The notes beneath the pieces are model-generated. The model was not told the origin of the DNA. It did no database searches and saw only the letters and a list, made by a program, of their open reading frames with translations. The position numbers were made by a program, and so were the translations under genes. Positions 1 to 64,000 of a DNA stretch of 64,000 nt are shown here, piece after piece. Where the stretch lies: assembly GCA_903821685.1 (NCBI GenBank), contig CAIJLW010000076.1:1-64000 (forward strand), given 5' to 3'. This DNA is from an uncultured Sphingomonadales bacterium (GTDB lineage Bacteria > Pseudomonadota > Alphaproteobacteria > Sphingomonadales > Sphingomonadaceae). Position 1 is the first letter of the stretch. Each line of letters opens with the position of its first letter.

Positions 1-616
1 AGGCCGGGATTGCCCAACCCTTCCAAATGGCCATTGCGCGCAAAGCAAAGCCGGCCAGTGCGCTGATAATCGCGGCGGCTAAAACGGGTAGTCCTAAAAA
101 CATCAATAGCCCAAAAAGGCCCGAAGCAAGTGCAGCAGCGGTCACGTATATTTCGGGCTTGAGCAGGATGGATGGTTCACCCGCCAACACGTCACGAATG
201 ATACCGCCGACACATGCCGTGATGACGCCCATCATCATCGCGGGCAGCAAAGGCACGCCAAGCGTAAGCGATTTCCAAGTGCCAAATACTGCGTAAATGG
301 CGATGCCCACGGCGTCAAACCAGTCGAGAGCGCGGGCATTCCAGACAGTGCGGGGCGTGACCCAGACGAGCCCTGCGGTGATGAGGCAAGTGGCTGCGAC
401 GCGCCAGTCTTGGACCCAAAATACGGGCGCGCCAATCAGCAGGTCCCGCACTGTGCCGCCACCGACGCCTGTGACAAGCGCGAAGAATGAGAATGTAACG
501 AGCGTTTGCTGCCGTTGTGCAGCGGCCAAGGCCCCAGAGGCCGCAAAAACAGCAATGCCAAACAGATCCAGCCACGAAAGCATAGCTGGGCCGATTTGGA
601 CAGCTTGCGTCATCAT
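1..616 (-). CDS. TRIC-type (UPF0126) membrane protein, 3' end off the window
   Basis: About 205 codons are visible; the C-terminus runs off the left edge. The protein is hydrophobic with roughly six or seven membrane segments. It carries the duplicated signature of the UPF0126/TRIC (trimeric intracellular cation channel) family: GGGTVRD at residues 52-58 and GGIIRD at 137-142. Bacterial TRIC proteins are inner-membrane cation channels, often studied as K+ channels; the substrate here is unknown. There are two candidate ATGs, at 616 and 613. The first overlaps the lpdA stop by one base (TGATG), so translation is probably coupled to lpdA. I derived this by translating the complementary strand by hand. 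Confidence 0.85.
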   Translation of the reverse strand, partial: MMTQAVQIGPAMLSWLDLFGIAVFAASGALAAAQRQQTLVTFSFFALVTGVGGGTVRDLLIGAPVFWVQDWRVAATCLITAGLVWVTPRTVWNARALDWFDAVGIAIYAVFGTWKSLTLGVPLLPAMMMGVITACVGGIIRDVLAGEPSILLKPEIYVTAAALASGLFGLLMFLGLPVLAAAIISALAGFALRAMAIWKGWAIPA

Positions 617-2025
617 CACATGTGGATCGGCTTGCCCGTGACGGCCATTGCCGCTTCCTTCAATGCCTCTGCATGTGTCGGGTGCGCGTGGCAGGTATAA
701 GCAATATCTTCCGACGTTGCGCCAAATTCCATCGCGGTGCACGCTTCGGCAATCATGGCTCCAGCAATTGACGCAATGATGTGGACGCCTAAAACACGGT
801 CGGTCTTCGCATCCGCAATGACCTTCACAAAACCATCTGTGTCGCGGTTGGTTTTTGCGCGGCTATTTGCCATCATTGGGAATTTACCGACTTTAACCTC
901 TCCGCCCGACGCAGCCGCTTTTTCTTTAGCTTCTTCTTCGGTCAAGCCAACGCTAGCGATTTCAGGATAGGTATAGACAACGCCCGGAATGACGTCATGG
1001 TTGACGATGCCGGTCAGGCCAGCGACAAATTCCGCTGCCGCAATGCCTTCGTCCTCAGCCTTGTGCGCAAGCATTGGGCCGGGGCAAACATCGCCCACGG
1101 CATAGATGCCCGAAACATTTGTTTGGAAATCATGGCCGATCTCAATTTGGCCACGCGCGTTGAGCGTGAGCCCCGCCTTATCCAACGCAAGACCATCGGT
1201 GTTAGCGCGGCGACCAATGGCGACAAGGACGCAATCGGCCTCAATGGTTTCGCTGGCACCGCCACCGGAGGGCTCGACAGTCAATGTTGCAGTAGCGCCC
1301 TTGACCTTTGCGCCAGTGACCTTTGTTCCGGTGCGGATGTTGAAGCCTTGCTTCTTGAAAATCTTGGCCGCTTCCTTGCGGACCTCGCCGTCCATGCCGG
1401 GCAAAATCTGGTCAAGATATTCAACCACGGTGACTTGTGCGCCAAGGCGCAGCCATACGCTGCCAAGCTCAAGGCCAATAACTCCGCCGCCGATCACGAC
1501 CATATGCTTTGGCACGCGCGGCAAAGCCAATGCGCCGGTTGAATCGACGATAACTTTCTGGTCAATCTCAACGCCCGGCAGCGGCATGACAGAGGAGCCA
1601 GTTGCGATCATGATATTCTTTGCGGTGTAGCTTTTGCCTGCAACATCCAGGCTGTTTACTGAGGTAAAGGCCGCGTGTCCCTTAAGCCAGTCGACCTTGT
1701 TCTTTTTGAACAGAAACTCAACACCGCCCGTCAATTCGCCAACGGCCTTTGCCTTTTCGGCATGCATCTGGTTCAAATTGAGGGAGACGCCCTTGAAATC
1801 AATCCCGAACTTGGCAAGCGAACCCGATTGCGCTTCATGAAACATCTCGGACGCGTGCAGCAACGCCTTCGACGGAATACACCCGACGTTCAGGCACGTG
1901 CCGCCCAAGGTTTCCCGACTTTCAACGCAAGCAGTCTTCAGTCCGAGTTGTGCAGCACGGATTGCGGCAACATAGCCGCCAGGACCTGCACCAATAACGA
2001 TCAGGTCGTAATCATGTTCTGCCAT
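616..2025 (-). CDS. lpdA: dihydrolipoyl dehydrogenase (E3)
   Basis: FAD-dependent E3 subunit of 2-oxo acid dehydrogenase complexes. It reoxidises dihydrolipoyl groups on E2 and passes electrons to NAD+. The 469-residue length is normal. The N-terminal FAD motif is GAGPGG (12-17), and the redox-active disulfide lies in GGTCLNVGCIPS with C44 and C49. A second nucleotide motif (GGGVIGLELG) sits mid-protein. The C-terminal catalytic His-Glu pair is in HPTHAEALKE. It is the third gene of sucA-sucB-lpdA, 12 bp after sucB, so it most likely serves the 2-oxoglutarate dehydrogenase complex, although E3 can be shared with other complexes. Confidence 0.97.
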   Translation of the reverse strand: MAEHDYDLIVIGAGPGGYVAAIRAAQLGLKTACVESRETLGGTCLNVGCIPSKALLHASEMFHEAQSGSLAKFGIDFKGVSLNLNQMHAEKAKAVGELTGGVEFLFKKNKVDWLKGHAAFTSVNSLDVAGKSYTAKNIMIATGSSVMPLPGVEIDQKVIVDSTGALALPRVPKHMVVIGGGVIGLELGSVWLRLGAQVTVVEYLDQILPGMDGEVRKEAAKIFKKQGFNIRTGTKVTGAKVKGATATLTVEPSGGGASETIEADCVLVAIGRRANTDGLALDKAGLTLNARGQIEIGHDFQTNVSGIYAVGDVCPGPMLAHKAEDEGIAAAEFVAGLTGIVNHDVIPGVVYTYPEIASVGLTEEEAKEKAAASGGEVKVGKFPMMANSRAKTNRDTDGFVKVIADAKTDRVLGVHIIASIAGAMIAEACTAMEFGATSEDIAYTCHAHPTHAEALKEAAMAVTGKPIHM

Positions 2026-2037
2026 GGCTCAGGCTCC

Positions 2038-3264
2038 TTAAAGGTCGATCAACAACCGGGTCGGGTCTTCAATCGCCTCTTTGACGATTTTCAGGAAAGT
2101 AACGGCCTCGCGGCCGTCGATAAGGCGATGGTCATAGCTTAACGCCAAATACATCATTGGCCGCACAACAACTTGTCCATCGCGCACAACGGCACGGTCT
2201 TCGATACGGTGAAGGCCAAGCACTGCCGATTGTGGCGGGTTGATGATCGGAGTCGACATCAAGCTGCCGAACACGCCGCCATTGGAAATCGTGAACGTAC
2301 CGCCGGACATGTCGTCCATAGTCAATGTGCCAGCTTTTGCCTTTGCGCCAAAATCACCAATGGCTTTCTCGATTTGCGCAAAGCTCATCGCATCCGCGTT
2401 GCGTATGACAGGAACAACAAGGCCATTTGGTGCGCTGACCGCGACCGAGACGTCGAGATAATTATGATAGACGATTTCATCGCCATCAATTTGCGCGTTG
2501 ACAGAAGGCACATCGCGCGCGGCCAAAGCAACGGCTTTTGTGAAGAAGCCCATGAAGCCCAACCTGACCCCATGCTTTTTCTCAAACAGGTCCTTGTAGG
2601 TCGCGCGCGCTTCCATCACCGCTGACATGTCGACATCGTTGAACGTCGTCAGCAACGCAGCAGTGTCCTGAGCGGACTTTAGCCGTTTAGCAATTGTCTG
2701 GCGCAGACGTGTCATCTTCACACGTTCTTCTTGGCGCGCATGCGCAGCGGCAGGGGCCGGTGCAGCCAGTGCTGCTACATCTGCAGATGGAGTAGGCGCA
2801 CCCTTGGCAGCAGCGACAACATCTTCCTTAGTCAGGCGGCCATCTTTGCCCGTGCCCTTAATCTTGCTTGGGTCAATGCCAAGTTCAAGGACCAGGCGGC
2901 GCACGGAAGGGGAGAGCGGCAGGTCATTATTCTCTACCTGTGCAACAGGCATGGGGGCGGCTGTGGTCGTGATAGCTGGTGCAATCGCCGCCGCAACGGG
3001 AGCAGGCGCGGGCGCAGATGCACTGTTTCCAGCGTCTATGGACCCAATAACCGCTCCGACATTGACCGTCGCGCCTTCTTCAACGGCATATGCACCCATG
3101 ATGCCAGCAACCGGGGAGGGCACCTCAATCGCCACCTTGTCTGTTTCTAGGCTGGCAATAGGCTCATCAATGGCCACTGCCTCGCCGGGCTTTTTTAACC
3201 ACTGGCCAAGGGTCGCCTCGGTAATCGATTCGCCCAATACGGGGACTTTAACTTCAGTGCTCAT
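2038..3264 (-). CDS. sucB: dihydrolipoamide succinyltransferase, E2 of 2-oxoglutarate dehydrogenase
   Basis: E2 core of the 2-oxoglutarate dehydrogenase complex, moving the succinyl group from lipoamide to CoA. Domain order: lipoyl domain (residues 1-78, lipoyl lysine K43 in ETDKVA), Ala/Pro linker, peripheral subunit-binding domain ([15 protein letters not shown]), then the catalytic acyltransferase domain with [10 protein letters not shown] near the C-terminus. The frame is open 26 codons further upstream, but that would overlap sucA. The ATG at 3264 begins the lipoyl domain and has GAGGAT just upstream, giving 408 residues, typical for the family. The gap to sucA is 4 bp. Confidence 0.96.
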
Positions 3265-3268
3265 AATT

Positions 3269-6106
3269 TTATCCTCGCTTGGATGGAGGGGTAATTGACT
3301 TGGTTCCGCCAGTCCTCTGGCGACGAATTTCACCGCGGACATTGTGGCCTAAGGCATCTGCGACCAATGCGGCCTGTTCGGCCTGATGGCGCTTTGCAAG
3401 GCCGGTTGCTGTCGCCGCGGCTGCCCTGCGCCCTGCGTAGCGCGCACGCGTTGGACCCACACAAGCCTTGGAAAGGCATTCTTCCAGATAGGGATCGACG
3501 AATGTCCAGCTGCCGGCATTGCGCGGCTCTTCCTGCGCCCAGACGATATCTTCCAAATTGGTCATGCGCTTTAGGCGAACAATTAATGGCTCTGCTGGGA
3601 ATGGGTAAAGCTGTTCGATCCGCACAATGCTGGTCGTTTTGTCGCCCGAAGCATCGCGCGCTTCCATTAGGTCATAAGCAACCTTGCCGGAACACAATAC
3701 CAGTCGCCTGATGTCCTTGTCGGCTGGCGCATTGGGATCGGACAAAATACGCATGAAGTGGCTTTCGCCTAAGAAATCCTCTGCTTTTGAAACTGCCATT
3801 CTATGCCGCAACAGGGACTTTGGAGTCATGACGATGAGCGGTTTGCGGAACGGGCGGGCCATTTGCCGGCGCAGCAAGTGGAAATAATTTGCCGGCGTGG
3901 TGCAGTTTGCGACTTGGATATTATCCTCGGCACACAATTGCAGGAAGCGTTCAAGCCGCGCTGAGCTATGCTCCGGGCCTTGGCCTTCATAGCCATGGGG
4001 CAGCAGCATCACCAAGCCGTTGGCCCGAAGCCATTTGGCCTCACCCGCCGCGATGAACTGGTCAATCATGGTCTGCGCGCCGTTCACGAAGTCGCCAAAT
4101 TGCGCCTCCCAAAGAACAAGCGTTTTAGGCTCGGCACCGGCATAGCCATATTCGAAACCAAGCACGCCAAATTCCGATAACGGACTGTCGAGAATTTCAA
4201 ACCGGCCATGTGGCAGCGTCGCAAGTGGAACATATTTGTCTTCAGAGGTCTGGTCGACCCAGACACCGTGCCGCTGACTGAATGTGCCGCGGCCTGAATC
4301 CTGACCGGAAAGACGCACGCCATAGCCTTCGGAAAGCAGCGACCCGAAGGCAAGCGCTTCACCCGTTGCCCAATCGAAATTCTCACCAGTGCTCAACATG
4401 GTCTTTTTTGCATCCAGCACGCGACTTAATGTCGGATGGATATTGTGGCCGTCAGGCACCGTCGTAAGCGTTCGGCCAAGGCTGTCGAACAATTTGCGCG
4501 CGATACCCGTTGGCACATTGCGCCGCGCAGTTTCGGGATCCGCAGGTTTAGAAAGGCCAGACCAGCGCCCCCCGAACCAGTCGGCAGCATTGGCTTTATA
4601 ATTTGCGGCGCTGGCAAATTCTTGCTCAAGCGTTTGGACAAAGCGCATCGCGTGTTCGTTCGCCCAATCAGCATCAATTACGCCTTCGGTCTGAAGACGT
4701 TTGGCGTATAAATCGCTGACGGCTGGATGGCCCTTAATGACCTTGTACATCAATGGTTGCGTAAAGCTGGGTTCGTCGCCTTCATTATGGCCGAAGCGGC
4801 GATAGCACCACATATCGATAACGATGTCGCGGTGGAATGTCTGACGGAACTCGATTGCAATCTTGCACGCAAATGTAACCGCTTCAGGATCGTCGCCATT
4901 GACGTGGAAGATCGGCGCTTGGACGCCCTTTGCCACATCGGAAGGATAAGGCGATGACCGCGCATATTGCGGGCTGGTGGTAAAGCCAACCTGATTGTTA
5001 ACGATGAAGTGCAGGCAGCCGCCCGTATTATATCCACGAATGCCCGAGAAGCCGAGGCATTCCCATACGATGCCTTGGCCAGCAAACGCCGCATCTCCGT
5101 GCAGCAGTACTGGCAAAACCTGCTCATGCTTTGCAAGATCGTCACGCGCAGTTTGGTTGGCACGCACCTTACCAAGAACAACCGGGTTAACTGCCTCAAG
5201 ATGTGACGGGTTCGGAACAAGGCTCATATGCACCTTGATGCCGTCAAACTCGCGGTCAGTGCTGGTGCCGAGATGGTATTTGACATCGCCTGAGCCGCCG
5301 ACATCATCAGGATTAGCGCTGCCGCCAGAAAATTCGTGGAAGATGATGCGATAGGGCTTTGCCATCACATTGGCGAGTACGTTCAAGCGGCCGCGGTGCG
5401 GCATGCCATAGACGATTTCACGCACCCCAAGCTGGCCACCATATTTGATCACCGCTTCAAGCGCTGGGATCATGGATTCGCCGCCATCAAGGCCGAAACG
5501 CTTTGTGCCCACATATTTGCGGCCTAGGAATTTTTCATACTGCTCGGCTTCAATCACTTTGCCGAGAATGGCTTTCTTACCCTCTGGCGAGAACTGAATG
5601 GCGGCATCTTTGCCCTCCATCCGCTCCTGCAAAAACCGACGTTCTTCGACGTCTGAAATATGCATATACTCAAGGCCAACTGGCCCGCAATAATTGGCAC
5701 GCAGAGTGTCGACGAGCTCGCGGACGGTGGTCCACTCGAGACCAAGCGTTCCGCCAACATAGACGCGCTTGTCTAGATCTACTCCCGAAAAGCCATGATA
5801 TTCAGGCGTAAGGTCGGCGGGTATTTCCTGCTTCGACAGGCCAAGCGGATCAAGATTAGCAGCGAGGTGCCCGCGCACGCGATATGTACGCACCAACATC
5901 ATCGCGCGGATCGAATCGCTTGCCGCTGCAACCGCGTCCGCTTCAGCCATAGGCTTGCCAGCGGCTTTGGCCGCGGCCTTCACTTCAACCGCCATCTGCG
6001 TGGGGTCAAGCGATGCCGTCAGGTCGTCCGTTGCCGATAATGGCCAGTTTGAGCGCGCCCAGCTTGGGCCCCGCTCCGCTTCGAAATCCTGAATTTCTAC
6101 GCCCAT
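3269..6106 (-). CDS. sucA: 2-oxoglutarate dehydrogenase E1 component
   Basis: Thiamine-diphosphate-dependent E1o, which decarboxylates 2-oxoglutarate and succinylates lipoyl-E2. It contains the E1o hallmarks [29 protein letters not shown] (ThDP/Mg region), NNQVGFTT and VNGDDPEAV, and the C-terminal [10 protein letters not shown] chose the ATG at 6106 because GGAGAAG lies about 5 bp upstream and the product (945 residues) starts like the family's E2-binding N-terminus; an extra 16 open codons upstream are probably leader. It is followed directly by sucB and lpdA. Confidence 0.96.
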
Positions 6107-6198
6107 CCTACTTCTCCAAATCCGCCCCGTCAGCGGGGAGGGGGCATCCGGCACTTACGCACTGGTTGCACCTCCTCGCGCGGGGGAAGGATTATAAG
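6107..6198. repeat. GC-rich short hairpins between sucD and sucA
   Basis: The 92-bp gap holds two small GC-rich inverted motifs. One is CCCCG-TCAG-CGGGG, around 6124-6140. The other is a CCTCC...GGGGG stretch, around 6172-6187. Neither is followed by a T-run on either strand, so a classical terminator is unlikely. The first loosely resembles the C/G-rich inverted motif around 33965-33990 after the S9 peptidase gene, which may indicate a dispersed intergenic element. The resemblance is short and was judged by eye only. Confidence 0.35.
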
Positions 6199-7083
6199 TT
6201 ACCGCTTCAAAACTTCGACTAATGTCTTGCCGAGTAAGGATGGCGATGGCGATACGCGGATACCCGCCGCTTCCATCGCTGCGATCTTGCTTTCTGCATC
6301 ACCCTTGCCGCCCGAGACAATGGCACCAGCATGGCCCATCCGGCGGCCCGGAGGCGCCGTGCGACCAGCAATAAAACCGGCCATTGGCTTTTTGCGGCCC
6401 TTTTTGGCTTCGTCGATCAGGAACTGCGCCGCTTCTTCTTCTGCGCTGCCGCCGATTTCACCGATCATGATGATCGACTTGGTGGCATCATCGGCGAGGA
6501 ACAGCTCAAGGCAATCAATGAAGTTGGTGCCGTTAACGGGGTCGCCGCCAATGCCGACCGCAGTGGTCTGGCCAAGGCCTTCGGCTGTTGTCTGGAACAC
6601 GGCTTCATAGGTCAAGGTGCCCGAACGCGAGACAACGCCCACCGACCCTGCCGAAAAAATGCTGCCTGGCATGATGCCGATCTTGCATTCATTCGGTGTC
6701 AAAATGCCGGGGCAGTTCGGGCCAATCAGGCGTGATTTAGAACCCGAAAGCGCGCGCTTCACCTTCACCATGTCGAGAACCGGAATGCCCTCGGTGATGC
6801 AAACGATAAGCGGGATTTCTGCGTCAATGGCTTCAAGGATCGAGTCCGCAGCAAAGGGAGGGGGCACATATACGACCGACGCATCTGCACCGGTCACTTG
6901 CTTGGCCTCAAGTACAGTGTCAAACATCGGCAAGCCGATATGCGTTGTTCCACCCTTACCCGGGGTAACGCCGCCCACCATTTGTGAGCCATAAGCCAGC
7001 GCCTGTTCGGTATGAAAAGTCCCAGTGGCGCCGGTCATGCCCTGCGTGATGATTTTAGTATGTTTATTGACGAGGATGCTCAC
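6199..7083 (-). CDS. sucD: succinyl-CoA synthetase alpha subunit
   Basis: The alpha subunit binds CoA and carries the phosphohistidine during substrate-level phosphorylation of ADP or GDP. The product begins SILVNKHTK and has the CoA-binding Rossmann domain ([11 protein letters not shown]) and the active-site histidine in [10 protein letters not shown]. The open frame extends further upstream, but the conserved N-terminus fixes the start at a GTG (7083) preceded by AGGAGA, giving 294 residues, the family length. The usual partner sucC is not adjacent: mdh lies directly upstream, 28 bp away. The beta subunit must be encoded elsewhere. Confidence 0.95.
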
Positions 7084-7111
7084 AAACGTCTCCTGAAATC
7101 TTGGGGTGCGC

Positions 7112-8141
<1,030 letters not shown>

Positions 8142-8220
8142 TAACAACCCAATAAAGGCACGAAGTTAACGCTTTTTCTGATAACAGTTCGCAGTAGCGA
8201 TAGGGGGTGGGGTTTGGTCG

Positions 8221-9612
8221 TCAGGTGCCAGCGACCCGTCGCAGCATCTCCATCCAGGTGGGGACTTGACCGTGAAATCCTTCGGCCCAGACGCGCTCAT
8301 CTAAACCATGTGCACCTTCCCGCTGGCCGACAATGCCCCATAGGCCGCCAAAGCCATAAACGGGAATACCGGCGGCACGTAAGAATGCGCCATCGGTTGC
8401 GCCAGCGGATTGAAACGGCAGAACGGGCGCATTGGGGAAGCGTGTGGCAACCGCAGCCCGATAGGCCTGCGTTATGTCGTCGCGCATGGGCGACGGTGCG
8501 GTTTCGGGGGTTTGCGATCCTTCCACCGCAGTAACAGTGACATCTGGTCCCGACAGCGCCTGCAATTGCTGCCGGACCTCTTCAATCTTCACACTGGGAA
8601 AAATGCGGCAGTTTACATTGGCTTCGGCCTTTTGCGGTAGGGCATTTGGTGCATGCCCGCCCGATAGCATAGTTGCAACGCATCGGGTGCGCGTACTGCC
8701 GGGGTCCATAGCTTCCAAGAGGTCTGCGGTTTCGCGGTCCTGAGGATCGGCAAGAAATCGACGCACGAGCTCACCATATTGGCCGCTGTCACCCTTTGCG
8801 AGTATCTCGTAACTGGCACGCGTGGCGTCGTTGATCATGGCGGGGAAACGGTGCCGTTCAATCGCCGTCAAGGCGCTGGCGAGCGCGTATATAGCATTAT
8901 CAGGACGCGGCGTGCTGCTGTGTCCGCCGCGATTGACCGCCGTAAGCCGGAAGTCGGCATAGGTTTTTTCCGCAATCTGAATGCCAAAACCTTCAACGCG
9001 TCCATCGGGAAAAACTGACCCACCACCTGCATCACCGTTCAACGCATATTCGGCGTCAATTAGGTCGCGCCATTCACTCGCCGCCCGCCGGGCGCCATTG
9101 CCGATGGTTTCTTCGTCCCCGGTAAACAGCACGATGATATCCCGCGCTGGCGCAAATTTTTCGGCGTGCAAATATTGCAGGGCGAGGACAATACCCGTCA
9201 ACGCAGCCTTATTATCATTCGAACCACGCCCCAGATAATAGCCGCCTTCTTCGCGGAACTGGAACGGCGGATACTTCCAATCGCTTGCCTTGGCCGCGAC
9301 GACATCCATATGTGCCATCAGCAATATGGGCTTTTTGCCCGACGGCTTGGCTGCGGGCCAGCGCGCGATTAATGTCTGGGTATTATCATGATCTTTGACG
9401 ATGACATTTGTGATTCCGGCTTTACGGAATTCTGACGTCAATAGCCTAGTCAGCTTTTTGAATTCTGCAGGTTGCCCTTCTACCGTCGGAATTTCCACAA
9501 TCTTTGCAAACAGGTCACGCTCGGCTGCTTTCTGCGCACTTGACGCCTGCGCGTTGGCAGTAGTGGTCAGTCCCAATAAGCCAGCCAATAATAACGTCTT
9601 ATGTCCCATCAA
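8221..9612 (-). CDS. exported M20 family zinc peptidase
   Basis: Probable dinuclear-zinc exopeptidase of family M20. The N-terminus (about 22 residues: KTLLLAGLLGLTTTANAQA) is a signal peptide, so the product is exported. Metal ligands and catalytic residues are visible in HMDVVAA, GRGSNDNK (Asp ligand) and GDEETIGN (Glu pair), and a late His ligand sits near GAHGLDERV. The dimerisation (lid) domain lies between roughly residues 210 and 340. The substrate cannot be named. It lies between mdh and zapE on the same strand with 20-150 bp gaps and may be an insertion into an otherwise conserved TCA neighbourhood. Confidence 0.88.
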   Translation of the reverse strand: MMGHKTLLLAGLLGLTTTANAQASSAQKAAERDLFAKIVEIPTVEGQPAEFKKLTRLLTSEFRKAGITNVIVKDHDNTQTLIARWPAAKPSGKKPILLMAHMDVVAAKASDWKYPPFQFREEGGYYLGRGSNDNKAALTGIVLALQYLHAEKFAPARDIIVLFTGDEETIGNGARRAASEWRDLIDAEYALNGDAGGGSVFPDGRVEGFGIQIAEKTYADFRLTAVNRGGHSSTPRPDNAIYALASALTAIERHRFPAMINDATRASYEILAKGDSGQYGELVRRFLADPQDRETADLLEAMDPGSTRTRCVATMLSGGHAPNALPQKAEANVNCRIFPSVKIEEVRQQLQALSGPDVTVTAVEGSQTPETAPSPMRDDITQAYRAAVATRFPNAPVLPFQSAGATDGAFLRAAGIPVYGFGGLWGIVGQREGAHGLDERVWAEGFHGQVPTWMEMLRRVAGT

Positions 9613-9633
9613 ATCTCTCCCTTGTGTGCCATG

Positions 9634-10746
9634 CTAACGCGGGCCATGCCCTTCCGCCAGATAATCCTCCGACTGCATTTCCATCAGGCGGGATACGGTG
9701 CGATCAAATTCAAACCGCCCATCGCCTTGCGGATACAAATGATCTGGCTCTGCATTCGCGCTTGCAAGCAGCTTTACGCGATACTCGTATAGCGCATCGA
9801 TTAACGTCACAAACCGCGCCGCTTCATTACGGTTATGCGGACCCAAAACCGGGATTCCGACTATGAAGACGGTGTGAAAGCGCCGAGCAATGGCGAGGTA
9901 ATCCGCAGCCCCGCGTGCTTCGACACATAGACGCTTGAACGAGAACACCGCAACGCCTTTCAGCGCTTTGGGCACATGCAACATGCGCCCGCCACCCAAG
10001 TCCATTTCCAACGCCGGCACATGCCCGCGATCCTCGGGCGGATAATCGGTCATGCGGAAAAATGTCTCAGAAAGCGCTGCCGTCGCCTCGGGACCATTGG
10101 GTACAAGCCAGATTTTCGCGCTACCCAATCGGTCCCGCCTGTAATCCGTCGGCCCATCAAGCGTGATGATATCGAGCCGGTCTTTGACTAAAGCAATGAA
10201 GGGCAGAAACAGTTGTCGGTTGAGGCCGTCTTTATACAGGTCATCGGGATGACGGTTAGATGTTGTGACAACAGTAACACCCGCGGCGATAAGGCCAGCA
10301 AAAAGTCGCGACATGATCGCCGCGTCTGCCATATTATTCACCACCATTTCGTCAAAGCACAACACATGCGCTTCGTCCGCCAATGCGGCGACGATCGGTG
10401 GGATTGGGTCGCTCTCTTCCTTCACACGCTCGGCGCGAAGCCGGGCATGGATCTCAAGCATAAACTCATGGAAATGCGCACGGCGTTTGCGCTTGATCTG
10501 AACGCTGTCGAAAAACAGGTCCATCAGCATGGATTTACCGCGCCCAACGCCACCCCAAAGATATAGTCCGCGTGCAGGGTCGGGTTTACGTCCCAAGAAT
10601 CGCCAAATAGTGCTTCCACGCGGTGGAATGGCCTCAACCTCGGTTTGCACTTTGGCTAGTGCTGCCACCGCGGTTGCCTGGTCGGTGTCGGACCTTAGCT
10701 CGCCTGCCGCGACCAGTAAGTCGTATCTATCGGCGATACTAACCAT
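9634..10746 (-). CDS. zapE: ZapE/AFG1-family AAA+ ATPase
   Basis: P-loop ATPase of the AFG1/ZapE family. In E. coli ZapE affects Z-ring constriction; the mitochondrial relative AFG1 handles misfolded respiratory proteins. The Walker A motif is GGVGRGKS and the Walker B region is VLCFDEM; HFHEFMLEIH is a family signature. I chose the ATG at 10746 (370 residues), where the protein starts MVSIADRYDLLVAAGEL, as family members do. The frame stays open to an ATG at 10839, which would overlap the thioesterase gene by 53 bp. It sits between mdh and sdhB, a location often seen in alphaproteobacteria. Confidence 0.9.
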   Translation of the reverse strand: MVSIADRYDLLVAAGELRSDTDQATAVAALAKVQTEVEAIPPRGSTIWRFLGRKPDPARGLYLWGGVGRGKSMLMDLFFDSVQIKRKRRAHFHEFMLEIHARLRAERVKEESDPIPPIVAALADEAHVLCFDEMVVNNMADAAIMSRLFAGLIAAGVTVVTTSNRHPDDLYKDGLNRQLFLPFIALVKDRLDIITLDGPTDYRRDRLGSAKIWLVPNGPEATAALSETFFRMTDYPPEDRGHVPALEMDLGGGRMLHVPKALKGVAVFSFKRLCVEARGAADYLAIARRFHTVFIVGIPVLGPHNRNEAARFVTLIDALYEYRVKLLASANAEPDHLYPQGDGRFEFDRTVSRLMEMQSEDYLAEGHGPR

Positions 10747-10786
10747 AGCTATCTGCGGCGTCTGTCGCGCAAAAGGACCGGGAACT

Positions 10787-11239
10787 TCATCTTTTTGTCG
10801 GTTTGCGGATGGTACCGGAAAAGGCAGCAACGCGTTCATCGCCTTGCGAAACGATCCCGCGCATGAAGAGCAATCGCCCAGTTTCTTTTAGCAGCTCCAC
10901 TTCGGCTTCAAGCGGTTCTCCAATGACGCCGGCACCGATAAATTGGACCGAAAGGTCGAGAGTAACCGCTGCCCCAGCCTTTATCAGGCCAAACATACGC
11001 GACGCCCCGAACATCGCCACATCGATAAACCCCAGAGTGACGCCGCCATGCACCGCGTTGCGCAAATTGCTGTGCCGGTGTTCCGGATACATGCGCAGGC
11101 GTGCCTTTTTATCGCCGTCGCTGCGCACCAGCATCTTACCCAGCACCGTGCCGTTGTACCGCGTGGCATCGGTCATCTGCCAGTTCAGCCAACCAGGATT
11201 ATCCGGATCAGGGCTGCTGTCAAAAGCGGGTGTGTCCAA
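10787..11239 (-). CDS. PaaI-type hotdog-fold thioesterase
   Basis: A 150-residue single hotdog domain. The N-A-V-H-G-G motif (residues about 63-68) followed by a long helix (VTLGFIDVAMFGA) is the PaaI/YdiI signature for acyl-CoA thioester hydrolysis; a conserved Asp follows on the helix. The acyl substrate is unknown. It is on the same strand as sdhB and zapE with short gaps (about 40 bp on each side), so it is probably co-transcribed with them. Confidence 0.82.
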   Translation of the reverse strand: MDTPAFDSSPDPDNPGWLNWQMTDATRYNGTVLGKMLVRSDGDKKARLRMYPEHRHSNLRNAVHGGVTLGFIDVAMFGASRMFGLIKAGAAVTLDLSVQFIGAGVIGEPLEAEVELLKETGRLLFMRGIVSQGDERVAAFSGTIRKPTKR

Positions 11240-11283
11240 CGGCCATCCTACACAATTAGAGTCTTACCAATAAAATTAAACGC

Positions 11284-12063
11284 TTAGAGGTGCCGTTCGG
11301 CAACCATCTTTTTCGTTTCCGCAATGGCCTTAGCTGGGTTCAAACCCTTGGGGCATGCGTTGGCGCAGTTCATGATCGTATGGCAGCGATAAAGACGGAA
11401 TGGATCTTCCAGCTCGTCCAAACGCTCGCCAGCCATCTCGTCGCGGCTGTCCGCTAACCAGCGATAGGCTTGAAGCAAAATAGCGGGACCCAAAAACTTG
11501 TCGCTGTTCCACCAATAAGATGGGCAACTGGTCGAGCAGCAAGCGCACAATATGCACTCGTACAAGCCGTCTAGTTTCGCACGATCCTCTGGGGACTGAA
11601 GCCGCTCCTTACCAGATGGCTCAGGCGTTACAGTCTGCAGCCAAGGCTTGATAGAGGCATATTGCGCATAGAAATGGGTGAAGTCGGGGACGAGGTCCTT
11701 GATGACTTCCATATGCGGCAGGGGGGTAAGCGTGACTTCGCTTTTGCAGTCTTCAATTGCAGTGGTGCAGGCAAGGCCATTCTTGCCGTCAATATTCATA
11801 GAGCAAGAACCACAGATACCTTCGCGGCATGAACGACGGAACGTAAGCGACGCATCCTGTTCGCCCTTCATCTTGATCAACGCGTCGAGGACCATTGGTC
11901 CGCAATTTTCGGTATCGACCTCAAACGTGTCGTAACGCGGGTTTTCGCCGCTATCAGGATCGTAGCGATAGACCTTGAATGTCTTGGTCTTGCCGCCGGT
12001 TTTGGCAGCATGCGCAGTGCCCTTTTGGACTTTGCTATTCTTTGGAAGGAAGAAATCGGCCAT
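11284..12063 (-). CDS. sdhB: succinate dehydrogenase iron-sulfur subunit
   Basis: The electron-transfer subunit of complex II, linking the FAD subunit SdhA to the membrane anchor and quinone. All three cluster motifs are present: a plant-type [2Fe-2S] set ([10 protein letters not shown] plus a later Cys), a [4Fe-4S] set ([12 protein letters not shown]) and a [3Fe-4S]/[4Fe-4S] set ([14 protein letters not shown]). The length of 259 is normal. AGGATAT precedes the ATG. No sdhA, sdhC or sdhD flanks it: upstream is a CNNM-family gene on the same strand after a 72-bp gap. The rest of complex II is therefore encoded elsewhere. Confidence 0.96.
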
Positions 12064-12135
12064 ATCAATATCCTGTGGACTCTAAAGTCGTGCATTTCCG
12101 TATCAGAATGATGCCCTAACCAAGCAGTTAAGCAA

Positions 12136-13473
12136 TCACAAGCCCTCAACTGCGTCTGCTTTGGTTGCCTTTTCTGCAAGTCGGACACGCAGCTTGTCGA
12201 TTTTGCGCCCATCCATGTCGACAACCTCGAAATGCCAGCCTTGATCAGTGAACGCCTCGCCCTCTTCGGGTAGGTGCCGCAATATGTGTAGGACGTGACC
12301 CGCAGCAGTGGCGTAGTCACGATCATCGGGGAGGTCGATTGACAATGCTTCTGCCATGGCGTCGGCTGACATCGCGCCAGACACAAGCATCGAACCGTCG
12401 TCTAAAGTGATGATGTTAGGCGCACTGCCTTGGGCCTGATCCGAAGCAAATTCACCTGCAATGGCCGCCAAAAGATCGTTCGGCGTAACAATGCCCTCGA
12501 AATGGCCATACTCGTCATGCACCAACAGCATCGGAACATCGGACGAACGCAATATTTCCAGCGCGTCCATAGCATCCAGCTGATCGGGAATGATCTCGGC
12601 GCGGCGCATCAACTTGCGAATGTCGAGCACCTCACCGCGGATCTGGGCCGCGACGATGTCGCGTGATTGCACGACACCAATGATGTCGTCGCCATCGTCG
12701 CCAGTTACAGGCAAGCGGGTATGGAGCGAATTCAAAAGCGAATCGCGCACGGTGCCTTCGGATGCGTCGGCAGAAATACGGTCGACATCGGTACGTGGTG
12801 TCATGACTTCCCGCACTGGCCGGTCGGCAAGCCTCACCACGCCCGCAATGACCTTATGTTCATGTTCTTCAATGATGCCGGCATGGGTAGCTTCGGCAAA
12901 GACCATCCGCAATTCTTCGGCACTCAATGCGTCGCGGCTATCCCGGCGCAGCCCAAGCGCGCGAAAAATAGTGGCGCTTGATTTGTCGAGTGTCCACACG
13001 ATTGGCGCAGTAATGCGGGCCAGCAGCTCCATAGGGCCCGCCATGAAAACGGCGATTCTTTCGGGTGCAATCAGCGCAAATTGCTTTGGCACCAGCTCTC
13101 CGACGACCAATGACGCATAGGTCGTGATGCTGATGACGATGCCAAAGCCGAGCGTTTCGGACCATTCACGGCCGATGCCCCATAAGGCGATGCGATCAGC
13201 AACCGGGCCGCCCAATGTCGATCCCGAATATGCACCTGCAATAATACCAATGAGCGTTATGCCGATTTGCACTGTGGACAAGAATTTACCGGGGTCGCGC
13301 CCAAGCCTAAGTGCGGCCGCCGCCCCGCGTTTGCCGTCTTCTGCCATCGCTTTAAGCTTCGCTGTGCGCGCGGACACAATAGCAAGCTCCGACATCGCAA
13401 ACACGCCATTCAAGGCGATAAGCGCTAGGATGATGGCGGCATCAAGCCACGGGAAAGGAAGAAGAGGCTCCAT
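12136..13473 (-). CDS. CNNM/HlyC-CorC family membrane protein with CBS pair
   Basis: Domain order: a CNNM transmembrane domain (about residues 1-185, starting WLDAAIILALIALNGVFAM), two CBS domains (about 200-320; REVMTPRTDV and MLLVHDEYGHFEGIVTPNDL), and a C-terminal CorC_HlyC domain (about 340-430; HFEVVDMDGRKIDKLRV). Such proteins are implicated in Mg2+/Co2+ efflux or homeostasis; the old label hemolysin is not reliable. The ATG at 13473 gives 445 residues and begins just before the first membrane segment. A GTG 57 bases upstream is also in frame. No clear ribosome-binding site supports either. Confidence 0.87.
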   Translation of the reverse strand: MEPLLPFPWLDAAIILALIALNGVFAMSELAIVSARTAKLKAMAEDGKRGAAAALRLGRDPGKFLSTVQIGITLIGIIAGAYSGSTLGGPVADRIALWGIGREWSETLGFGIVISITTYASLVVGELVPKQFALIAPERIAVFMAGPMELLARITAPIVWTLDKSSATIFRALGLRRDSRDALSAEELRMVFAEATHAGIIEEHEHKVIAGVVRLADRPVREVMTPRTDVDRISADASEGTVRDSLLNSLHTRLPVTGDDGDDIIGVVQSRDIVAAQIRGEVLDIRKLMRRAEIIPDQLDAMDALEILRSSDVPMLLVHDEYGHFEGIVTPNDLLAAIAGEFASDQAQGSAPNIITLDDGSMLVSGAMSADAMAEALSIDLPDDRDYATAAGHVLHILRHLPEEGEAFTDQGWHFEVVDMDGRKIDKLRVRLAEKATKADAVEGL

Positions 13474-13624
13474 AAGGACGGGAGCGCCATAGAACCAAAA
13501 AGGGGCATTTGGCAACAAAATGCATAGCACCGCGTTATGGGGAAAGGATGCAACCGATTGAAATCATAATCTCAGGTTCATCGCAGGTGTCGTTTAAACG
13601 ATGCTCATGTTGAAAGGGAAGATA

Positions 13625-14290
13625 ATGAAAAAGAACCAAATGATTACGCTGGCACTTGTTGCAGCAATGCTTCCATTGTCGGCTTGCGTCACTGACCCTA
13701 CGACCGGAAAGCGCACGATTTCTAAAGCAGCAATTGGTGGCATAGGCGGGGCACTGGGCGGGTATCTTCTTGGTGACTTAATCGGCGGCAAGCGCGATCG
13801 TACAGAAAAGATCGTCGGCGCCGGGATTGGCGCTTTGGCGGGTGCAGGCGCAGGATATTATATGGATGAGCAGGAAAAGAAACTGCGTCAGCAAACGGCC
13901 GGCACCGGCGTCAACGTGACTCGCGAAGGCGATAATCTTGTGCTCGATATGCCATCGGAAGTGACCTTCGGCGTCGACAGCGCGAGTATTGACGCTGGTT
14001 TCCGCAACACGCTTGACCAAGTCGCAGCGACGCTGACCCAATATGAAAAAACCTATGTCGATGTGATGGGCCACACCGATTCCACAGGGTCAGATACCTA
14101 TAACCAGACATTGTCGGAACGCCGGGCCTCGGCAGTTGCCGATTATCTGTCGATACGCGGCGTTCAGTCAGCGCGCCTTGCAACGCGTGGTTATGGTGAA
14201 AGCCAGCCAAAGGCGAGCAACCTTGACGCCGCCGGTCGTTCGGCGAACCGCCGCGTCGAAATCCGCCTTGTACCTGTAACGCAAGGCTAA
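13625..14290 (+). CDS. OmpA-family peptidoglycan-binding lipoprotein
   Basis: The ATG at 13625 has AGGGAAG upstream and starts a lipoprotein signal peptide ending in lipobox LSAC (C21). A glycine-rich stretch (GGIGGALGGYLLGD, then GAGIGALAGAGAGYY) resembles glycine-zipper segments that insert into the outer membrane. The C-terminal OmpA domain (about residues 105-220) carries the peptidoglycan-binding signature HTDSTGSDTYN...LSERRA and a final NRRVEI. Likely role: tethering the outer membrane to the cell wall, as in YiaD-type proteins. It is divergent from the CNNM gene and convergent with the monooxygenase gene (6-bp gap). Confidence 0.9.
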   Translation: MKKNQMITLALVAAMLPLSACVTDPTTGKRTISKAAIGGIGGALGGYLLGDLIGGKRDRTEKIVGAGIGALAGAGAGYYMDEQEKKLRQQTAGTGVNVTREGDNLVLDMPSEVTFGVDSASIDAGFRNTLDQVAATLTQYEKTYVDVMGHTDSTGSDTYNQTLSERRASAVADYLSIRGVQSARLATRGYGESQPKASNLDAAGRSANRRVEIRLVPVTQG

Positions 14291-14296
14291 TCGGTC

Positions 14297-15520
14297 TTAA
14301 ACCGCAACACCTTGAAGCAATTTGGGCAGCGCTCCGCTTTCCCCCCGCGCCTCGGCCATGAAAAAGGCCTTCGCCGGCGCGGCGCGCTGCACCATTGCCA
14401 TTCCAAAACGTCGCACCGCCGATGCCGTTTTTCCGGGAATCGAGAACAACCGGTTCAGCCCGTCTGTCGAAACCGCGATCAGCAATGTATCGATGCTGCG
14501 CCACCGGCCATAGCGATCAAGTAACTGCGCATCGCCGAAACAAAGGCCCAAACGCATGCCGTCGACCAAGACTTCAGTTAGCGCCGCCACGTCCCTAAGG
14601 CCCAGATTGAGCCCCTGACCTGCAATCGGGTGAATGCCGTGCGCACTGTCGCCAATCAGCACCATCCGTTCTGCGGTAATCGACGCGGCATGGTGGAAAC
14701 CCAATTTGTAGGACGACAAAGGCGCGGACAATTCGACTTTGCCTAACAATCCGCCCATGCCTTTCTCAAGCTCGGCTGTGTACCCACGCGGGGATAGCTT
14801 CAAATAGCCTGCAGCATCCTCAGATTTGACTGACCAGACAAGCGCTGAACGATGGCGCCCATCCTCTGCATCCAGCATGGGCAGCACTGCAAACGGCCCC
14901 GTGGGGTAAAAGATTTCATATGCAATATTGTTATGCGGCAACTCGTGGTAAATCGCACCGACAATCGCATGATGCGCATATTGCCAGTGCGCGATGTGAA
15001 TGCCGGCCTCTTCACGCGTTTCGCTCCTTCGGCCTTCGGCAACGATCATCAGGTCTGCCGTTAGCACCCGACCGCTTTCAAGGGTCACGGTTGCTGCGCC
15101 TGAATCGCGCGATTTGCTGATGATATTGGCGGGCATGTGCAACTGGATTGCGGCATGTTCCTGTGCGGCCCGGTACAATACGCCACGCAAATATCGACTT
15201 TCGAACATTTGGCCCAAAAATCCGTCATCCTCGGCTGGCGCGAAATCGAGCGATCCCGGTTTTAGGCTATCGCTGACCCAGATTTTCTCAATCGGGCAGC
15301 CTCTTCCCGCCAAGGCATCGCTAAGTCCGATTGCTTCGAATAATTTGTAGCTTGAGCTCGATATTGCAAAAGTGCGTCCATCATAAGCAGCGTCAAGCAT
15401 GTTCGCTTGATCCGCGCGGTCAATGACATGGCTGGTGATGCCTTGCGCGGCGAGTGCCAGAGCCTGCGTCAGGCCAATAAGGCCACCGCCGATGATGATT
15501 ACGTCTGCCTTGTTTTCCAT
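14297..15520 (-). CDS. UbiH/UbiF/Coq6-family FAD monooxygenase
   Basis: Flavin-dependent aromatic hydroxylase of the ubiquinone biosynthesis group. The protein starts with the ADP-binding fold VIIIGGGLIGL (residues 7-17) and has the family signature GDSAHGIHPIAGQGLNLGL for the second FAD contact. The open frame continues 71 codons upstream with unconvincing sequence. The ATG at 15520 is preceded by GGAAGGAC and gives 407 residues, the family size. Which ring position it hydroxylates (UbiH, UbiF or the alphaproteobacterial UbiL) cannot be told from sequence alone. It is divergent from ftsK. Confidence 0.88.
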   Translation of the reverse strand: MENKADVIIIGGGLIGLTQALALAAQGITSHVIDRADQANMLDAAYDGRTFAISSSSYKLFEAIGLSDALAGRGCPIEKIWVSDSLKPGSLDFAPAEDDGFLGQMFESRYLRGVLYRAAQEHAAIQLHMPANIISKSRDSGAATVTLESGRVLTADLMIVAEGRRSETREEAGIHIAHWQYAHHAIVGAIYHELPHNNIAYEIFYPTGPFAVLPMLDAEDGRHRSALVWSVKSEDAAGYLKLSPRGYTAELEKGMGGLLGKVELSAPLSSYKLGFHHAASITAERMVLIGDSAHGIHPIAGQGLNLGLRDVAALTEVLVDGMRLGLCFGDAQLLDRYGRWRSIDTLLIAVSTDGLNRLFSIPGKTASAVRRFGMAMVQRAAPAKAFFMAEARGESGALPKLLQGVAV

Positions 15521-15686
15521 GTCCTTCCTATGCCGCAAGGAAGCGCCGGATTCAAAGGGGGATTTTGACTGTAGCTTTCGTGCATGCGTTCCCCTTTTGC
15601 CCTGTAATACTTGACGGGGAGTCCGACGAAGGCGAAAAGGGGTGTATTCGGTCCTTTGCGACCTCCTACATACTGGCAATACCGAC

Positions 15687-18011
15687 ATGGCTTCGCGCGT
15701 TTCTAAATTTACCTCGAAATCGAACATGGCCAATTGGCGACAAATGATGCGCGCATCACTGATACGCAGCGGCGCGTTGCTCGGCGCCGCTGCTTTAGGG
15801 CTGTTTGCGCTGTTTTATGGGTTGGCGGTACTCAGCTACTCGGCTGCAGACGCCGCGTTTAACAGCGCAGCAGCGGACGTGCAGCATAACTGGATGGGTC
15901 AGGGCGGCGCGTATGTGTCCGATGCAATGTTGTTTGTCTTTGGTGTGCCAGCGATTTTTCTTTTTCCGCTGCTGTTGGTGTTTGCCCGACGTCTGTGGCG
16001 GGATGTGCCACAGCCCCAGTGGAGGCGGCAATTGGTCTTGTGCCTTATCGGAATGCTGCTGATCGGGTTTGGCATGGCCTATTGGCAACATAACAGCGAC
16101 ATCGGACTGCCCGCCGGATGGGGTGGAACAATTGCGCTGTTGTTAGACAATGGGACCAGTGCGCTTGTTGGCCAAATCAAGGGCGTATTCGGGACCTTGT
16201 TGCGCGTTCTCATCATTCTTGGCGCGTTGGTGGGCGGTGCTACGCTCGTTATTCGCTCGCTTCAGCTTGAACGGCCGCTGTTGCGCATTCCAACGCTCGC
16301 CATGCCGAAATTCGGCAGCGTCATGGGGGACGCCCACGCCTTGATGGGCGATGATTTGGCCCCGCCACAGATTGTCGAGCCTAAACCACCGCGCAAGTCG
16401 GTGGAGCCCGATCAACGCAAGCCGCCTGTTATTGAAGATCGCACGCAGGCACCGAAAAAAGCGGCATTTGCGACGGGCGCACGACAAGGCGACTTCTTCG
16501 GCAGCTTTGTTTTACCATCGCTTGAGTTGCTCGATCCGCCACCGGCCATCTCCGTGCCTAAACTTGATAAAGCTGCTCTTGAAGCAAATGCGCGGCTGCT
16601 TGAATCGGTTCTCGATGATTTCCACGTCAAAGGGCAGATTGTGGCGGTGCGGCCAGGCCCGGTGGTCACAATGTACGAACTTGAACCTGCGGCTGGTATT
16701 AAATCAAGCCGTGTCATTCAATTGGCCGAAGATATTGCGCGCAACATGTCGGCGTTGTCGGCGCGTGTTTCGACCATCCCGGGACGGACGGTCATGGGTA
16801 TTGAGCTTCCCAATGCACACCGTGAGGCTGTGGTTTTTCAGGAAATGGTGGGGTCCGATGCTTTTGCCGAGCAGAAGGGCGCATTGCCAATAATCTTGGG
16901 CAAGAACATTTCCGGCGACCCCGTCATAGCTGATCTTGCCCCAATGCCCCATCTTTTGGTCGCAGGGACAACGGGGTCGGGCAAATCGGTTGGCCTCAAT
17001 TGCATGATATTGTCGTTGCTATACCGCCTGACGCCGGACCAGTGCCGGATGATCATGATCGATCCCAAGATGCTTGAATTGAGTAGCTATGACGATATCC
17101 CGCATTTGTTGTCGCCTGTTGTAACGGAGCCTGCAAAAGCCATTCGCGCACTTAAATGGGCAGTGGAGCAGATGGAGGAGCGTTACCGGATGATGTCCTC
17201 GCTTGGCGTGCGCAATCTTGCGAACTTTAATGAAAAGGTTCGTAACGCAGCGGCAAAAGGTGCGCCATTGGGACGCAAGGTGCAGATCGGTTACGACCCG
17301 ATGACTGGCCAGCCACAATATGAGGAAGAAAGCCTCGCTTACGAGCCGATGCCGCAGATTGTGGTTATCGTCGATGAGCTTGCTGACCTCATGATGACTG
17401 CAGGAAAGGAGGTTGAATTCCTTATTCAACGCCTAGCACAAAAGGCGCGCGCCGCGGGCATCCACCTGATTATGGCAACGCAGCGACCTTCGGTAGATGT
17501 CATCACGGGTGTCATCAAGGCAAACTTGCCCACGCGTATCTCGTTCCATGTGACATCGAAAATCGACAGCCGGACAATTCTAGGGGAGCAAGGGGCAGAG
17601 CAACTCTTGGGTAAGGGCGACATGCTATATATGGCGAGTGGCCGAGGGCTGACGCGCATTCACGGCCCCTTTGTGTCCGATGATGAAGTGCGGCGCGTGG
17701 CGGACCATTGGCGTGGCCAAGGTCAGCCTGATTATATCCAGGCTGTGACGGAAGAACCTGAAGAGGGCGGCTTTGACTTTGGCGGCATGGGCGGTGACGA
17801 TAGCGAAGAAGACTCACAATATCGCAAGGCGTGCCAAATTGTGTTCGAAAGCCAGAAGGCATCCACAAGCTGGATACAGCGCCAATTGCGCATTGGCTAT
17901 AACAGCGCAGCGCGGCTAATTGACCGGATGGAGGAGGATGGTTTCATCAGCGCTCCGAACCATATCGGCCGCCGTGAAGTGCTGCGTGACCGGAACGGCG
18001 ACCCAATTTAG
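15687..18011 (+). CDS. ftsK: FtsK DNA translocase
   Basis: Septum-anchored hexameric dsDNA pump that clears the chromosome terminus and activates XerCD at dif. The N-terminal domain has about four membrane segments (residues about 20-195), followed by a short Pro-rich linker (about 230-270), the alpha and beta motor domains with Walker A GTTGSGKS (427-434) and Walker B VVIVDELADLM, and a C-terminal winged-helix gamma domain (RQLRIGYNSAARLIDRMEED) that reads KOPS. The linker is much shorter than in E. coli, as is common in alphaproteobacteria. I chose the ATG at 15687 (774 residues); another at 15726 is possible, and neither has a clear ribosome-binding site. Confidence 0.95.
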   Translation: MASRVSKFTSKSNMANWRQMMRASLIRSGALLGAAALGLFALFYGLAVLSYSAADAAFNSAAADVQHNWMGQGGAYVSDAMLFVFGVPAIFLFPLLLVFARRLWRDVPQPQWRRQLVLCLIGMLLIGFGMAYWQHNSDIGLPAGWGGTIALLLDNGTSALVGQIKGVFGTLLRVLIILGALVGGATLVIRSLQLERPLLRIPTLAMPKFGSVMGDAHALMGDDLAPPQIVEPKPPRKSVEPDQRKPPVIEDRTQAPKKAAFATGARQGDFFGSFVLPSLELLDPPPAISVPKLDKAALEANARLLESVLDDFHVKGQIVAVRPGPVVTMYELEPAAGIKSSRVIQLAEDIARNMSALSARVSTIPGRTVMGIELPNAHREAVVFQEMVGSDAFAEQKGALPIILGKNISGDPVIADLAPMPHLLVAGTTGSGKSVGLNCMILSLLYRLTPDQCRMIMIDPKMLELSSYDDIPHLLSPVVTEPAKAIRALKWAVEQMEERYRMMSSLGVRNLANFNEKVRNAAAKGAPLGRKVQIGYDPMTGQPQYEEESLAYEPMPQIVVIVDELADLMMTAGKEVEFLIQRLAQKARAAGIHLIMATQRPSVDVITGVIKANLPTRISFHVTSKIDSRTILGEQGAEQLLGKGDMLYMASGRGLTRIHGPFVSDDEVRRVADHWRGQGQPDYIQAVTEEPEEGGFDFGGMGGDDSEEDSQYRKACQIVFESQKASTSWIQRQLRIGYNSAARLIDRMEEDGFISAPNHIGRREVLRDRNGDPI

Positions 18012-18075
18012 GCGTTAAGACGGGGTTCAAGGCAAGCGCGATAATGGTCGCCGCACCCTCTCCAAGGAAATAAAG

Positions 18076-18699
18076 ATGATATATCTGAAATATGCCCTGT
18101 TTTTCGCGCCGATGGCGCTGGTTGCGACCGTGCCAACGACTGCACAATCCTCGTCTGCGCGTTTGGCGCGCGTCGTGGCGCACATGAAAGCGGTTGGCAC
18201 GATGTCGGCTAACTTTACCCAGGCGGATCGAAACGGAAGGGTATTAACGGGTAAGCTACTTCTAAAACGCCCGGGCCAAGTGCGTTTTGAATATCAAAAG
18301 GACGTGCCGTTGCTAATCGTGGCCGATGGCCGCGCGCTAACCATGGTGGATTACGAGGTAAAACAAGTGCAGCGTTGGCCAATCCGCAACAGTCCGCTTG
18401 CCGCGTTGCTTGACCCAGGTCAGGATCTCGCTCGCTATGGCAAGGTTATTCCTTCGTCTACTGATGACATCATCAGCGTTGAAGTCCGCGATGCAAAACG
18501 GCCTGAATTCGGCACAATCACTATGATCTTCGTCGCCAAACCCGGAGCTCCGGGCGGCCTAACGCTAAATGGTTGGGTCGCGCTGGATTCAAAAAACAAC
18601 CGGACCAGTCTTCGGCTAAGCGACATCAACTATAATGGTCCGATCGGTCAAAACGCGTTTACATGGAAAGACCCGCGCCCTGTTCGCAGAAAATCTTAG
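18076..18699 (+). CDS. lolA: outer-membrane lipoprotein carrier LolA
   Basis: Periplasmic chaperone that carries lipoproteins from LolCDE to the outer membrane. The 207-residue product has a signal peptide (first about 23 residues, ending TTAQ) and the LolA signatures SANFTQADRNG, GKLLLKRPGQVRFEY and VADGRALTMVD. The C-terminal part (TSLRLSDINYNGPIG) fits the family. AAGGAAA precedes the ATG at 18076. It lies 64 bp after ftsK on the same strand, a common alphaproteobacterial neighbour pair. A strong terminator lies about 180 bp downstream. Confidence 0.93.
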   Translation: MIYLKYALFFAPMALVATVPTTAQSSSARLARVVAHMKAVGTMSANFTQADRNGRVLTGKLLLKRPGQVRFEYQKDVPLLIVADGRALTMVDYEVKQVQRWPIRNSPLAALLDPGQDLARYGKVIPSSTDDIISVEVRDAKRPEFGTITMIFVAKPGAPGGLTLNGWVALDSKNNRTSLRLSDINYNGPIGQNAFTWKDPRPVRRKS

Positions 18700-18881
18700 G
18701 CCTGGCGACGAACCGATGCTGAGGGCCGACAAACTGCAGCGGGATAGCTATTTGTTCATCTGAACGACAGGAAAGCAGCCCTATAAAGAGATGGTCAGCG
18801 GTAGAGAGTTCGTGTGGTTTCCCCCCTGTTGCCCACGGAATTATATCATCGCTGATACCCGCGTGACGAACGCAAGCTTAG
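18700..18881 (+). other. structured intergenic region after lolA, possible small RNA
   Basis: No gene is seen here, but several complementary segments suggest folded RNA. AGGG (18722-18725) and CTGC (18734-18737) pair with GCAG-CCCT (18775-18782) around a GTTC/GAAC hairpin (18754-18765). TCAGCG (18795-18800) pairs with CGCTGA (18850-18855). GCG/CGC form a small hairpin at 18861-18873. An intrinsic terminator follows immediately. It could be the lolA 3' UTR or a separate small RNA. No convincing -35/-10 pair was seen, and I do not recognise a known RNA family. Confidence 0.35.
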
Positions 18882-18923
18882 CCCTCATCCCATATGCCCC
18901 CGGGATGAGGGTTTTGCTTTTTT
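18882..18923 (+). terminator. rho-independent terminator
   Basis: A perfect 10-bp stem, CCCTCATCCC (18882-18891) with GGGATGAGGG (18902-18911), is followed by TTTTGCTTTTTT. It ends transcription of the ftsK-lolA side, or of a small RNA in the preceding 180 bp, before xth at 18984. Confidence 0.93.
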
Positions 18924-18983
18924 GGGCTGATGTGCCTTCACTGGCTTGCTCCAACGGCTTCTGACATCTAGGGCCGTATTCCT

Positions 18984-19790
18984 ATGTCCCAGACCATTCG
19001 CATCGCCTCGTGGAATATAAACTCGGTTCGCGCCCGTATCGACATCGTTGAGCGGTTCTTGAAGGAAGAAGCGCCGGACGTTTTGTGTCTTCAAGAAACC
19101 AAGGTTATCGACAGCCTGTTTCCCGAAGGATTGTTTCGGCAACTGGGCTATCGTCATTTTGTTGTGAACGGCATGCCCATGCATCATGGTGTCGCCATCG
19201 TCAGCAAATTGCCCCTGATCAACCGCCGTGTCGAAGACTGGCAAGCCAATGGCGAAGCCCGACATGTTGGCGCAGAAATCAACATCGACGCCGCCAAAGG
19301 TGTTCGGATCGACAATGTCTACATCCCCGCTGGCGGCGAAGTACCGGACAGTGAGGTCAATTCCAAATTTGGCCAGAAATTGAGCTTCCTAAAACGTATG
19401 GCCGAATGGTCGCGTAATGTTACTCAGCCAACTATCCTGACCGGCGATTTCAACGTCGCTCCGCTCGAACAGGATGTTTGGAGCCACAAGCAATTGGTGA
19501 ATGTCGTTAGCCACACGCGGGTTGAGCTTGAGCATTTGGCTGAAATTCAGGCAGCAGCCGACTGGGTGGATATTGCACGGCATTTTGTAGACCCATCGAA
19601 AAAGCTTTATACGTGGTGGAGCTACCGCGCACAGGATTGGGAAACATCCGACCGTGGGCGTAGGCTTGACCACATGTGGGTGACGCCCGACCTCAAGGAA
19701 AATGCAAAGGCACATATCGTGCACAAACATGTGCGTGGCTGGGGCAAGCCGTCTGACCATGCACCTATAGTGACGGAATTCGCCTTTTGA
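18984..19790 (+). CDS. xth: exodeoxyribonuclease III / AP endonuclease
   Basis: Class II AP endonuclease and 3'-5' exonuclease of the EEP superfamily, acting in base-excision repair. Motifs in order: ASWNINSVRAR (N-terminal metal region), LCLQETK (catalytic Glu), GDFNVAP (Asp/Asn), RGRRLDHMWV and the terminal SDHAPIV (catalytic His). The 268-residue length is typical. The downstream ribA overlaps its stop by 4 bp with a TTG start, so the two are probably translationally coupled. Confidence 0.95.
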   Translation: MSQTIRIASWNINSVRARIDIVERFLKEEAPDVLCLQETKVIDSLFPEGLFRQLGYRHFVVNGMPMHHGVAIVSKLPLINRRVEDWQANGEARHVGAEINIDAAKGVRIDNVYIPAGGEVPDSEVNSKFGQKLSFLKRMAEWSRNVTQPTILTGDFNVAPLEQDVWSHKQLVNVVSHTRVELEHLAEIQAAADWVDIARHFVDPSKKLYTWWSYRAQDWETSDRGRRLDHMWVTPDLKENAKAHIVHKHVRGWGKPSDHAPIVTEFAF

Positions 19791-20851
19791 GCGGCCCCAG
19801 CGCAGCGTTGGGAGACCCGCGCCGCGCAGCGGTCGCGATTGACGCGCTGCGCCGCGGCTGGCCAGTTACCGTTCAGCATTTGGACAAGCTGCTGACCGTA
19901 ATGGCGGTCGAAACGGCCCAAGATATTTCTGGCGCCCATGCGATGTTGCTTTCGGCAAGCCGCGCCGCGACACTAAAATTAACAAATCAGCGCGCTGCGG
20001 CGGATGGCGCCCATCCGGTGCTGATCAAGGCGCCTGCTGACCTCAACCTGAACCTCGCATTGGCGATTGCCGACCCAAGTCTTGACCTCGCATACCCGAT
20101 GAAGGGCCCCTTTGCAGCGTTGGCCTTGGACGAGGGCCAATCTGCTGCTGCGGCCATCGAGCTTGCGCGGTTGGCCGGCCTGCTCCCTGCGTTTCTTGTG
20201 TTGGGGGGCGCTCATGCGAATCCGGTTTATGTTAGCCCGCTAGATGTCGCAGCGTTTGATGACAGCGGCGCCCTGCGCATTGCGGCGCGCGCCAAGTTGC
20301 CCGTTGCTGCAAATGCCGATGCGGAGATTGTAGCGTTCCGGACAGCCGTCGATGCGTCCGACCATGTGGCGTTGTTGATGGGCACGCGCGACTCTTCGCC
20401 GCCCGTCGTCAGGCTGCATAGCGAATGTCTAACAGGTGATGTTCTCGGCAGTCTCAAATGCGATTGTGGTCCGCAATTGCATGAGGCGCTGCAGCAAATT
20501 TCGGACGCGCGGTGGGGAATATTATTATATCTGCGGCAAGAGGGGCGCGGAATTGGTCTGATTAACAAATTGCGGGCTTATGCGCTTCAGGATCAGGGCT
20601 TTGACACCGTTGACGCCAATACCCGGCTTGGCTTTGCCATAGACGCCCGCGACTTTTCGGTTGCCGCGCGGATGCTTCAGTTACTCGGCGTCGAACGGGT
20701 GCGCTTGCTCACCAACAATCCTGAAAAAGTTGGCGGCCTGCAAGATGCCGGCATTACGGTTGAGGAACGCTTACCCCTTAAGATCGTCGCCAATCCGCAT
20801 AATGCGCATTATCTCGAAACTAAGAAAAGCCGCACAGGGCATGCGCTGTAA
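19787..20851 (+). CDS. ribA: GTP cyclohydrolase II with a degenerate N-terminal domain
   Basis: First committed enzyme of riboflavin synthesis: GTP to 2,5-diamino-6-ribosylamino-pyrimidinone phosphate. The C-terminal half (about residues 200-350) is a normal GCH2 domain with the zinc cysteines in SECLTGDVLGSLKCDCG and the catalytic region LRQEGRGIGLINKLRAYALQ. The first about 190 residues look like a degenerate DHBP-synthase-like domain without the usual catalytic motifs. The start is a TTG whose last two bases begin the xth stop (TTGA). The next in-frame ATG lies about 38 codons downstream, inside the N-terminal domain. Confidence 0.9.
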   Translation: MSGPSAALGDPRRAAVAIDALRRGWPVTVQHLDKLLTVMAVETAQDISGAHAMLLSASRAATLKLTNQRAAADGAHPVLIKAPADLNLNLALAIADPSLDLAYPMKGPFAALALDEGQSAAAAIELARLAGLLPAFLVLGGAHANPVYVSPLDVAAFDDSGALRIAARAKLPVAANADAEIVAFRTAVDASDHVALLMGTRDSSPPVVRLHSECLTGDVLGSLKCDCGPQLHEALQQISDARWGILLYLRQEGRGIGLINKLRAYALQDQGFDTVDANTRLGFAIDARDFSVAARMLQLLGVERVRLLTNNPEKVGGLQDAGITVEERLPLKIVANPHNAHYLETKKSRTGHAL

Positions 20852-20857
20852 ACTTTG

Positions 20858-22906
20858 TTAAAAGGGGCGCGGCAGTCCACGGGGATCTTCCGATCCTTCG
20901 GGTGCAGGCCGAGGTTCCCGTCGTCCGCCGATAGCCCGTTCAATAAATGCGTCATCCAGTGGCTGGGGTTCATTCGTTGGCTCCAGCTGCGGGTCCTCAA
21001 TCATGGGGTCACCCTCAATCGGCATCCCGTTTTCATCCAGCTGCAGCAGTGCTTCTTCGCCAAGCAAGGGCTCTTCGCCTTCAAGCCTTTCGGGGAACGT
21101 GACTTCAGTCGCGAATTTTTCAACTGGGCGATTTGCTACCGCAATGCGCATATATGCCGCCCATGCTTGCGCCGGCGCGCGTCCGCCTTCAAGCCCGCCA
21201 ATTGACCGCGCGTCATCGCGGCCCATCCATACACCAGTAGTAAGTCCGCTGGAAAAGCCCAGGAACCAACCGTCCTTGTTGCTTGAAGTTGTACCAGTCT
21301 TGCCCGCAACGGGTCGCCCGATGTTGGCGGCGCGTCCAGTGCCCGTGGCGACGGCGCTCTGCATCAAATCGGTTATGGCGCCGGCAACCCAACCGTCCAC
21401 CAATTGCACCGAACTGGAAGGCTTGGCTGCGTACAGCGTCTCGCCGTCAATCGTTGTGACTTTGGAGATACCATAAGGGGTAATACTGCGCCCCTTAGCC
21501 GCGACAGCGGCGAACGCCTGAGTCATATCGATCACGCGCGCTTCCGAAGTACCGAGAACCATGGACGGCTGTGTGTTAATGGGTGTGGTTATGCCGAACC
21601 TACGCGCCATATTGGCTATGCTGCTGGTACCGACTTCCTGCCCGATTTGCGCAGCCACTGTATTTTTCGAGTAGGCAAAGGCCGTTCGCAACGAAATGGA
21701 ACCAGCATATTTACCACCGCTGTTTTTGGGTTGCCAGCCGCCGATTTCGACGGGCTTGTCCTCGACCATGTCTTCGGGGCGAAACCCGGCTTCTAAGGCG
21801 GTCAAATAAACGAATAGCTTCCACGCAGAGCCAGGTTGCCGGACAGCAGTTACTGCGCGGTTATAGTTGCTGGTGATATAGTCTGTCCCGCCAACCATAG
21901 CTTTAACCGCGCCATCGCGATCAATAGAGACCAAGGCGCCCTGCGCGCCGCGCGGGACATTTGCGGCTATTGCTGCGGTTGCTGCGCGCTGCATTTTGAG
22001 GTCAAGCGTTGTCCAGACATCTATAGGCTTTTCGGTTTCATCAATAAGGCCGTTCAGTTGCGGCAAAATCCAATCCGTGAAGTAGCGCACGCTATCTTGC
22101 GGCGATTCTGCGGCGAGCTTTACATCGGCTGGTTTAACGCCTGCCGCTTCTGTTGCGGTAATCATGCCTGCATCTTGCATGACAGCGACAACCACTTTGG
22201 CGCGTTCGACTGCTGCTTGCGCATCGGCCGTTGGAGCGTAACGCGAGGGTGCCTTGACGAGGCCAGCAATGATGGCGGCTTCGGCCAAACTGATATTTTC
22301 AGCGCCATGGTCGAAGAATTTCTGGCTCGCCGCATCAATGCCGTAAGCGCCGCCGCCGAAATAGACTTTGTTCAGATACAATTCGAGAATTTGGTCCTTG
22401 GAAAATTTTGTTTCCATGGCCAGCGCCAGAATGATTTCCCGGATCTTACGCCCAAACTCTTTGTTGCTGTTCAAATATATGTTGCGTGCAAGCTGCTGGG
22501 TGATGGTTGAGCCACCTTGGGTCCAGCGGCCCTGCACTGCCCGCGCGTAAAATGACCGCGTTATGCCGATTGGGTCAACGCCAGGATGCATATAGTAACG
22601 GCGATCCTCCACCGCGACCATTGCATCCTTCATTTCAGAGGGCAGTTGATTAATCGTAAGCCAACGGCCGAAGCTCGGGCCAAGCGATTGGATGACCGTG
22701 CCGTCGGCGGCACGTATGCGGATCATCTGCCCATTGGGCGATGCCTTCAAATCTTCAAAGCTGTCGATTTCGCTGCGTGCTATGGCGACGAAAATACCAA
22801 GCACCATGATACCCAGAAAAGTAGCGATAACGCCCGCTTTGACGATACGGTAAAACCACGTTCCCATTGGGCTTCGTTCTTTCGAAATCTTGCGTGCGCC
22901 TGCCAT
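20858..22906 (-). CDS. mrcA: class A penicillin-binding protein (PBP1A type)
   Basis: Bifunctional peptidoglycan glycosyltransferase and transpeptidase. An N-terminal cytoplasmic tail and single membrane helix (about residues 17-45) precede the GT51 domain: catalytic Glu in AVEDRRYYMHPG, then GGSTITQQLARN and the KILELYLNKVYFG-like segment. The transpeptidase motifs are SxxK in PGSAWKLF, SxN in YSKNTVA and KTG in AGKTGTTSS. The tail is acidic and Pro-rich. At 682 residues it is shorter than E. coli PBP1A, consistent with a missing or reduced OB insert. ATG at 22906; a second ATG 13 codons later is possible. Confidence 0.92.
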   Translation of the reverse strand: MAGARKISKERSPMGTWFYRIVKAGVIATFLGIMVLGIFVAIARSEIDSFEDLKASPNGQMIRIRAADGTVIQSLGPSFGRWLTINQLPSEMKDAMVAVEDRRYYMHPGVDPIGITRSFYARAVQGRWTQGGSTITQQLARNIYLNSNKEFGRKIREIILALAMETKFSKDQILELYLNKVYFGGGAYGIDAASQKFFDHGAENISLAEAAIIAGLVKAPSRYAPTADAQAAVERAKVVVAVMQDAGMITATEAAGVKPADVKLAAESPQDSVRYFTDWILPQLNGLIDETEKPIDVWTTLDLKMQRAATAAIAANVPRGAQGALVSIDRDGAVKAMVGGTDYITSNYNRAVTAVRQPGSAWKLFVYLTALEAGFRPEDMVEDKPVEIGGWQPKNSGGKYAGSISLRTAFAYSKNTVAAQIGQEVGTSSIANMARRFGITTPINTQPSMVLGTSEARVIDMTQAFAAVAAKGRSITPYGISKVTTIDGETLYAAKPSSSVQLVDGWVAGAITDLMQSAVATGTGRAANIGRPVAGKTGTTSSNKDGWFLGFSSGLTTGVWMGRDDARSIGGLEGGRAPAQAWAAYMRIAVANRPVEKFATEVTFPERLEGEEPLLGEEALLQLDENGMPIEGDPMIEDPQLEPTNEPQPLDDAFIERAIGGRREPRPAPEGSEDPRGLPRPF

Positions 22907-22950
22907 CCGCGGAGTGTTAATCGGTCATGGACTCGGCGACAAGCGGCTTC

Positions 22951-23343
22951 TTATTCGGGATCGAAAGCGAGCGCCGCGCTATTGATGCAATAGCGCAAGC
23001 CAGTTGGGCCTGGACCATCTGGGAATACATGCCCCAAATGCCCCTCACAGGCTCCGCAGCGCACCTCTGTGCGCACCATTCCATGCGAGACGTCCTTATG
23101 CTCCTCGACCATAGTGCTATTGGCTGGCGCGGTGAAGCTAGGCCAGCCCGATCCGCTATCAAATTTTGTGTCTGACGCGAATAGGGTCGTGCCGCACCCA
23201 GCGCAGCGAAATTCGCCATCACGCTTTTCGTCGGTTAGCTCTCCGGCAAAGGCGCGCTCAGTGCCCGCCTCACGCAGAACGTGATATTGCAACGGATCAA
23301 GCGCCGCGCGCCATTCGGCATCAGATTTGATAATTTTTTCCAT
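22951..23343 (-). CDS. msrB: peptide methionine-(R)-S-oxide reductase
   Basis: Repairs the R-sulfoxide of methionine in proteins. The 130-residue single domain has two zinc-binding CxxC pairs (RCAGCGTTLF and RCGACEGHLGHVF), the family motif SGSGWPSFTAP and the catalytic cysteine in LRYCINS near the C-terminus. It precedes PBP1A on the same strand by 44 bp; a functional link is not evident. Confidence 0.96.
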   Translation of the reverse strand: MEKIIKSDAEWRAALDPLQYHVLREAGTERAFAGELTDEKRDGEFRCAGCGTTLFASDTKFDSGSGWPSFTAPANSTMVEEHKDVSHGMVRTEVRCGACEGHLGHVFPDGPGPTGLRYCINSAALAFDPE

Positions 23344-23469
23344 GGATCAGGGCCTTTCGTCTGTTTGTTGTGGTGGTAGTGCCCCACCGGTTCAAGAACT
23401 AGCCTTAACAGTGACCCGACCGCGGAGCACCGAAGGCCCCATCTACCGAGATCATCACTAAGCTGTATT

Positions 23470-24492
23470 TTAGCCGCGCCGGGCCGCTGCACGCGCGATG
23501 CGCACCAGTTCTTCCTCCAATATGGTCACCGCAACGCCATCGCGCACCTGCATCAGCTTTTCCTCAACCTCAAGCAAATGGGCATTAAGTCCCGCAAGCC
23601 GTGCAGACGGCCATCTGCCTAGCTGCTGCGTGTAATTGTCGGCGTCCTTCCAGAAAATGGAACGCGTTGCCTTCACGACGGCACCCGGATTGGCGCCATT
23701 GTCTACCTTCGCACGCATCGCGGCGAGCATTGTCACCCGACGTTGCATTGCACGAATGATGCGGATGGCATCAACACCCATGTCGCGCGCGGCGATCAGT
23801 TCACGACCCGTGCCCCGCAAGTCACCGCTCATGACGACATGCACGAGGCCATTGACATTTTCCTCGCCGGTTTCGGCCGACAATGCCTCAAATACAGGCA
23901 CCTCTGCAGTGGCCGGGCGCTGGGGCGACGCGTCATAATATAATGCCAACTTTTCAATTTCGGCCTGCGCTAGCTTGCGGTCTTGCCCTGTGTAACGCGC
24001 AATACGAGCGGCCATCGGCCTGTCGATTTTTAGCCCCGTTGTTGCGGCATAGGCCATCACGGCCGCCGCCGCGTCGCCCTCTTCCGGTAAATAACAGATG
24101 AACGCCATCGCCCGGGGATGCGCCTCCAATAGCTTACGCAATTTGCTGGCCTTGGTCAGGTTTCCTGCGGTGGCAATCACCGGATTTGCATCGCCTTCAA
24201 GCGCCAGCAAATTCTCAACCGCTGCCAACCCTTCTTCGCGCCGGAAATTAAGGCGGATGTGCCTTTTATCACCAAATAAAGAGAGCGCAGATGCCTCGTC
24301 CGCTAATAAGGCGGGGTCGTTGCGAATGCGGTCGCTGTCAATGTCGACGCGCTCTGACCCGACTAGCAGAGCTGCCATTTGTGATGCAATGTCGGCAACA
24401 GCGGATTCATCCTGACCGAAGATGAAAAACATCCGGACGTCCGGACGTGCGCCAATTGCGCTAATGAAGCTGCGTTCTTTTGCGCTACTCAT
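23470..24492 (-). CDS. holA: DNA polymerase III subunit delta
   Basis: Clamp-loader delta subunit that opens the beta sliding clamp. The 340-residue protein has the family N-terminus (VRMFFIFGQDESAV) and the three-domain AAA+-like layout without a functional P-loop. The C-terminal collar region shows RIIRAMQRRVTML. Its ATG overlaps the lptE stop by 4 bp. The lptE-holA pairing downstream of leuS is conserved in many proteobacteria and supports the call. Confidence 0.92.
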   Translation of the reverse strand: MSSAKERSFISAIGARPDVRMFFIFGQDESAVADIASQMAALLVGSERVDIDSDRIRNDPALLADEASALSLFGDKRHIRLNFRREEGLAAVENLLALEGDANPVIATAGNLTKASKLRKLLEAHPRAMAFICYLPEEGDAAAAVMAYAATTGLKIDRPMAARIARYTGQDRKLAQAEIEKLALYYDASPQRPATAEVPVFEALSAETGEENVNGLVHVVMSGDLRGTGRELIAARDMGVDAIRIIRAMQRRVTMLAAMRAKVDNGANPGAVVKATRSIFWKDADNYTQQLGRWPSARLAGLNAHLLEVEEKLMQVRDGVAVTILEEELVRIARAAARRG

Positions 24493-24977
24493 TCGCCGCG
24501 AGCGTAAATAGAAAGCCGCGTTACAATCTGGTCCGCCACCTTTTGCGTGAGATTCTCGAGCGCGCTGTTTTCGCCCGCAATTGTCGCATATTCGGAGCTT
24601 ACGACGTCGATACCAGCATCGGACCCGGCGGTCGCATCCAGAACTGTTTCGCCAGTGGCCGTGGAGATAAGCTGATATCGCGCACGCAATGTCCGGCGTT
24701 CACGGGTGACGGTATCATCGGCGCGCACGCCAAAACCTGAGATCCGGTCATCGAGCGTCACTACTAACCGGAATTGCGTAGAAACATTGTTTTGGGTTCC
24801 CAACCGATCGTTTAATGCATTGCGCATCAACCATCCGTTTTTACCCTCAATGGCGACGACGCTAATTGTTCCAAGCGTGGCTGCAACTGCGCCTTTTGAT
24901 CCGCCGCTATATAGGGGCTGCAAACCGCATGCGGGCAGTATCATTACGAGAAGAATTGGAGCGATGTAACGGTTCAT
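24489..24977 (-). CDS. lptE: LPS-assembly lipoprotein LptE
   Basis: Outer-membrane lipoprotein that plugs LptD and helps deliver lipopolysaccharide to the surface. The 162-residue product has a lipoprotein signal peptide ending in lipobox LPAC (C17) followed by GLQPLYSGG, a typical LptE start. The remainder shows the family beta-sandwich pattern, although sequence conservation is low. It overlaps leuS and holA by 4 bp each (ATGA), so it is identified largely by signal and context. Confidence 0.9.
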
Positions 24978-27499
24978 AGGACGATATTGACCAGCCTGTC
25001 AGGTACGACGATGATCTTCTTGATGTTCGCGCCGTCAACCGCATGCTGAACCTTTTGGTTTGCAAGCGCAAGCGCCTCAATCTCGGCTTGCGGCAGGCCC
25101 TTGGCGACCGTCAGCGTGTCGCGTAACTTGCCCCTGACCTGAATGGCTATGGTCACTTCATCTTCTTCAAGAAATTTGGGGTCGACCGCGGGCCATGCCG
25201 CGTCAGCGATAAGGCCGCCGCCCAATTGCACACCAAGCACGGTCCAAGCTTCCTCGGCTAAATGCGGCACCATGGGTGATGACAACAGGACAATCGTCCT
25301 GATAGCAGCATCGCGGCTGGCCGATGGCGCAGCTTTCTCAATGGCGTTGGCGAGGTCATAAATCTTGGCAACCGCTTTGTTGAAGGCGAGCGCCTCAATA
25401 TCGACGCCAACGCCAGCAATGACCTGATGGGTTTTGCGGTCCAACGCCTTGTCAGAGCCCTCTGCACCGCTCACTTGCGAAGTCAGTCGCCACAAGCGCT
25501 GCACAAAGCGCCAGCAACCCTCAATGCCGGCTTCTGACCATTCCAGATCGCGTTCGGGTGGGCTGTCGGACAGCATGAACCAGCGCACGGCATCTGCGCC
25601 ATATTGGTCAACAATGTCATCGGGATCGACGACATTCTTTTTGGACTTGGACATCTTCTCGATGCGGCCTGCAACTGCGGGCGCACCAGTGTCGATAATT
25701 GTCCATATGTCGCCTTCGCGGCGCACTTGGTCGGGGCTCAGCCATGTGCCCTTTGCGTCTTGATAGGTTTGGTGCGTGACCATGCCTTGCGTGAACAAAG
25801 ACGCGAACGGCTCTTTAACATCAATCAGGCCGATATGGCTTAACGCGCGTGTCCAGAAGCGGGCATAGAGCAAATGCAAAATCGCATGTTCAACGCCGCC
25901 AATATACTGGTCAACCGGAAGCCATTTTTCCGCAACCGCGCGATCAAATGGCTTGTCATCTGGCTGGCTTGCAAAGCGGATAAAATACCAGCTGGAGTCG
26001 ACGAAGGTATCCAGCGTGTCGGTTTCACGGCGTGCAGGCTGGTGGCACTGCGGGCAATCGACCTTGCTGAACGTCGGGTGCCGATCAAGCGGGTTTCCGG
26101 GGATGTCGAAACTGACATCTTCGGGCAATTTTACCGGCAGTTCATCGTCGGGTACAGGCACCGCGCCGCATGTCTGACAATGGATGATGGGGATTGGCGT
26201 GCCCCAATAACGCTGCCGTGAAACGCCCCAGTCGCGCAGGCGATATTGCGTTTGGCCTGTGCCCCAGCCTTCGGCCTGCGCGCGCGCGATCACATCGGCT
26301 TTCGCTTGGTCAATGGTCATGCCATTCATCCAATGTGAATTCACGATCGTGCCTGGGCCAGTGAAAGCGACATCTCCGTCAAATGCACTGTCGGTCAAAT
26401 CGCCATCAGCAACAACGCGCGTGACAGCCAAATGATATTTGCGGGCAAAATCAAGGTCGCGCTGGTCATGCGCCGGGCATCCAAAGACGGCGCCCGTGCC
26501 ATAATCCATCAACACGAAATTGGCGACATAGACAGGCAAATGCCAGCTGGCATCAAGCGGGTGCTCCACCGTGAGCCCGGTGTTGAAACCTCGCTTTTCG
26601 GCAGTTTCAATGTCGGCAGCAGTCGTGCCGCCTTTGCGGCACTCTTCAACAAAGGCCTGCAAATCGGGCGCATTGGCTGCCAGCTTTTGCGCGACCGGAT
26701 GGTCCGCGGCGATTGCGACAAAGCTTGCGCCGAACATCGTATCGGGGCGCGTCGTAAATACGTCGATGCCGTCAGTCCCGCCGGGAAAACGAAAAGTGCA
26801 TTTCAACCCTTGCGATTTGCCGATCCAGTTTTCCTGCATTAGCCGCACTTTGTCGGGCCACTTGTCCAAGGTCCCAAGCCCTATGAGCAATTCATCTGCA
26901 AAATCAGTGATTTTCAGAAACCATTGGCTCAGCTTACGCCGCTCAACAGGCGCGCCTGATCGCCAACCCTTGCCATCAATAACCTGCTCATTGGCGAGCA
27001 CAGTCATGTCAACAGGGTCCCAGTTCACTGCGGATTCCTTGCGATACACAAGGCCAGCGGCATAAAGCTTCAGGAACAAGGCCTGTTCATGGCCATAATA
27101 TTCCGGCTCGCACGTGGCGAGTTCGCGCGTCCAGTCAATGGCAAAGCCAAGCCGCTTCAACTGCGCTTTCATGTTGGCAATGTTATCGCGCGTCCACCCA
27201 CCGGGGTGAACATTCTTTTCCATCGCGGCGTTTTCGGCGGGCATCCCAAAGGCATCCCAGCCCATGGGGTGAAGCACCTCATGTCCGGTCATCCGCTTAT
27301 AGCGCGCTAAAACGTCACCCATCGTGTAGTTGCGAACATGGCCAATGTGGATGCGGCCCGACGGATAGGGGAACATTTCCAAGACATAGGCGCGGGGCTT
27401 GGACGAATTGTCATCCGCGACGAAGCTGCTGCATTCTTCCCAAATATTTTGCCACCGCGCGTCGGCAACGTGCGGGTTAAAACGCTCTACATTGGACAT
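24974..27499 (-). CDS. leuS: leucyl-tRNA synthetase
   Basis: Class I aminoacyl-tRNA synthetase, 841 residues. The HIGH motif is present as HIGH in [17 protein letters not shown] and the KMSKS loop as [16 protein letters not shown]1 editing domain lies in the middle (about residues 220-410; TTRPDTMFG is diagnostic). The C-terminal anticodon-binding domain ends [10 protein letters not shown]. It sits in the run DUF3576-leuS-lptE-holA. Confidence 0.97.
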
Positions 27500-27504
27500 G
27501 GAAA

Positions 27505-27948
27505 TTACCCGGTGATGGACGACCGACGAAGGTCACGTGCCTTGGTGAGGATGACGGCTTCAAGCTTTTGAACGGTTGCGGCACGCAGTGGCGCTGCAAC
27601 CCATTGGCCGTTTTGCGAGACTTCACGGCTACCGGCAACGCGCAGGGCGTCGGCGCGCAGATCCTGATCAAGGATTGAAATGGTAAGTTTCACACGCTCT
27701 GCAGGGCTTTGCGGGTTTACATACCAGTCGGTCACAATGACTCCGCCGGCTGAGTCGGTCTGCACCAGTGGCATGAATGACAACGCATCAAGTGATGCGC
27801 GCCATAAATAGCTGTTTACGCCGATGGTTGTGACTTGGCTTGCAGCCAGGTCAGCCTTTGGACGTTCCCGACCGCCACAGCCTGAAAGCAGTCCCAAGCT
27901 TAATAAGCTGCCGGTCGCAACGATGAGTGCTAGGCGGGTGGTGCGCAT
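27505..27948 (-). CDS. DUF3576 lipoprotein
   Basis: A lipoprotein of the DUF3576 family common upstream of leuS in alphaproteobacteria. The ATG at 27948 has GAGGACA upstream and starts a signal peptide ending in lipobox LSGC (about residue 24). The mature part contains the family features [35 protein letters not shown] and a basic C-terminus. The open frame extends 29 codons further upstream without support. The function is unknown; conserved linkage to leuS/lptE/holA hints at an envelope role. The gap to leuS is 5 bp. Confidence 0.85.
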
Positions 27949-27990
27949 AAAATGTCCTCGAACAATGAAATATGAGAAACCTCTATAGTG

Positions 27991-28010
27991 GCTTGCTGCC
28001 GGGGGCAAGC
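27991..28010 (-). promoter_or_regulatory. small hairpin in the DUF3576/unknown-protein divergent spacer
   Basis: GCTTGC (27991-27996) pairs with GCAAGC (28005-28010) around an 8-base GC-rich loop. It lies in the 246-bp spacer between two divergent genes, 43 bp upstream of the DUF3576 start, and so in its probable leader. Apart from an AT-rich stretch at about 28105-28165, which probably holds the promoters, nothing else is visible in this spacer. Confidence 0.3.
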
Positions 28011-28194
28011 TTTCTGGCTGCTGAACGGCGGGCAAATCATCGTAGGCTAAGCTTTGATACGTTCGGGATTGTGGACATCATGCAACATGTCGAGATAAAT
28101 CGCGTTAAAGGAATCATTTTATCTTTACGCCTCTTTTGAATCCTAAAAATGCAGCGTATGGCTGTTGCAACAAAAAGGAGTCGGCGAAAAAGCC

Positions 28195-28950
28195 ATGAAC
28201 GACAAGCGCGGACATACGCGGCAATTCGCCACCATTGCAGCAGCCTTGCTTGCATTGAGTTCACTTGCCGTTTCTCCGCTGGTCGTTCCTGCATTCGCGG
28301 CTAAGGCATCGGGCGACGAACACAAGTCCGGTGCACATTGGATTGCTATGTTTACGCCTGCAGGTGGCGATAGTGTTCTGGCGCAGAAATTGTCAGCGGC
28401 ACAGTTTGCGGCCAATGCCCTCTTTCCATTCACACCAGCTGGCGCCGGTGAAGGCCATAATCGCACGATTACAGTGGCGGCGCGTGTTAACTCGCGTCTC
28501 ACCGCTGGCGCGGTTTCGATCCGTAATGTCATTGCATCCAACGAGGTTGGCGCCGGGAAAGGCGTTCGGCTTGCGGCGGTCGATTATCGGTTGAGCGCTT
28601 CCAAGGGTTGGCAGGATTTTGCATTGCCGAAGGCGCAGGCACGCGCAGCAAGGGCACCTTTGAGCGACTTGGGCAAGGGCGGCTTCCGGCTTGACGAGTC
28701 TGCACAGAAGCCCAGCAAGTTCAGCACAAATATAGAATTGGGCCAGAGCAAAGAAATGGCGCCGCCCGCACGCGGCAGCTCGGCGTCGGGCGACTATAAG
28801 CTTGTTGTCGGCGGCAGCTTTTCAATCAGCCGTAAAATCGACGTTACCGCCGGTGTTCGTTATGCCAGCGAAAATGACCGGGTCATTCCGTTGGCGGACA
28901 ACCGTAAAGACAGCGAAGCTGTCTACGTCGGAACCAAAATCCGCTTCTAA
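28195..28950 (+). CDS. exported protein of unknown function, beta-barrel-like C-terminus
   Basis: A 251-residue protein that I do not recognise. The ATG at 28195 follows AAGGAGT (about 13 bases upstream) and starts a long signal peptide (about 35 residues, ending VVPAFA). The C-terminal 60 residues alternate polar and hydrophobic positions (YKLVVGGSFSISRKIDVTAGVRY) and end in YVGTKIRF, that is, with the terminal aromatic residue typical of outer-membrane barrel strands. I infer a small outer-membrane or periplasmic protein. It is divergent from the leuS operon; its 3' end overlaps the next, convergent gene by 4 bp. Confidence 0.72.
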   Translation: MNDKRGHTRQFATIAAALLALSSLAVSPLVVPAFAAKASGDEHKSGAHWIAMFTPAGGDSVLAQKLSAAQFAANALFPFTPAGAGEGHNRTITVAARVNSRLTAGAVSIRNVIASNEVGAGKGVRLAAVDYRLSASKGWQDFALPKAQARAARAPLSDLGKGGFRLDESAQKPSKFSTNIELGQSKEMAPPARGSSASGDYKLVVGGSFSISRKIDVTAGVRYASENDRVIPLADNRKDSEAVYVGTKIRF

Positions 28951-29495
28951 GCGGTCTTTTTCCTGAAAGCATCAATCGCTGCCCAGCCATGGATCGTCCC
29001 TGGCCCGAGCATCTGTGCGCTCTGACGGCTCATGCCGCCTAAGGCGATGACGCGCTTTGGCTTCGCCAATTTTGCGAGCCGCTGAAACATTAAGGGACCA
29101 AGCGGACGTGCGCCCGGATGGCTGTTGGTAGAAAAAAGTGGGGAGAGAAATAAGAGGTCGGGGCTGCATCGCTTTACGTCGGCGATTTCCCGCGCATTGT
29201 GGACAGGGGCGCTGTGTAGCAACTTCGCTTTACCACGATTGCGTTGATGAAAGCCGTCTGCATGCCAGCGTAAAGCGGTCCGCGCATCACCCGCCAACAG
29301 TACTATATGACCGCGCCGCCGACAAATGCGCAGCACTTCGGCGAACAATGCGCGACGTTGCTGAGTAGCCAATTCATAATGGCGGAAAACCACACCTGAT
29401 CGCGCAGGTAGTTGCTGAATAGCCCGCAGTTGGTCATCACCAAAACGCGCATCGGTCATCAGCCAGATTTTCGGCAGGGGGTGGCTTCGTCGCAT
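28947..29495 (-). CDS. ThiE/TenI-like TIM-barrel protein
   Basis: A 182-residue protein resembling thiamine-phosphate synthase/TenI proteins. The second half carries SAPVHN, DLLFLSPLFSTNSHPG and VIALGGM, matching the phosphate-binding end of the barrel. The N-terminal pyrimidine-site motifs are weak, and the protein is shorter than a typical ThiE (about 200-210). Genuine thiamine synthesis is therefore uncertain; a TenI-type regulator or unrelated salvage role is possible. It is convergent with the previous gene (4-bp overlap). Confidence 0.65.
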   Translation of the reverse strand: MRRSHPLPKIWLMTDARFGDDQLRAIQQLPARSGVVFRHYELATQQRRALFAEVLRICRRRGHIVLLAGDARTALRWHADGFHQRNRGKAKLLHSAPVHNAREIADVKRCSPDLLFLSPLFSTNSHPGARPLGPLMFQRLAKLAKPKRVIALGGMSRQSAQMLGPGTIHGWAAIDAFRKKTA

Positions 29496-29518
29496 GCATT
29501 TGCCTATAGCGACGCGTT

Positions 29519-30205
29519 ATGCAGGAAGCGACACCCGAAAAATCCGCCGACCGTTTGACGGCCATCCGTGCACGCATGGCTGCCGCTGCAAAGCTGGCGC
29601 GCCGTCCGTCGGAGGACATTCAACTCATCGCCGTATCGAAAACGCGGTCGGTAGAAGATATCGCGCCGCTCATTCTTCAAGGCCAAATGCTGTTCGGTGA
29701 AAACCGCGTTCAGGAGGCTGCGCAAAAATGGCCCGTGCTTAAGCAACAGCATTCAGGCATCCAACTGCACCTGATTGGTCAACTCCAATCCAACAAGGCT
29801 GAGGAAGCGGTTGCATTGTTTGATATGATCCATTCCGTCGATCGGCTGTCGCTGATCTCTGCGCTTGGCAAGGCAATGCAAAAACTACAGCGAGCAGTGC
29901 CCTGCTTCATTCAAGTCAACATCGGCGCTGAGGCGCAAAAGGGCGGCTGTTCGGTGGCGGAGCTTCCCGAATTGCTGAAGGCTGCGCAGGAGAGCGATAT
30001 TCCCGTTGCAGGGCTCATGTGCATTCCGCCCGCCGATGTTGAGGCCGCGCCTTTCTTTGCATTGTTGGCGGAATTGTCCGCGCGCTATGGCTTGCCGCAA
30101 CTGAGCATGGGCATGTCTGATGATTTCGAAACGGCAATCATGCTAGGTACAACACATATCCGCCTTGGCACGGCGTTATTTGGCGAACGCACCAGAGCCG
30201 TTTAA
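29519..30205 (+). CDS. YggS/PROSC family PLP-binding protein
   Basis: PLP homeostasis protein with an alanine-racemase-like TIM barrel. Conserved features are the PLP lysine in LIAVSKTRS (about residue 41), FGENRVQEA, HLIGQLQSNKA, VNIGAEAQKGG, GLMCIPP and the phosphate site SMGMSDDFETAI. The 228-residue length is normal. It lies divergently from the ThiE-like gene, only 23 bp apart, and its last 30 bases overlap the convergent pdeM gene. Confidence 0.93.
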   Translation: MQEATPEKSADRLTAIRARMAAAAKLARRPSEDIQLIAVSKTRSVEDIAPLILQGQMLFGENRVQEAAQKWPVLKQQHSGIQLHLIGQLQSNKAEEAVALFDMIHSVDRLSLISALGKAMQKLQRAVPCFIQVNIGAEAQKGGCSVAELPELLKAAQESDIPVAGLMCIPPADVEAAPFFALLAELSARYGLPQLSMGMSDDFETAIMLGTTHIRLGTALFGERTRAV

Positions 30206-30871
30206 GGCAAAGCGGGCATAGCCCGCTTGCGTGGCGACAACAGCCTCGACCAATTCACCGTCCGTAAGGTCGCACGCTTCCAATATCGCGGGGTCCTGAA
30301 CATCCAGCCCGCCGGTCAGTGCGCCGAACGCGGGCATGATCAATTTGCGCGGGGTTACGACAAAGCAGCGCCGTTTGACCATCCGCCCGCGCAACACTTG
30401 GCGGAACTTGGGGTGGAAATGTCCCGAAATCTCTGGCTTGGGGTCGCCGCCTTGTGCCTCATGCCGAAGCGTAATGCCGGATAGCGCCAATTCATCAACC
30501 GCCTTGCCACCCCAAATAGCCGACACCGCCCGGTCATGGTTTCCGGTAATCCAAATCCATTCGGTCTCGCGGGCCAAATCGACCAGCAATGCAGCCGCCG
30601 ACTCCGCCAACCGGTGTTCGCCATCGTCATCGTGAAAATTGTCACCGAGAGATATGATTTTGGCGGGTCGATATGTCCTGCACAAAGCGGAGATATCTTC
30701 AAGCGTGGCGACACTATCGTAAGGCGGCAACATCTGGCCATATGAGGCAAAGGCGCTGGCTTTCTCTAAATGCAGATCAGACACCAGCAACGCATTTTGT
30801 GCGCGCCAATATAAGGCAGCCTCACCAGCCACTTCAAATTGCTGCCCACCAAATTCGAAACCATGCGCCAT
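30176..30871 (-). CDS. pdeM: ligase-associated DNA damage response endonuclease PdeM
   Basis: Calcineurin-like metallophosphoesterase of the PdeM group, known from clusters with an ATP-dependent DNA ligase, a DEXH helicase and an exonuclease. Metal-binding motifs appear in order: SDLHLEKASAFASYGQ, SLGDNFHDDDG, TGNHDRA and SGHFHPKF. The stretch LPPYDSVATLEDI is typical of this subgroup. The 231-residue length fits. Its helicase partner is in this window at about 34-36.4 kb, but two unrelated genes lie between, and no ligase or exonuclease is present. The 3' end overlaps the YggS gene tail-to-tail by 30 bp. Confidence 0.88.
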   Translation of the reverse strand: MAHGFEFGGQQFEVAGEAALYWRAQNALLVSDLHLEKASAFASYGQMLPPYDSVATLEDISALCRTYRPAKIISLGDNFHDDDGEHRLAESAAALLVDLARETEWIWITGNHDRAVSAIWGGKAVDELALSGITLRHEAQGGDPKPEISGHFHPKFRQVLRGRMVKRRCFVVTPRKLIMPAFGALTGGLDVQDPAILEACDLTDGELVEAVVATQAGYARFALNGSGAFAK

Positions 30872-30926
30872 TGCCAGTGGCTATGCGGATTGTCATCCGC
30901 GACTGCAAGCGGATGTGCGCAAATCC

Positions 30927-31868
30927 TTATTGCGCCTGTGCCACGCGCTTTGGTAAATCAAAGCCAACACGGCGATTGCTGAAATCGATGAGCACGCGGT
31001 CAAACAATTTTAACGCGTCCATGCCAAGCAGGATCGCGGGGCGATCTTGCAAATTCAACGCGGCAAAGGCGTAGTTATCGGCAAAGGTCATTGGCATATC
31101 GTTGATCGTTAAGCCCCCGATGTCGATCTCGCGGATCTGCGTATAGTCACCGTTTAAGATTGTGCCCGTGACACTCCGCAGCTTAACGGGAATGAAGTCA
31201 AAGCTGCGGTGGCGCCGCCGCAATTTGTCGCGCAAGGCAAGATTGGCCATGCTGCTTTGCGCGCCTGTGTCCAATATGATGTCGACCTTGATGCCATCGA
31301 TCTTGGCAGTCGAAAGGATCATGCGGCCTGCCTTCCGCCGAGCCTGCACAACGATCATCCCGTTTTCAAGCTTGGTCTTCGAGCGGGTCTTTTTGGAGGG
31401 CAGAACGTCCATCGTCTGGTGGGTAAAGTCGAGATGAACGCGGCTGTCCTCTAAGCTGTCTATGCCCAGTAGGCCATACGCACCAAGGTTGGCGCGCTCG
31501 AGACCGGGTGCCTCGACCCCTTGCAAATTGACAGATGCGGTCGAGAGAGACTCGATGAAGAAGCTGTTGACCTGATATCGGCCTGAAATGGTCGCCAGCG
31601 TGAGTATTGGGCCTGCCTCCAGCGCGAGTTTGCGCGCAAAGTCGTTGGCAATGACGGTGCGTTCAGCGCCTGTATCGACAATGAAGGGCACGGGCGCGCT
31701 GCCGTTGACGCGGACTTGAACCGTCATGCGGTCGCTGCGGTCAATGTTGAACTGCTCGGTTATGGGGGCGACATCCACGCCCGCCTCGGTGTCGGTTTGC
31801 GGAACACCCTGCGCCATGGCCGGAGAGGCGAATGCGAGGCCAATAAACCCAAAAGCCACGCGGCGCAT
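30927..31868 (-). CDS. exported two-domain retropepsin-like aspartyl protease
   Basis: A 313-residue exported protein with two active-site motifs, FIVDTGAERTVI (about residue 65) and IILDTGAQSSMA (about residue 200). It therefore looks like a pepsin-type bilobed arrangement made from two retropepsin-like domains. The second domain ends LLGMDALKLFDRVLIDFS, a typical flap/psi-loop region. The ATG at 31868 has AGGAGAA upstream and starts a signal peptide (SPAMAQ cleavage region); an in-frame start 24 bases upstream is unlikely. The substrate is unknown. It is divergent from the S9 peptidase gene. Confidence 0.86.
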   Translation of the reverse strand: MRRVAFGFIGLAFASPAMAQGVPQTDTEAGVDVAPITEQFNIDRSDRMTVQVRVNGSAPVPFIVDTGAERTVIANDFARKLALEAGPILTLATISGRYQVNSFFIESLSTASVNLQGVEAPGLERANLGAYGLLGIDSLEDSRVHLDFTHQTMDVLPSKKTRSKTKLENGMIVVQARRKAGRMILSTAKIDGIKVDIILDTGAQSSMANLALRDKLRRRHRSFDFIPVKLRSVTGTILNGDYTQIREIDIGGLTINDMPMTFADNYAFAALNLQDRPAILLGMDALKLFDRVLIDFSNRRVGFDLPKRVAQAQ

Positions 31869-32031
31869 GTTCAAATTCTCCTGTCGGCGCATGATACGCC
31901 TCTTAACGCCCAGCTACAAGGCATGGACGGTCGAAGATAATCTACATTTTGTCGATGCTGCAACAAAGTCAATTGTTGCGCGTTGACCTTTGCTTTAGCT
32001 TCCGTTTGATAAAACACAGAAGGGGATACTC

Positions 32032-33948
32032 ATGAAAAAACTGCTGTTGATTGCGGCACTCGCCTTGCCGATGACTCCACTATTTGCAGATGCGCCAAAG
32101 CCGGAGGACCTATTAGCCGATGGCTTGCCGTCCATCCCCGCCGAACTTCCCGTGCAGACGCGGCCCTATATGGAATTTCGCACTGCAAGTTTTGCTGGCT
32201 GGCACCCAACCGACAAATCGATGCTGGTGGCCACGCGCTTTGCCAACACCACACAAATACATCGCGTTGCGGGCCCGATGTTGGCGCGCAAGCAAATCAG
32301 CTTTGAGGCAGAGCCTGTGAGCAATGGCCAATGGGCCCCCCAAACGGGTGATGTCCTGATCGTCCAAAAGGACGTCGGCGGCGGTGAGTTTTTTCAATTA
32401 TATGCGCTTAGGGACGGCAAGCTTGATTTGCTGACCGATGGAAAAAGCCGCAATGCATTCAACGCCTGGAGCCAGGACGGTGAACTTGTTGCGTACAGTT
32501 CCACGCGGCGCAATGGCACTGACAGCGATCTGTACGTCATGAACCCGCGTGACCCGTCGACCAACAAAATGGTGGCGCAAGTGCAGGGCGGCGGTTGGGC
32601 AATCTCGGATTTCGCGCCGGACAAAAAAACAGCCATTGTCTCGCAATATCGGTCAGTGACCAACGTGGATATGTCGTCGCTTGATTTGGCGAGTGGCCAA
32701 ATGACGCCAATTGGCGACCATCAAAAGGACGTCGCTATCGGCGGCGCAGAATTTGCGCCTGATGGCACATTGTGGGTAACTTCGGACGAGGGCTCCGACT
32801 TCCAGCGGCTTGGCACGATGGATATAAAGACGGGCGCATTCACGCCGCGCGGGCCTACCGAAAAGTGGGACGTCGAGGCATTCGACATTTCGCCTGACGG
32901 AAGCTTCATCGTCTATGCCACGAACGAGGCGGGGGTAAGCAAGGTCAAAATTCTCGACATAAAAACCGGCGGAGCGCGCGTCGTGCAGGGTTTGCCCGCA
33001 GGCATTGTAGGCAGCTTTAACATTGCGGAATGGGGTGACATCGGGATAACCTTCACCTCGGCCCGCAGCGCCGCCGATGCCTATAGCATTGATCCCAAAT
33101 CCCTGAAAGTAACCCGCTGGACCGAGAGTGAAACGGGCGGCCTTGATGTAACCAAGAATGTCGAACCTGAATTGATGACCATAAAAAGCTTTGACGGGCT
33201 TTCGGTCTCGGGCTTCCTCTACCGTCCCGACCCCGTTAAATTCCCCGGTAAGCGGCCCATGCTCATGAACGTGCATGGCGGGCCAGAAGGGCAATCACGC
33301 CCTGGCTTCCAAGGCCGCAGCAATTATTTGTTGAATGAAATGGGCGTCGCCATTTTCTATCCCAATGTGCGCGGCTCAACGGGATATGGCAAAAACTTTG
33401 TTGGGTTGGATAATGGCCCATTCAAACGCGAGAACTCGGTCAAGGATATGGGCGCGTTCCTCAGCGCGCTTGGGAAGGACGCGTCGCTTGATGCCTCGCG
33501 CTTTGGCCTCGCTGGCGGATCCTATGGCGGCTACATGTGCTACGCCGCTGCGGTGCAGTTTAGGGACAAGCTGCGGGCTACAAACTGCGTCGTGGCCATT
33601 TCCAACTTTGTGACGTTTCTTGAAAACACCCAAAGCTATCGCCGTGATTTACGCCGCGTCGAATATGGCGATGAGCGCGATCCCGCCCAGCGTGCCAAGC
33701 TCCTAGAAATCTCACCACTGACGCGCGTGGCGGAAATCACCAAACCGATGTTCGTGGTCACCGGCGGCAACGATCCGCGCGTGCCAGCATCAGAAGCAGA
33801 CCAGATCGTGAAGGCCATTCGCGATAGGGGCGGCGTCGCGTGGCACCTGCTCGGCAAGAATGAGGGGCATGGCTTCGCAAAGAAAGAGAATGTCGATTAC
33901 CAATTTTGGGCGTCGTTGATGTTCTGGAAACAGAATTTGTTGAATTGA
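32032..33948 (+). CDS. exported S9 prolyl oligopeptidase-family peptidase
   Basis: Serine peptidase, 638 residues. A signal peptide (about 19 residues, ending LFA) is followed by a beta-propeller of TolB-like repeats (about residues 60-380; for example SWSQDGELVAYSS-like and DISPDGSFIVYAT segments). The alpha/beta-hydrolase domain (about 385-638) has catalytic Ser in GGSYGGYM, Asp in GGNDPRVP and His in NEGHGFAKK. It probably degrades imported peptides in the periplasm. AAGGGGATA precedes the ATG. It separates pdeM and the aspartyl protease gene from the helicase gene. Confidence 0.93.
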   Translation: MKKLLLIAALALPMTPLFADAPKPEDLLADGLPSIPAELPVQTRPYMEFRTASFAGWHPTDKSMLVATRFANTTQIHRVAGPMLARKQISFEAEPVSNGQWAPQTGDVLIVQKDVGGGEFFQLYALRDGKLDLLTDGKSRNAFNAWSQDGELVAYSSTRRNGTDSDLYVMNPRDPSTNKMVAQVQGGGWAISDFAPDKKTAIVSQYRSVTNVDMSSLDLASGQMTPIGDHQKDVAIGGAEFAPDGTLWVTSDEGSDFQRLGTMDIKTGAFTPRGPTEKWDVEAFDISPDGSFIVYATNEAGVSKVKILDIKTGGARVVQGLPAGIVGSFNIAEWGDIGITFTSARSAADAYSIDPKSLKVTRWTESETGGLDVTKNVEPELMTIKSFDGLSVSGFLYRPDPVKFPGKRPMLMNVHGGPEGQSRPGFQGRSNYLLNEMGVAIFYPNVRGSTGYGKNFVGLDNGPFKRENSVKDMGAFLSALGKDASLDASRFGLAGGSYGGYMCYAAAVQFRDKLRATNCVVAISNFVTFLENTQSYRRDLRRVEYGDERDPAQRAKLLEISPLTRVAEITKPMFVVTGGNDPRVPASEADQIVKAIRDRGGVAWHLLGKNEGHGFAKKENVDYQFWASLMFWKQNLLN

Positions 33949-33992
33949 TCCGTTAAATTCGCCCCATCGGCGTGCGGTGGGGAGATTACCCT

Positions 33993-36398
33993 TTACGGCG
34001 TCATGGCAATGCCGGCGAGGCTCTCTGCCTCCATCAGCAACGCGTCGTCCACGGACCCTTGCGCCACGCTCTCGCGGCCAATCATGACGAGCAAGGGCAC
34101 CGCCAGCGGACTGACGCGCTCTAAATCGACATGCAGCATCGTGTCGGCGGCGCGGTCCAGCAAGTCGCCAAGCCGTCCGACATCGGTCAACCGCGTCCGC
34201 GCATCGGCCCATGCCGCCTCAAGCAGCAAATGGTCGGGCTCATATTTACGCAGCACATCGTAAATGAGGTCAGTGGAAAAGGTGACTTGCCGGCCTGTCT
34301 TGCGCTTGCCGGGATGTTGCCGTTCGACCAGTCCGCTGATGACCGCCACTTCGCGAAACGCGCGTTTGAGCAAATAGCTTGATTCCACCCAGTCGACGAA
34401 TTCGTCGGCCAATATGTCGGCGGAAAACAGCGTGTGGGGGTCTGTGATGGGTTTGAGGCTCCACACGCCCAAGGCATAGTCGCTGGCGACAAAGCCCATG
34501 GGCATAAGTCCGCGGCTCTCCATGCGCCGCGTGAGTAACATGCCAAGCGACTGGTGCGCGTTCCAGCCCTCGAACGGATAGGTCACCATATAATGGCGTT
34601 TGTCGTGCGGGAAGGTTTCTACCAGCAACTGCCCGGCTTTGGGCATTTGGCTGCGATAGGCCTGCATCTCAAGCCACTCGCGCACTTCGTCGGGAAAGCG
34701 GGCCCAGCCTGGCCGGTCAGTCAGCATCTGTCGCACGCGGCCCGCCAGATGCGTGGTCAGCGGCAGCCGCGCACCCATATAGCTTGGGATGTTGGTCGCG
34801 GACTTGGTGGCGGCGCGGACGACAAGGTCAAGGTCTTTGATCGATTCCACCTCCAACGCCATTCCGGCAAAGGTGAAGCAGTTTCCGGGGCTGAGCGTGG
34901 CCGCAAAAGATTCTTCGACCCTGCCCAATTTGCGGCCATTGCGGAAACGGACCTCAAGCATGGGTGCGTCGACGATGATACCTGCGTTGAGTCGATGCTG
35001 CGCCGCAAATTGCGGGTGCGCCAGTCGCCACCGACCGTCGGGTTCTTTCACGAGCTTTTTGAAGCGGTCGTAGGCCTTCAGCGCGTATCCGCCGGTGGCG
35101 ACAAAGGCGATGACGCGCGCAAAGGTTGCGGCGTCTAGAGCTGAATATGGCAAGGCAGACTGGACCTCGGCCAGCAACTCCGCCTCTTCAAACGGCCCCG
35201 CGCAGGCCAGCCCCATGACATGCTGCGCCAAGACGTCATAGCTGCCTGGACGAAAGGTCTCACCGTCGCGCACGCCCTCTGTCACCGCGTCATAGGCGGC
35301 CTGCGCTTCAAGATACTCAAAGCGATTGCCGGGCACGAGGATGGCCTTGCTGGGTTCATCCATGCGGTGGTTGGAGCGGCCGATGCGTTGGAGCAGGCGT
35401 GACGACCCCTTGGGCGCACCCATCTGGATGACGCAGTCTACATTGCCCCAGTCGACGCCCAGATCGAGGCTAGCGGTGCAGACCAAGGCACGCAGCTTGC
35501 CCTCGGCCATGGCGCCCTCGACCTTGCGCCGCGCTTCCACGGACAGGGAGCCGTGGTGAATGCCGATGGCGTATTTGGGTTCGTTCGCGTCCCACAATTT
35601 CTGGAAGATAAATTCAGCCAGAAATCGGGTGTTGCAGAATATCAGCGTGATTTTGTTGCGGCCGATTTCGTCGATGAGTTGCGGTATCGCGTGCTGCCCG
35701 CTGTGCCCCGCCCACGGCACGCGGCCCTCGGGCAATAGGATGGTCAGGTCAGGCTCGGCCGCCGCCTCGCCCTCGACCAAGCGCACTTGGTCAATATCGC
35801 CATTGGGGGCGAGCCATGCGCGGTAATCGTCTGGGTCGGCGACCGTTGCCGAGAGCGCAACGCGCTGCAGGTTTGGTGCGAGCGTCTGCAGCCGCGCGAG
35901 CGAAAGGCTCAGCAAATCGCCGCGCTTGCTATTGGCAAAGGCGTGCACTTCATCGACGATGACGCGCTTGAGGGTGGCAAACATGTGCACGCTGTCTTCG
36001 TGGCTTAGGAGTAAAGAAAGCGATTCGGGCGTGGTCAGCAATATATGCGGCGGCTTGACCCGCTGCCGCGCCTTGCGGTCGGACGGCGTGTCGCCGGTGC
36101 GCGCCTCGACGCGAATGGGCAGGCCCATTTCCTCGACGGGCATCAGCAGATTGCGGCGGACGTCCGTCGCTAGCGCCTTGAGCGGGGAGATGTAGAGCGT
36201 GTGCAGGCCGTCCGACGGGTCGGCAATCAAGTCACTTAGGCTTGGTAAAAATCCCGCCAGCGTCTTGCCCGCGCCCGTCGCGGCCACGAGCAGGGCGTGC
36301 CGCCCATCGCCCGCCGCGTCCAGCATCTCCAACTGATGCCGGCGCGGCTGCCACCCGCGCGCGGCGAACCAGTCGAGAATGATGGGAGGTAAGTGCAC
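33993..36398 (-). CDS. ligase-associated DEXH-box DNA helicase (Lhr type)
   Basis: SF2 helicase of the ligase-associated Lhr-like group in DNA repair. The N-terminus LPPIILDWFAARGWQPRRHQ is diagnostic. Walker A is AATGAGKT and motif II is VDEVHAFANSKRGD. The helicase C-domain has the IQMGAPKGSSRLLQRIGRS motif, followed by the winged-helix/beta-barrel Lhr core. The conserved N-terminus suggests a GTG start at 36398, seven bases after the phosphomannomutase stop (801 residues). An ATG at 36461 would add 21 residues and overlap that gene. No ligase gene is nearby; pdeM lies 3.1 kb away. Confidence 0.9.
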   Translation of the reverse strand: MHLPPIILDWFAARGWQPRRHQLEMLDAAGDGRHALLVAATGAGKTLAGFLPSLSDLIADPSDGLHTLYISPLKALATDVRRNLLMPVEEMGLPIRVEARTGDTPSDRKARQRVKPPHILLTTPESLSLLLSHEDSVHMFATLKRVIVDEVHAFANSKRGDLLSLSLARLQTLAPNLQRVALSATVADPDDYRAWLAPNGDIDQVRLVEGEAAAEPDLTILLPEGRVPWAGHSGQHAIPQLIDEIGRNKITLIFCNTRFLAEFIFQKLWDANEPKYAIGIHHGSLSVEARRKVEGAMAEGKLRALVCTASLDLGVDWGNVDCVIQMGAPKGSSRLLQRIGRSNHRMDEPSKAILVPGNRFEYLEAQAAYDAVTEGVRDGETFRPGSYDVLAQHVMGLACAGPFEEAELLAEVQSALPYSALDAATFARVIAFVATGGYALKAYDRFKKLVKEPDGRWRLAHPQFAAQHRLNAGIIVDAPMLEVRFRNGRKLGRVEESFAATLSPGNCFTFAGMALEVESIKDLDLVVRAATKSATNIPSYMGARLPLTTHLAGRVRQMLTDRPGWARFPDEVREWLEMQAYRSQMPKAGQLLVETFPHDKRHYMVTYPFEGWNAHQSLGMLLTRRMESRGLMPMGFVASDYALGVWSLKPITDPHTLFSADILADEFVDWVESSYLLKRAFREVAVISGLVERQHPGKRKTGRQVTFSTDLIYDVLRKYEPDHLLLEAAWADARTRLTDVGRLGDLLDRAADTMLHVDLERVSPLAVPLLVMIGRESVAQGSVDDALLMEAESLAGIAMTP

Positions 36399-36405
36399 GC
36401 TGGGC

Positions 36406-37791
36406 TTAATGCCCGACAGTTTCCCCGCGTTCCAGCCCCGATGCCGCCAATTGCGCATCAATTTGCGCCATCAGGCGTTCTAGGCCTTCTGCGGATGACG
36501 CTTCGGCGCGCGCGACGAGCACATCCTGCGTGTTCGATGCGCGCAGTAACCACCAGCCATCGGGCGTGTTGACGCGGGCGCCGTCGGTGTTGTTAACATC
36601 TGCGCCAGCCGCGGACAGCCGCTTGAGGACTTCGTCGATGACCGCAAATTTGCGGCTCTCGTCCACTTGGAAGCGCATTTCAGGCGTGTTGATCATCACG
36701 GGCATTTCGCCCCGCAATTCGGTCACGCTTTTGCCTAGCTTGGCCGACGCCGACATCAATCGGACAGCTGCATAAATGGCGTCGTCGAAGCCATAATATT
36801 CATGTTTGAAGAAGATGTGCCCGCTCATCTCGCCGGCGAGCGAGGAGCCAGTCTCTTTCATTTTGGACTTAATTAGGCTGTGGCCGGTCTTCCACATCAT
36901 GGGCTGTCCGCCCAGTTCGGTGACGCGGTCGAACAGTGCCTGCGATGCCTTGACGTCTGCGATAATGGTTGCGCCAGGGACTTCGCCCAGCACATCTGCA
37001 GCATAGATTTGCAGTAACTGGTCGCCCCAGATGACGCGACCCTCGCCGTCGATTGCGCCAATACGGTCGCCGTCACCGTCAAAAGCCACTCCAAAATCGA
37101 GCTGCTTTTCCGCGACAAGGCGTTGTAAATCAACTAGATTTGCAGGATCGGTGGGGTCGGGGTGATGATTGGGAAATTGGCCATCTACCTCCACGAACAA
37201 AAGATGGTGCTCACCAGGTAACATCTTGACTAGCTTTTCAATTGCTGGTCCCGCCGCGCCGTTACCCGCATCCCAACCGATGCGAAATGCCTTTTGCGGC
37301 GCCGCCTGCGCCACGCGGGCGACATATTGGTCAAGGATATCGAAATGCTCGAAACTACCCACGCCCTCAACCCAGTCGCCTGTCGACGCCATGCGGCCCA
37401 GCTTCAGGATGTCCGCGCCGAAAAACGGTTTGCCCATGAGGACCATTTTGAAGCCATTATAATTGGCTGGATTATGGCTGCCGGTTATTTCAATGCCGCC
37501 GTCTACGTCGTCCAGAACGGCCTCGGCATAATATAGCATTGGCGTTGGCCCCATGCCGATGCGCACCACGTCCGCACCGCTGTCGTTCAGTCCCTTGACC
37601 AAGGCTTCCTCAAGCATGGGCGAGCTAACCCGTCCGTCATAACCGACGGCTGCCTTCTTGCCGCCAGCGCGCACAAGGCAGGTCCCAAACCCACGGCCAA
37701 TCGCATAGGCATCGGCCTCCCCCAAAGTTTCGCCAATGATGCCGCGAATATCATACTCGCGAAGCGAGGTGGGGTGAAAGCTGTGGGACAT
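36406..37791 (-). CDS. phosphomannomutase/phosphoglucomutase
   Basis: Alpha-D-phosphohexomutase of the AlgC type, interconverting hexose-1- and hexose-6-phosphates for envelope polysaccharide or nucleotide-sugar synthesis. The phosphoserine loop is TGSHNPANYNG, the metal loop is FDGDGDRIG, the sugar-binding loop is GEMSGH and the phosphate-binding loop lies near WWLLRASNTQDVL. The 461-residue length is normal. It sits between the J-domain gene (34-bp gap) and the helicase gene (7-bp gap). Confidence 0.94.
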   Translation of the reverse strand: MSHSFHPTSLREYDIRGIIGETLGEADAYAIGRGFGTCLVRAGGKKAAVGYDGRVSSPMLEEALVKGLNDSGADVVRIGMGPTPMLYYAEAVLDDVDGGIEITGSHNPANYNGFKMVLMGKPFFGADILKLGRMASTGDWVEGVGSFEHFDILDQYVARVAQAAPQKAFRIGWDAGNGAAGPAIEKLVKMLPGEHHLLFVEVDGQFPNHHPDPTDPANLVDLQRLVAEKQLDFGVAFDGDGDRIGAIDGEGRVIWGDQLLQIYAADVLGEVPGATIIADVKASQALFDRVTELGGQPMMWKTGHSLIKSKMKETGSSLAGEMSGHIFFKHEYYGFDDAIYAAVRLMSASAKLGKSVTELRGEMPVMINTPEMRFQVDESRKFAVIDEVLKRLSAAGADVNNTDGARVNTPDGWWLLRASNTQDVLVARAEASSAEGLERLMAQIDAQLAASGLERGETVGH

Positions 37792-37825
37792 GGGGGTTCC
37801 TCTTTTATTGTTAGGCGATTGGCGC

Positions 37826-38239
37826 CTAGCGCTGTTTATTGTTCAAGTCATCTAACAGTAAATCGCGCGCTTTGTTCAAATCGGCGGCGCGTGTGTCACT
37901 GCCGCCGGCGTCCGGATGGCTGTGCGCGATCAGCGTCCGGTGGCGCTCACGAATGCGGTCTGCATCATCGAGGCGCGACACGCCAAGCAACAATCGCGCG
38001 TTATCGAGGGCGGACTGTTCGCTTGGCTTGGCGCTTCTTCCAAAAAGCCGCAAAGTGAGGCCGCGATACCAGGCTGCGGCAATAATGAGTGCGGCCACGC
38101 CGATGAGCAGGCTTCCACGCGCTGCGATAAATGCCCCGGCGAGGCCAAGCAAAACCGGCAACAATTGCTTCTGTTGAAGTTTGCCGGTCCAAACCGCCCA
38201 GCCAATTGCGGCCACAGCGAGGAGGGCAAGAAAACCCAT
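37826..38239 (-). CDS. membrane-anchored J-domain protein
   Basis: A 137-residue protein with two hydrophobic segments at the N-terminus (about residues 1-17 and 27-60). The C-terminal half-domain (about 75-137) contains the J-domain hallmark HPD in HSHPDAGGSD after a basic helix (IRERHRTLIA). It probably recruits DnaK at the inner membrane; the client is unknown. Its ATG overlaps the mipZ stop by one base (TAATG), indicating coupled translation. Confidence 0.85.
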   Translation of the reverse strand: MGFLALLAVAAIGWAVWTGKLQQKQLLPVLLGLAGAFIAARGSLLIGVAALIIAAAWYRGLTLRLFGRSAKPSEQSALDNARLLLGVSRLDDADRIRERHRTLIAHSHPDAGGSDTRAADLNKARDLLLDDLNNKQR

Positions 38240-39021
38240 TAAATCAATGCTGCCTGAGGGACTTCCGGTAAGGCAAGCCCAGTGACCAACTCACGCAATT
38301 CCTGCCGCGCGACAATATGCGCCGTCGCCAATTGGCCAAGGTGGCCCTTATCGATGAGCGTCAAGCCAGATGGAAACAGCTCGCGGTAAATGACGCGCTC
38401 GTTCAGGCCGGGCAGGGACCGGAAGCCCACGCGCTTGGACAATTCGGTCAGGGCGTCGGTCATGCGCTGCTGATTGCGCGCCTCCATATTATGCAGGCGA
38501 TTGCGGACTACAACCCAGTCGATCGTGATACCGTCGGCCTTGGCCCGCTCCTTGCGCGCGTCCCAGATTAGTTCGGCGTAGAAGCTTAATTTACGCACCT
38601 TAAAATTTTCTGCGTCTACTTGGCCGATCAGGTCAAAGTCGACAAAGCTGTCGTTGATGGGCGTCACCAACGTATTCGCGCGCGTCGCCACAAAGCGCGC
38701 ATATTTGTCATCGCGCCCCGGCGTGTCGAACACCAGAAAGTCATTCTCGCCGCCGAGCCGCTCGACTTGGCTTTCAAGCGAGGCCTGCGAATCATGTTCA
38801 AACACTTCGAACGCCGGCATTGGTAAACTGATCTTGCGCCGTGCGATCGTGTCGCGCCGGTTTTCCAAATATCGGAACAGGGTGCGTTGGCGTGAATCAA
38901 GGTCAATGCACGCCACGCGCGCGCCGCGCGATGCCAGCGCGATGGCGACATGCACGGCCGTCGTTGACTTGCCCGTTCCGCCCTTTTCGTTCGCGAAAAC
39001 GATGTGATGTGCCTTGGCCAT
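38239..39021 (-). CDS. mipZ: MipZ-type division-site ATPase
   Basis: ParA/MinD-superfamily ATPase. The deviant Walker A is NEKGGTGKSTTAVH (residues about 10-23), switch I is in CIDLDSRQRTLFRYLENR and Walker B is FLVFDTPGRDD. The RTLFRYLENR stretch and the later LNERVIYRELFPSGLTL are MipZ-like. In Caulobacter MipZ forms a ParB-anchored gradient that inhibits FtsZ away from mid-cell. The ATG at 39021 has GGGGGA upstream and gives 260 residues; 42 open codons further upstream look like leader. It is divergent from panC. Confidence 0.88.
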   Translation of the reverse strand: MAKAHHIVFANEKGGTGKSTTAVHVAIALASRGARVACIDLDSRQRTLFRYLENRRDTIARRKISLPMPAFEVFEHDSQASLESQVERLGGENDFLVFDTPGRDDKYARFVATRANTLVTPINDSFVDFDLIGQVDAENFKVRKLSFYAELIWDARKERAKADGITIDWVVVRNRLHNMEARNQQRMTDALTELSKRVGFRSLPGLNERVIYRELFPSGLTLIDKGHLGQLATAHIVARQELRELVTGLALPEVPQAALI

Positions 39022-39133
39022 ATTCCCCCAAACTGCTGCAAATTCATGCCCGCAGCGACATTTGCCTTGAAATGCCGCCGCGCCCTCCCGCATAGGCAGG
39101 ATTATCAAAGCCAATAAACAAGGCGGCCCATCC

Positions 39134-39973
39134 GTGCAAACCATCAATCAACTGTACCCATTGCGGCACCAGATTTCCTTGCTGCGCGCGGAAATGGGTC
39201 GCATTGCGCTGGTCCCGACCATGGGCGCACTGCATGACGGGCACATGACGTTGGTCAAGGAGGCGCGGCGGCACGCAGACGCTGTCGTCGTATCGATCTT
39301 CGTAAACCCAACGCAATTCGGCCCAAATGAAGACCTCGACGCCTATCCGCGCACGATGGAGCGCGACGCCGAACTGCTGCGCGCCGCGGGTGTAGACATT
39401 TTATGGGCGCCACACGCGGCGACGGTTTATCCGGCGGGCTTTGTAACGAAGGTCCACGTGGGCGGGCCAAGCCGCGGCTACTGCGGCGGGGCGCGGCCAG
39501 GCCACTTTGACGGCGTCGCGCTGGTCGTCGCCAAATTGTTCAATCAGGTGCAGCCCGATGTCGCGCTCTTTGGTGAAAAGGATTTTCAGCAACTGGCGGT
39601 CATCCGGCAAATGGCGCGCGACCTCGATTTCGCGTTGGAGATTTTGGGGGTGCCAATCGTACGCGATGCGGACGGCCTCGCTCTGTCCTCGCGCAATGCC
39701 TATTTGACGGCGGACGAACGCGCGGCCGCCTTGGCCTTGCCACATGCATTGCGCCGCGCGGCTGAAGATATCCGCGCCGGCAGTGACGTCGGCCAAGCGC
39801 TTGCACATGCCGAAGCGGATATTCTTACAGCAGGGTTTGCACAGGTGGATTATTTTGCACTCGCCGACGCGATCACGCTTGAGGAACTGCACCACTTTGA
39901 CGGCAGGCCGGCGCGGTTACTGGCGGCGGCCAAGATGGGCAAGACGCGGTTGATAGATAATTTGGTGATTTAG
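39134..39973 (+). CDS. panC: pantothenate synthetase
   Basis: ATP-dependent condensation of pantoate with beta-alanine. The 279-residue product has the family motifs [15 protein letters not shown] (nucleotide HIGH-like site), [27 protein letters not shown] and LSSRNAYLT. The start is a GTG at 39134. A short GC stem with a T-run overlaps the stop codon. panB is not in the window. Confidence 0.95.
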
Positions 39974-39990
39974 CGGGCTGCTCGCTTTTT
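39972..39990 (+). terminator. short intrinsic terminator of panC
   Basis: AGCGGG (39972-39977) pairs with CTCGCT (39981-39986), with one G-U pair and a 3-base loop, followed by TTTTT. The stem overlaps the panC stop codon. It is short, so efficiency is uncertain. Confidence 0.45.
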
Positions 39991-40120
39991 GGAAGCTCTG
40001 GCAGTTGCCAGGATGTTGCTAAGGCGCGGCTTGGTGTTAAGGCGTCCGAGTTGAGGTAAAAGCCTATGTACCCGCATAGCCACACGCATTTGCTTTTTAT
40101 AGCTGAGGATATTGTTTGAG

Positions 40121-41104
40121 ATGCCGGCACCGATAGTTGTAACAGGCGCAGCCGGGTTCATAGGCCACGCTGTGGCGCATCGCCTTTTGGCGCGCGGAGA
40201 GTGCGTCATTGGCGTCGATATCGTCAATGATTATTACGACCCTGCCCTAAAAGAGGCGCGGCTGGCGACCTTTGCGGGGATCAACAGCTTCGCCTTTGAG
40301 CGCGTGGACATTGCCGATGCCGACAAGATGAAGGCGCTTATACGCGATAACAAAATAGTCCGTGTGGTGCATCTCGCGGCGCAGGCTGGCGTGCGCCACA
40401 GCATTGAAAATCCTTTCGCTTATGAACGTTCAAACCTTGCCGGTCACTTGTCGGTTATGGAGGCGTGCCGCCATGCTGAGGGCTTTGAACATCTGGTCTA
40501 CGCCTCCTCCAGCTCGGTCTATGGCGACAAGCCGATGGGCGGAGAGGGTTTCAAGGAAGAGGAGCCTGCTACCGATCCAGTGTCCCTCTACGCAGCCACC
40601 AAGCGGGCGTGCGAATTGATGAGCCAATCCTATGCCAAGCTTTACGGCTTCCCGCAGACAGGGCTCAGGTTTTTTACCGTCTATGGCCCATGGGGGCGAC
40701 CGGACATGGCGTATTTCAGCTTCACCCAGAAAATCCTGAAGGGTGAGGCAATTGAGGTTTACGGCAATGGTGAAATGGCGCGTGATTTCACGTATATTGA
40801 CGACATCGTCGACGGCATTATTGGCGCGCTTGATCATTCACCGTCACGGGGGGAACACCGAATTCTGAATATTGGCGACAGCCACCCCGTTGGCCTGATG
40901 GAGATGATAGAGACGCTTGAAAAAGCCATTGGCCGTGCGGCGACCAAGATCATGCGGCCAATGCAGCCGGGCGATGTCACGGCGACCTATGCCGATGTGT
41001 CCAAGCTGCATGCGCTGACGGGGTATCAACCCAAGGTCATGCTTGCGGAGGGGTTAGAGAGGTTCGCGGACTGGTATCGGCACTATTACGGAGCCGCTTC
41101 TTAG
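40121..41104 (+). CDS. NAD-dependent epimerase, UDP-glucuronate 4-epimerase type
   Basis: Extended short-chain dehydrogenase, 327 residues. The NAD motif is VTGAAGFIGHAVA (residues 6-18) and the catalytic set is Ser in YASSSSVYG with YAATK (Tyr-x-x-x-Lys). The segments YYDPALKEARL, FTVYGPWGRPDMAYFSFT and RDFTYIDDIV are characteristic of UDP-glucuronate 4-epimerases (LspL/CapI), so a capsular or LPS sugar is the likely product. GAGGAT lies 9 bp before the ATG at 40121. It is convergent with the TetR gene with only 2 bp between the stops. Confidence 0.88.
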   Translation: MPAPIVVTGAAGFIGHAVAHRLLARGECVIGVDIVNDYYDPALKEARLATFAGINSFAFERVDIADADKMKALIRDNKIVRVVHLAAQAGVRHSIENPFAYERSNLAGHLSVMEACRHAEGFEHLVYASSSSVYGDKPMGGEGFKEEEPATDPVSLYAATKRACELMSQSYAKLYGFPQTGLRFFTVYGPWGRPDMAYFSFTQKILKGEAIEVYGNGEMARDFTYIDDIVDGIIGALDHSPSRGEHRILNIGDSHPVGLMEMIETLEKAIGRAATKIMRPMQPGDVTATYADVSKLHALTGYQPKVMLAEGLERFADWYRHYYGAAS

Positions 41105-41106
41105 AC

Positions 41107-41739
41107 TTAAGGCTTCAACTGCGCCTGCCAGGCATCGAATGAAGCCGCCAGCTTTCGGCCGGCAATTTGGCGGCCAGCCTCGCGGGGTAAGCCAAGCGAC
41201 GCCGACAAAGGTCCGCCAAGCAAAGCATCGCCCAGCGCCATCAGCACCATTTCAAGCGTCAGTTCATGCAACGACGTGTCGGCGTGACCCTCTTCACCGA
41301 TTTCATCGACAAGCTTGTGGATTGCCTCAACAATAGGGTCGAGCGCGTCTTCATTTCCCGACAGCAGCATCCACGACGCGAGCGCGCCTGCACCCTCGCG
41401 GTCGAAATGGTCGAAGATCAGGTCGGCCAATTCGTGCGGCGTTACCACCCCGCCACGCATTTGGACTACGGCCTCGGCAATTTTGCTGCAGATATTGTCG
41501 CCCATATATGCCGCAAGCGCGCGCTGAAGCCCCGACGCCGACCCAAAATGGTGCAGCAAATTGGCGTGCGTCCGCCCGATCCGTCCGGCGACCGCCTTTA
41601 AGGTAACGGCCTGCGGCCCCGCCTCAAGCAACAGGCTGCGCGCCGCCTCAAGCGCCGCCATCCGGCTCGCCTCGGGGGTCAATCGACGCGGCATGCCAAC
41701 GTCTTGCAAGTGGATAATCTTGGATTCCTCCGTTACCAT
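41107..41739 (-). CDS. TetR-family transcriptional regulator
   Basis: A 210-residue one-component regulator. The N-terminal helix-turn-helix (about residues 22-65) shows VTLKAVAGRIGRTHANLLHHFGS followed by LQRALAAYM, as in TetR proteins; the rest is a helical ligand-binding domain. The ATG at 41739 is chosen over an upstream TTG because a perfect palindrome (41784-41797) lies between them and is likely its own operator. The ligand and targets are unknown. It is followed by the convergent epimerase gene and preceded on the same strand by the GNAT gene. Confidence 0.82.
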   Translation of the reverse strand: MVTEESKIIHLQDVGMPRRLTPEASRMAALEAARSLLLEAGPQAVTLKAVAGRIGRTHANLLHHFGSASGLQRALAAYMGDNICSKIAEAVVQMRGGVVTPHELADLIFDHFDREGAGALASWMLLSGNEDALDPIVEAIHKLVDEIGEEGHADTSLHELTLEMVLMALGDALLGGPLSASLGLPREAGRQIAGRKLAASFDAWQAQLKP

Positions 41740-41783
41740 ATTCGCCCCGACCGAATTGATTTTTTCAACGCTACGCCAATATC

Positions 41784-41797
41784 CTTGGATATCCAAG
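41784..41797. promoter_or_regulatory. 14-bp perfect palindrome upstream of the TetR gene
   Basis: CTTGGATATCCAAG reads the same on both strands and ends 45 bp upstream of the TetR-gene start. Position and symmetry suggest a self-operator; binding is inferred, not shown. Confidence 0.55.
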
Positions 41798-41862
41798 AGC
41801 GTTGCAAAATTCAGGGATGGTATCAGTTACCTGTTGAGGTCATGAGCGAGTGGCTTGGCCCG

Positions 41863-42453
41863 TTATGCAGCCTGCAGGCGCTCCATTTGCTCGCGCATGC
41901 CGAATGCCGGTGGGTGTAACATGGCGCGTTGTTCTGAACTGGCGCCGGCCAGTGCCCTTTCATACATGGCGCAGGCAGCAGCTTCGCCGCGGCCCTTGCT
42001 CTGGCGCTGGGCGATCTTGCCCGTGCTTTGGAAGCCAAGCTTACGCAGCACATTGCCCGAGGCAGGATTGTCGGTGAAGTGGCTGGCAATGAGCTTATTG
42101 TGGCCAATGGCCTTCGCGATGTTGATGACGGCGCGACTTGCCTCTGTCGCGAAGCCAAGACCCCAATAGGGCCGGGCAATCCAGTAGCCCAATTCGGCTT
42201 CGCCATCGAGATCGCCAATGCCGCACCCGCCGACTAGGCGCGGCGCACCCTTGGTACGCAGCATCAGCAAGAAGGCGGGGTGGCGTTCGTCATGTGCCTG
42301 CGCAGTAAAGTGCACGGCATCGTCGGCGGTGTAGGGCCATGGCGCGCGCGCGAGGTTGCGAACGATGCCTTCATCGGCAATCGCCGCATGCAGTTCTTGT
42401 GCATCCTCTGGCCAGCTTGGCCGCAACAGCAATCTTTCGGTTCTCGCGAACAT
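41863..42453 (-). CDS. GNAT-family N-acetyltransferase (RimJ/RimL-like)
   Basis: A 196-residue acetyl-CoA-dependent acetyltransferase. It begins ARTERLLLRPSWPEDA, as in RimJ/RimL-type proteins, has the acetyl-CoA loop region ARPYWGLGFATEASRAVI (motif A), and NPASGNVLRKLGFQSTG (motif B). The ATG at 42453 has GGAGAGAA upstream; 45 open codons before it lack support. The substrate (a protein alpha-amino group or small amine) is unknown. Confidence 0.87.
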   Translation of the reverse strand: MFARTERLLLRPSWPEDAQELHAAIADEGIVRNLARAPWPYTADDAVHFTAQAHDERHPAFLLMLRTKGAPRLVGGCGIGDLDGEAELGYWIARPYWGLGFATEASRAVINIAKAIGHNKLIASHFTDNPASGNVLRKLGFQSTGKIAQRQSKGRGEAAACAMYERALAGASSEQRAMLHPPAFGMREQMERLQAA

Positions 42454-42548
42454 CGTTTCTCTCCGGTTCTGCGCCGCCCCTTTGCATGACAAGGCGACAG
42501 CCATGTGACAGTTGCCTCTTGCGAGGCTTGGAACAGGGAGAATGCGGC

Positions 42549-42581
42549 AAAAAGAAAGGGAGACCGGTTGACCCGTCTCCC
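42549..42581 (-). terminator. intrinsic terminator of the rplU-rpmA operon
   Basis: On the minus strand GGGAGAC and GTCTCCC pair (42558-42581, with extra inner GG/CC pairs), followed by TTTCTTTTT (42557-42549). It lies about 75 bp beyond the rpmA stop. Confidence 0.9.
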
Positions 42582-42588
42582 TGTTCAA

Positions 42589-42639
42589 AGGTGGAAACCA
42601 CCTGATATGATTTCCGGGTCATCCGTCTGGACAACCCGG
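42589..42639 (-). other. two further hairpins in the rpmA 3' region
   Basis: AGGTGG-AAA-CCACCT (42589-42603) and CCGGGT (42614-42619) with ACCCGG (42634-42639) form two extra stems between the rpmA stop and the terminator. Neither has its own T-run. They may protect the transcript from 3' exonucleases. Confidence 0.5.
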
Positions 42640-42654
42640 TATCGATTGTCCTGT

Positions 42655-42924
42655 TTATTCGGCTGCCATCGCTGCCATGTCGACCGACACATATTTGCGG
42701 CCGAGTTTGCCAGCATGGAATCGCACGCGGCCTTCGACGAGGGCGAACAATGTGTGGTCTTTGCCAAGGCCAACGCCCGAACCAGGATATACCTTGGTGC
42801 CGCGCTGACGGATGATGATGTTGCCGCCGATGACGTTTTCGCCACCGAATTTCTTTACGCCAAGACGACGGCCCGCTGAATCGCGACCGTTGCGTGACGA
42901 ACCACCTGCTTTTTTATGTGCCAT
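42655..42924 (-). CDS. rpmA: 50S ribosomal protein L27
   Basis: Ribosomal protein L27, 89 residues, near the peptidyl-transferase centre. It starts [18 protein letters not shown] and includes the conserved [12 protein letters not shown] and [11 protein letters not shown] segments. There is no N-terminal extension needing cleavage. It follows rplU by 31 bp in the usual order. Confidence 0.98.
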
Positions 42925-42955
42925 GGTCTAAACTCCTACTTAAGAGCGTTGCCGC

Positions 42956-43381
42956 TCAAGCTTCCTTAGGGGCTGCAGCCTTTTTAGGCGCAGCGGCTTT
43001 CTTTGGCGCGGCTTCTTTAGCAGGAGCAGCAGTGGCAGCAGCCTCGACCTTCTCGGCCTTAGGTGCAGTCGCCTTCTTCTCTTCCTTGCCAACGGCAAGA
43101 ATACGCAGCAGCGTCAACGACTGGCGATGACCCTGCTTACGACGATAATTATGGCGGCGACGCTTTTTGAAGACGATTACCTTTTCACCGCGCTCTTGCG
43201 CAATGATTTCGGCAGAAACGGTCAAGCCGTTCACGTCCTGTGCCTTGTCACCGTCACCGGCAAGAAGGATGTCACCAAGCGAGATCTTGTCACCCGCTTC
43301 ACCAGACAGTTTTTCAACTGCGATTTTGTCTCCGGCGGCGACGCGATATTGCTTGCCGCCTGTGCGCACGATTGCGAACAT
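42956..43381 (-). CDS. rplU: 50S ribosomal protein L21 with Ala/Lys-rich tail
   Basis: Ribosomal protein L21. The core (residues 1-103) has [13 protein letters not shown] and [17 protein letters not shown], typical of the family. A C-terminal extension of about 40 residues consists of repeated Lys/Ala/Pro units (for example [16 protein letters not shown]), making it longer than E. coli L21 (103 residues). Such tails are common in sphingomonads and probably contact rRNA. It is the first gene of rplU-rpmA. Confidence 0.97.
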
Positions 43382-43487
43382 GGCTTTAACTCATCCGTTT
43401 CTACAGCTTAGCGCCTTATAAGGGCGGGTTGCTAAGGCGCGTGACATAGCGGAGACGAATCTCAACAGGGTCACGCAAGAATGGGCG

Positions 43488-43524
43488 CAGCTAGTGCAAG
43501 CAAATATCTATGTCAACGTATAAT
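43488..43524. promoter_or_regulatory. probable divergent promoter elements (rplU / lipoprotein gene)
   Basis: On the minus strand a consensus -35 TTGACA (43516-43511) is followed at 17 bp by TAGCTG, a weak -10, pointing toward rplU. On the plus strand a perfect TATAAT (43519-43524) points toward the lipoprotein gene at 43599, but without a good -35. These are assignments by eye. Confidence 0.4.
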
Positions 43525-43598
43525 CCGGCGTTTCGGCCCCTGCGATGTGGCATTGCGATGCCCTTGCATGGCGCTGCATGCAGGCTTAGACGTCGGAT

Positions 43599-44105
43599 AT
43601 GTTGAATTTCAAGCCTGCATCTCCGTTGCTTCTGCTTTTTGCCCTTACCGCGTGTGTCGCGCCAGGGGTGCAATTTCCGTCGCTTGAGCGGCGGCCCTAT
43701 GAGACAAACGCTCCAGTTGCAGCCCCTGCCGAATCGCCCACGCCATCCGCTGTGCTGTCGGCGGAGCTGGCCACAAAGTTGAATGCGCTGCTGGCTAAAC
43801 ACACGGCCGCGAACCAAGACTTTCTGCGCGGGCTTGGAGCCGTGCAGTCCACCGCCTCAAAGGCTGCGGGGACTGCGCCTGGCAGCGAAGCATGGGTCAA
43901 TGCACAACTCATGCTGTCGCGGCTCGACAAGATGCGCGCCGATTCGGTGGCCGTGTTGCGCGAGTTTGACGGGCTGATAACGGATGCAGGTGCGGTTGAC
44001 GCCGACATGGCCGCGCTCGTGACCGAGGCGCAGCGCCCCGTTACCGAAGATGTGGCAGCGCAAAGTACAGAAATCGCCCGGCTTTCGCGGCTGATTGGGG
44101 AATAG
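43599..44105 (+). CDS. small lipoprotein of unknown function
   Basis: A 168-residue lipoprotein that I do not recognise. The signal peptide ends in lipobox LTAC (C19). The mature part starts with a Pro/Ala-rich linker and continues as mainly helical, Ala/Leu-rich sequence (about residues 55-168) without transmembrane segments or known motifs; a helical bundle in the periplasm is possible. It is divergent from rplU. Confidence 0.7.
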   Translation: MLNFKPASPLLLLFALTACVAPGVQFPSLERRPYETNAPVAAPAESPTPSAVLSAELATKLNALLAKHTAANQDFLRGLGAVQSTASKAAGTAPGSEAWVNAQLMLSRLDKMRADSVAVLREFDGLITDAGAVDADMAALVTEAQRPVTEDVAAQSTEIARLSRLIGE

Positions 44106-44234
44106 CGACGAGATCTGTTCTCGCTTCCGGCATCGGCAAAGCCCTCTGCCCATTCGACAAGCTACAAAATTGCACCTTCCCCTCGCGTGTCGGGCTGATA
44201 TGACGTTGCCATAAACAAATTCAGGAGAGTTTTC

Positions 44235-46067
44235 ATGCGCATCACCAAAACCGCTATTTCCGGCCTTGCCATTGCCTTGGCGTACCTGGCTAGTCCGGCC
44301 ATCGCGCAGACGACAGCGACGGCGCCAACGGCCGCAGCCGAAGTTGATCAGAACGCTGCCATCACCGCCTTTTTTGAGGAATATGACGCCCAGCAACTCG
44401 CGCTATCGCCGCTGAGCAAATCCTATCGCGGCATAAAAGACAGCGACTATGGCCGGTGGGGCGATTTCACCAACGCAGCCGAGGCGCGCGCCAATGATGC
44501 CGCGCGCTCGGCGCTCAAGGAAATGCGTGCACGCTTTGACCCAGCACAGCTTACGCCCGAAAACGGCCTTTCGTATCGCCTGTTTGAAAAGCGCGCCGAA
44601 CGCAATGAGGCGGCCTTTAAGTATAATGATTACGGCTATGTCTTTGACCAAATGAACGGCGCGCAAAGCGAATTGCCAGCCTTCCTGATTAACATCCACC
44701 GCGTTGATAATAAGTCCGATGCCCGCGCCTATGTAAGCCGCCTATACGGCATCGGCCCGGGGATGAACCAAGCCATTGAGCAGGCAAAGGCGCGCGCCGG
44801 GCAAGGCATCATGCCGCCCAAATGGGTCTATCCTTATGTCATCAATGACGCGCGCAACGTCATCACTGGCGCGCCGTTTGACAGTGGCCCCGATGCACCG
44901 TTGTTTGCCGATTTCAAAGGGAAGGTCGGCAAGCTCAACATTAGCCAAATCGAAAAAGACCTGTTGATTGCCGACGCGGCGCAGGCGCTCAACAGCGCAG
45001 TGAAGAAGGCCTATGAGGCGTTGATATCCGAAATGACGGCGCAGGAAAAAGTCGCCGGAACCGACGACGGCGTGTGGCGCTTCAAGGATGGCGCCGGCTA
45101 TTATGCGGAGCGTCTGGCCAATTACACCACAACCAACATGACGCCGGAACAAATCCATCAATTGGGCCTCGCGCAGGTCGCGCGGATCCATAAGGAAATG
45201 GGCGTCGTCCAAAAGAAGATGGGGGTTAAGGGCGACCTTCAGGCATTCTTCAAATATATGCGCACGGAACCGAAATTTTACGCCCCCGAAACCGCCGAGG
45301 GTCGCGCGCTGTATCTGTCCGAAACGCAGAAGGCCAAGGATGCGATTACGCCCCTGCTGCCGAAATGGTTTGGAACGCTTCCGCAGGCGCCGCTGGTGGT
45401 GAAGCCAGTTGAAGCATTCCGCGAGAAATCGGCGGGCAAGGCGTTTTACCAAAGCCCGGCGCCTGACGGTTCGCGTCCGGGTACTTATTATGCGAATTTG
45501 TACAAAATGGCCGACATGCCGCTAACTGAGGTGGAGGCGCTGTTTTACCATGAGGGCGTTCCAGGCCACCATTTGCAGCTCGCGATCCAGACTGAGTTGA
45601 AGGGCGTCCCCGCCTTCCGTAAATTTGGCGGCGTCACCGCCTATTCCGAAGGCTGGGGCCTGTATTCGGAGAAATTGGCCAAGGACATGGGGCTATATAC
45701 CGATCCGGCGCGTGATTTCGGCCGGCTGCAATTGGAACTGCACCGCGCCATCCGCCTGGTGGTCGACAGCGGGCTTCACTACAAACGCTGGTCGCGCGAA
45801 ACGGCGATTAAATATGTAGAGGATAACAGCGCAGACGCACCTGGTGGTATTGTGAAGGCGATTGAACGCTACATCATCTACCCCGGCCAGGCGACGGCCT
45901 ACATGGTTGGCCGCCTGAAAATCAGCGAACTGCGCGACAAGGCGCAAAAGGCGCTGGGCAAGAAATTTGACATACGCGGTTTCCACGACACGGTGCTGAA
46001 GTCTGGCCCCGTGCCGCTGGATGTGCTCGAAGAGCAAGTTGATGCGTGGATTGCCTCGCGTAAGTGA
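44235..46067 (+). CDS. exported DUF885 metallopeptidase-like protein
   Basis: A 610-residue DUF885 protein with a signal peptide (about 24 residues, ending SPAIAQ). DUF885 proteins are predicted zinc carboxypeptidase-like enzymes. The metal motif is YHEGVPGHHLQ (an HExxxHH variant), followed by the downstream Glu region YSEGWGLYSE; the C-terminal PGQATAYMVGRLKI is also a family signature. CAGGAGAG precedes the ATG. The substrate is unknown. It is convergent with the TonB-C-like gene. Confidence 0.9.
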   Translation: MRITKTAISGLAIALAYLASPAIAQTTATAPTAAAEVDQNAAITAFFEEYDAQQLALSPLSKSYRGIKDSDYGRWGDFTNAAEARANDAARSALKEMRARFDPAQLTPENGLSYRLFEKRAERNEAAFKYNDYGYVFDQMNGAQSELPAFLINIHRVDNKSDARAYVSRLYGIGPGMNQAIEQAKARAGQGIMPPKWVYPYVINDARNVITGAPFDSGPDAPLFADFKGKVGKLNISQIEKDLLIADAAQALNSAVKKAYEALISEMTAQEKVAGTDDGVWRFKDGAGYYAERLANYTTTNMTPEQIHQLGLAQVARIHKEMGVVQKKMGVKGDLQAFFKYMRTEPKFYAPETAEGRALYLSETQKAKDAITPLLPKWFGTLPQAPLVVKPVEAFREKSAGKAFYQSPAPDGSRPGTYYANLYKMADMPLTEVEALFYHEGVPGHHLQLAIQTELKGVPAFRKFGGVTAYSEGWGLYSEKLAKDMGLYTDPARDFGRLQLELHRAIRLVVDSGLHYKRWSRETAIKYVEDNSADAPGGIVKAIERYIIYPGQATAYMVGRLKISELRDKAQKALGKKFDIRGFHDTVLKSGPVPLDVLEEQVDAWIASRK

Positions 46068-46092
46068 TCAATTCGGGGGTAGGCGCTCAGTC

Positions 46093-46866
46093 TTAGGGCG
46101 CCGCCCCCTCCTCAACTGCCTTCACCCCAAAATCGAAATGGATGCGCACCCACACGCCCAGTTGGGGTTTATTGTTGATGCGCGGGGGCTTCACGAGGAA
46201 TTGCCACGCGGCGAGACGAAGCGCCTTGGCAAGGCCAGTACCACGCGGGTTTTCGCCCAAAATCTGGCAATTTTCAACGCGGTTATAGGCAGCCATCTGG
46301 CAGGCGATGTCCGCCGACGCGCCGGGCGGGATGCGCTTGACTGTGGCCAGATAGGGGGACAGCTCGCTGTCATAGGGTTCGCGCAGCCACGCCACGGGGT
46401 AAAGCTGCGCACCGCCCGGGCCGAGACCTGGGCCCATCATGCCCTTATTGCCTTGCCCACTTCCTTTGCCCTCGCCTGCGCCGCTTTGCCCGCCGGCAGG
46501 GAGTTTTGACAAGTCCATCGCGTCAAATTCCGACTTGCTGACCTTGATGAAGTCAGGGCTCGGGGGTGGCATGTTGACCGGGTTAACCGGCGGCAGCAGT
46601 GGCGGTGGAATGGGCGGGGTGACGATGCTTTGTACTTTTGGGGTCACTGGCGTCTTTGTATCGCTTTTATCGGGCGAGGCCTCTGATTCCGCCTCAAGTG
46701 CGAAGCTCGTCAATCCACCTTTGCCAGCGGCTGGCCCGCCGGCGCGCATGCTGAGGCTCAATATCGCGAATATGATTATGACCTCAAGCAACAGGGCGAT
46801 GGCAAGGCCAATGCCGCGCCGCCTTATGTCCTCACGGCTCCAATCTGTCTGTTCTAAATAGGCCAT
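46093..46866 (-). CDS. single-pass protein with TonB C-terminal-like domain
   Basis: A 257-residue protein: a short cytoplasmic N-terminus, one membrane helix (about residues 18-40), a Pro-rich periplasmic spacer (TPPIPPPLLPPVNPVNMPPP), a Gly/Gln stretch, and a C-terminal domain (about 165-250) whose layout resembles TonB C-domains (ALRLAAWQFLVKPPRINNKP...VWVRIHFDFG). No exbB, exbD or receptor gene is nearby, so an energy-transducer role is only inferred. The ATG at 46866 is chosen; an in-frame TTG lies 42 bases upstream. The gap from the P450 gene is 49 bp. Confidence 0.7.
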   Translation of the reverse strand: MAYLEQTDWSREDIRRRGIGLAIALLLEVIIIFAILSLSMRAGGPAAGKGGLTSFALEAESEASPDKSDTKTPVTPKVQSIVTPPIPPPLLPPVNPVNMPPPSPDFIKVSKSEFDAMDLSKLPAGGQSGAGEGKGSGQGNKGMMGPGLGPGGAQLYPVAWLREPYDSELSPYLATVKRIPPGASADIACQMAAYNRVENCQILGENPRGTGLAKALRLAAWQFLVKPPRINNKPQLGVWVRIHFDFGVKAVEEGAAP

Positions 46867-46915
46867 GCGTGCAGCGCGCACCTTTAGTGCGCTAGGCGCT
46901 GCTTGCAATGCCGCA

Positions 46916-48283
46916 TTATAGAGGCGTGAACCGCACCTTCAGGCCGTCCTTTGGTTTTGGTATGGGCCAAGCCTGCCAATCGGGTGCGTAGCCATCGGCA
47001 ATCTCCACGCGGACAGATGTCAGCAAGTGGTGCATGAACAGCTTCGTCTGCATATAGGCAAAGTGCAGGCCAAGGCACATATGCGCGCCGCCGCCAAAGG
47101 GCACCCACGCATATTTATGCCGCGCCTTCACCTTGTCGGCCGTGAAGCGCATGGGGTCAAATTCATGCGGGTTCGGCCAATATTCTTCCATCATGTGGAC
47201 ATAAGACGGGCTGATGCTGACCGACGTGCCCTTGGGGATGTGGTAGCCCATGAAATCAAAATCACGCAACGCGCGGCGCGGGATCGACGGCACAGGCGAA
47301 ATCATGCGCAGCGATTCCTTGAACGCATATTCCGTCAACTCGAACTTATCGAGGTCGGCAAAGGCGATGTCCGCTCCGGCTGGTCCTATCGCAAGACACT
47401 CCTCGCGCAACTTCTGCTGCCACTCGGGATGCTTGGCGAGATACCAGATCATCGACGTGACCGACGAGGTGATGGTGTCATGCGCGGCCATCATCAGGAA
47501 GTTCATATGGTCGATCAGCTCGCCATCGGACATATATTCGCCGTCCTCGCGCTTTGACCGGCAGAATTGGCTGAACATATCTTGCCGGTTTTCGTTGCGG
47601 CGGCGCTCGGCAATTTGTGGGCCGAAATAGTCGATGAGATATTTGCGTCCGGCAACGCCCTTGCCCATCGGCGTGAACGGCAATGGCGCGCGAATGGGCG
47701 CGACCGACGCCTGAACCATGTCTACAAAGGCCCTGTTGATCTTGTCCGCCTCTGGCCCGAGCGGGATCCCTAAGAAGCTGCTGGCCGCGACATCCAGCGT
47801 CAGTTGCTTGATCGCGGGATAGAACAGCATGTCGCCGCGCCAATCCTTCAACTGCTCGGCAAAGATGCGGTTCATGTCTTGGGTATATGCGCGCATTGGC
47901 TGAGGCTTGAAGGCGATGCCAAGCGCGCGGCGGTCCATGCGGTGGTGGTCGAAATCCATCAACATCAATCCGCGCGGGAACAATAGGTTCAGGACTGGAC
48001 CCCAACCCTGCTCCGACGAAAACAGCTTTTCACGATCAAACAGCAAAAGCTCATTTGCCTCGGCGCCCACCAACGAGACAGTCGGGTTGCCAAAGGCGTT
48101 GGTACGGAACACCTTGCCATAGGTTTTGACCATGCGCGCGCCGTAACCGGGAGGGTCACGCAGCACGCGGAATGTGGTGCCGATAATCGGCAAGCCATTT
48201 TCGCCGGGGATGTGCGACAGATCACCAATCTTCTTGCGCGGCACCCAATGCGGGTTCGCAGCTTCGCTATGGGCAAGGGCCAT
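46916..48283 (-). CDS. cytochrome P450
   Basis: A 455-residue soluble bacterial P450. The heme-thiolate loop is FGGGAHMCLGLHFA (Cys ligand about residue 400), the K-helix is ExxR in FKESLRMIS and the I-helix oxygen motif is AAHDTITSS. Charge clusters and the DFMGYHIPKGT segment resemble class E-type (CYP51/CYP120-like) enzymes rather than camphor-type ones. No ferredoxin or ferredoxin reductase gene is adjacent, so redox partners are elsewhere. The ATG at 48283 has AGGAT upstream. The substrate is unknown. Confidence 0.92.
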   Translation of the reverse strand: MALAHSEAANPHWVPRKKIGDLSHIPGENGLPIIGTTFRVLRDPPGYGARMVKTYGKVFRTNAFGNPTVSLVGAEANELLLFDREKLFSSEQGWGPVLNLLFPRGLMLMDFDHHRMDRRALGIAFKPQPMRAYTQDMNRIFAEQLKDWRGDMLFYPAIKQLTLDVAASSFLGIPLGPEADKINRAFVDMVQASVAPIRAPLPFTPMGKGVAGRKYLIDYFGPQIAERRRNENRQDMFSQFCRSKREDGEYMSDGELIDHMNFLMMAAHDTITSSVTSMIWYLAKHPEWQQKLREECLAIGPAGADIAFADLDKFELTEYAFKESLRMISPVPSIPRRALRDFDFMGYHIPKGTSVSISPSYVHMMEEYWPNPHEFDPMRFTADKVKARHKYAWVPFGGGAHMCLGLHFAYMQTKLFMHHLLTSVRVEIADGYAPDWQAWPIPKPKDGLKVRFTPL

Positions 48284-48681
48284 GGGTCTCAATCCTGTTT
48301 AATTGCGCGGTTAAGGTTTACTGCCATGGATGTCAGTATGGCGCAAGTGGGACATAGACGCACCGAATTTGAATGGAACCAAGCAGCCATATTCATGTGC
48401 AATTCAACCACCACGCCATAGGCATTGTGACGCGGGGCCGCAGTGGGTATATCTCCGCAAGTAAGGCCGGTTGCGCGCGACTGCCTCGATGTGCGGCGGT
48501 GCGGCGGCAGAGGATTGATCTCCGCCCCGTAAATTTGCCCTACGCGCTTAGCGCCGCCAGCGGATGTTAAGTCACTTTAATCGCGCGGAAATAAGTTTAT
48601 CTATTTAACTTAAAATACCTTCATTGAGTTTTCAACCAAATCGCCGAAAGTAAGAAGCTGTAAAAATAAAAGCGGGAAATA
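48284..48681. other. 398-bp gene-free stretch upstream of the P450 gene
   Basis: No convincing coding region is seen on either strand. The half next to the P450 start is mixed composition. The half at about 48560-48680 is clearly AT-rich, with a small AAGTT/AACTT hairpin near 48592-48610, and probably holds the promoter of the following frameshifted gene. Confidence 0.5.
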
Positions 48682-48980
48682 ATGGGACAACTGGAACGTA
48701 TTCGCACCGTTGAGGACGACCTGCGCGTCCGCATATTGACGTGTGAGGCGGAGATTTTGTTCTTCCTGAGGGACATGAGGGCCGCAAGCTTCAAGACCTG
48801 TGTGAGGCGTCAAAATACTCCCACGTCACCATCCATGACTATATTCGCAAGTTGACGGCTGCCGAAATCATCGCAAAGTCGGCCTTTGACGGTGACGGTC
48901 GGCGCGTGCGTTACACGCTGACCGAGAAGGCGGATAAGATCTTAGACAATCTATACGGCCATGTAGACAAGTTGAGATAG
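48682..48980 (+). pseudogene. frameshifted winged-helix DNA-binding protein
   Basis: The ATG at 48682 opens a frame reading GQLERIRTVEDDLRVRILTC EAEI, which then hits a stop at residue 58. Before that point, the frame one base back continues VLPEGHEGRKLQDLCEASKY, then SHVTIHDYIRKLTAAEIIAK and a wing-like DGDGRRVRYTLTEKADKIL, ending at TAG 48978-48980. Together they make an intact ~100-residue winged-helix (MarR/ArsR-like) regulator if one T is restored in the TTTT run at 48755-48758. So either a one-base deletion inactivated it, or the run was miscalled. The second half looks like genuine coding sequence. Confidence 0.68.
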
Positions 48981-49348
48981 TCGCCCCGCGCCGAAGGGCT
49001 TACCTCCGCGCCTCGGTCCAATACCCTCCAACACACAGTCTTAACTGCCCCGTCCGCGCATGCTCTAAAGCAACGCGTCGCCAGCCGACCGCAGGACGTC
49101 ACATTTATAAGGTCATTGCTTCGCGCAACTGAATGGAAAACCGGTCGGCTTGTCCGGAAAAGGCTACACTCTATCGTTCGGTGAGGTCGTGGTGAATGCC
49201 GATGAAGGCATGCAGCCAGTCAACCGATGTATTGCCAGTAACGCTAAATGCCGCACAAAATGATGTGTAGGATTACACACGAGACTTCTAATCAATTGGA
49301 ATAACGCGGACATTGCCTCGATCGCTATGCATATCACAGGCAAAAATT
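48981..49348. other. 368-bp gene-free stretch beside tRNA-Glu
   Basis: No coding region is supported. One perfect small inverted repeat, TGTGTA-GGAT-TACACA (49264-49279), lies about 70 bp past the tRNA 3' end and could be a weak terminator on the minus strand. I looked for a second copy of the tRNA 3' end as an integration scar and did not see one. Confidence 0.5.
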
Positions 49349-49423
49349 TGGTGACCCCTACGGGAATCGAACCCGTGTTTCAGCCGTGAAAGGGCCGCGT
49401 CCTAACCGCTAGACGAAGGGGCC
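49349..49423 (-). tRNA. tRNA-Glu (TTC anticodon)
   Basis: The complement strand folds as a cloverleaf. The acceptor GGCCCCT pairs with AGGGGTC. The D-arm region is TCGTCTAGCGGTTAGGACGC. The anticodon arm CGGCC-CTTTCAC-GGCTG has anticodon TTC. The T-arm is CGGGTTCGATTCCCG and CCA is encoded (49351-49349). The sequence closely follows bacterial tRNA-Glu. Confidence 0.97.
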
Positions 49424-49489
49424 AATCGCTTGGCGAGCCGCGCCTTTACGGATTCGTTATGCACTCGTCAAGGCCAAGTTGGCGCAACT

Positions 49490-51256
49490 TCAGTCGGCAA
49501 AGGCGATGTCGTCGACATGCAGCTCAGCTTTTGGTGTCGCGCCCCAGTCATCCGTCTTGGCGCGACCTGCAAACCAGAAGCGTTGCCCGCGATCGGCGTG
49601 GAGCATTGTCTGGCCGAGAACCGTCTCGCCCTGACGAAATGCCATGGCCTTAAATGACTGCCCGTCGTCGCCCGCGACGATGGCGCGGACATGGTCTTTG
49701 CCTACAATATCGCACTTGATGATCCGCAATGGCCCCGTGACCACGCGCGGGCCGGGCCAGCCCATGCCATAAGGCCCAGCGGTCTCCATTGCGTCGACAA
49801 ATAATGGGTTGAGCCCGCGCGGGGCGACGATGGCGTCAATCAGCAGCGCCTTGACGCCCGATGCATTCGCGACGTCCGCCGCCAGCCGTTCATCGAGCCA
49901 GTCCGCCAAGGCATCAATCTTGTCGCCGTCAACGGTCAGGCCCGCCGCCATGGCATGACCGCCGCCCGCCACGAGCAATCCAGCCTCGCGCGCCGAAATG
50001 ATGGCCGCGCCCAAGTCAACACCCGCGATCGAGCGGCCCGATCCCTTGCCGACGCCATGTTCATCCACCGCAATGACGATGGACGGCTTGCCCGTCTTTT
50101 CCTTAATGCGCCCAGCGACAATGCCGATAACCCCGGGGTGCCACCCCTTGCCCGACAACAACGCTACGGCACGATTATGTTGTCCGGCAAGCATGGCCTC
50201 GGCCTGCTCCTGCACAACAGATTCAATCGCGCGGCGTTCTTCGTTTAGCCGGTCGAGCTCCATGGCGATGTCCTGCGCCTCGACGGCATCTTCAGTAATA
50301 AGCAACCGCACGCCAAGGTCGGATTTGCCGACGCGGCCACCGGCATTGATGCGTGGGCCCAAGGCAAAGCCAAGGTCGGAGCATATTGGCGCGCGGGTGA
50401 GGCGGCTGGCTTGAACCAACGCCGATAGGCCAATGTTGCGGCGCGCGGCCATGACCTTTAGCCCCTGCGCAACAAATGCGCGGTTCAGTCCCCGAAGTTG
50501 CGCCACGTCGGCCACAGTGCCCAACGCCACAAGGTCAAGCAAGTCCATGATTTTCGGTTCAGGCCGCGCGGCAAAATAGCCACGCGCTCGCAGGGTGCGG
50601 ATCAACGCCGCCCCCAAGAGGAAGGCCACGCCAACCGCCGCCAAATGCCCGTGGGACGCCGCCTCGTCGCTTTCGTCTAGCCGGTTGGGGTTGACCAAGG
50701 CAAAGGCTTGCGGAAGCTCTGACGCGCATTTGTGGTGGTCAACAACGATGACTTCAAGCCCAGCACCCTTGGCCTGCGACAGGGCGTCATAGGCCATCGC
50801 CCCGCAATCCACCGTAACGATCAGGCGACTGCCGCTTGTCCCAATGCGCACCAAGGCTTCGCCAGAGGGGCCATAGCCCTCCATCAAGCGGTCTGGGATA
50901 TAATAGCCTGCGTCCAGTTCCAACATGCGCAGCAAGCGAATGAGAAGCGCCGCACTGGTCGCGCCGTCGACGTCATAGTCTCCGTAGACGGTGACTTGCT
51001 CGCCCGCTTCAACGGCCTGCGCCAGTCGAAGTGCGGCACGCTCCATATCCTGAAATATCGACGGATCGGGCATGAAGTTGCGAATGGTCGGGTTGCGGTG
51101 CCGTTCGATGTCATCGCGTTCGACACCGCGCGCCATCAGCAACTGGGTGACGAGATCATCCGGCTGAAAGTCGGGGTCGCGGCCATCGGTGCCGCCGCCA
51201 CGCCAGTGCCAGGCTTGTTCAAGGATCGAGTGATTAATGTCGAGGACTGGCTTCAT
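49490..51256 (-). CDS. recJ: single-stranded-DNA-specific exonuclease RecJ
   Basis: 5'-3' ssDNA exonuclease of the DHH phosphoesterase superfamily, used in RecF-pathway recombination and mismatch repair. Motifs: VYGDYDVDGATSAALL (motif I), the DCG motif in VTVDCGAMAYD, DHH in VVDHHKCAS, and the DHHA1 region with GGHAMAAGLTV. The C-terminal OB fold follows. The length of 588 is typical. It lies 66 bp upstream of tRNA-Glu on the same strand and is divergent from the flavodoxin-like gene. Confidence 0.95.
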   Translation of the reverse strand: MKPVLDINHSILEQAWHWRGGGTDGRDPDFQPDDLVTQLLMARGVERDDIERHRNPTIRNFMPDPSIFQDMERAALRLAQAVEAGEQVTVYGDYDVDGATSAALLIRLLRMLELDAGYYIPDRLMEGYGPSGEALVRIGTSGSRLIVTVDCGAMAYDALSQAKGAGLEVIVVDHHKCASELPQAFALVNPNRLDESDEAASHGHLAAVGVAFLLGAALIRTLRARGYFAARPEPKIMDLLDLVALGTVADVAQLRGLNRAFVAQGLKVMAARRNIGLSALVQASRLTRAPICSDLGFALGPRINAGGRVGKSDLGVRLLITEDAVEAQDIAMELDRLNEERRAIESVVQEQAEAMLAGQHNRAVALLSGKGWHPGVIGIVAGRIKEKTGKPSIVIAVDEHGVGKGSGRSIAGVDLGAAIISAREAGLLVAGGGHAMAAGLTVDGDKIDALADWLDERLAADVANASGVKALLIDAIVAPRGLNPLFVDAMETAGPYGMGWPGPRVVTGPLRIIKCDIVGKDHVRAIVAGDDGQSFKAMAFRQGETVLGQTMLHADRGQRFWFAGRAKTDDWGATPKAELHVDDIAFAD

Positions 51257-51297
51257 CCCTCTTCCCTATGGCGCGCCGGCAGTGCTAGCAAGTGGCG

Positions 51298-51789
51298 ATG
51301 AAGCAATTGGCAATAATCTGGCACAGCATGACCGGCGGGTCTCAAAGCTTGGCAAAGGCCTGTTACAATGGCGCACGGCGGGCGCAGGAGGTGGATGTGC
51401 AGATGTTAAACGCCGCGGATGCGGGCGCCGAACATATGTTGGCCGCGGACGGCTATATCTTCGTGTTTCCGGAAAATCTGGCGGCGATCAGCGGGGGCAT
51501 GAAAAGCTTTTTCGACCGATGCTATTATCCGTGCCTCGGCGCATTGAACGGCCGGCCTTATGTAATGATCATATGCGCAGGATCGGACGGACGCAATGCT
51601 GTTGCGCAGGCCGAGCGGATCGCGACGGGCTGGCGGCTGCGACAAATACTGCCGAGTGTCATTGTGTGCACGCATGCGCAGACGCAAGAGGCTATATTGG
51701 CCCCGAAGACTATCGATAGTGCAGACCTAATCGCGGCAGAAGAAATGGGCGAGCAAATCGCTGTGGGTCTGCAAATGGGTGTTTATTAG
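51298..51789 (+). CDS. flavodoxin-like / FMN-reductase family protein
   Basis: A 163-residue single-domain flavodoxin fold. The N-terminus IIWHSMTGGSQSLAKACYNG is the FMN phosphate loop (SMTGGSQ), and FPENLAAISGGMKSFFDRCY is the FMN ring-binding region of NAD(P)H-dependent FMN reductase-like proteins. The ATG at 51298 is preferred over a GTG six bases earlier. The partner is unknown. It is divergent from recJ (41 bp) and convergent with glpX. Confidence 0.78.
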   Translation: MKQLAIIWHSMTGGSQSLAKACYNGARRAQEVDVQMLNAADAGAEHMLAADGYIFVFPENLAAISGGMKSFFDRCYYPCLGALNGRPYVMIICAGSDGRNAVAQAERIATGWRLRQILPSVIVCTHAQTQEAILAPKTIDSADLIAAEEMGEQIAVGLQMGVY

Positions 51790-51806
51790 GGTCAGGACCC
51801 TCAATA

Positions 51807-52790
51807 TCAGCCGAGATGGCCAGCCTTACGATGCTCGCTCTTGACCCAACGGACGGTGCCCGATGAGGCGCGCATGACGACACTTTCGGTCGTGATGCGG
51901 CCGTCGCGCAGAGTCTTGACGCCCTCAAGCAAGGAACCATGGGTAACGCCAGTCGCGGCAAAGATACAGTCGCCCTTGGCCAATTCTTCAAGGTCGTAGA
52001 TTTTGTCGAGGTCCTCGATACCCCATTTGCGTGCACGCATCCGCTCATCGTCATTGCGGAACAGCAAGCGGCCCTTGAACTGGCCACCGACGCAGCGCAA
52101 AGCCGCCGCCGCAAGAACGCCCTCCGGCGCACCGCCGCTGCCCATATAGATGTCGACAGTGGTGTCTGGGTTGGTGGTCGCGATGACGCCCGCAACATCA
52201 CCATCGGGGATCAGCATGACGCCGCAGCCGATGGCGCGCAGTTCGGATATGATCTTTTCATGGCGTGGGCGGTCAAGGACGCAGACAATCAATTCATGCG
52301 GCGGCACGCCTTTTTCGGCGGCGACCGCGGTAACATTTTCCGCAACAGTTTTGTCCAAATTGACGATGTTTGGCGAATAGCCAGGCCCGACGGCGATCTT
52401 GTCCATGTAGACATCGGGGGCGTTGAGCAAATTGCCCTCTTCGGCCACGGCGAGCACGGCCAGCGCATTCGGGCCAGCCTTTGCGGTGATGGTGGTGCCT
52501 TCCAATGGATCAAGGGCGATGTCGATTTTTGGGCCAGTGCCGATGGCAGAGCCAACCTTTTCACCGATAAACAACATCGGCGCTTCGTCCCGCTCGCCTT
52601 CGCCAATGACCACGGTGCCGTCCATATACAGCTCGTTCAAGGCGGCGCGCATCGCTTCGACGGCGGCGGCATCCGCTGCCTTCTCATCGCCACGTCCGAT
52701 CAGTTTCGCCGCTGCGATAGCTGCAGCTTCCGTCACCCGCACCATTTCCAGAACAAGGACCCGGTCGAGGATTTGGCTTGCTGCAGTCAT
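51807..52790 (-). CDS. glpX: class II fructose-1,6-bisphosphatase
   Basis: Gluconeogenic FBPase of the GlpX type, 327 residues. Family motifs include VIGEGERDEAPMLFIGE (metal site), IDIALDPLEGTTITAKA and GVMLIPDGDVAGVI, then DIYMGSGGAPEGVLAAAALR. It lies downstream of hom on the same strand, separated by 226 bp, a pairing seen in many alphaproteobacteria. TAGGAAAT precedes the ATG. Confidence 0.96.
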   Translation of the reverse strand: MTAASQILDRVLVLEMVRVTEAAAIAAAKLIGRGDEKAADAAAVEAMRAALNELYMDGTVVIGEGERDEAPMLFIGEKVGSAIGTGPKIDIALDPLEGTTITAKAGPNALAVLAVAEEGNLLNAPDVYMDKIAVGPGYSPNIVNLDKTVAENVTAVAAEKGVPPHELIVCVLDRPRHEKIISELRAIGCGVMLIPDGDVAGVIATTNPDTTVDIYMGSGGAPEGVLAAAALRCVGGQFKGRLLFRNDDERMRARKWGIEDLDKIYDLEELAKGDCIFAATGVTHGSLLEGVKTLRDGRITTESVVMRASSGTVRWVKSEHRKAGHLG

Positions 52791-53016
52791 TTGGATTTCC
52801 TAGCTATTTGAGAACGAAGGGGCGCGAACGAAGCGCCTCGTATGGATCGGTATATAGACGGTTAGTTTCCGATAGTGAAGGTGCGGCTCATTGTCGAGAT
52901 TGCTTGTGGCGATTTTCACCTCGTCTGTCGAACCCCCGAATGCGGCGGCGCAAATCGAGCATGCATGGGTACTATATTTTCAAGATCTGCAATATGGGCG
53001 CTGGCCTGCGTTTTGC

Positions 53017-54336
53017 TTATGCCCCCAAAATGTGCATGACCATGGGTTCACCCAGCAAGCTGTCTGAGTTTGCCAAGGCGCTGATGGTATCGTTAATCGC
53101 TTGCTCTGGTCCGGCGTGCGTCACCATCGCAATCAACGCCGAACCATCGTCGCTCGCCTCCGTCTGGATCAGGCTTTCGATCGACAATCCGGCATCGCGC
53201 ATGGCCGCGGTGATTTCCGCGAGCACACCAACACGATCAGCCACCAGCATCCGCAGATAGGTCTTGCTAATCCGATGCGCGGAAGCCGCGCGTGGAAGCC
53301 TTTCAAGTTCGGCGGCCGGCATAGAAAATGCAGGGCCAGTTTCCTTGCGCGCGATATCGACCAGATCGGCGACGACAGCGGATGCCGTTGGCTTGTCACC
53401 CGCCCCTGCGCCTTGGAACAGCAAGCGGCCAGAGAAATTACCCTCGGCAACAACGGCGTTGGTTGCGCCGGTTACATGCGCCAGCGGGTGGCTCAGCGGC
53501 ACGAGGCATGGTTCAACCCGTTGGAAAATATTGGCTGACCCGTTGTCACCGTCAATTTCGGCAAGACCGATGAGGCGGATGCGATAGCCCAGCGTTTTGG
53601 CCTGTGCGATGTCGGCCGCCAGAATTTTGCGCACGCCGCGTGCCTCGACACCGCCGAAATCAATGATTGAGCCAAAGCTTAAAGACGCAAGGATTGAAAG
53701 CTTATGCGCAGCATCAATGCCGTCAATGTCAAACGACGGATCTGCTTCCGCAAAGCCCTTGGCCTGCGCATCTGCAAGCACCTGTGCAAAATCCAACCCG
53801 TCGCTCTCCATCGTGGACAGGATGAAATTACAGGTGCCGTTGAGGATACCATAGACCCGATCAATGCGGTTGGCTGCGGCACCATCGCGCAGGCCCTGAA
53901 TAACCGGAATACCGCCAGCAACAGCGGCCTCGAACTTAAGCGCGGCCTGCTTGCTCTCGGCCAAGGATGCAAGCTCTGCACCATGATGCGCAACCATTGC
54001 CTTGTTGGCGGTGACTAATGCGCGTCCTTTGGACAATGTCTCGCGTGCCAGGGTCAGCGCCGGACCATCCGACCCACCAACCAGCTCAACCACCACATCA
54101 ATGTCAGCGGCGGTCGCAAGTTCACCCATATCGTCGACCCAGCGGTAGGGCGATAGATCCACGCCGCGATCCTTAGTGCGGTCACGCGCGGTGACGGCAA
54201 CGATTTCGATCTCGCGGCCAGCGCGCCGCGCAATCAATCCGCTGTTTTCTTGAATCAAGCGAATTACGCCGCTGCCCACGGTGCCAAGACCAGCAAGGCC
54301 CACTCTCAATGGGGCATGACGAATAGGGATTGCCAT
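53017..54336 (-). CDS. hom: homoserine dehydrogenase
   Basis: Reduces aspartate semialdehyde to homoserine, the branch point to threonine and methionine. The 439-residue layout is monofunctional: N-terminal NAD(P) domain (GLAGLGTVGSGVI), catalytic domain (GGIPVIQGLRDG, GILNGTCNFILS, KLSILASLSFG) and a C-terminal ACT domain (about residues 355-435; LRMLVADRVGVLAEITAAM) for feedback control, probably by threonine. The 226 bp after it hold no gene apart from the glpX leader with a small GGCGC/GCGCC hairpin at 52821-52837. Confidence 0.96.
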   Translation of the reverse strand: MAIPIRHAPLRVGLAGLGTVGSGVIRLIQENSGLIARRAGREIEIVAVTARDRTKDRGVDLSPYRWVDDMGELATAADIDVVVELVGGSDGPALTLARETLSKGRALVTANKAMVAHHGAELASLAESKQAALKFEAAVAGGIPVIQGLRDGAAANRIDRVYGILNGTCNFILSTMESDGLDFAQVLADAQAKGFAEADPSFDIDGIDAAHKLSILASLSFGSIIDFGGVEARGVRKILAADIAQAKTLGYRIRLIGLAEIDGDNGSANIFQRVEPCLVPLSHPLAHVTGATNAVVAEGNFSGRLLFQGAGAGDKPTASAVVADLVDIARKETGPAFSMPAAELERLPRAASAHRISKTYLRMLVADRVGVLAEITAAMRDAGLSIESLIQTEASDDGSALIAMVTHAGPEQAINDTISALANSDSLLGEPMVMHILGA

Positions 54337-54499
54337 GGGTTACCGACTTTCTGCCTAAGGGATGCGTAATGTTGCGGCGCTTAAGGGGAAATTCACGAAA
54401 ATGCCAATCCAATCCACGTCATTGGCAAACGCGCGAACCTAGCGCTTTTATATTGCTTTCGCTAAGGCCGCGGCAACGTTGAAAATTTGGAGTTAAAAA

Positions 54500-55369
54500 A
54501 TGCGTGCAATAGGTGTCATCGGAGCCGGTCAAATGGGTGCAGGCATTGCGCAAGTCAGCGCTGGCGCAGGCTATCATGTGTATCTATCCGATCTTGATCT
54601 TGCAAAGGCAGAGGAAGGTAAAGCCGGTATTGCAAAGGCACTTGGCCGGCTGGTTGCGAAGGAGAAAATGGGCCAAGACGCGGCAGACACCCTACTTTCG
54701 CATATTGAACCGGTTGGCAGCTACGATCCGATGGCGGATGCCGGACTGATTATCGAAGCTGCAACCGAGCGCGAAGACATTAAGCGCAAGATATTTGAGG
54801 CTGTCGGCAAGGTTCTTGGCCATCAGGCTGTGCTTGCATCGAACACGTCGTCCATTCCGATTACCCGTCTGGCGCAATCGTCGCCCGATCCAAAACGCTT
54901 CATTGGCGTCCATTTCTTTAACCCAGTGCCAGTCATGGGCCTGATTGAGGTCATCCGCGGCCTTGCGACCACCGACGACACGGTTGACGTCGTGCGCCAA
55001 TATGGAGAGGCGCTTGGCAAGCAATTGGTCTTTGCCAATGACGCGCCGGGGTTCATCGTCAACCGCGTGTTGATGCCTATGATCAATGAGGCAATCTTTG
55101 CACTTGGCGAGGGCGTTGCCAGCATCCGCGACATCGACACCGCGTGCCAATTGGGCCTCAATCACCCGATGGGGCCGCTGACCCTAGCGGACTTTATCGG
55201 GCTCGATACCTGTCTTGAAATCACCAATGTGCTCTTTCAATCGACGGGCGATCCAAAGTTTCGTCCCGCGCCGTTACTTCAGAAATATGTCGAAGCCGGT
55301 TGGCATGGCCGCAAGGTGAAGCGCGGCTTTTACGATTATTCAGGTGAGGTGCCTGAGCCCACGCGCTGA
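54500..55369 (+). CDS. 3-hydroxyacyl-CoA dehydrogenase (3-hydroxybutyryl-CoA type)
   Basis: NAD-dependent oxidation of 3-hydroxyacyl-CoA, or the reverse, in beta-oxidation or butanoate/PHB metabolism. The 289-residue protein has IGVIGAGQMGAGIAQV (NAD site), the catalytic His in FIGVHFFNPVPVMGLIEVI and the family NRVLMPMINEAI and DxxxxxGLNHPMGPLTLAD segments. Length and motifs match PaaH/Hbd-type enzymes. It is convergent with metC (2 bp between stops). AATTTGGAG precedes the ATG. Confidence 0.93.
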   Translation: MRAIGVIGAGQMGAGIAQVSAGAGYHVYLSDLDLAKAEEGKAGIAKALGRLVAKEKMGQDAADTLLSHIEPVGSYDPMADAGLIIEAATEREDIKRKIFEAVGKVLGHQAVLASNTSSIPITRLAQSSPDPKRFIGVHFFNPVPVMGLIEVIRGLATTDDTVDVVRQYGEALGKQLVFANDAPGFIVNRVLMPMINEAIFALGEGVASIRDIDTACQLGLNHPMGPLTLADFIGLDTCLEITNVLFQSTGDPKFRPAPLLQKYVEAGWHGRKVKRGFYDYSGEVPEPTR

Positions 55370-55371
55370 GG

Positions 55372-56556
55372 TTAGGCGCCTGATCGAGCCACGGTAAAGG
55401 CTTGGTCAAGATCCGCGATCAAATCATCAGTATCTTCCAAGCCGATTTGTAACCGGATCAGCGTGCCTTCTTTATCCCAAGAAACGACCGACCGGTATTT
55501 TTCTGGCTGGACGGGCAAAGCAAGGCTTTCAAAGCCGCCCCAGCTATAGCCAATACCAAATAACTCGAGCGCATCGACGAAGGCAGCGGCGGTTGCGGCG
55601 TCACCTTTATGGATGAACGAGAACAACCCCGCCGCGCCCGTAAAGTCGCGCTTCCAAATGTCGTGCCCTGGGCATTCCGGCAGCGCGGGGTGGAATACCG
55701 CTGCAACATCTGGCTGCGTTTGTAACCATTTGGCGATCTGCAGTGCCGATGCCTCATGTGCCTTCATCCGGACCGACAAGGTGCGCAGGCCGCGGCTGGC
55801 AAGATACGCATCGTCGGGCGATACGGTCTGGCCAAGCTGCTGCGCGGTTTGGCGCAATCTTGTCCAGTATTTCTCATGCGTAGTGACGCTGCCCATCATG
55901 ACGTCGCTATGGCCCACAATATATTTGGTGCAGGACAAGATCGCCATATCAATGCCCTTGTCGAGCGCGGTATGGAAATAAGGCGTCGCCCATGTGTTAT
56001 CGAGCAAAGTGACAACATTATGTTTTTGGGCCGCTGCGCAAATGGCGGGAATGTCCTGCATCTCGAAGGTCAGGCTTCCGGGCGATTCCAACAATATCGC
56101 TTTGGTACGATCACAGAAAAGCGCATCATAATCGGAGGCGAGCGGATCAAAATAGCGTGTCTCGACGCCAAAGCGTTTCAGAAAGCCATCCGCTAAGGAT
56201 CGGCTTGGGTCATACGCATTGTCCGTCATCAGCAAGACGTCACCAGACTTGAGAACCGACAATAAGGCGCACGCGATTGCCGCCACGCCCGATGGGTAAA
56301 GCATTGTTCCGTGCGCACCGGGTTCCATCTCGGTGAGCGCTTCGGCCAGCGACCATTGTGTTGGCGAGCCGCGGCGACCGTAGAAGAAACGGCCGTCTTG
56401 GTTGTCAGATTTACCTGCCTCCAATGCCGCCACATTTTCATATAAATGCGTGCTTGCGCGCCAGACGGGCACGTTGACGACGGGGCCAGTTAATGCACTC
56501 CTTCGTCCTGCTGTGACTGTTTTGGTGGCGGGTTTTTGAGGCTTCTTAGAACTCAA
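55372..56556 (-). CDS. metC: cystathionine beta-lyase
   Basis: PLP-dependent Cys/Met metabolism enzyme, cleaving cystathionine to homocysteine. The Schiff-base lysine is in LSCTKYIVGHSDVMMGSV, and the PLP-binding YPSGVAAIACALL and LLDNTWATPYFH segments match MetC rather than CGS/CGL. The start is TTG at 56556, overlapping the sseA stop as TTGA; no ATG exists before the conserved N-terminal PVVNVPVWRASTHLYEN, so TTG (or a very close alternative) is needed. With sseA it forms a sulfur-metabolism pair. Confidence 0.92.
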   Translation of the reverse strand: MSSKKPQKPATKTVTAGRRSALTGPVVNVPVWRASTHLYENVAALEAGKSDNQDGRFFYGRRGSPTQWSLAEALTEMEPGAHGTMLYPSGVAAIACALLSVLKSGDVLLMTDNAYDPSRSLADGFLKRFGVETRYFDPLASDYDALFCDRTKAILLESPGSLTFEMQDIPAICAAAQKHNVVTLLDNTWATPYFHTALDKGIDMAILSCTKYIVGHSDVMMGSVTTHEKYWTRLRQTAQQLGQTVSPDDAYLASRGLRTLSVRMKAHEASALQIAKWLQTQPDVAAVFHPALPECPGHDIWKRDFTGAAGLFSFIHKGDAATAAAFVDALELFGIGYSWGGFESLALPVQPEKYRSVVSWDKEGTLIRLQIGLEDTDDLIADLDQAFTVARSGA

Positions 56557-57395
56557 GCCGCACCCTGTGCCTTAGGGGTGTCTTTATCCAATCCCCATTC
56601 TGACCAGCTACCGTCATATAACGACACGTCGGTCTTGCCTGTCATCCGTGCGCCAAACAACACGACCGCCGCAGTCATCCCTGATCCACATGTCGTGATC
56701 ATCGGTTTGCTGAGGTCAACGCCCGCATCGGCATATGCCTGGTTCAGCTCATCGCCGCGCTTCCATGTGCCGTCCGCGTTGAACAATTGGCCAAAGGGCA
56801 GGTTGCGGCTGCCAGGAATATGGCCCGACGCCATTTCGGGCCGCGGCTCTGCCTCTTCGCCGGTAAAGCGACCGGCGCCCCGTGCGTCGACGACACTGGC
56901 CGCCTTGCTGTGCAAATTGGCCAGCATATCGGCCTTGTTGCGCACGGCCTTGTCGTCTTTCCAAACGGTGAAGTGGCGGTGGCGCAAGGTTGGCTTTCCG
57001 GTTTCTAGAGGGCGGCCTTCGGCTTTCCATTTGGCGATGCCGCCATCAAGGATTGCGACGTCATGTGCGCCAAACAATGTCAGCATCCACCAAGCGCGCG
57101 TGGCCGATTTGAACGGGCTGTCATCATAAACCACAATGCGGCTGCCATCGCCTAGGCCAAGCGATTGCATACGACTGGCGAATTTTTCGGGCGGCGGCAA
57201 GGTGTTAGGCAGGCTGCTATTGGCGTCAGCGAGCTCTTCGATATCCATGAATACAGCCGATGGAATATGCCCGCCTTCATACTCAGCCTGCGCATTGCGG
57301 CCGGCATCGGGCATGAACCAGGTTGCATCTACCACACGTAGGTCGGACGCTCCGATTTCTGCCGCCAACCATTCGGTGCTTACTAACAATTCCAT
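56553..57395 (-). CDS. sseA: 3-mercaptopyruvate sulfurtransferase
   Basis: Two-domain rhodanese-type enzyme, 280 residues, moving sulfur from 3-mercaptopyruvate to thiol acceptors. The N-terminal inactive rhodanese domain has WFMPDAGRNAQAEYEGGHIP; the C-terminal domain has the catalytic loop TCGSGMTA (Cys about residue 239), the CGSGxTA form of MST rather than thiosulfate rhodanese. It is co-transcribed with metC through a 4-bp overlap. Confidence 0.93.
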   Translation of the reverse strand: MELLVSTEWLAAEIGASDLRVVDATWFMPDAGRNAQAEYEGGHIPSAVFMDIEELADANSSLPNTLPPPEKFASRMQSLGLGDGSRIVVYDDSPFKSATRAWWMLTLFGAHDVAILDGGIAKWKAEGRPLETGKPTLRHRHFTVWKDDKAVRNKADMLANLHSKAASVVDARGAGRFTGEEAEPRPEMASGHIPGSRNLPFGQLFNADGTWKRGDELNQAYADAGVDLSKPMITTCGSGMTAAVVLFGARMTGKTDVSLYDGSWSEWGLDKDTPKAQGAA

Positions 57396-57458
57396 GTTTT
57401 TCGTCCTTGACCGTATTTTGTGATTCTACTGCGCTGCAAGATAGGCAGCTTTTCCAAA

Positions 57459-58982
57459 CTATCCAAGCTTTTCGAGAAATTGCTGCGCATGTGCACGCAA
57501 TGCAACCTTGTCCGCGTCAGCCATCCGCTCCCAATTTTTATAGGGCATAGCCATACGCGGATTTTTGCGCAGTTTTCTCTCGTTGCGCGCAATGAACTCC
57601 CAATACAGCGCGTTAAACGGACACGCCTTTGGTCCAGTGCGCTGCTTGACGTCATAGCTACAATGCGTGCAATAATCCGACATGCGGTTGATATAGGCGC
57701 CGCTCGCCGCATAGGGTTTCGACGCCAGCATGCCGCCATCGGCGAACTGGCTCATGCCTAAGCTGTTTGGCAACTCAACCCATTCATAGGCATCGGCATA
57801 TACCGCGAGATACCATTTATGGACTTCCTTTGGGTTCAGTCCGGCCAGCAGCGCAAAATTGCCCGTGATCATGAGGCGCTGGATATGGTGCGCGTAGGAA
57901 TGCTCGATCGTTTGGCCAATAGCCTGCGACAGGCAATGCATGTCGGTTTTACCGGTCCAGTAAAATTCAGGCAGTGGCCGCGTCGCGGCAAACGCGTTGC
58001 TTTCCACATATTCTGGACCAGCGTGCCAATAGATCCCGCGCACATATTCGCGCCACCCAATGACTTGCCTTATGAACCCCTCAGCTGCGTTGATTGGGAC
58101 TTTGCCTGCGCGATATTGCACCTCAACCGCACGGCACAGCTCAAGCGGGTCAAGCAAACCAGAGTTGATATAAGGTGAGAGGATCGAGTGCCACAAAAAC
58201 GGTTCTCCGGTGAGCATTGCGTCCTGATAGTCCCCAAAATTGGGTAAAGCGTGGTCCAGAAAATGCTTTTGCTGCCGCAACGCATCCTCGCGCGTTACGG
58301 CAAATCCGAATTTTGTTGTCTCACCCATGTTGCCTGCAAAGCGGCGCTCGACCATCTGAATGACATCTTGTGTGACGGCGTTTGGCGCAAAGTGTAGCGG
58401 CGTTGGCATCGCCAGATCGCGCTTTGCCGGTTTCCGGTTCTCGGCGTCAAAATTCCACTGTCCACCTTCAGGCGTGTCTCCATTCATCATAAGGCCGGAC
58501 TTACGCCGCATATCGCGATAGAAAAACTCCATGCGCAATTGTTTGCGGTCCTTGGTCCAGCTTTCAAATTCAGCATGGGTGCACAAGAAGCGGTCATCGG
58601 GCCGGATTTCTACCGGGATATCAAAGCGATCGGGCCAGCTATCCAACATCGCCTTCACCCGCCATTCGCCTGCCTCGGTCACGCATAATGCGGACACCTT
58701 GTGTCGCTCAATGGCACGGGCAATTTCGCCCGTGAAACTACCGCTGTTCTCCGCGTCGGTCAGCTTTACATAATCAACTGTCCATCCTGCGCTGCGAAGA
58801 TCGTTCGCATGATGGCGCATGGCGGATAGGATATACACCATCTTGGATTTATGGTGCGGCACATATTCGGTCTCTTCATCAACCTCAGCCATGAGGATGA
58901 CGCATGCTTTTTTATCCTGCCCCGCCAAGGATGATAGGCCATGACTGAGTTGGTCGCCAAATATAGGAATGAGTAATGCCAT
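57459..58982 (-). CDS. PhrB-type iron-sulfur (6-4) photolyase / cryptochrome
   Basis: A 507-residue member of the FeS-BCP group of photolyases (Agrobacterium PhrB). Four cysteines fall at C350, C438, C441 and C454, the same positions as the [4Fe-4S] ligands described for PhrB, in TDMHCLSQ and YCTHCSYDVKQRTGPKACPF. The FAD domain shows GWREYVRGIYWH, YWTGKTDM, SYAHHIQRLMI and YEWVELPN. The N-terminal half is the antenna (DMRL-binding) domain. The role is light-driven repair of (6-4) photoproducts, or signalling. It is upstream of sseA on the same strand with a 63-bp gap. Confidence 0.93.
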   Translation of the reverse strand: MALLIPIFGDQLSHGLSSLAGQDKKACVILMAEVDEETEYVPHHKSKMVYILSAMRHHANDLRSAGWTVDYVKLTDAENSGSFTGEIARAIERHKVSALCVTEAGEWRVKAMLDSWPDRFDIPVEIRPDDRFLCTHAEFESWTKDRKQLRMEFFYRDMRRKSGLMMNGDTPEGGQWNFDAENRKPAKRDLAMPTPLHFAPNAVTQDVIQMVERRFAGNMGETTKFGFAVTREDALRQQKHFLDHALPNFGDYQDAMLTGEPFLWHSILSPYINSGLLDPLELCRAVEVQYRAGKVPINAAEGFIRQVIGWREYVRGIYWHAGPEYVESNAFAATRPLPEFYWTGKTDMHCLSQAIGQTIEHSYAHHIQRLMITGNFALLAGLNPKEVHKWYLAVYADAYEWVELPNSLGMSQFADGGMLASKPYAASGAYINRMSDYCTHCSYDVKQRTGPKACPFNALYWEFIARNERKLRKNPRMAMPYKNWERMADADKVALRAHAQQFLEKLG

Positions 58983-59143
58983 ATCGCTATGTTAGCCAGA
59001 CAGGCGGTCAAGGGCGATACGGGATTTCAGGAAAGCAGACTTGAACGATTCAATCGAAAATCGGGCCGCTCTGGCGGCGCGTCTCCGACTGCATCCTGTA
59101 TCACCCGTTTGCTTCCCGCGGCGAAACCGCTAAAAGCGCCTTT

Positions 59144-59602
59144 ATGAAAGACATATTAAAGCCAAAATTTCTTGGTGCGCAAAGCACGCTTCCGCAAACG
59201 CCTGAAGAGGCGCAGTTGGATTATGTCCCCAACCCGCGCCCAGACACGCTGTATCTCGCGCGCTTTGCCGTGCCTGAATTCACATCCTTGTGTCCGGTAA
59301 CGGCCCAGCCTGATTTCGCGCATTTGGTTATCGACTATGCGCCAGATGCGACGATCGTCGAATCGAAATCGCTTAAGCTGTTCTTGGGCTCGTTCCGCAA
59401 CCATGCCGCTTTTCACGAAGATTGCACCGTTGGCATTGGCCAGCGCCTGTTTTCGGAGATGAAGCCGCATTGGCTGCGCATTGGTGGCTATTGGTATCCG
59501 CGCGGCGGCATACCCATTGATGTGTTTTGGCAATCCGGCGATCCTCCCAAGGGTTTGTGGTTGCCAGATCAAGGGGTTCAGCCATATCGGGGCCGCGGCT
59601 GA
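59144..59602 (+). CDS. queF: NADPH-dependent 7-cyano-7-deazaguanine reductase (short type)
   Basis: Reduces preQ0 to preQ1 in queuosine synthesis. The 152-residue unimodular QueF has the catalytic cysteine in [14 protein letters not shown] and the substrate/NADPH motif [15 protein letters not shown]. The N- and C-terminal extensions are short, as expected for the type I form. It is divergent from the photolyase gene; other queuosine genes are not in the window. Confidence 0.96.
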
Positions 59603-59723
59603 ATAATGTAAATAACCCTTCTAAGGTTCGGTGCCCATCGCCTCGTCGACGCAGGGGAATCGTTCATCGCAAATATCAGCATTAATGATGTCTTCCGCCA
59701 AAGCTCTGCCCTATCGACCGATC

Positions 59724-60860
59724 ATGGTTCGGGTGGAAAAATTTGGGGAAGGGCGCGCTAAAGATCTGCTGCGTTTTGGCGTGGTATCGTTGGCGCTGTT
59801 GACTAGTTTGTCGGGATGTGTCGGTGTGCAGCGGCCAATGCCTCAGGCCAATCCCACCCCGTCAACTCGAATACCGCATTCTGCAGCGCCTGTTGGGCAG
59901 GCCGCTCCAAAGCGGCCATTCAATCGCCGTGCGCCTATTGGTCTTGAAAATCTGGTGCGGGAGCAATGGCAGATTTTCCCAGGCCGTACCGGCGTCGCTA
60001 TCATGCGCATAGATGGCGGCGAATGGATAACTGGCCAACGGGCGACAGAATTGTTCCCGCAGCAAAGCGTATCCAAAACATGGGTGGCGTTGACTATATT
60101 GGACTTGGTCGATCAAGGTAAAGTCAGCCTTGACCAGAAGATACGCATTACACCTAATGATCTAGCGGTTTTCCATCAACCCATTCGCGACCGTGTAATC
60201 TCCAATGGTGGGATTGAGGCGACCGTGCTCGCCTTACTCGAGCAGGCTATCATAGCGAGTGACAATACCGCCAATGACTCCCTCTTGCGTACGGCTGGCG
60301 GCCCTCAAGCGGTTCAAAGTTTTTTGGCGCGAAAGAATTTGGGGGCCATCCGCTTTGGTCCAGGCGAACGTTTGTTGCAAAGCGGCATTGCTGGCCTTGA
60401 TTGGCGTCAGGAATATTCGCTTGGTAATAGGTTTTATGCAGCGCGTAACATGGTGCCGATGGCGAAGCGCAAAGCTGCACTCGATTTTTATCTCGACAAC
60501 CCGATCGATGGGGCCAGTCCCGAGGCAATTGTCCGTGCTCTTGCCAGGCTGGCCAAAGGAGAGTTGCTGTCGCCTGCATCAACTAGGCTTATCTTGGGGA
60601 TCATGTCACGCACATCAAGCGGGCCAAACCGTATGAAGGCGGGTGTACCGGCAGGCTGGCGCTTTTTGCATAAAACGGGAACCGGGCAGATATTGTCGCC
60701 TGTTTCAACGGGCTATAACGACATTGGAATTATGACGGCGCCCGATGGGACGCGCTATGCGCTGGCAATCATGATGGGCAGTACAACCGCATCCATCCCG
60801 CAGCGTATGGCGTTCATGCAATTTGTGTCGCGCACGACTGCCACATATCACGACCAGTAA
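59724..60860 (+). CDS. class A beta-lactamase-like lipoprotein
   Basis: A 378-residue serine beta-lactamase-fold protein. From the ATG at 59724 a lipoprotein signal ends in lipobox LSGC (C32), then a Pro-rich linker (33-65). Catalytic motifs: SVSK (S115, K118), SDN (179-181) and KTG in FLHKTGTG. The Glu expected 34 residues after the SDN Asn is present (GERLLQ), but the usual ExxLN omega-loop reads ERLLQ, so Asn170 is replaced. Activity against beta-lactams is therefore uncertain; a D,D-peptidase or esterase is possible. Other in-frame starts lie upstream (59631 GTG, 59685 ATG). Confidence 0.8.
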   Translation: MVRVEKFGEGRAKDLLRFGVVSLALLTSLSGCVGVQRPMPQANPTPSTRIPHSAAPVGQAAPKRPFNRRAPIGLENLVREQWQIFPGRTGVAIMRIDGGEWITGQRATELFPQQSVSKTWVALTILDLVDQGKVSLDQKIRITPNDLAVFHQPIRDRVISNGGIEATVLALLEQAIIASDNTANDSLLRTAGGPQAVQSFLARKNLGAIRFGPGERLLQSGIAGLDWRQEYSLGNRFYAARNMVPMAKRKAALDFYLDNPIDGASPEAIVRALARLAKGELLSPASTRLILGIMSRTSSGPNRMKAGVPAGWRFLHKTGTGQILSPVSTGYNDIGIMTAPDGTRYALAIMMGSTTASIPQRMAFMQFVSRTTATYHDQ

Positions 60861-60914
60861 TTTTATGGGTTGATGACGCCTGACATGGATTGTCAGCATC
60901 TGGGCAATTCAGAC

Positions 60915-60950
60915 AAAGAAAAGGGCCGTCCTGTAAACAGAACGGCCCTT
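60915..60950 (-). terminator. intrinsic terminator of the Ala-rich lipoprotein gene
   Basis: AAGGGCCGT (60921-60929) and ACGGCCCTT (60942-60950) form a 9-bp stem with a 12-base loop. On the minus strand the stem is followed by TTCTTTG, 30 bp beyond the lipoprotein gene. It may also slow transcripts from the beta-lactamase-like gene on the other strand. Confidence 0.85.
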
Positions 60951-60980
60951 ATCAAAAGCTTTCGCTAAAAAGCGCGAATA

Positions 60981-61235
60981 TTACTTCGCAGCTTCTTTCG
61001 CTGCTTCTGCAGGCGCACCAGCAGCAGCGGCCGCATCGGCAGGTGCAGCAGCAGCGTCAGCAGCAGGTGCAGCAGCGGCGTCAGCAGCAGGTGCAGCGCC
61101 TTCTACAGCAGCGTCAGCAGCTTCTGCTGGAGCTTCTGTTGCGGTTGCTTCTGCTGCTGGAGCTTCTTCAGCCTTTGAGCAAGCGACCAAACCGAGCGAA
61201 GCGGCAAGAACGAGAGATATAGCAATTTTCTTCAT
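60981..61235 (-). CDS. small Ala-rich lipoprotein
   Basis: An 84-residue lipoprotein with lipobox LVAC (C19). The mature part is almost entirely Ala, Glu, Pro, Thr and Asp in short repeated units (for example two copies of APAADAAA). The tract suggests a flexible, acidic, low-complexity tail, possibly a spacer. No function is recognised. The antisense Gln-rich frame is only its shadow. It has its own terminator and is divergent from the methionine operon. Confidence 0.82.
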   Translation of the reverse strand: MKKIAISLVLAASLGLVACSKAEEAPAAEATATEAPAEAADAAVEGAAPAADAAAAPAADAAAAPADAAAAAGAPAEAAKEAAK

Positions 61236-61427
61236 ATGGGAAACCCCCTAGCAAAACTTATGAAAACCTGACAGGCACGCCACAACAATTACAGCTTGCC
61301 TGCGGAAAGCCCTCTAGCTTGTTCACAATTCGGTGGCAATGCGCTTTTTTAAAGTTTGATATTGTCCCATAACAATTTCGCGCCAATCTCTACCTTAACG
61401 GTAGAAAATATGCGGGATTTGAGCTTA

Positions 61428-61456
61428 TTGACATGATATAAAGAATTCTTTATATG
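61428..61456 (+). promoter_or_regulatory. methionine-operon promoter with a palindromic operator
   Basis: A consensus -35 TTGACA (61428-61433) is followed at 17 bp by a -10-like TATATG (61451-61456). Between and over them lies a perfect 20-bp palindrome, ATATAAAGAATTCTTTATAT (61436-61455). The start codon follows only about 9 bases after the -10, so the transcript may be leaderless or nearly so. The arrangement fits repression by steric occlusion; the likely repressor is the ArsR-fusion encoded next. Confidence 0.75.
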
Positions 61457-61464
61457 CGCTCCAA

Positions 61465-62463
61465 ATGATGAATTTGCTCAATATCATGCGGGCTTTGGCC
61501 GATCCGACGCGCTTGCGAATCGCGTTTTTGGTGCTGCGCTTGGAACTGTCTGTGGGTGAGTTGGTCCAAATTTTGGACCAAAGTCAGCCCCGCGTGTCAC
61601 GCCACATTAGAATATTGGACGAGGCCGGGCTTCTTGAGCGGCGTAAGGAAGGAAGCTGGGTATTTTTGCGGCCTGCTGCAATATTGACCGATAGTCCCGT
61701 CGCATCCTTATTGGCTGAGGCAGATGTATCGCAGGGCAAGGCATTTCAGCGCGATGTTCTTCGGCTTGATGAAGTACGCAGCGCCCGGACCGATATGGCC
61801 GCAGCCTATTTTGCTGCACATGCTGATGAATGGGATTCTCTTCGATCGCTGCACATCGCCGATTCGGAAGTTGAAGCACGGTTGGCACATATCCTCCACA
61901 GCGCGCCATTGGGACGTTTTCTAGATGTGGGAACCGGCACTGGACGCATGGTAGAACTATTTGCAGGGGCCTCGGAGCGTTTTGTGGCTGTCGACAATAG
62001 TCCCGAGATGCTTCGACTGGCGCGGGCGAAGATTGCAAATCTAAGTCCAGAAATCGCGAATAAGGTCGATATTAAGCTCGGCGATTTTAACATGTTACCC
62101 GTAGGCGACGCTGAATTTGACACGGTCATTTTTCATCAAGTGCTGCACTACGCACAGCATCCCGAGGCCGTGATAGCGGAGGCCATCCGTACGCTTGCGC
62201 CCGGCGGCAGATTAGTCATCGTCGATTTTGCTGCGCATAATCTTGAAGAATTGCGCACAGTCCATGCGCACGCGCGGCTTGGTTTCACGGATGACTTCAT
62301 GAAAAAGACCTTTGCTAGCCAAGGCCTTCAACTGGTTCACCAAACCGCTCTTGAAGCAGGCGAATTGGTCATCAAAGTTTGGATGGGCCAAAAACTATCT
62401 GGCGCACAGCCGAGCCCCAAAAGTGGCCTAAGGCCAGAAGATAACCTAAGGATTGTTGCATGA
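61465..62463 (+). CDS. ArsR-type repressor fused to a SAM-dependent methyltransferase
   Basis: A 332-residue fusion. Residues 1-90 form an ArsR winged helix (RALADPTRLRIAFLVL, then QSQPRVSRHIRILDEAGLLERR). Residues about 130-290 are a class I SAM-methyltransferase (RFLDVGTGTGRMVEL at about 151-165, then DSPE- and DTVIFHQVLHYA segments). Such fusions sit before metF/metH in rhizobia and other alphaproteobacteria and are linked to SAH/SAM sensing (SahR-like). Whether the methyltransferase part catalyses or only binds ligand is unknown. ATGs lie at 61465 and 61468; its stop overlaps metF (ATGA). Confidence 0.9.
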   Translation: MMNLLNIMRALADPTRLRIAFLVLRLELSVGELVQILDQSQPRVSRHIRILDEAGLLERRKEGSWVFLRPAAILTDSPVASLLAEADVSQGKAFQRDVLRLDEVRSARTDMAAAYFAAHADEWDSLRSLHIADSEVEARLAHILHSAPLGRFLDVGTGTGRMVELFAGASERFVAVDNSPEMLRLARAKIANLSPEIANKVDIKLGDFNMLPVGDAEFDTVIFHQVLHYAQHPEAVIAEAIRTLAPGGRLVIVDFAAHNLEELRTVHAHARLGFTDDFMKKTFASQGLQLVHQTALEAGELVIKVWMGQKLSGAQPSPKSGLRPEDNLRIVA

Positions 62464-63401
62464 TTCTCCCGCTTGCGCAGATGCAAGAAGCTAGCCGCGC
62501 TGTGGCCTCACCCCTTTTCGCCGGACTTTCGGGTGATTGCGAAATCAGCTTTGAATTCTTTCCGCCCAAGACGGAAAAGATGGAAGAACAACTTTGGGAT
62601 TCGGTCGTAACATTGGCGCCCCTTGCCCCACGCTTTGTGTCAGTCACTTATGGCGCAGGCGGCACCACGCGTGAACGCACGCACAAAACCGTGGCCCGCA
62701 TCGCGCGCGAAACTCACATTCCTGCAGCCGCGCACCTCACTTGCGTCGAGGCGTCAAAAGGCGAAATCGCCGATGTCGCCAACGCGTATTGGGAAGCGGG
62801 TGTTCGCCATATTGTTGCCCTGCGGGGCGATGCCCCCAATTCTGACGGCCGGTTTGTGCCGCACCCTGATGGCTATGCCAGCGCTGCGGAGTTGGTAGAA
62901 GGTTTGCGTAAACTACATCCGTTTGAAATTTCGGTCAGTGCCTATCCCGAAACACATCCCGAAGCATTGTCGGCGGCGTCCGACATTGATTTTCTTAAAC
63001 GCAAACTCGCTTCAGGCGCGAGCCGCGCCATCACTCAGTTCTTTTTTGAACCAGAGACCTTTTTCCGTTTCCGTGATGCTGTCGCGGCGGCCGGCATAGA
63101 TGCAGAGATCGTGCCCGGCATCATGCCCGTGTCGAACTTTGCCGCGATCACACGCATGTCGCAAATGACGGGAACAGCAATTCCGGATTGGATGGCCCAT
63201 CTGTTCGATGGTCTTGATGATCACCCGTCCGCACGGCAGCTGGTCGCCGCGACCGTATCAGCGGAAATGTGCCGCAAATTATATGCAGGCGGTGTACGCG
63301 ATTTCCATTTTTATACACTGAACCGCGCCGAGCTCTCTTACGCTATCTGCCATCTGCTTGGAAAACGGCCAGCCGCGCTTGCGCAAGAGGTCGCAGCATG
63401 A
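62460..63401 (+). CDS. metF: methylenetetrahydrofolate reductase
   Basis: Reduces 5,10-methylene-THF to 5-methyl-THF using FAD and NADH, supplying MetH. The 313-residue TIM barrel begins SFEFFPPKTEKMEEQLW (catalytic Glu region). It shows RFVSVTYGAGGTTR, HLTCVEASKGEI and VALRGDAPN, then FFFEPETFFRF and FHFYTLNRAELSY. Both ends overlap neighbours by 4 bp (ATGA), so repressor, metF and metH are translated as one coupled operon. Confidence 0.97.
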   Translation: MILPLAQMQEASRAVASPLFAGLSGDCEISFEFFPPKTEKMEEQLWDSVVTLAPLAPRFVSVTYGAGGTTRERTHKTVARIARETHIPAAAHLTCVEASKGEIADVANAYWEAGVRHIVALRGDAPNSDGRFVPHPDGYASAAELVEGLRKLHPFEISVSAYPETHPEALSAASDIDFLKRKLASGASRAITQFFFEPETFFRFRDAVAAAGIDAEIVPGIMPVSNFAAITRMSQMTGTAIPDWMAHLFDGLDDHPSARQLVAATVSAEMCRKLYAGGVRDFHFYTLNRAELSYAICHLLGKRPAALAQEVAA

Positions 63402-64000
63402 GTGCGCGTGCGGCCTTTGTTGATCGTGCGGCGCAACAGATCCTGGTTTTTGACGGCGGCTATGGCACAGCGATTCAAGGATACAAACTGTCCGAAGCCG
63501 ATTATCGCGGCGACCTTGATCTGACGCATGATCAAAAGGGAAATAACGACCTGTTGTCGATTACGCGCCCCGACATTGTCGGCGCAGTTCATACCGCTTA
63601 TCTTGAGGCGGGCGCGGATATGATCGAAACCAACACCTTCAGCGCGACCCAAATCAGCATGGCCGATTATGGCTGCGAACATTTGGTTACGCGGCTAAAC
63701 GTGGAATCGGCGAAGCTGGCGCGTGCTTGCTGCGATGCCGCCGAGGCGAAGGACGGCGTTCGGCGCTTTGTGGCTGGCTCGGTTGGCCCGACCAATAAGA
63801 CATTGTCTTTATCCCCTGATGTTAACGATCCAGGCTATCGCGAGATAGACTTTGACTATTTGAAAGATGTCTATCGCGCACAATGCGATGCCTTGATCGA
63901 AGGCGGTGTCGATTTTCTGTTGATCGAAACAATATTCGATACCCTCAATGCCAAATGCGCAGCGATGGCGGCGCAAGAAGCGGCTGCCGCTTGCGGGCGC
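63398..64000 (+). CDS. metH: cobalamin-dependent methionine synthase, N-terminal part (3' end off the window)
   Basis: Visible are 201 codons of a homocysteine-binding domain: ILVFDGGYGTAIQGYKLSEA, NNDLLSITRPDIVGAVHTAY, EAGADMIETNTFSAT, VAGSVGPTNKTLSLSPDV and VDFLLIETIFDTLNAKCA. This is the MetH homocysteine S-methyltransferase module. The gene continues past the right edge, so I cannot tell whether it is the full cobalamin enzyme or the split form (a separate ~350-residue homocysteine module followed by the rest). The start ATG overlaps the metF stop (ATGA). Confidence 0.94.
   Translation, partial: MSARAAFVDRAAQQILVFDGGYGTAIQGYKLSEADYRGDLDLTHDQKGNNDLLSITRPDIVGAVHTAYLEAGADMIETNTFSATQISMADYGCEHLVTRLNVESAKLARACCDAAEAKDGVRRFVAGSVGPTNKTLSLSPDVNDPGYREIDFDYLKDVYRAQCDALIEGGVDFLLIETIFDTLNAKCAAMAAQEAAAACGR

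Follow-up and report, generated by a model that had tools for sequence, protein, structure and literature searches.

According to the parts of the literature available to us, the closest described system is SahR, for which a regulon and a 20-bp palindrome were reported in 7 of 7 Sphingomonadales (Leyn 2014, PMC4239095). Its gating by S-adenosylhomocysteine (SAH) is stated in PMC4239095 and PMC8877191, both citing Novichkov 2014, and from the listing 'sahR (1023)' among the Ensifer primers tabulated in PMC8877191, together with the Brevundimonas fusion described below, we infer that a methyltransferase fold is also a trait of the published SahR. SamR of the Xanthomonadales resembles SahR and regulates methionine genes, metK, metF and metH among them; it is described with a 24-bp motif (ATC-10 nt-GAT) and a regulon holding no genes of the S-adenosylmethionine (SAM) cycle except metK (PMC4239095). 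Li et al. 2023 described ArsR-M of Brevundimonas sp. M20, an ArsR-methyltransferase fusion heading a metRFHH operon; the full-length protein shifts a probe of its own promoter and raised the arsenite tolerance of E. coli, and methylation of As(III) was concluded from the signal of 0.87 U/mg that a coupled kit assay gave (PMC10190100).

The stretch of DNA analysed here (the window, 64,000 nucleotides) carries a fusion that resembles SahR in its ArsR-type DNA-binding domain, its 20-bp palindrome, its apparently autoregulated metF-metH operon and the sites at ahcY and metK. It differs in that the operator lies inside the promoter spacer of a predicted near-leaderless mRNA, an arrangement for which we found no description in the available parts of the SahR literature. 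We are highly confident that the fusion is SahR, a SAH-responsive autorepressor of the SAM cycle, taking its domains, operators, regulon, footprint and operon as they are read from the sequence. A SahR repressor with this regulon is ordinary for the relatives of this organism and already understood in outline, and with this locus the control of the SAM cycle by SahR is confirmed in a lineage of sphingomonads. What we found described nowhere in the available literature is a modest point, namely an apparent clade-specific loss of the leader and an operator that seems to double as promoter spacer.

The sahR operon and its operator

The sahR gene (61465..62463, + strand) encodes 332 amino acids, with a winged helix at about residues 1-90, a linker helix at 92-127 and a class I methyltransferase fold at about 130-312. 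The helix-turn-helix (HTH) is of ArsR type, with a match to HTH_5 (PF01022, 2.9e-12) at residues 13-58 and a score of 73.6 bits against NF033788, for which the cut-off is 55, and residues 153-252 match Methyltransf_11 (PF08241, 1.6e-21). The protein is 100% identical to that of Sphingorhabdus sp. isolate D14.bin.29. Through an ATGA overlap (62460-62463) sahR is joined to metF, encoding methylenetetrahydrofolate reductase (62460..63401, + strand; PF02219, 1.5e-93), and metF is joined by a second ATGA (63398-63401) to the first half of metH, which carries the homocysteine S-methyltransferase domain (63398..64000, + strand; PF02574) and continues past the window to contig position 64444. The first-pass annotation had described three genes joined in this way, ending in metH; the overlaps are indeed present, but metH is split, and its second half, with the pterin, B12-binding and activation domains, is a fourth gene at contig positions 64468-67092, beyond the window.

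Upstream of sahR, a -35 element, TTGACA (61428..61433, + strand), and a -10 element, TATATG (61451..61456, + strand), are separated by a 17-bp spacer occupied by the perfect 20-bp palindrome ATATAAAGAATTCTTTATAT (61436..61455, + strand), our predicted SahR operator. The last five bases of the palindrome are also the first five of TATATG, so that the operator overlaps the -10 element, and a further 8 nt separate the hexamer from the ATG at 61465. Both the palindrome between the two hexamers and a start codon about 9 bases past the -10, as claimed at first pass, are thus seen in the sequence. TATATG is of the TANNNN type, without the conserved T at -7. Promoter mapping in Zymomonas mobilis gave this type, in the pattern TTGNNN-17-TANNNN followed by a 6-bp discriminator (PMC7566282), and Zymomonas belongs to the same order as the organism of the window.

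The window holds no perfect 20-bp palindrome besides ATATAAAGAATTCTTTATAT, and one occurred in 6 of 60 dinucleotide shuffles of the window (mean 0.1). Taken in isolation ATATAAAGAATTCTTTATAT is only mildly improbable and proves little; its significance comes from being conserved across relatives, not from being palindromic. In the sahR upstream regions of relatives the operator was found with no mismatch in 60 rows, one mismatch in 4 and two in 1, a tally of 65 rows that leaves out minus-strand genes and loci short of upstream DNA and counts some contigs twice.

Operator sites in this genome and its relatives

Across the whole genome the operator occurs at three sites with at most one mismatch, and the reversed pattern at none. 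The three sites precede sahR-metF-metH, ahcY (464 aa; 63 nt from the operator to its GTG) and metK (402 aa; 29 nt to its ATG), the last two genes being identified by Pfam, and together they cover the core SahR regulon (sahR, ahcY, metH, metF, metK). This regulon supports the earlier reading of the protein as an ArsR regulator of SahR type. When up to three mismatches are allowed the genome yields 6 sites, and 5 for the reversed pattern, so the three additional ones, which carry 2-3 mismatches, do not rise above chance. As a fourth target they were rejected: one (L006) lies within clpX (Pfam), and the other two (L007, L008) have by eye no methionine gene. Judged by this motif, the regulon consists of three transcription units, the sahR operon, ahcY and metK. 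Further copies of the palindrome had been expected before metK, ahcY and metE; those at metK and ahcY are present, and the expectation for metE does not apply to this genome, in which Meth_synt_2 gave no match (10 of 14 control genomes matched). Adenosine deaminase likewise gave no match in this genome, with 8 of the 14 controls matched.

By eye and under the Z. mobilis rule, ahcY has a predicted promoter TTGATT-17-TATGGG whose -35 directly borders the operator, and metK a predicted promoter TTGCCC-17-TAAGAG, with the operator at about +4 to +23, just past the start. The three predicted placements (in the spacer, upstream of the -35 and after the start) would all be compatible with repression, and one conserved operator in three predicted promoter placements is convenient for experiments on SAH versus SAM and on repressor placement. 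A riboswitch in place of a repressor was also considered and rejected. All seven Rfam matches in 60900-64000 fall below the gathering score, and they sit at 60911-61228, in or just past a low-complexity divergent gene, with none from 61229 to the sahR start. No Rfam match reached threshold at the ahcY and metK loci, and SAM_alpha gave 0 matches in this genome, as it did in the controls.

In a set of 61 genomes (our own and 60 relatives) the operator, at up to one mismatch, is present in 60, with 147 sites versus 6 for the reversed pattern, and a SahR protein match is found in 61 of 61 at E <= 0.001. One genome (G010, a 200-contig draft) has two sites yet lacks a full-length match to SahR (best E-value 1.2e-7), another (G060) has no strong match (best 8.2e-6) and no site, and in two more (G036, G048) the sahR gene is in two pieces on separate contigs. 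We followed 40 further non-sahR sites, chosen among the matches listed, a choice that leaves out at least three (G037:C171, G040:C1:3711746, G015:C103) and covers G038:C213 solely as L088, before ahcY. Among these 40 matches, 20 lie before ahcY and 15 before metK. The remaining five comprise one before metE behind a cobalamin riboswitch, one before an adenosine deaminase gene, one within clpX (read from the sequence) and two beside sugar-phosphate and short-chain dehydrogenase genes; three of the 40 (L123, L132, L148) have no methionine connection.

At the level of the class, the fusion was matched at E <= 1e-30 in 55 of 115 alphaproteobacterial genomes, our own among them, and in 60 it was not. 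Taking the best 29 other loci with DNA, 27 could be read through (L172 and L173 were left out), and in 26 of these 27 best-scoring loci metF lies next to the fusion. The motif, at up to three mismatches within 150 bp upstream, accompanies 22 of the 27 (reversed pattern 1 of 27; 0.04 expected from shuffles), leaving five of these best-scoring loci without it. By these counts the fusion, its operon and its operator form a widespread alphaproteobacterial arrangement.

The methyltransferase domain and its ligand

The AlphaFold model of SahR (mean pLDDT 92.2, from 61 sequences) shows a winged helix joined through a long linker helix to a class I methyltransferase fold that is almost complete and aligns with NodS-SAH (3ofk; Z 23.5, rmsd 2.2, 189 aligned) and with 1vl5 (Z 23.5, rmsd 1.6, 174 aligned); this comparison barely probes the N-terminal domain. 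Near-full-length Foldseek rows were rejected as homologues of the fusion, being mostly small-molecule methyltransferases with large rmsd (14-21). As for a solved structure of the whole fusion, none of the 32 and 52 distinct PDB sequences matched covers both domains, and the best stretch of every one falls in one SahR domain or the other. Among 61 proteins the HTH residues Q39, S40, Q41, P42, R43, S45 and H47 are invariant, and so are the residues expected at the SAM/SAH site (D154, G156, T157, G158, G160, D177, D207); with the PF08241 match and the fold matches, these mark the C-terminal domain as a SAM/SAH-binding methyltransferase fold. H228, D254, H258 and H269 are invariant too, H224 and Q225 nearly so, and these six residues presumably group on the acceptor side. 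The pocket appears to be retained, with conservation that extends beyond a bare cofactor site, which fits a tuned ligand sensor and is also compatible with an enzyme.

Could the ligand be SAM instead of SAH, with a SamR-like protein that closes the cycle down at high SAM? Proteins of this fold with solved structures bind SAM or SAH, and metK is targeted here as it is by SamR (PMC4239095). We find this reading rather doubtful, since SAH-clearing ahcY is targeted in this genome and at 20 of the 40 sites followed among the matches listed, which suits SAH, and since the published argument for SAM as the effector of SamR is that its regulon holds metK but no other SAM-cycle gene (PMC4239095). The window also departs from SamR in its motif, which is the 20-bp ATATAAAG-N4-CTTTATAT, and in having ahcY in its regulon.

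With SAH as the ligand, dimer binding, repression, release by SAH and leaderless translation are steps that we infer. An ArsR-type winged-helix dimer would bind ATATAAAG-N4-CTTTATAT, and at its own operon the bound SahR, sitting in the -35/-10 spacer and over the -10, would exclude RNA polymerase. The methyltransferase fold would serve as ligand pocket, so that accumulating SAH binds there and SahR leaves the DNA; this release would induce ahcY, metF, both metH genes and metK, by which SAH could be cleared and SAM remade.

It is also conceivable that the methyltransferase domain is a working enzyme, in which case the regulator would be measuring flux. SahR would then turn over SAM at H224-Q-V-L-H228, D254, H258 and H269, with SAH staying in the pocket, and would read that flux in place of passively sensing the SAH pool. 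The conserved residues would allow this, and we regard it as very unlikely. Catalysis had been presented at first pass as an open question, but it has already been addressed in print, on evidence that we find weak, for the apparent orthologue ArsR-M (PMC10190100).

ArsR-M of strain M20 appears to be the orthologue of the SahR of the window, judging from operon order, length, half-site letters and pocket residues. Its metF-metH-metH order is that of the window plus the downstream gene, and the palindrome given for it, CTTTATATAAAG, is made of the half-site letters of the window operator in the opposite order. Seven of the nine pocket residues cited for ArsR-M match at +1, with H223, Q224, H227, Y228, F254, R263 and H268 corresponding to H224, Q225, H228, Y229, F255, R264 and H269 of SahR; six of these seven are kept in 57-61 of 61 proteins, and Y229 in 39 of 61 (F in 22). 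The other two, C134 and P296, have as counterparts E135 and E297, which are not conserved.

If the published activity held for this family, the fusion would be a bifunctional arsenite methyltransferase and autoregulator, methylating As(III) with SAM while also controlling the met operon. The arsenite tolerance and kit signal reported for the apparent orthologue (PMC10190100) and the seven shared pocket residues are in its favour, but several lines of evidence make it extremely improbable for the window. PMC10190100 states As(III)-binding cysteines for the aligned ArsM set, and the SahR of the window contains no cysteine in any of its 332 positions; the same holds for 47 of 97 distinct proteins, and the best cysteine column reaches 30 of 61, with V in the window. 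ArsM models score far under their cut-offs (49.2 of 240 and 47.9 of 263 bits), the regulon is made of methionine-cycle genes, and the C134 and P296 positions differ as described above. According to PMC10190100 itself, the As(III) ligands of ArsR-M are Q224 and Y228 rather than thiols, and the support that paper offers for methylation is the coupled kit assay, with arsenic speciation not found in the available parts of that paper. Arsenite methylation is unlikely as a function of the family, and the claim should not be carried over to the SahR of the window because this protein is cysteine-free. This bears on a published claim, given that apparently the same family has been described as an arsenite methyltransferase and that the cysteine-free sequence argues against the transfer.

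The leader of the operon mRNA

Applied to the TTGACA/TATATG pair, the Z. mobilis rule with its 6-bp discriminator predicts a transcription start at 61463 (+ strand), two nt before the ATG. By this prediction the sahR operon mRNA is probably near-leaderless, with a leader of about 2 nt; in Z. mobilis, 119 of 2,675 TSS-gene pairs are leaderless, defined as a leader of <=5 nt (PMC7566282). The operon mRNA of SahR would begin 0-3 nt before the start codon and be translated without a Shine-Dalgarno (SD) sequence.

The near-leaderless transcript proposed in the first-pass annotation is supported by conserved geometry. We aligned sahR upstream sequences on the operator, keeping those in which a site lay within 130 bp at no more than two mismatches and leaving out the rest as well as exact duplicates, and in 58 of the resulting 73 distinct sequences the start codon (55 ATG, 3 GTG) lies 8-11 nt past the operator; these 58 come mostly from one clade and hence are not independent. 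TTGAC stands at one constant offset in 55 of the 58. The palindrome aside, no other block comes close to its conservation (1.7-2.0 bits per base), and the 9 nt ahead of the start codon show little constraint. In the remaining 15 sequences the operator and the aligned start are 27-83 nt apart, distances that are approximate since 4 of the 15 positions are not start codons. SD-like pairing (-5 kcal/mol or better) is found in 3 of the 58 near-leaderless sequences versus 12 of the 15 with longer leaders.

A normal leader would require the true promoter to lie further upstream, with the TTGACA/TATATG pair incidental. A strict E. coli-type sigma-70 scan called no promoter at 61240-61520, a few isolated positions farther up show moderate conservation (1.1-1.3 bits), and about half of the leaderless units of Z. 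mobilis (52) have an upstream promoter too (PMC7566282). We nonetheless consider this quite unlikely, given the conservation of TTGAC, the loose 9 nt before the ATG with SD pairing mostly missing, and the fit of TTGNNN-17-TANNNN with its discriminator to a start at 61463. The strict scan misses TATATG because it accepts only a -10 whose sixth base is T, which this hexamer lacks, and the Z. mobilis rule, having no conserved T at -7, explains the empty result. Among sites of the genus, SD-like pairing occurs at 10 of 10 ahcY sites and at 0 of 9 metK sites, so its absence is not peculiar to sahR.

Methionine synthases and their predicted control

In the genome of the window, methionine synthase is encoded in two genes, the first specifying a homocysteine methyltransferase of 348 aa and the second, which begins 23 nt after it and lies past the window at contig 64468-67092 (within 64445-67092, locus L189), the B12/activation part (874 aa). 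A profile search of this genome gave no match to the cobalamin-independent enzyme MetE. In a relative from a different family (G046), an exact copy of the SahR-type palindrome, the predicted 20-bp operator, stands at 1201-1220 of locus L150 (G046:C2:32353-34772), followed at 1248-1456 by a cobalamin riboswitch (Rfam RF00174, 115.5 bits) and, downstream of both, by metE (Pfam PF08267). This arrangement suggests that metE is under apparent double control there, by SAH and B12.

Palindromes at other genes in relatives

Another relative, G048, carries the exact palindrome at 406-425 of locus L145 (G048:C561:1-1625), upstream of a gene for adenosine deaminase (PF00962) whose start probably lies 9 nt further on, a spacing equal to that at sahR. 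As a target, adenosine deaminase would drain adenosine and thereby pull SAH hydrolysis forward. The sole other examined genome of the family to which G048 belongs, G042, has one palindrome site, located at sahR. Copies with one mismatch lie upstream of a 6-phosphogluconolactonase-type gene (L123, G005:C1) and of a short-chain dehydrogenase gene (L148, G057:C1), neither with an evident methionine connection; these may be either chance occurrences or targets specific to lineage.

Divergent gene and family names

The small divergent gene at 60981-61235 (minus strand) encodes an Ala/Glu-rich product of 84 aa with, by eye, a lipoprotein-like signal (LVAC) and no Pfam match. The low-complexity DNA of this gene yields Rfam matches, e.g. 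to isrG, that fall below threshold.

In one literature, a protein named ArsR-M, from Brevundimonas sp. M20, is assigned arsenite methylation (PMC10190100, of which the examined portion makes no mention of SahR), and in another, one named SahR is assigned methionine regulation (PMC4239095); the two look like one protein family under two names.
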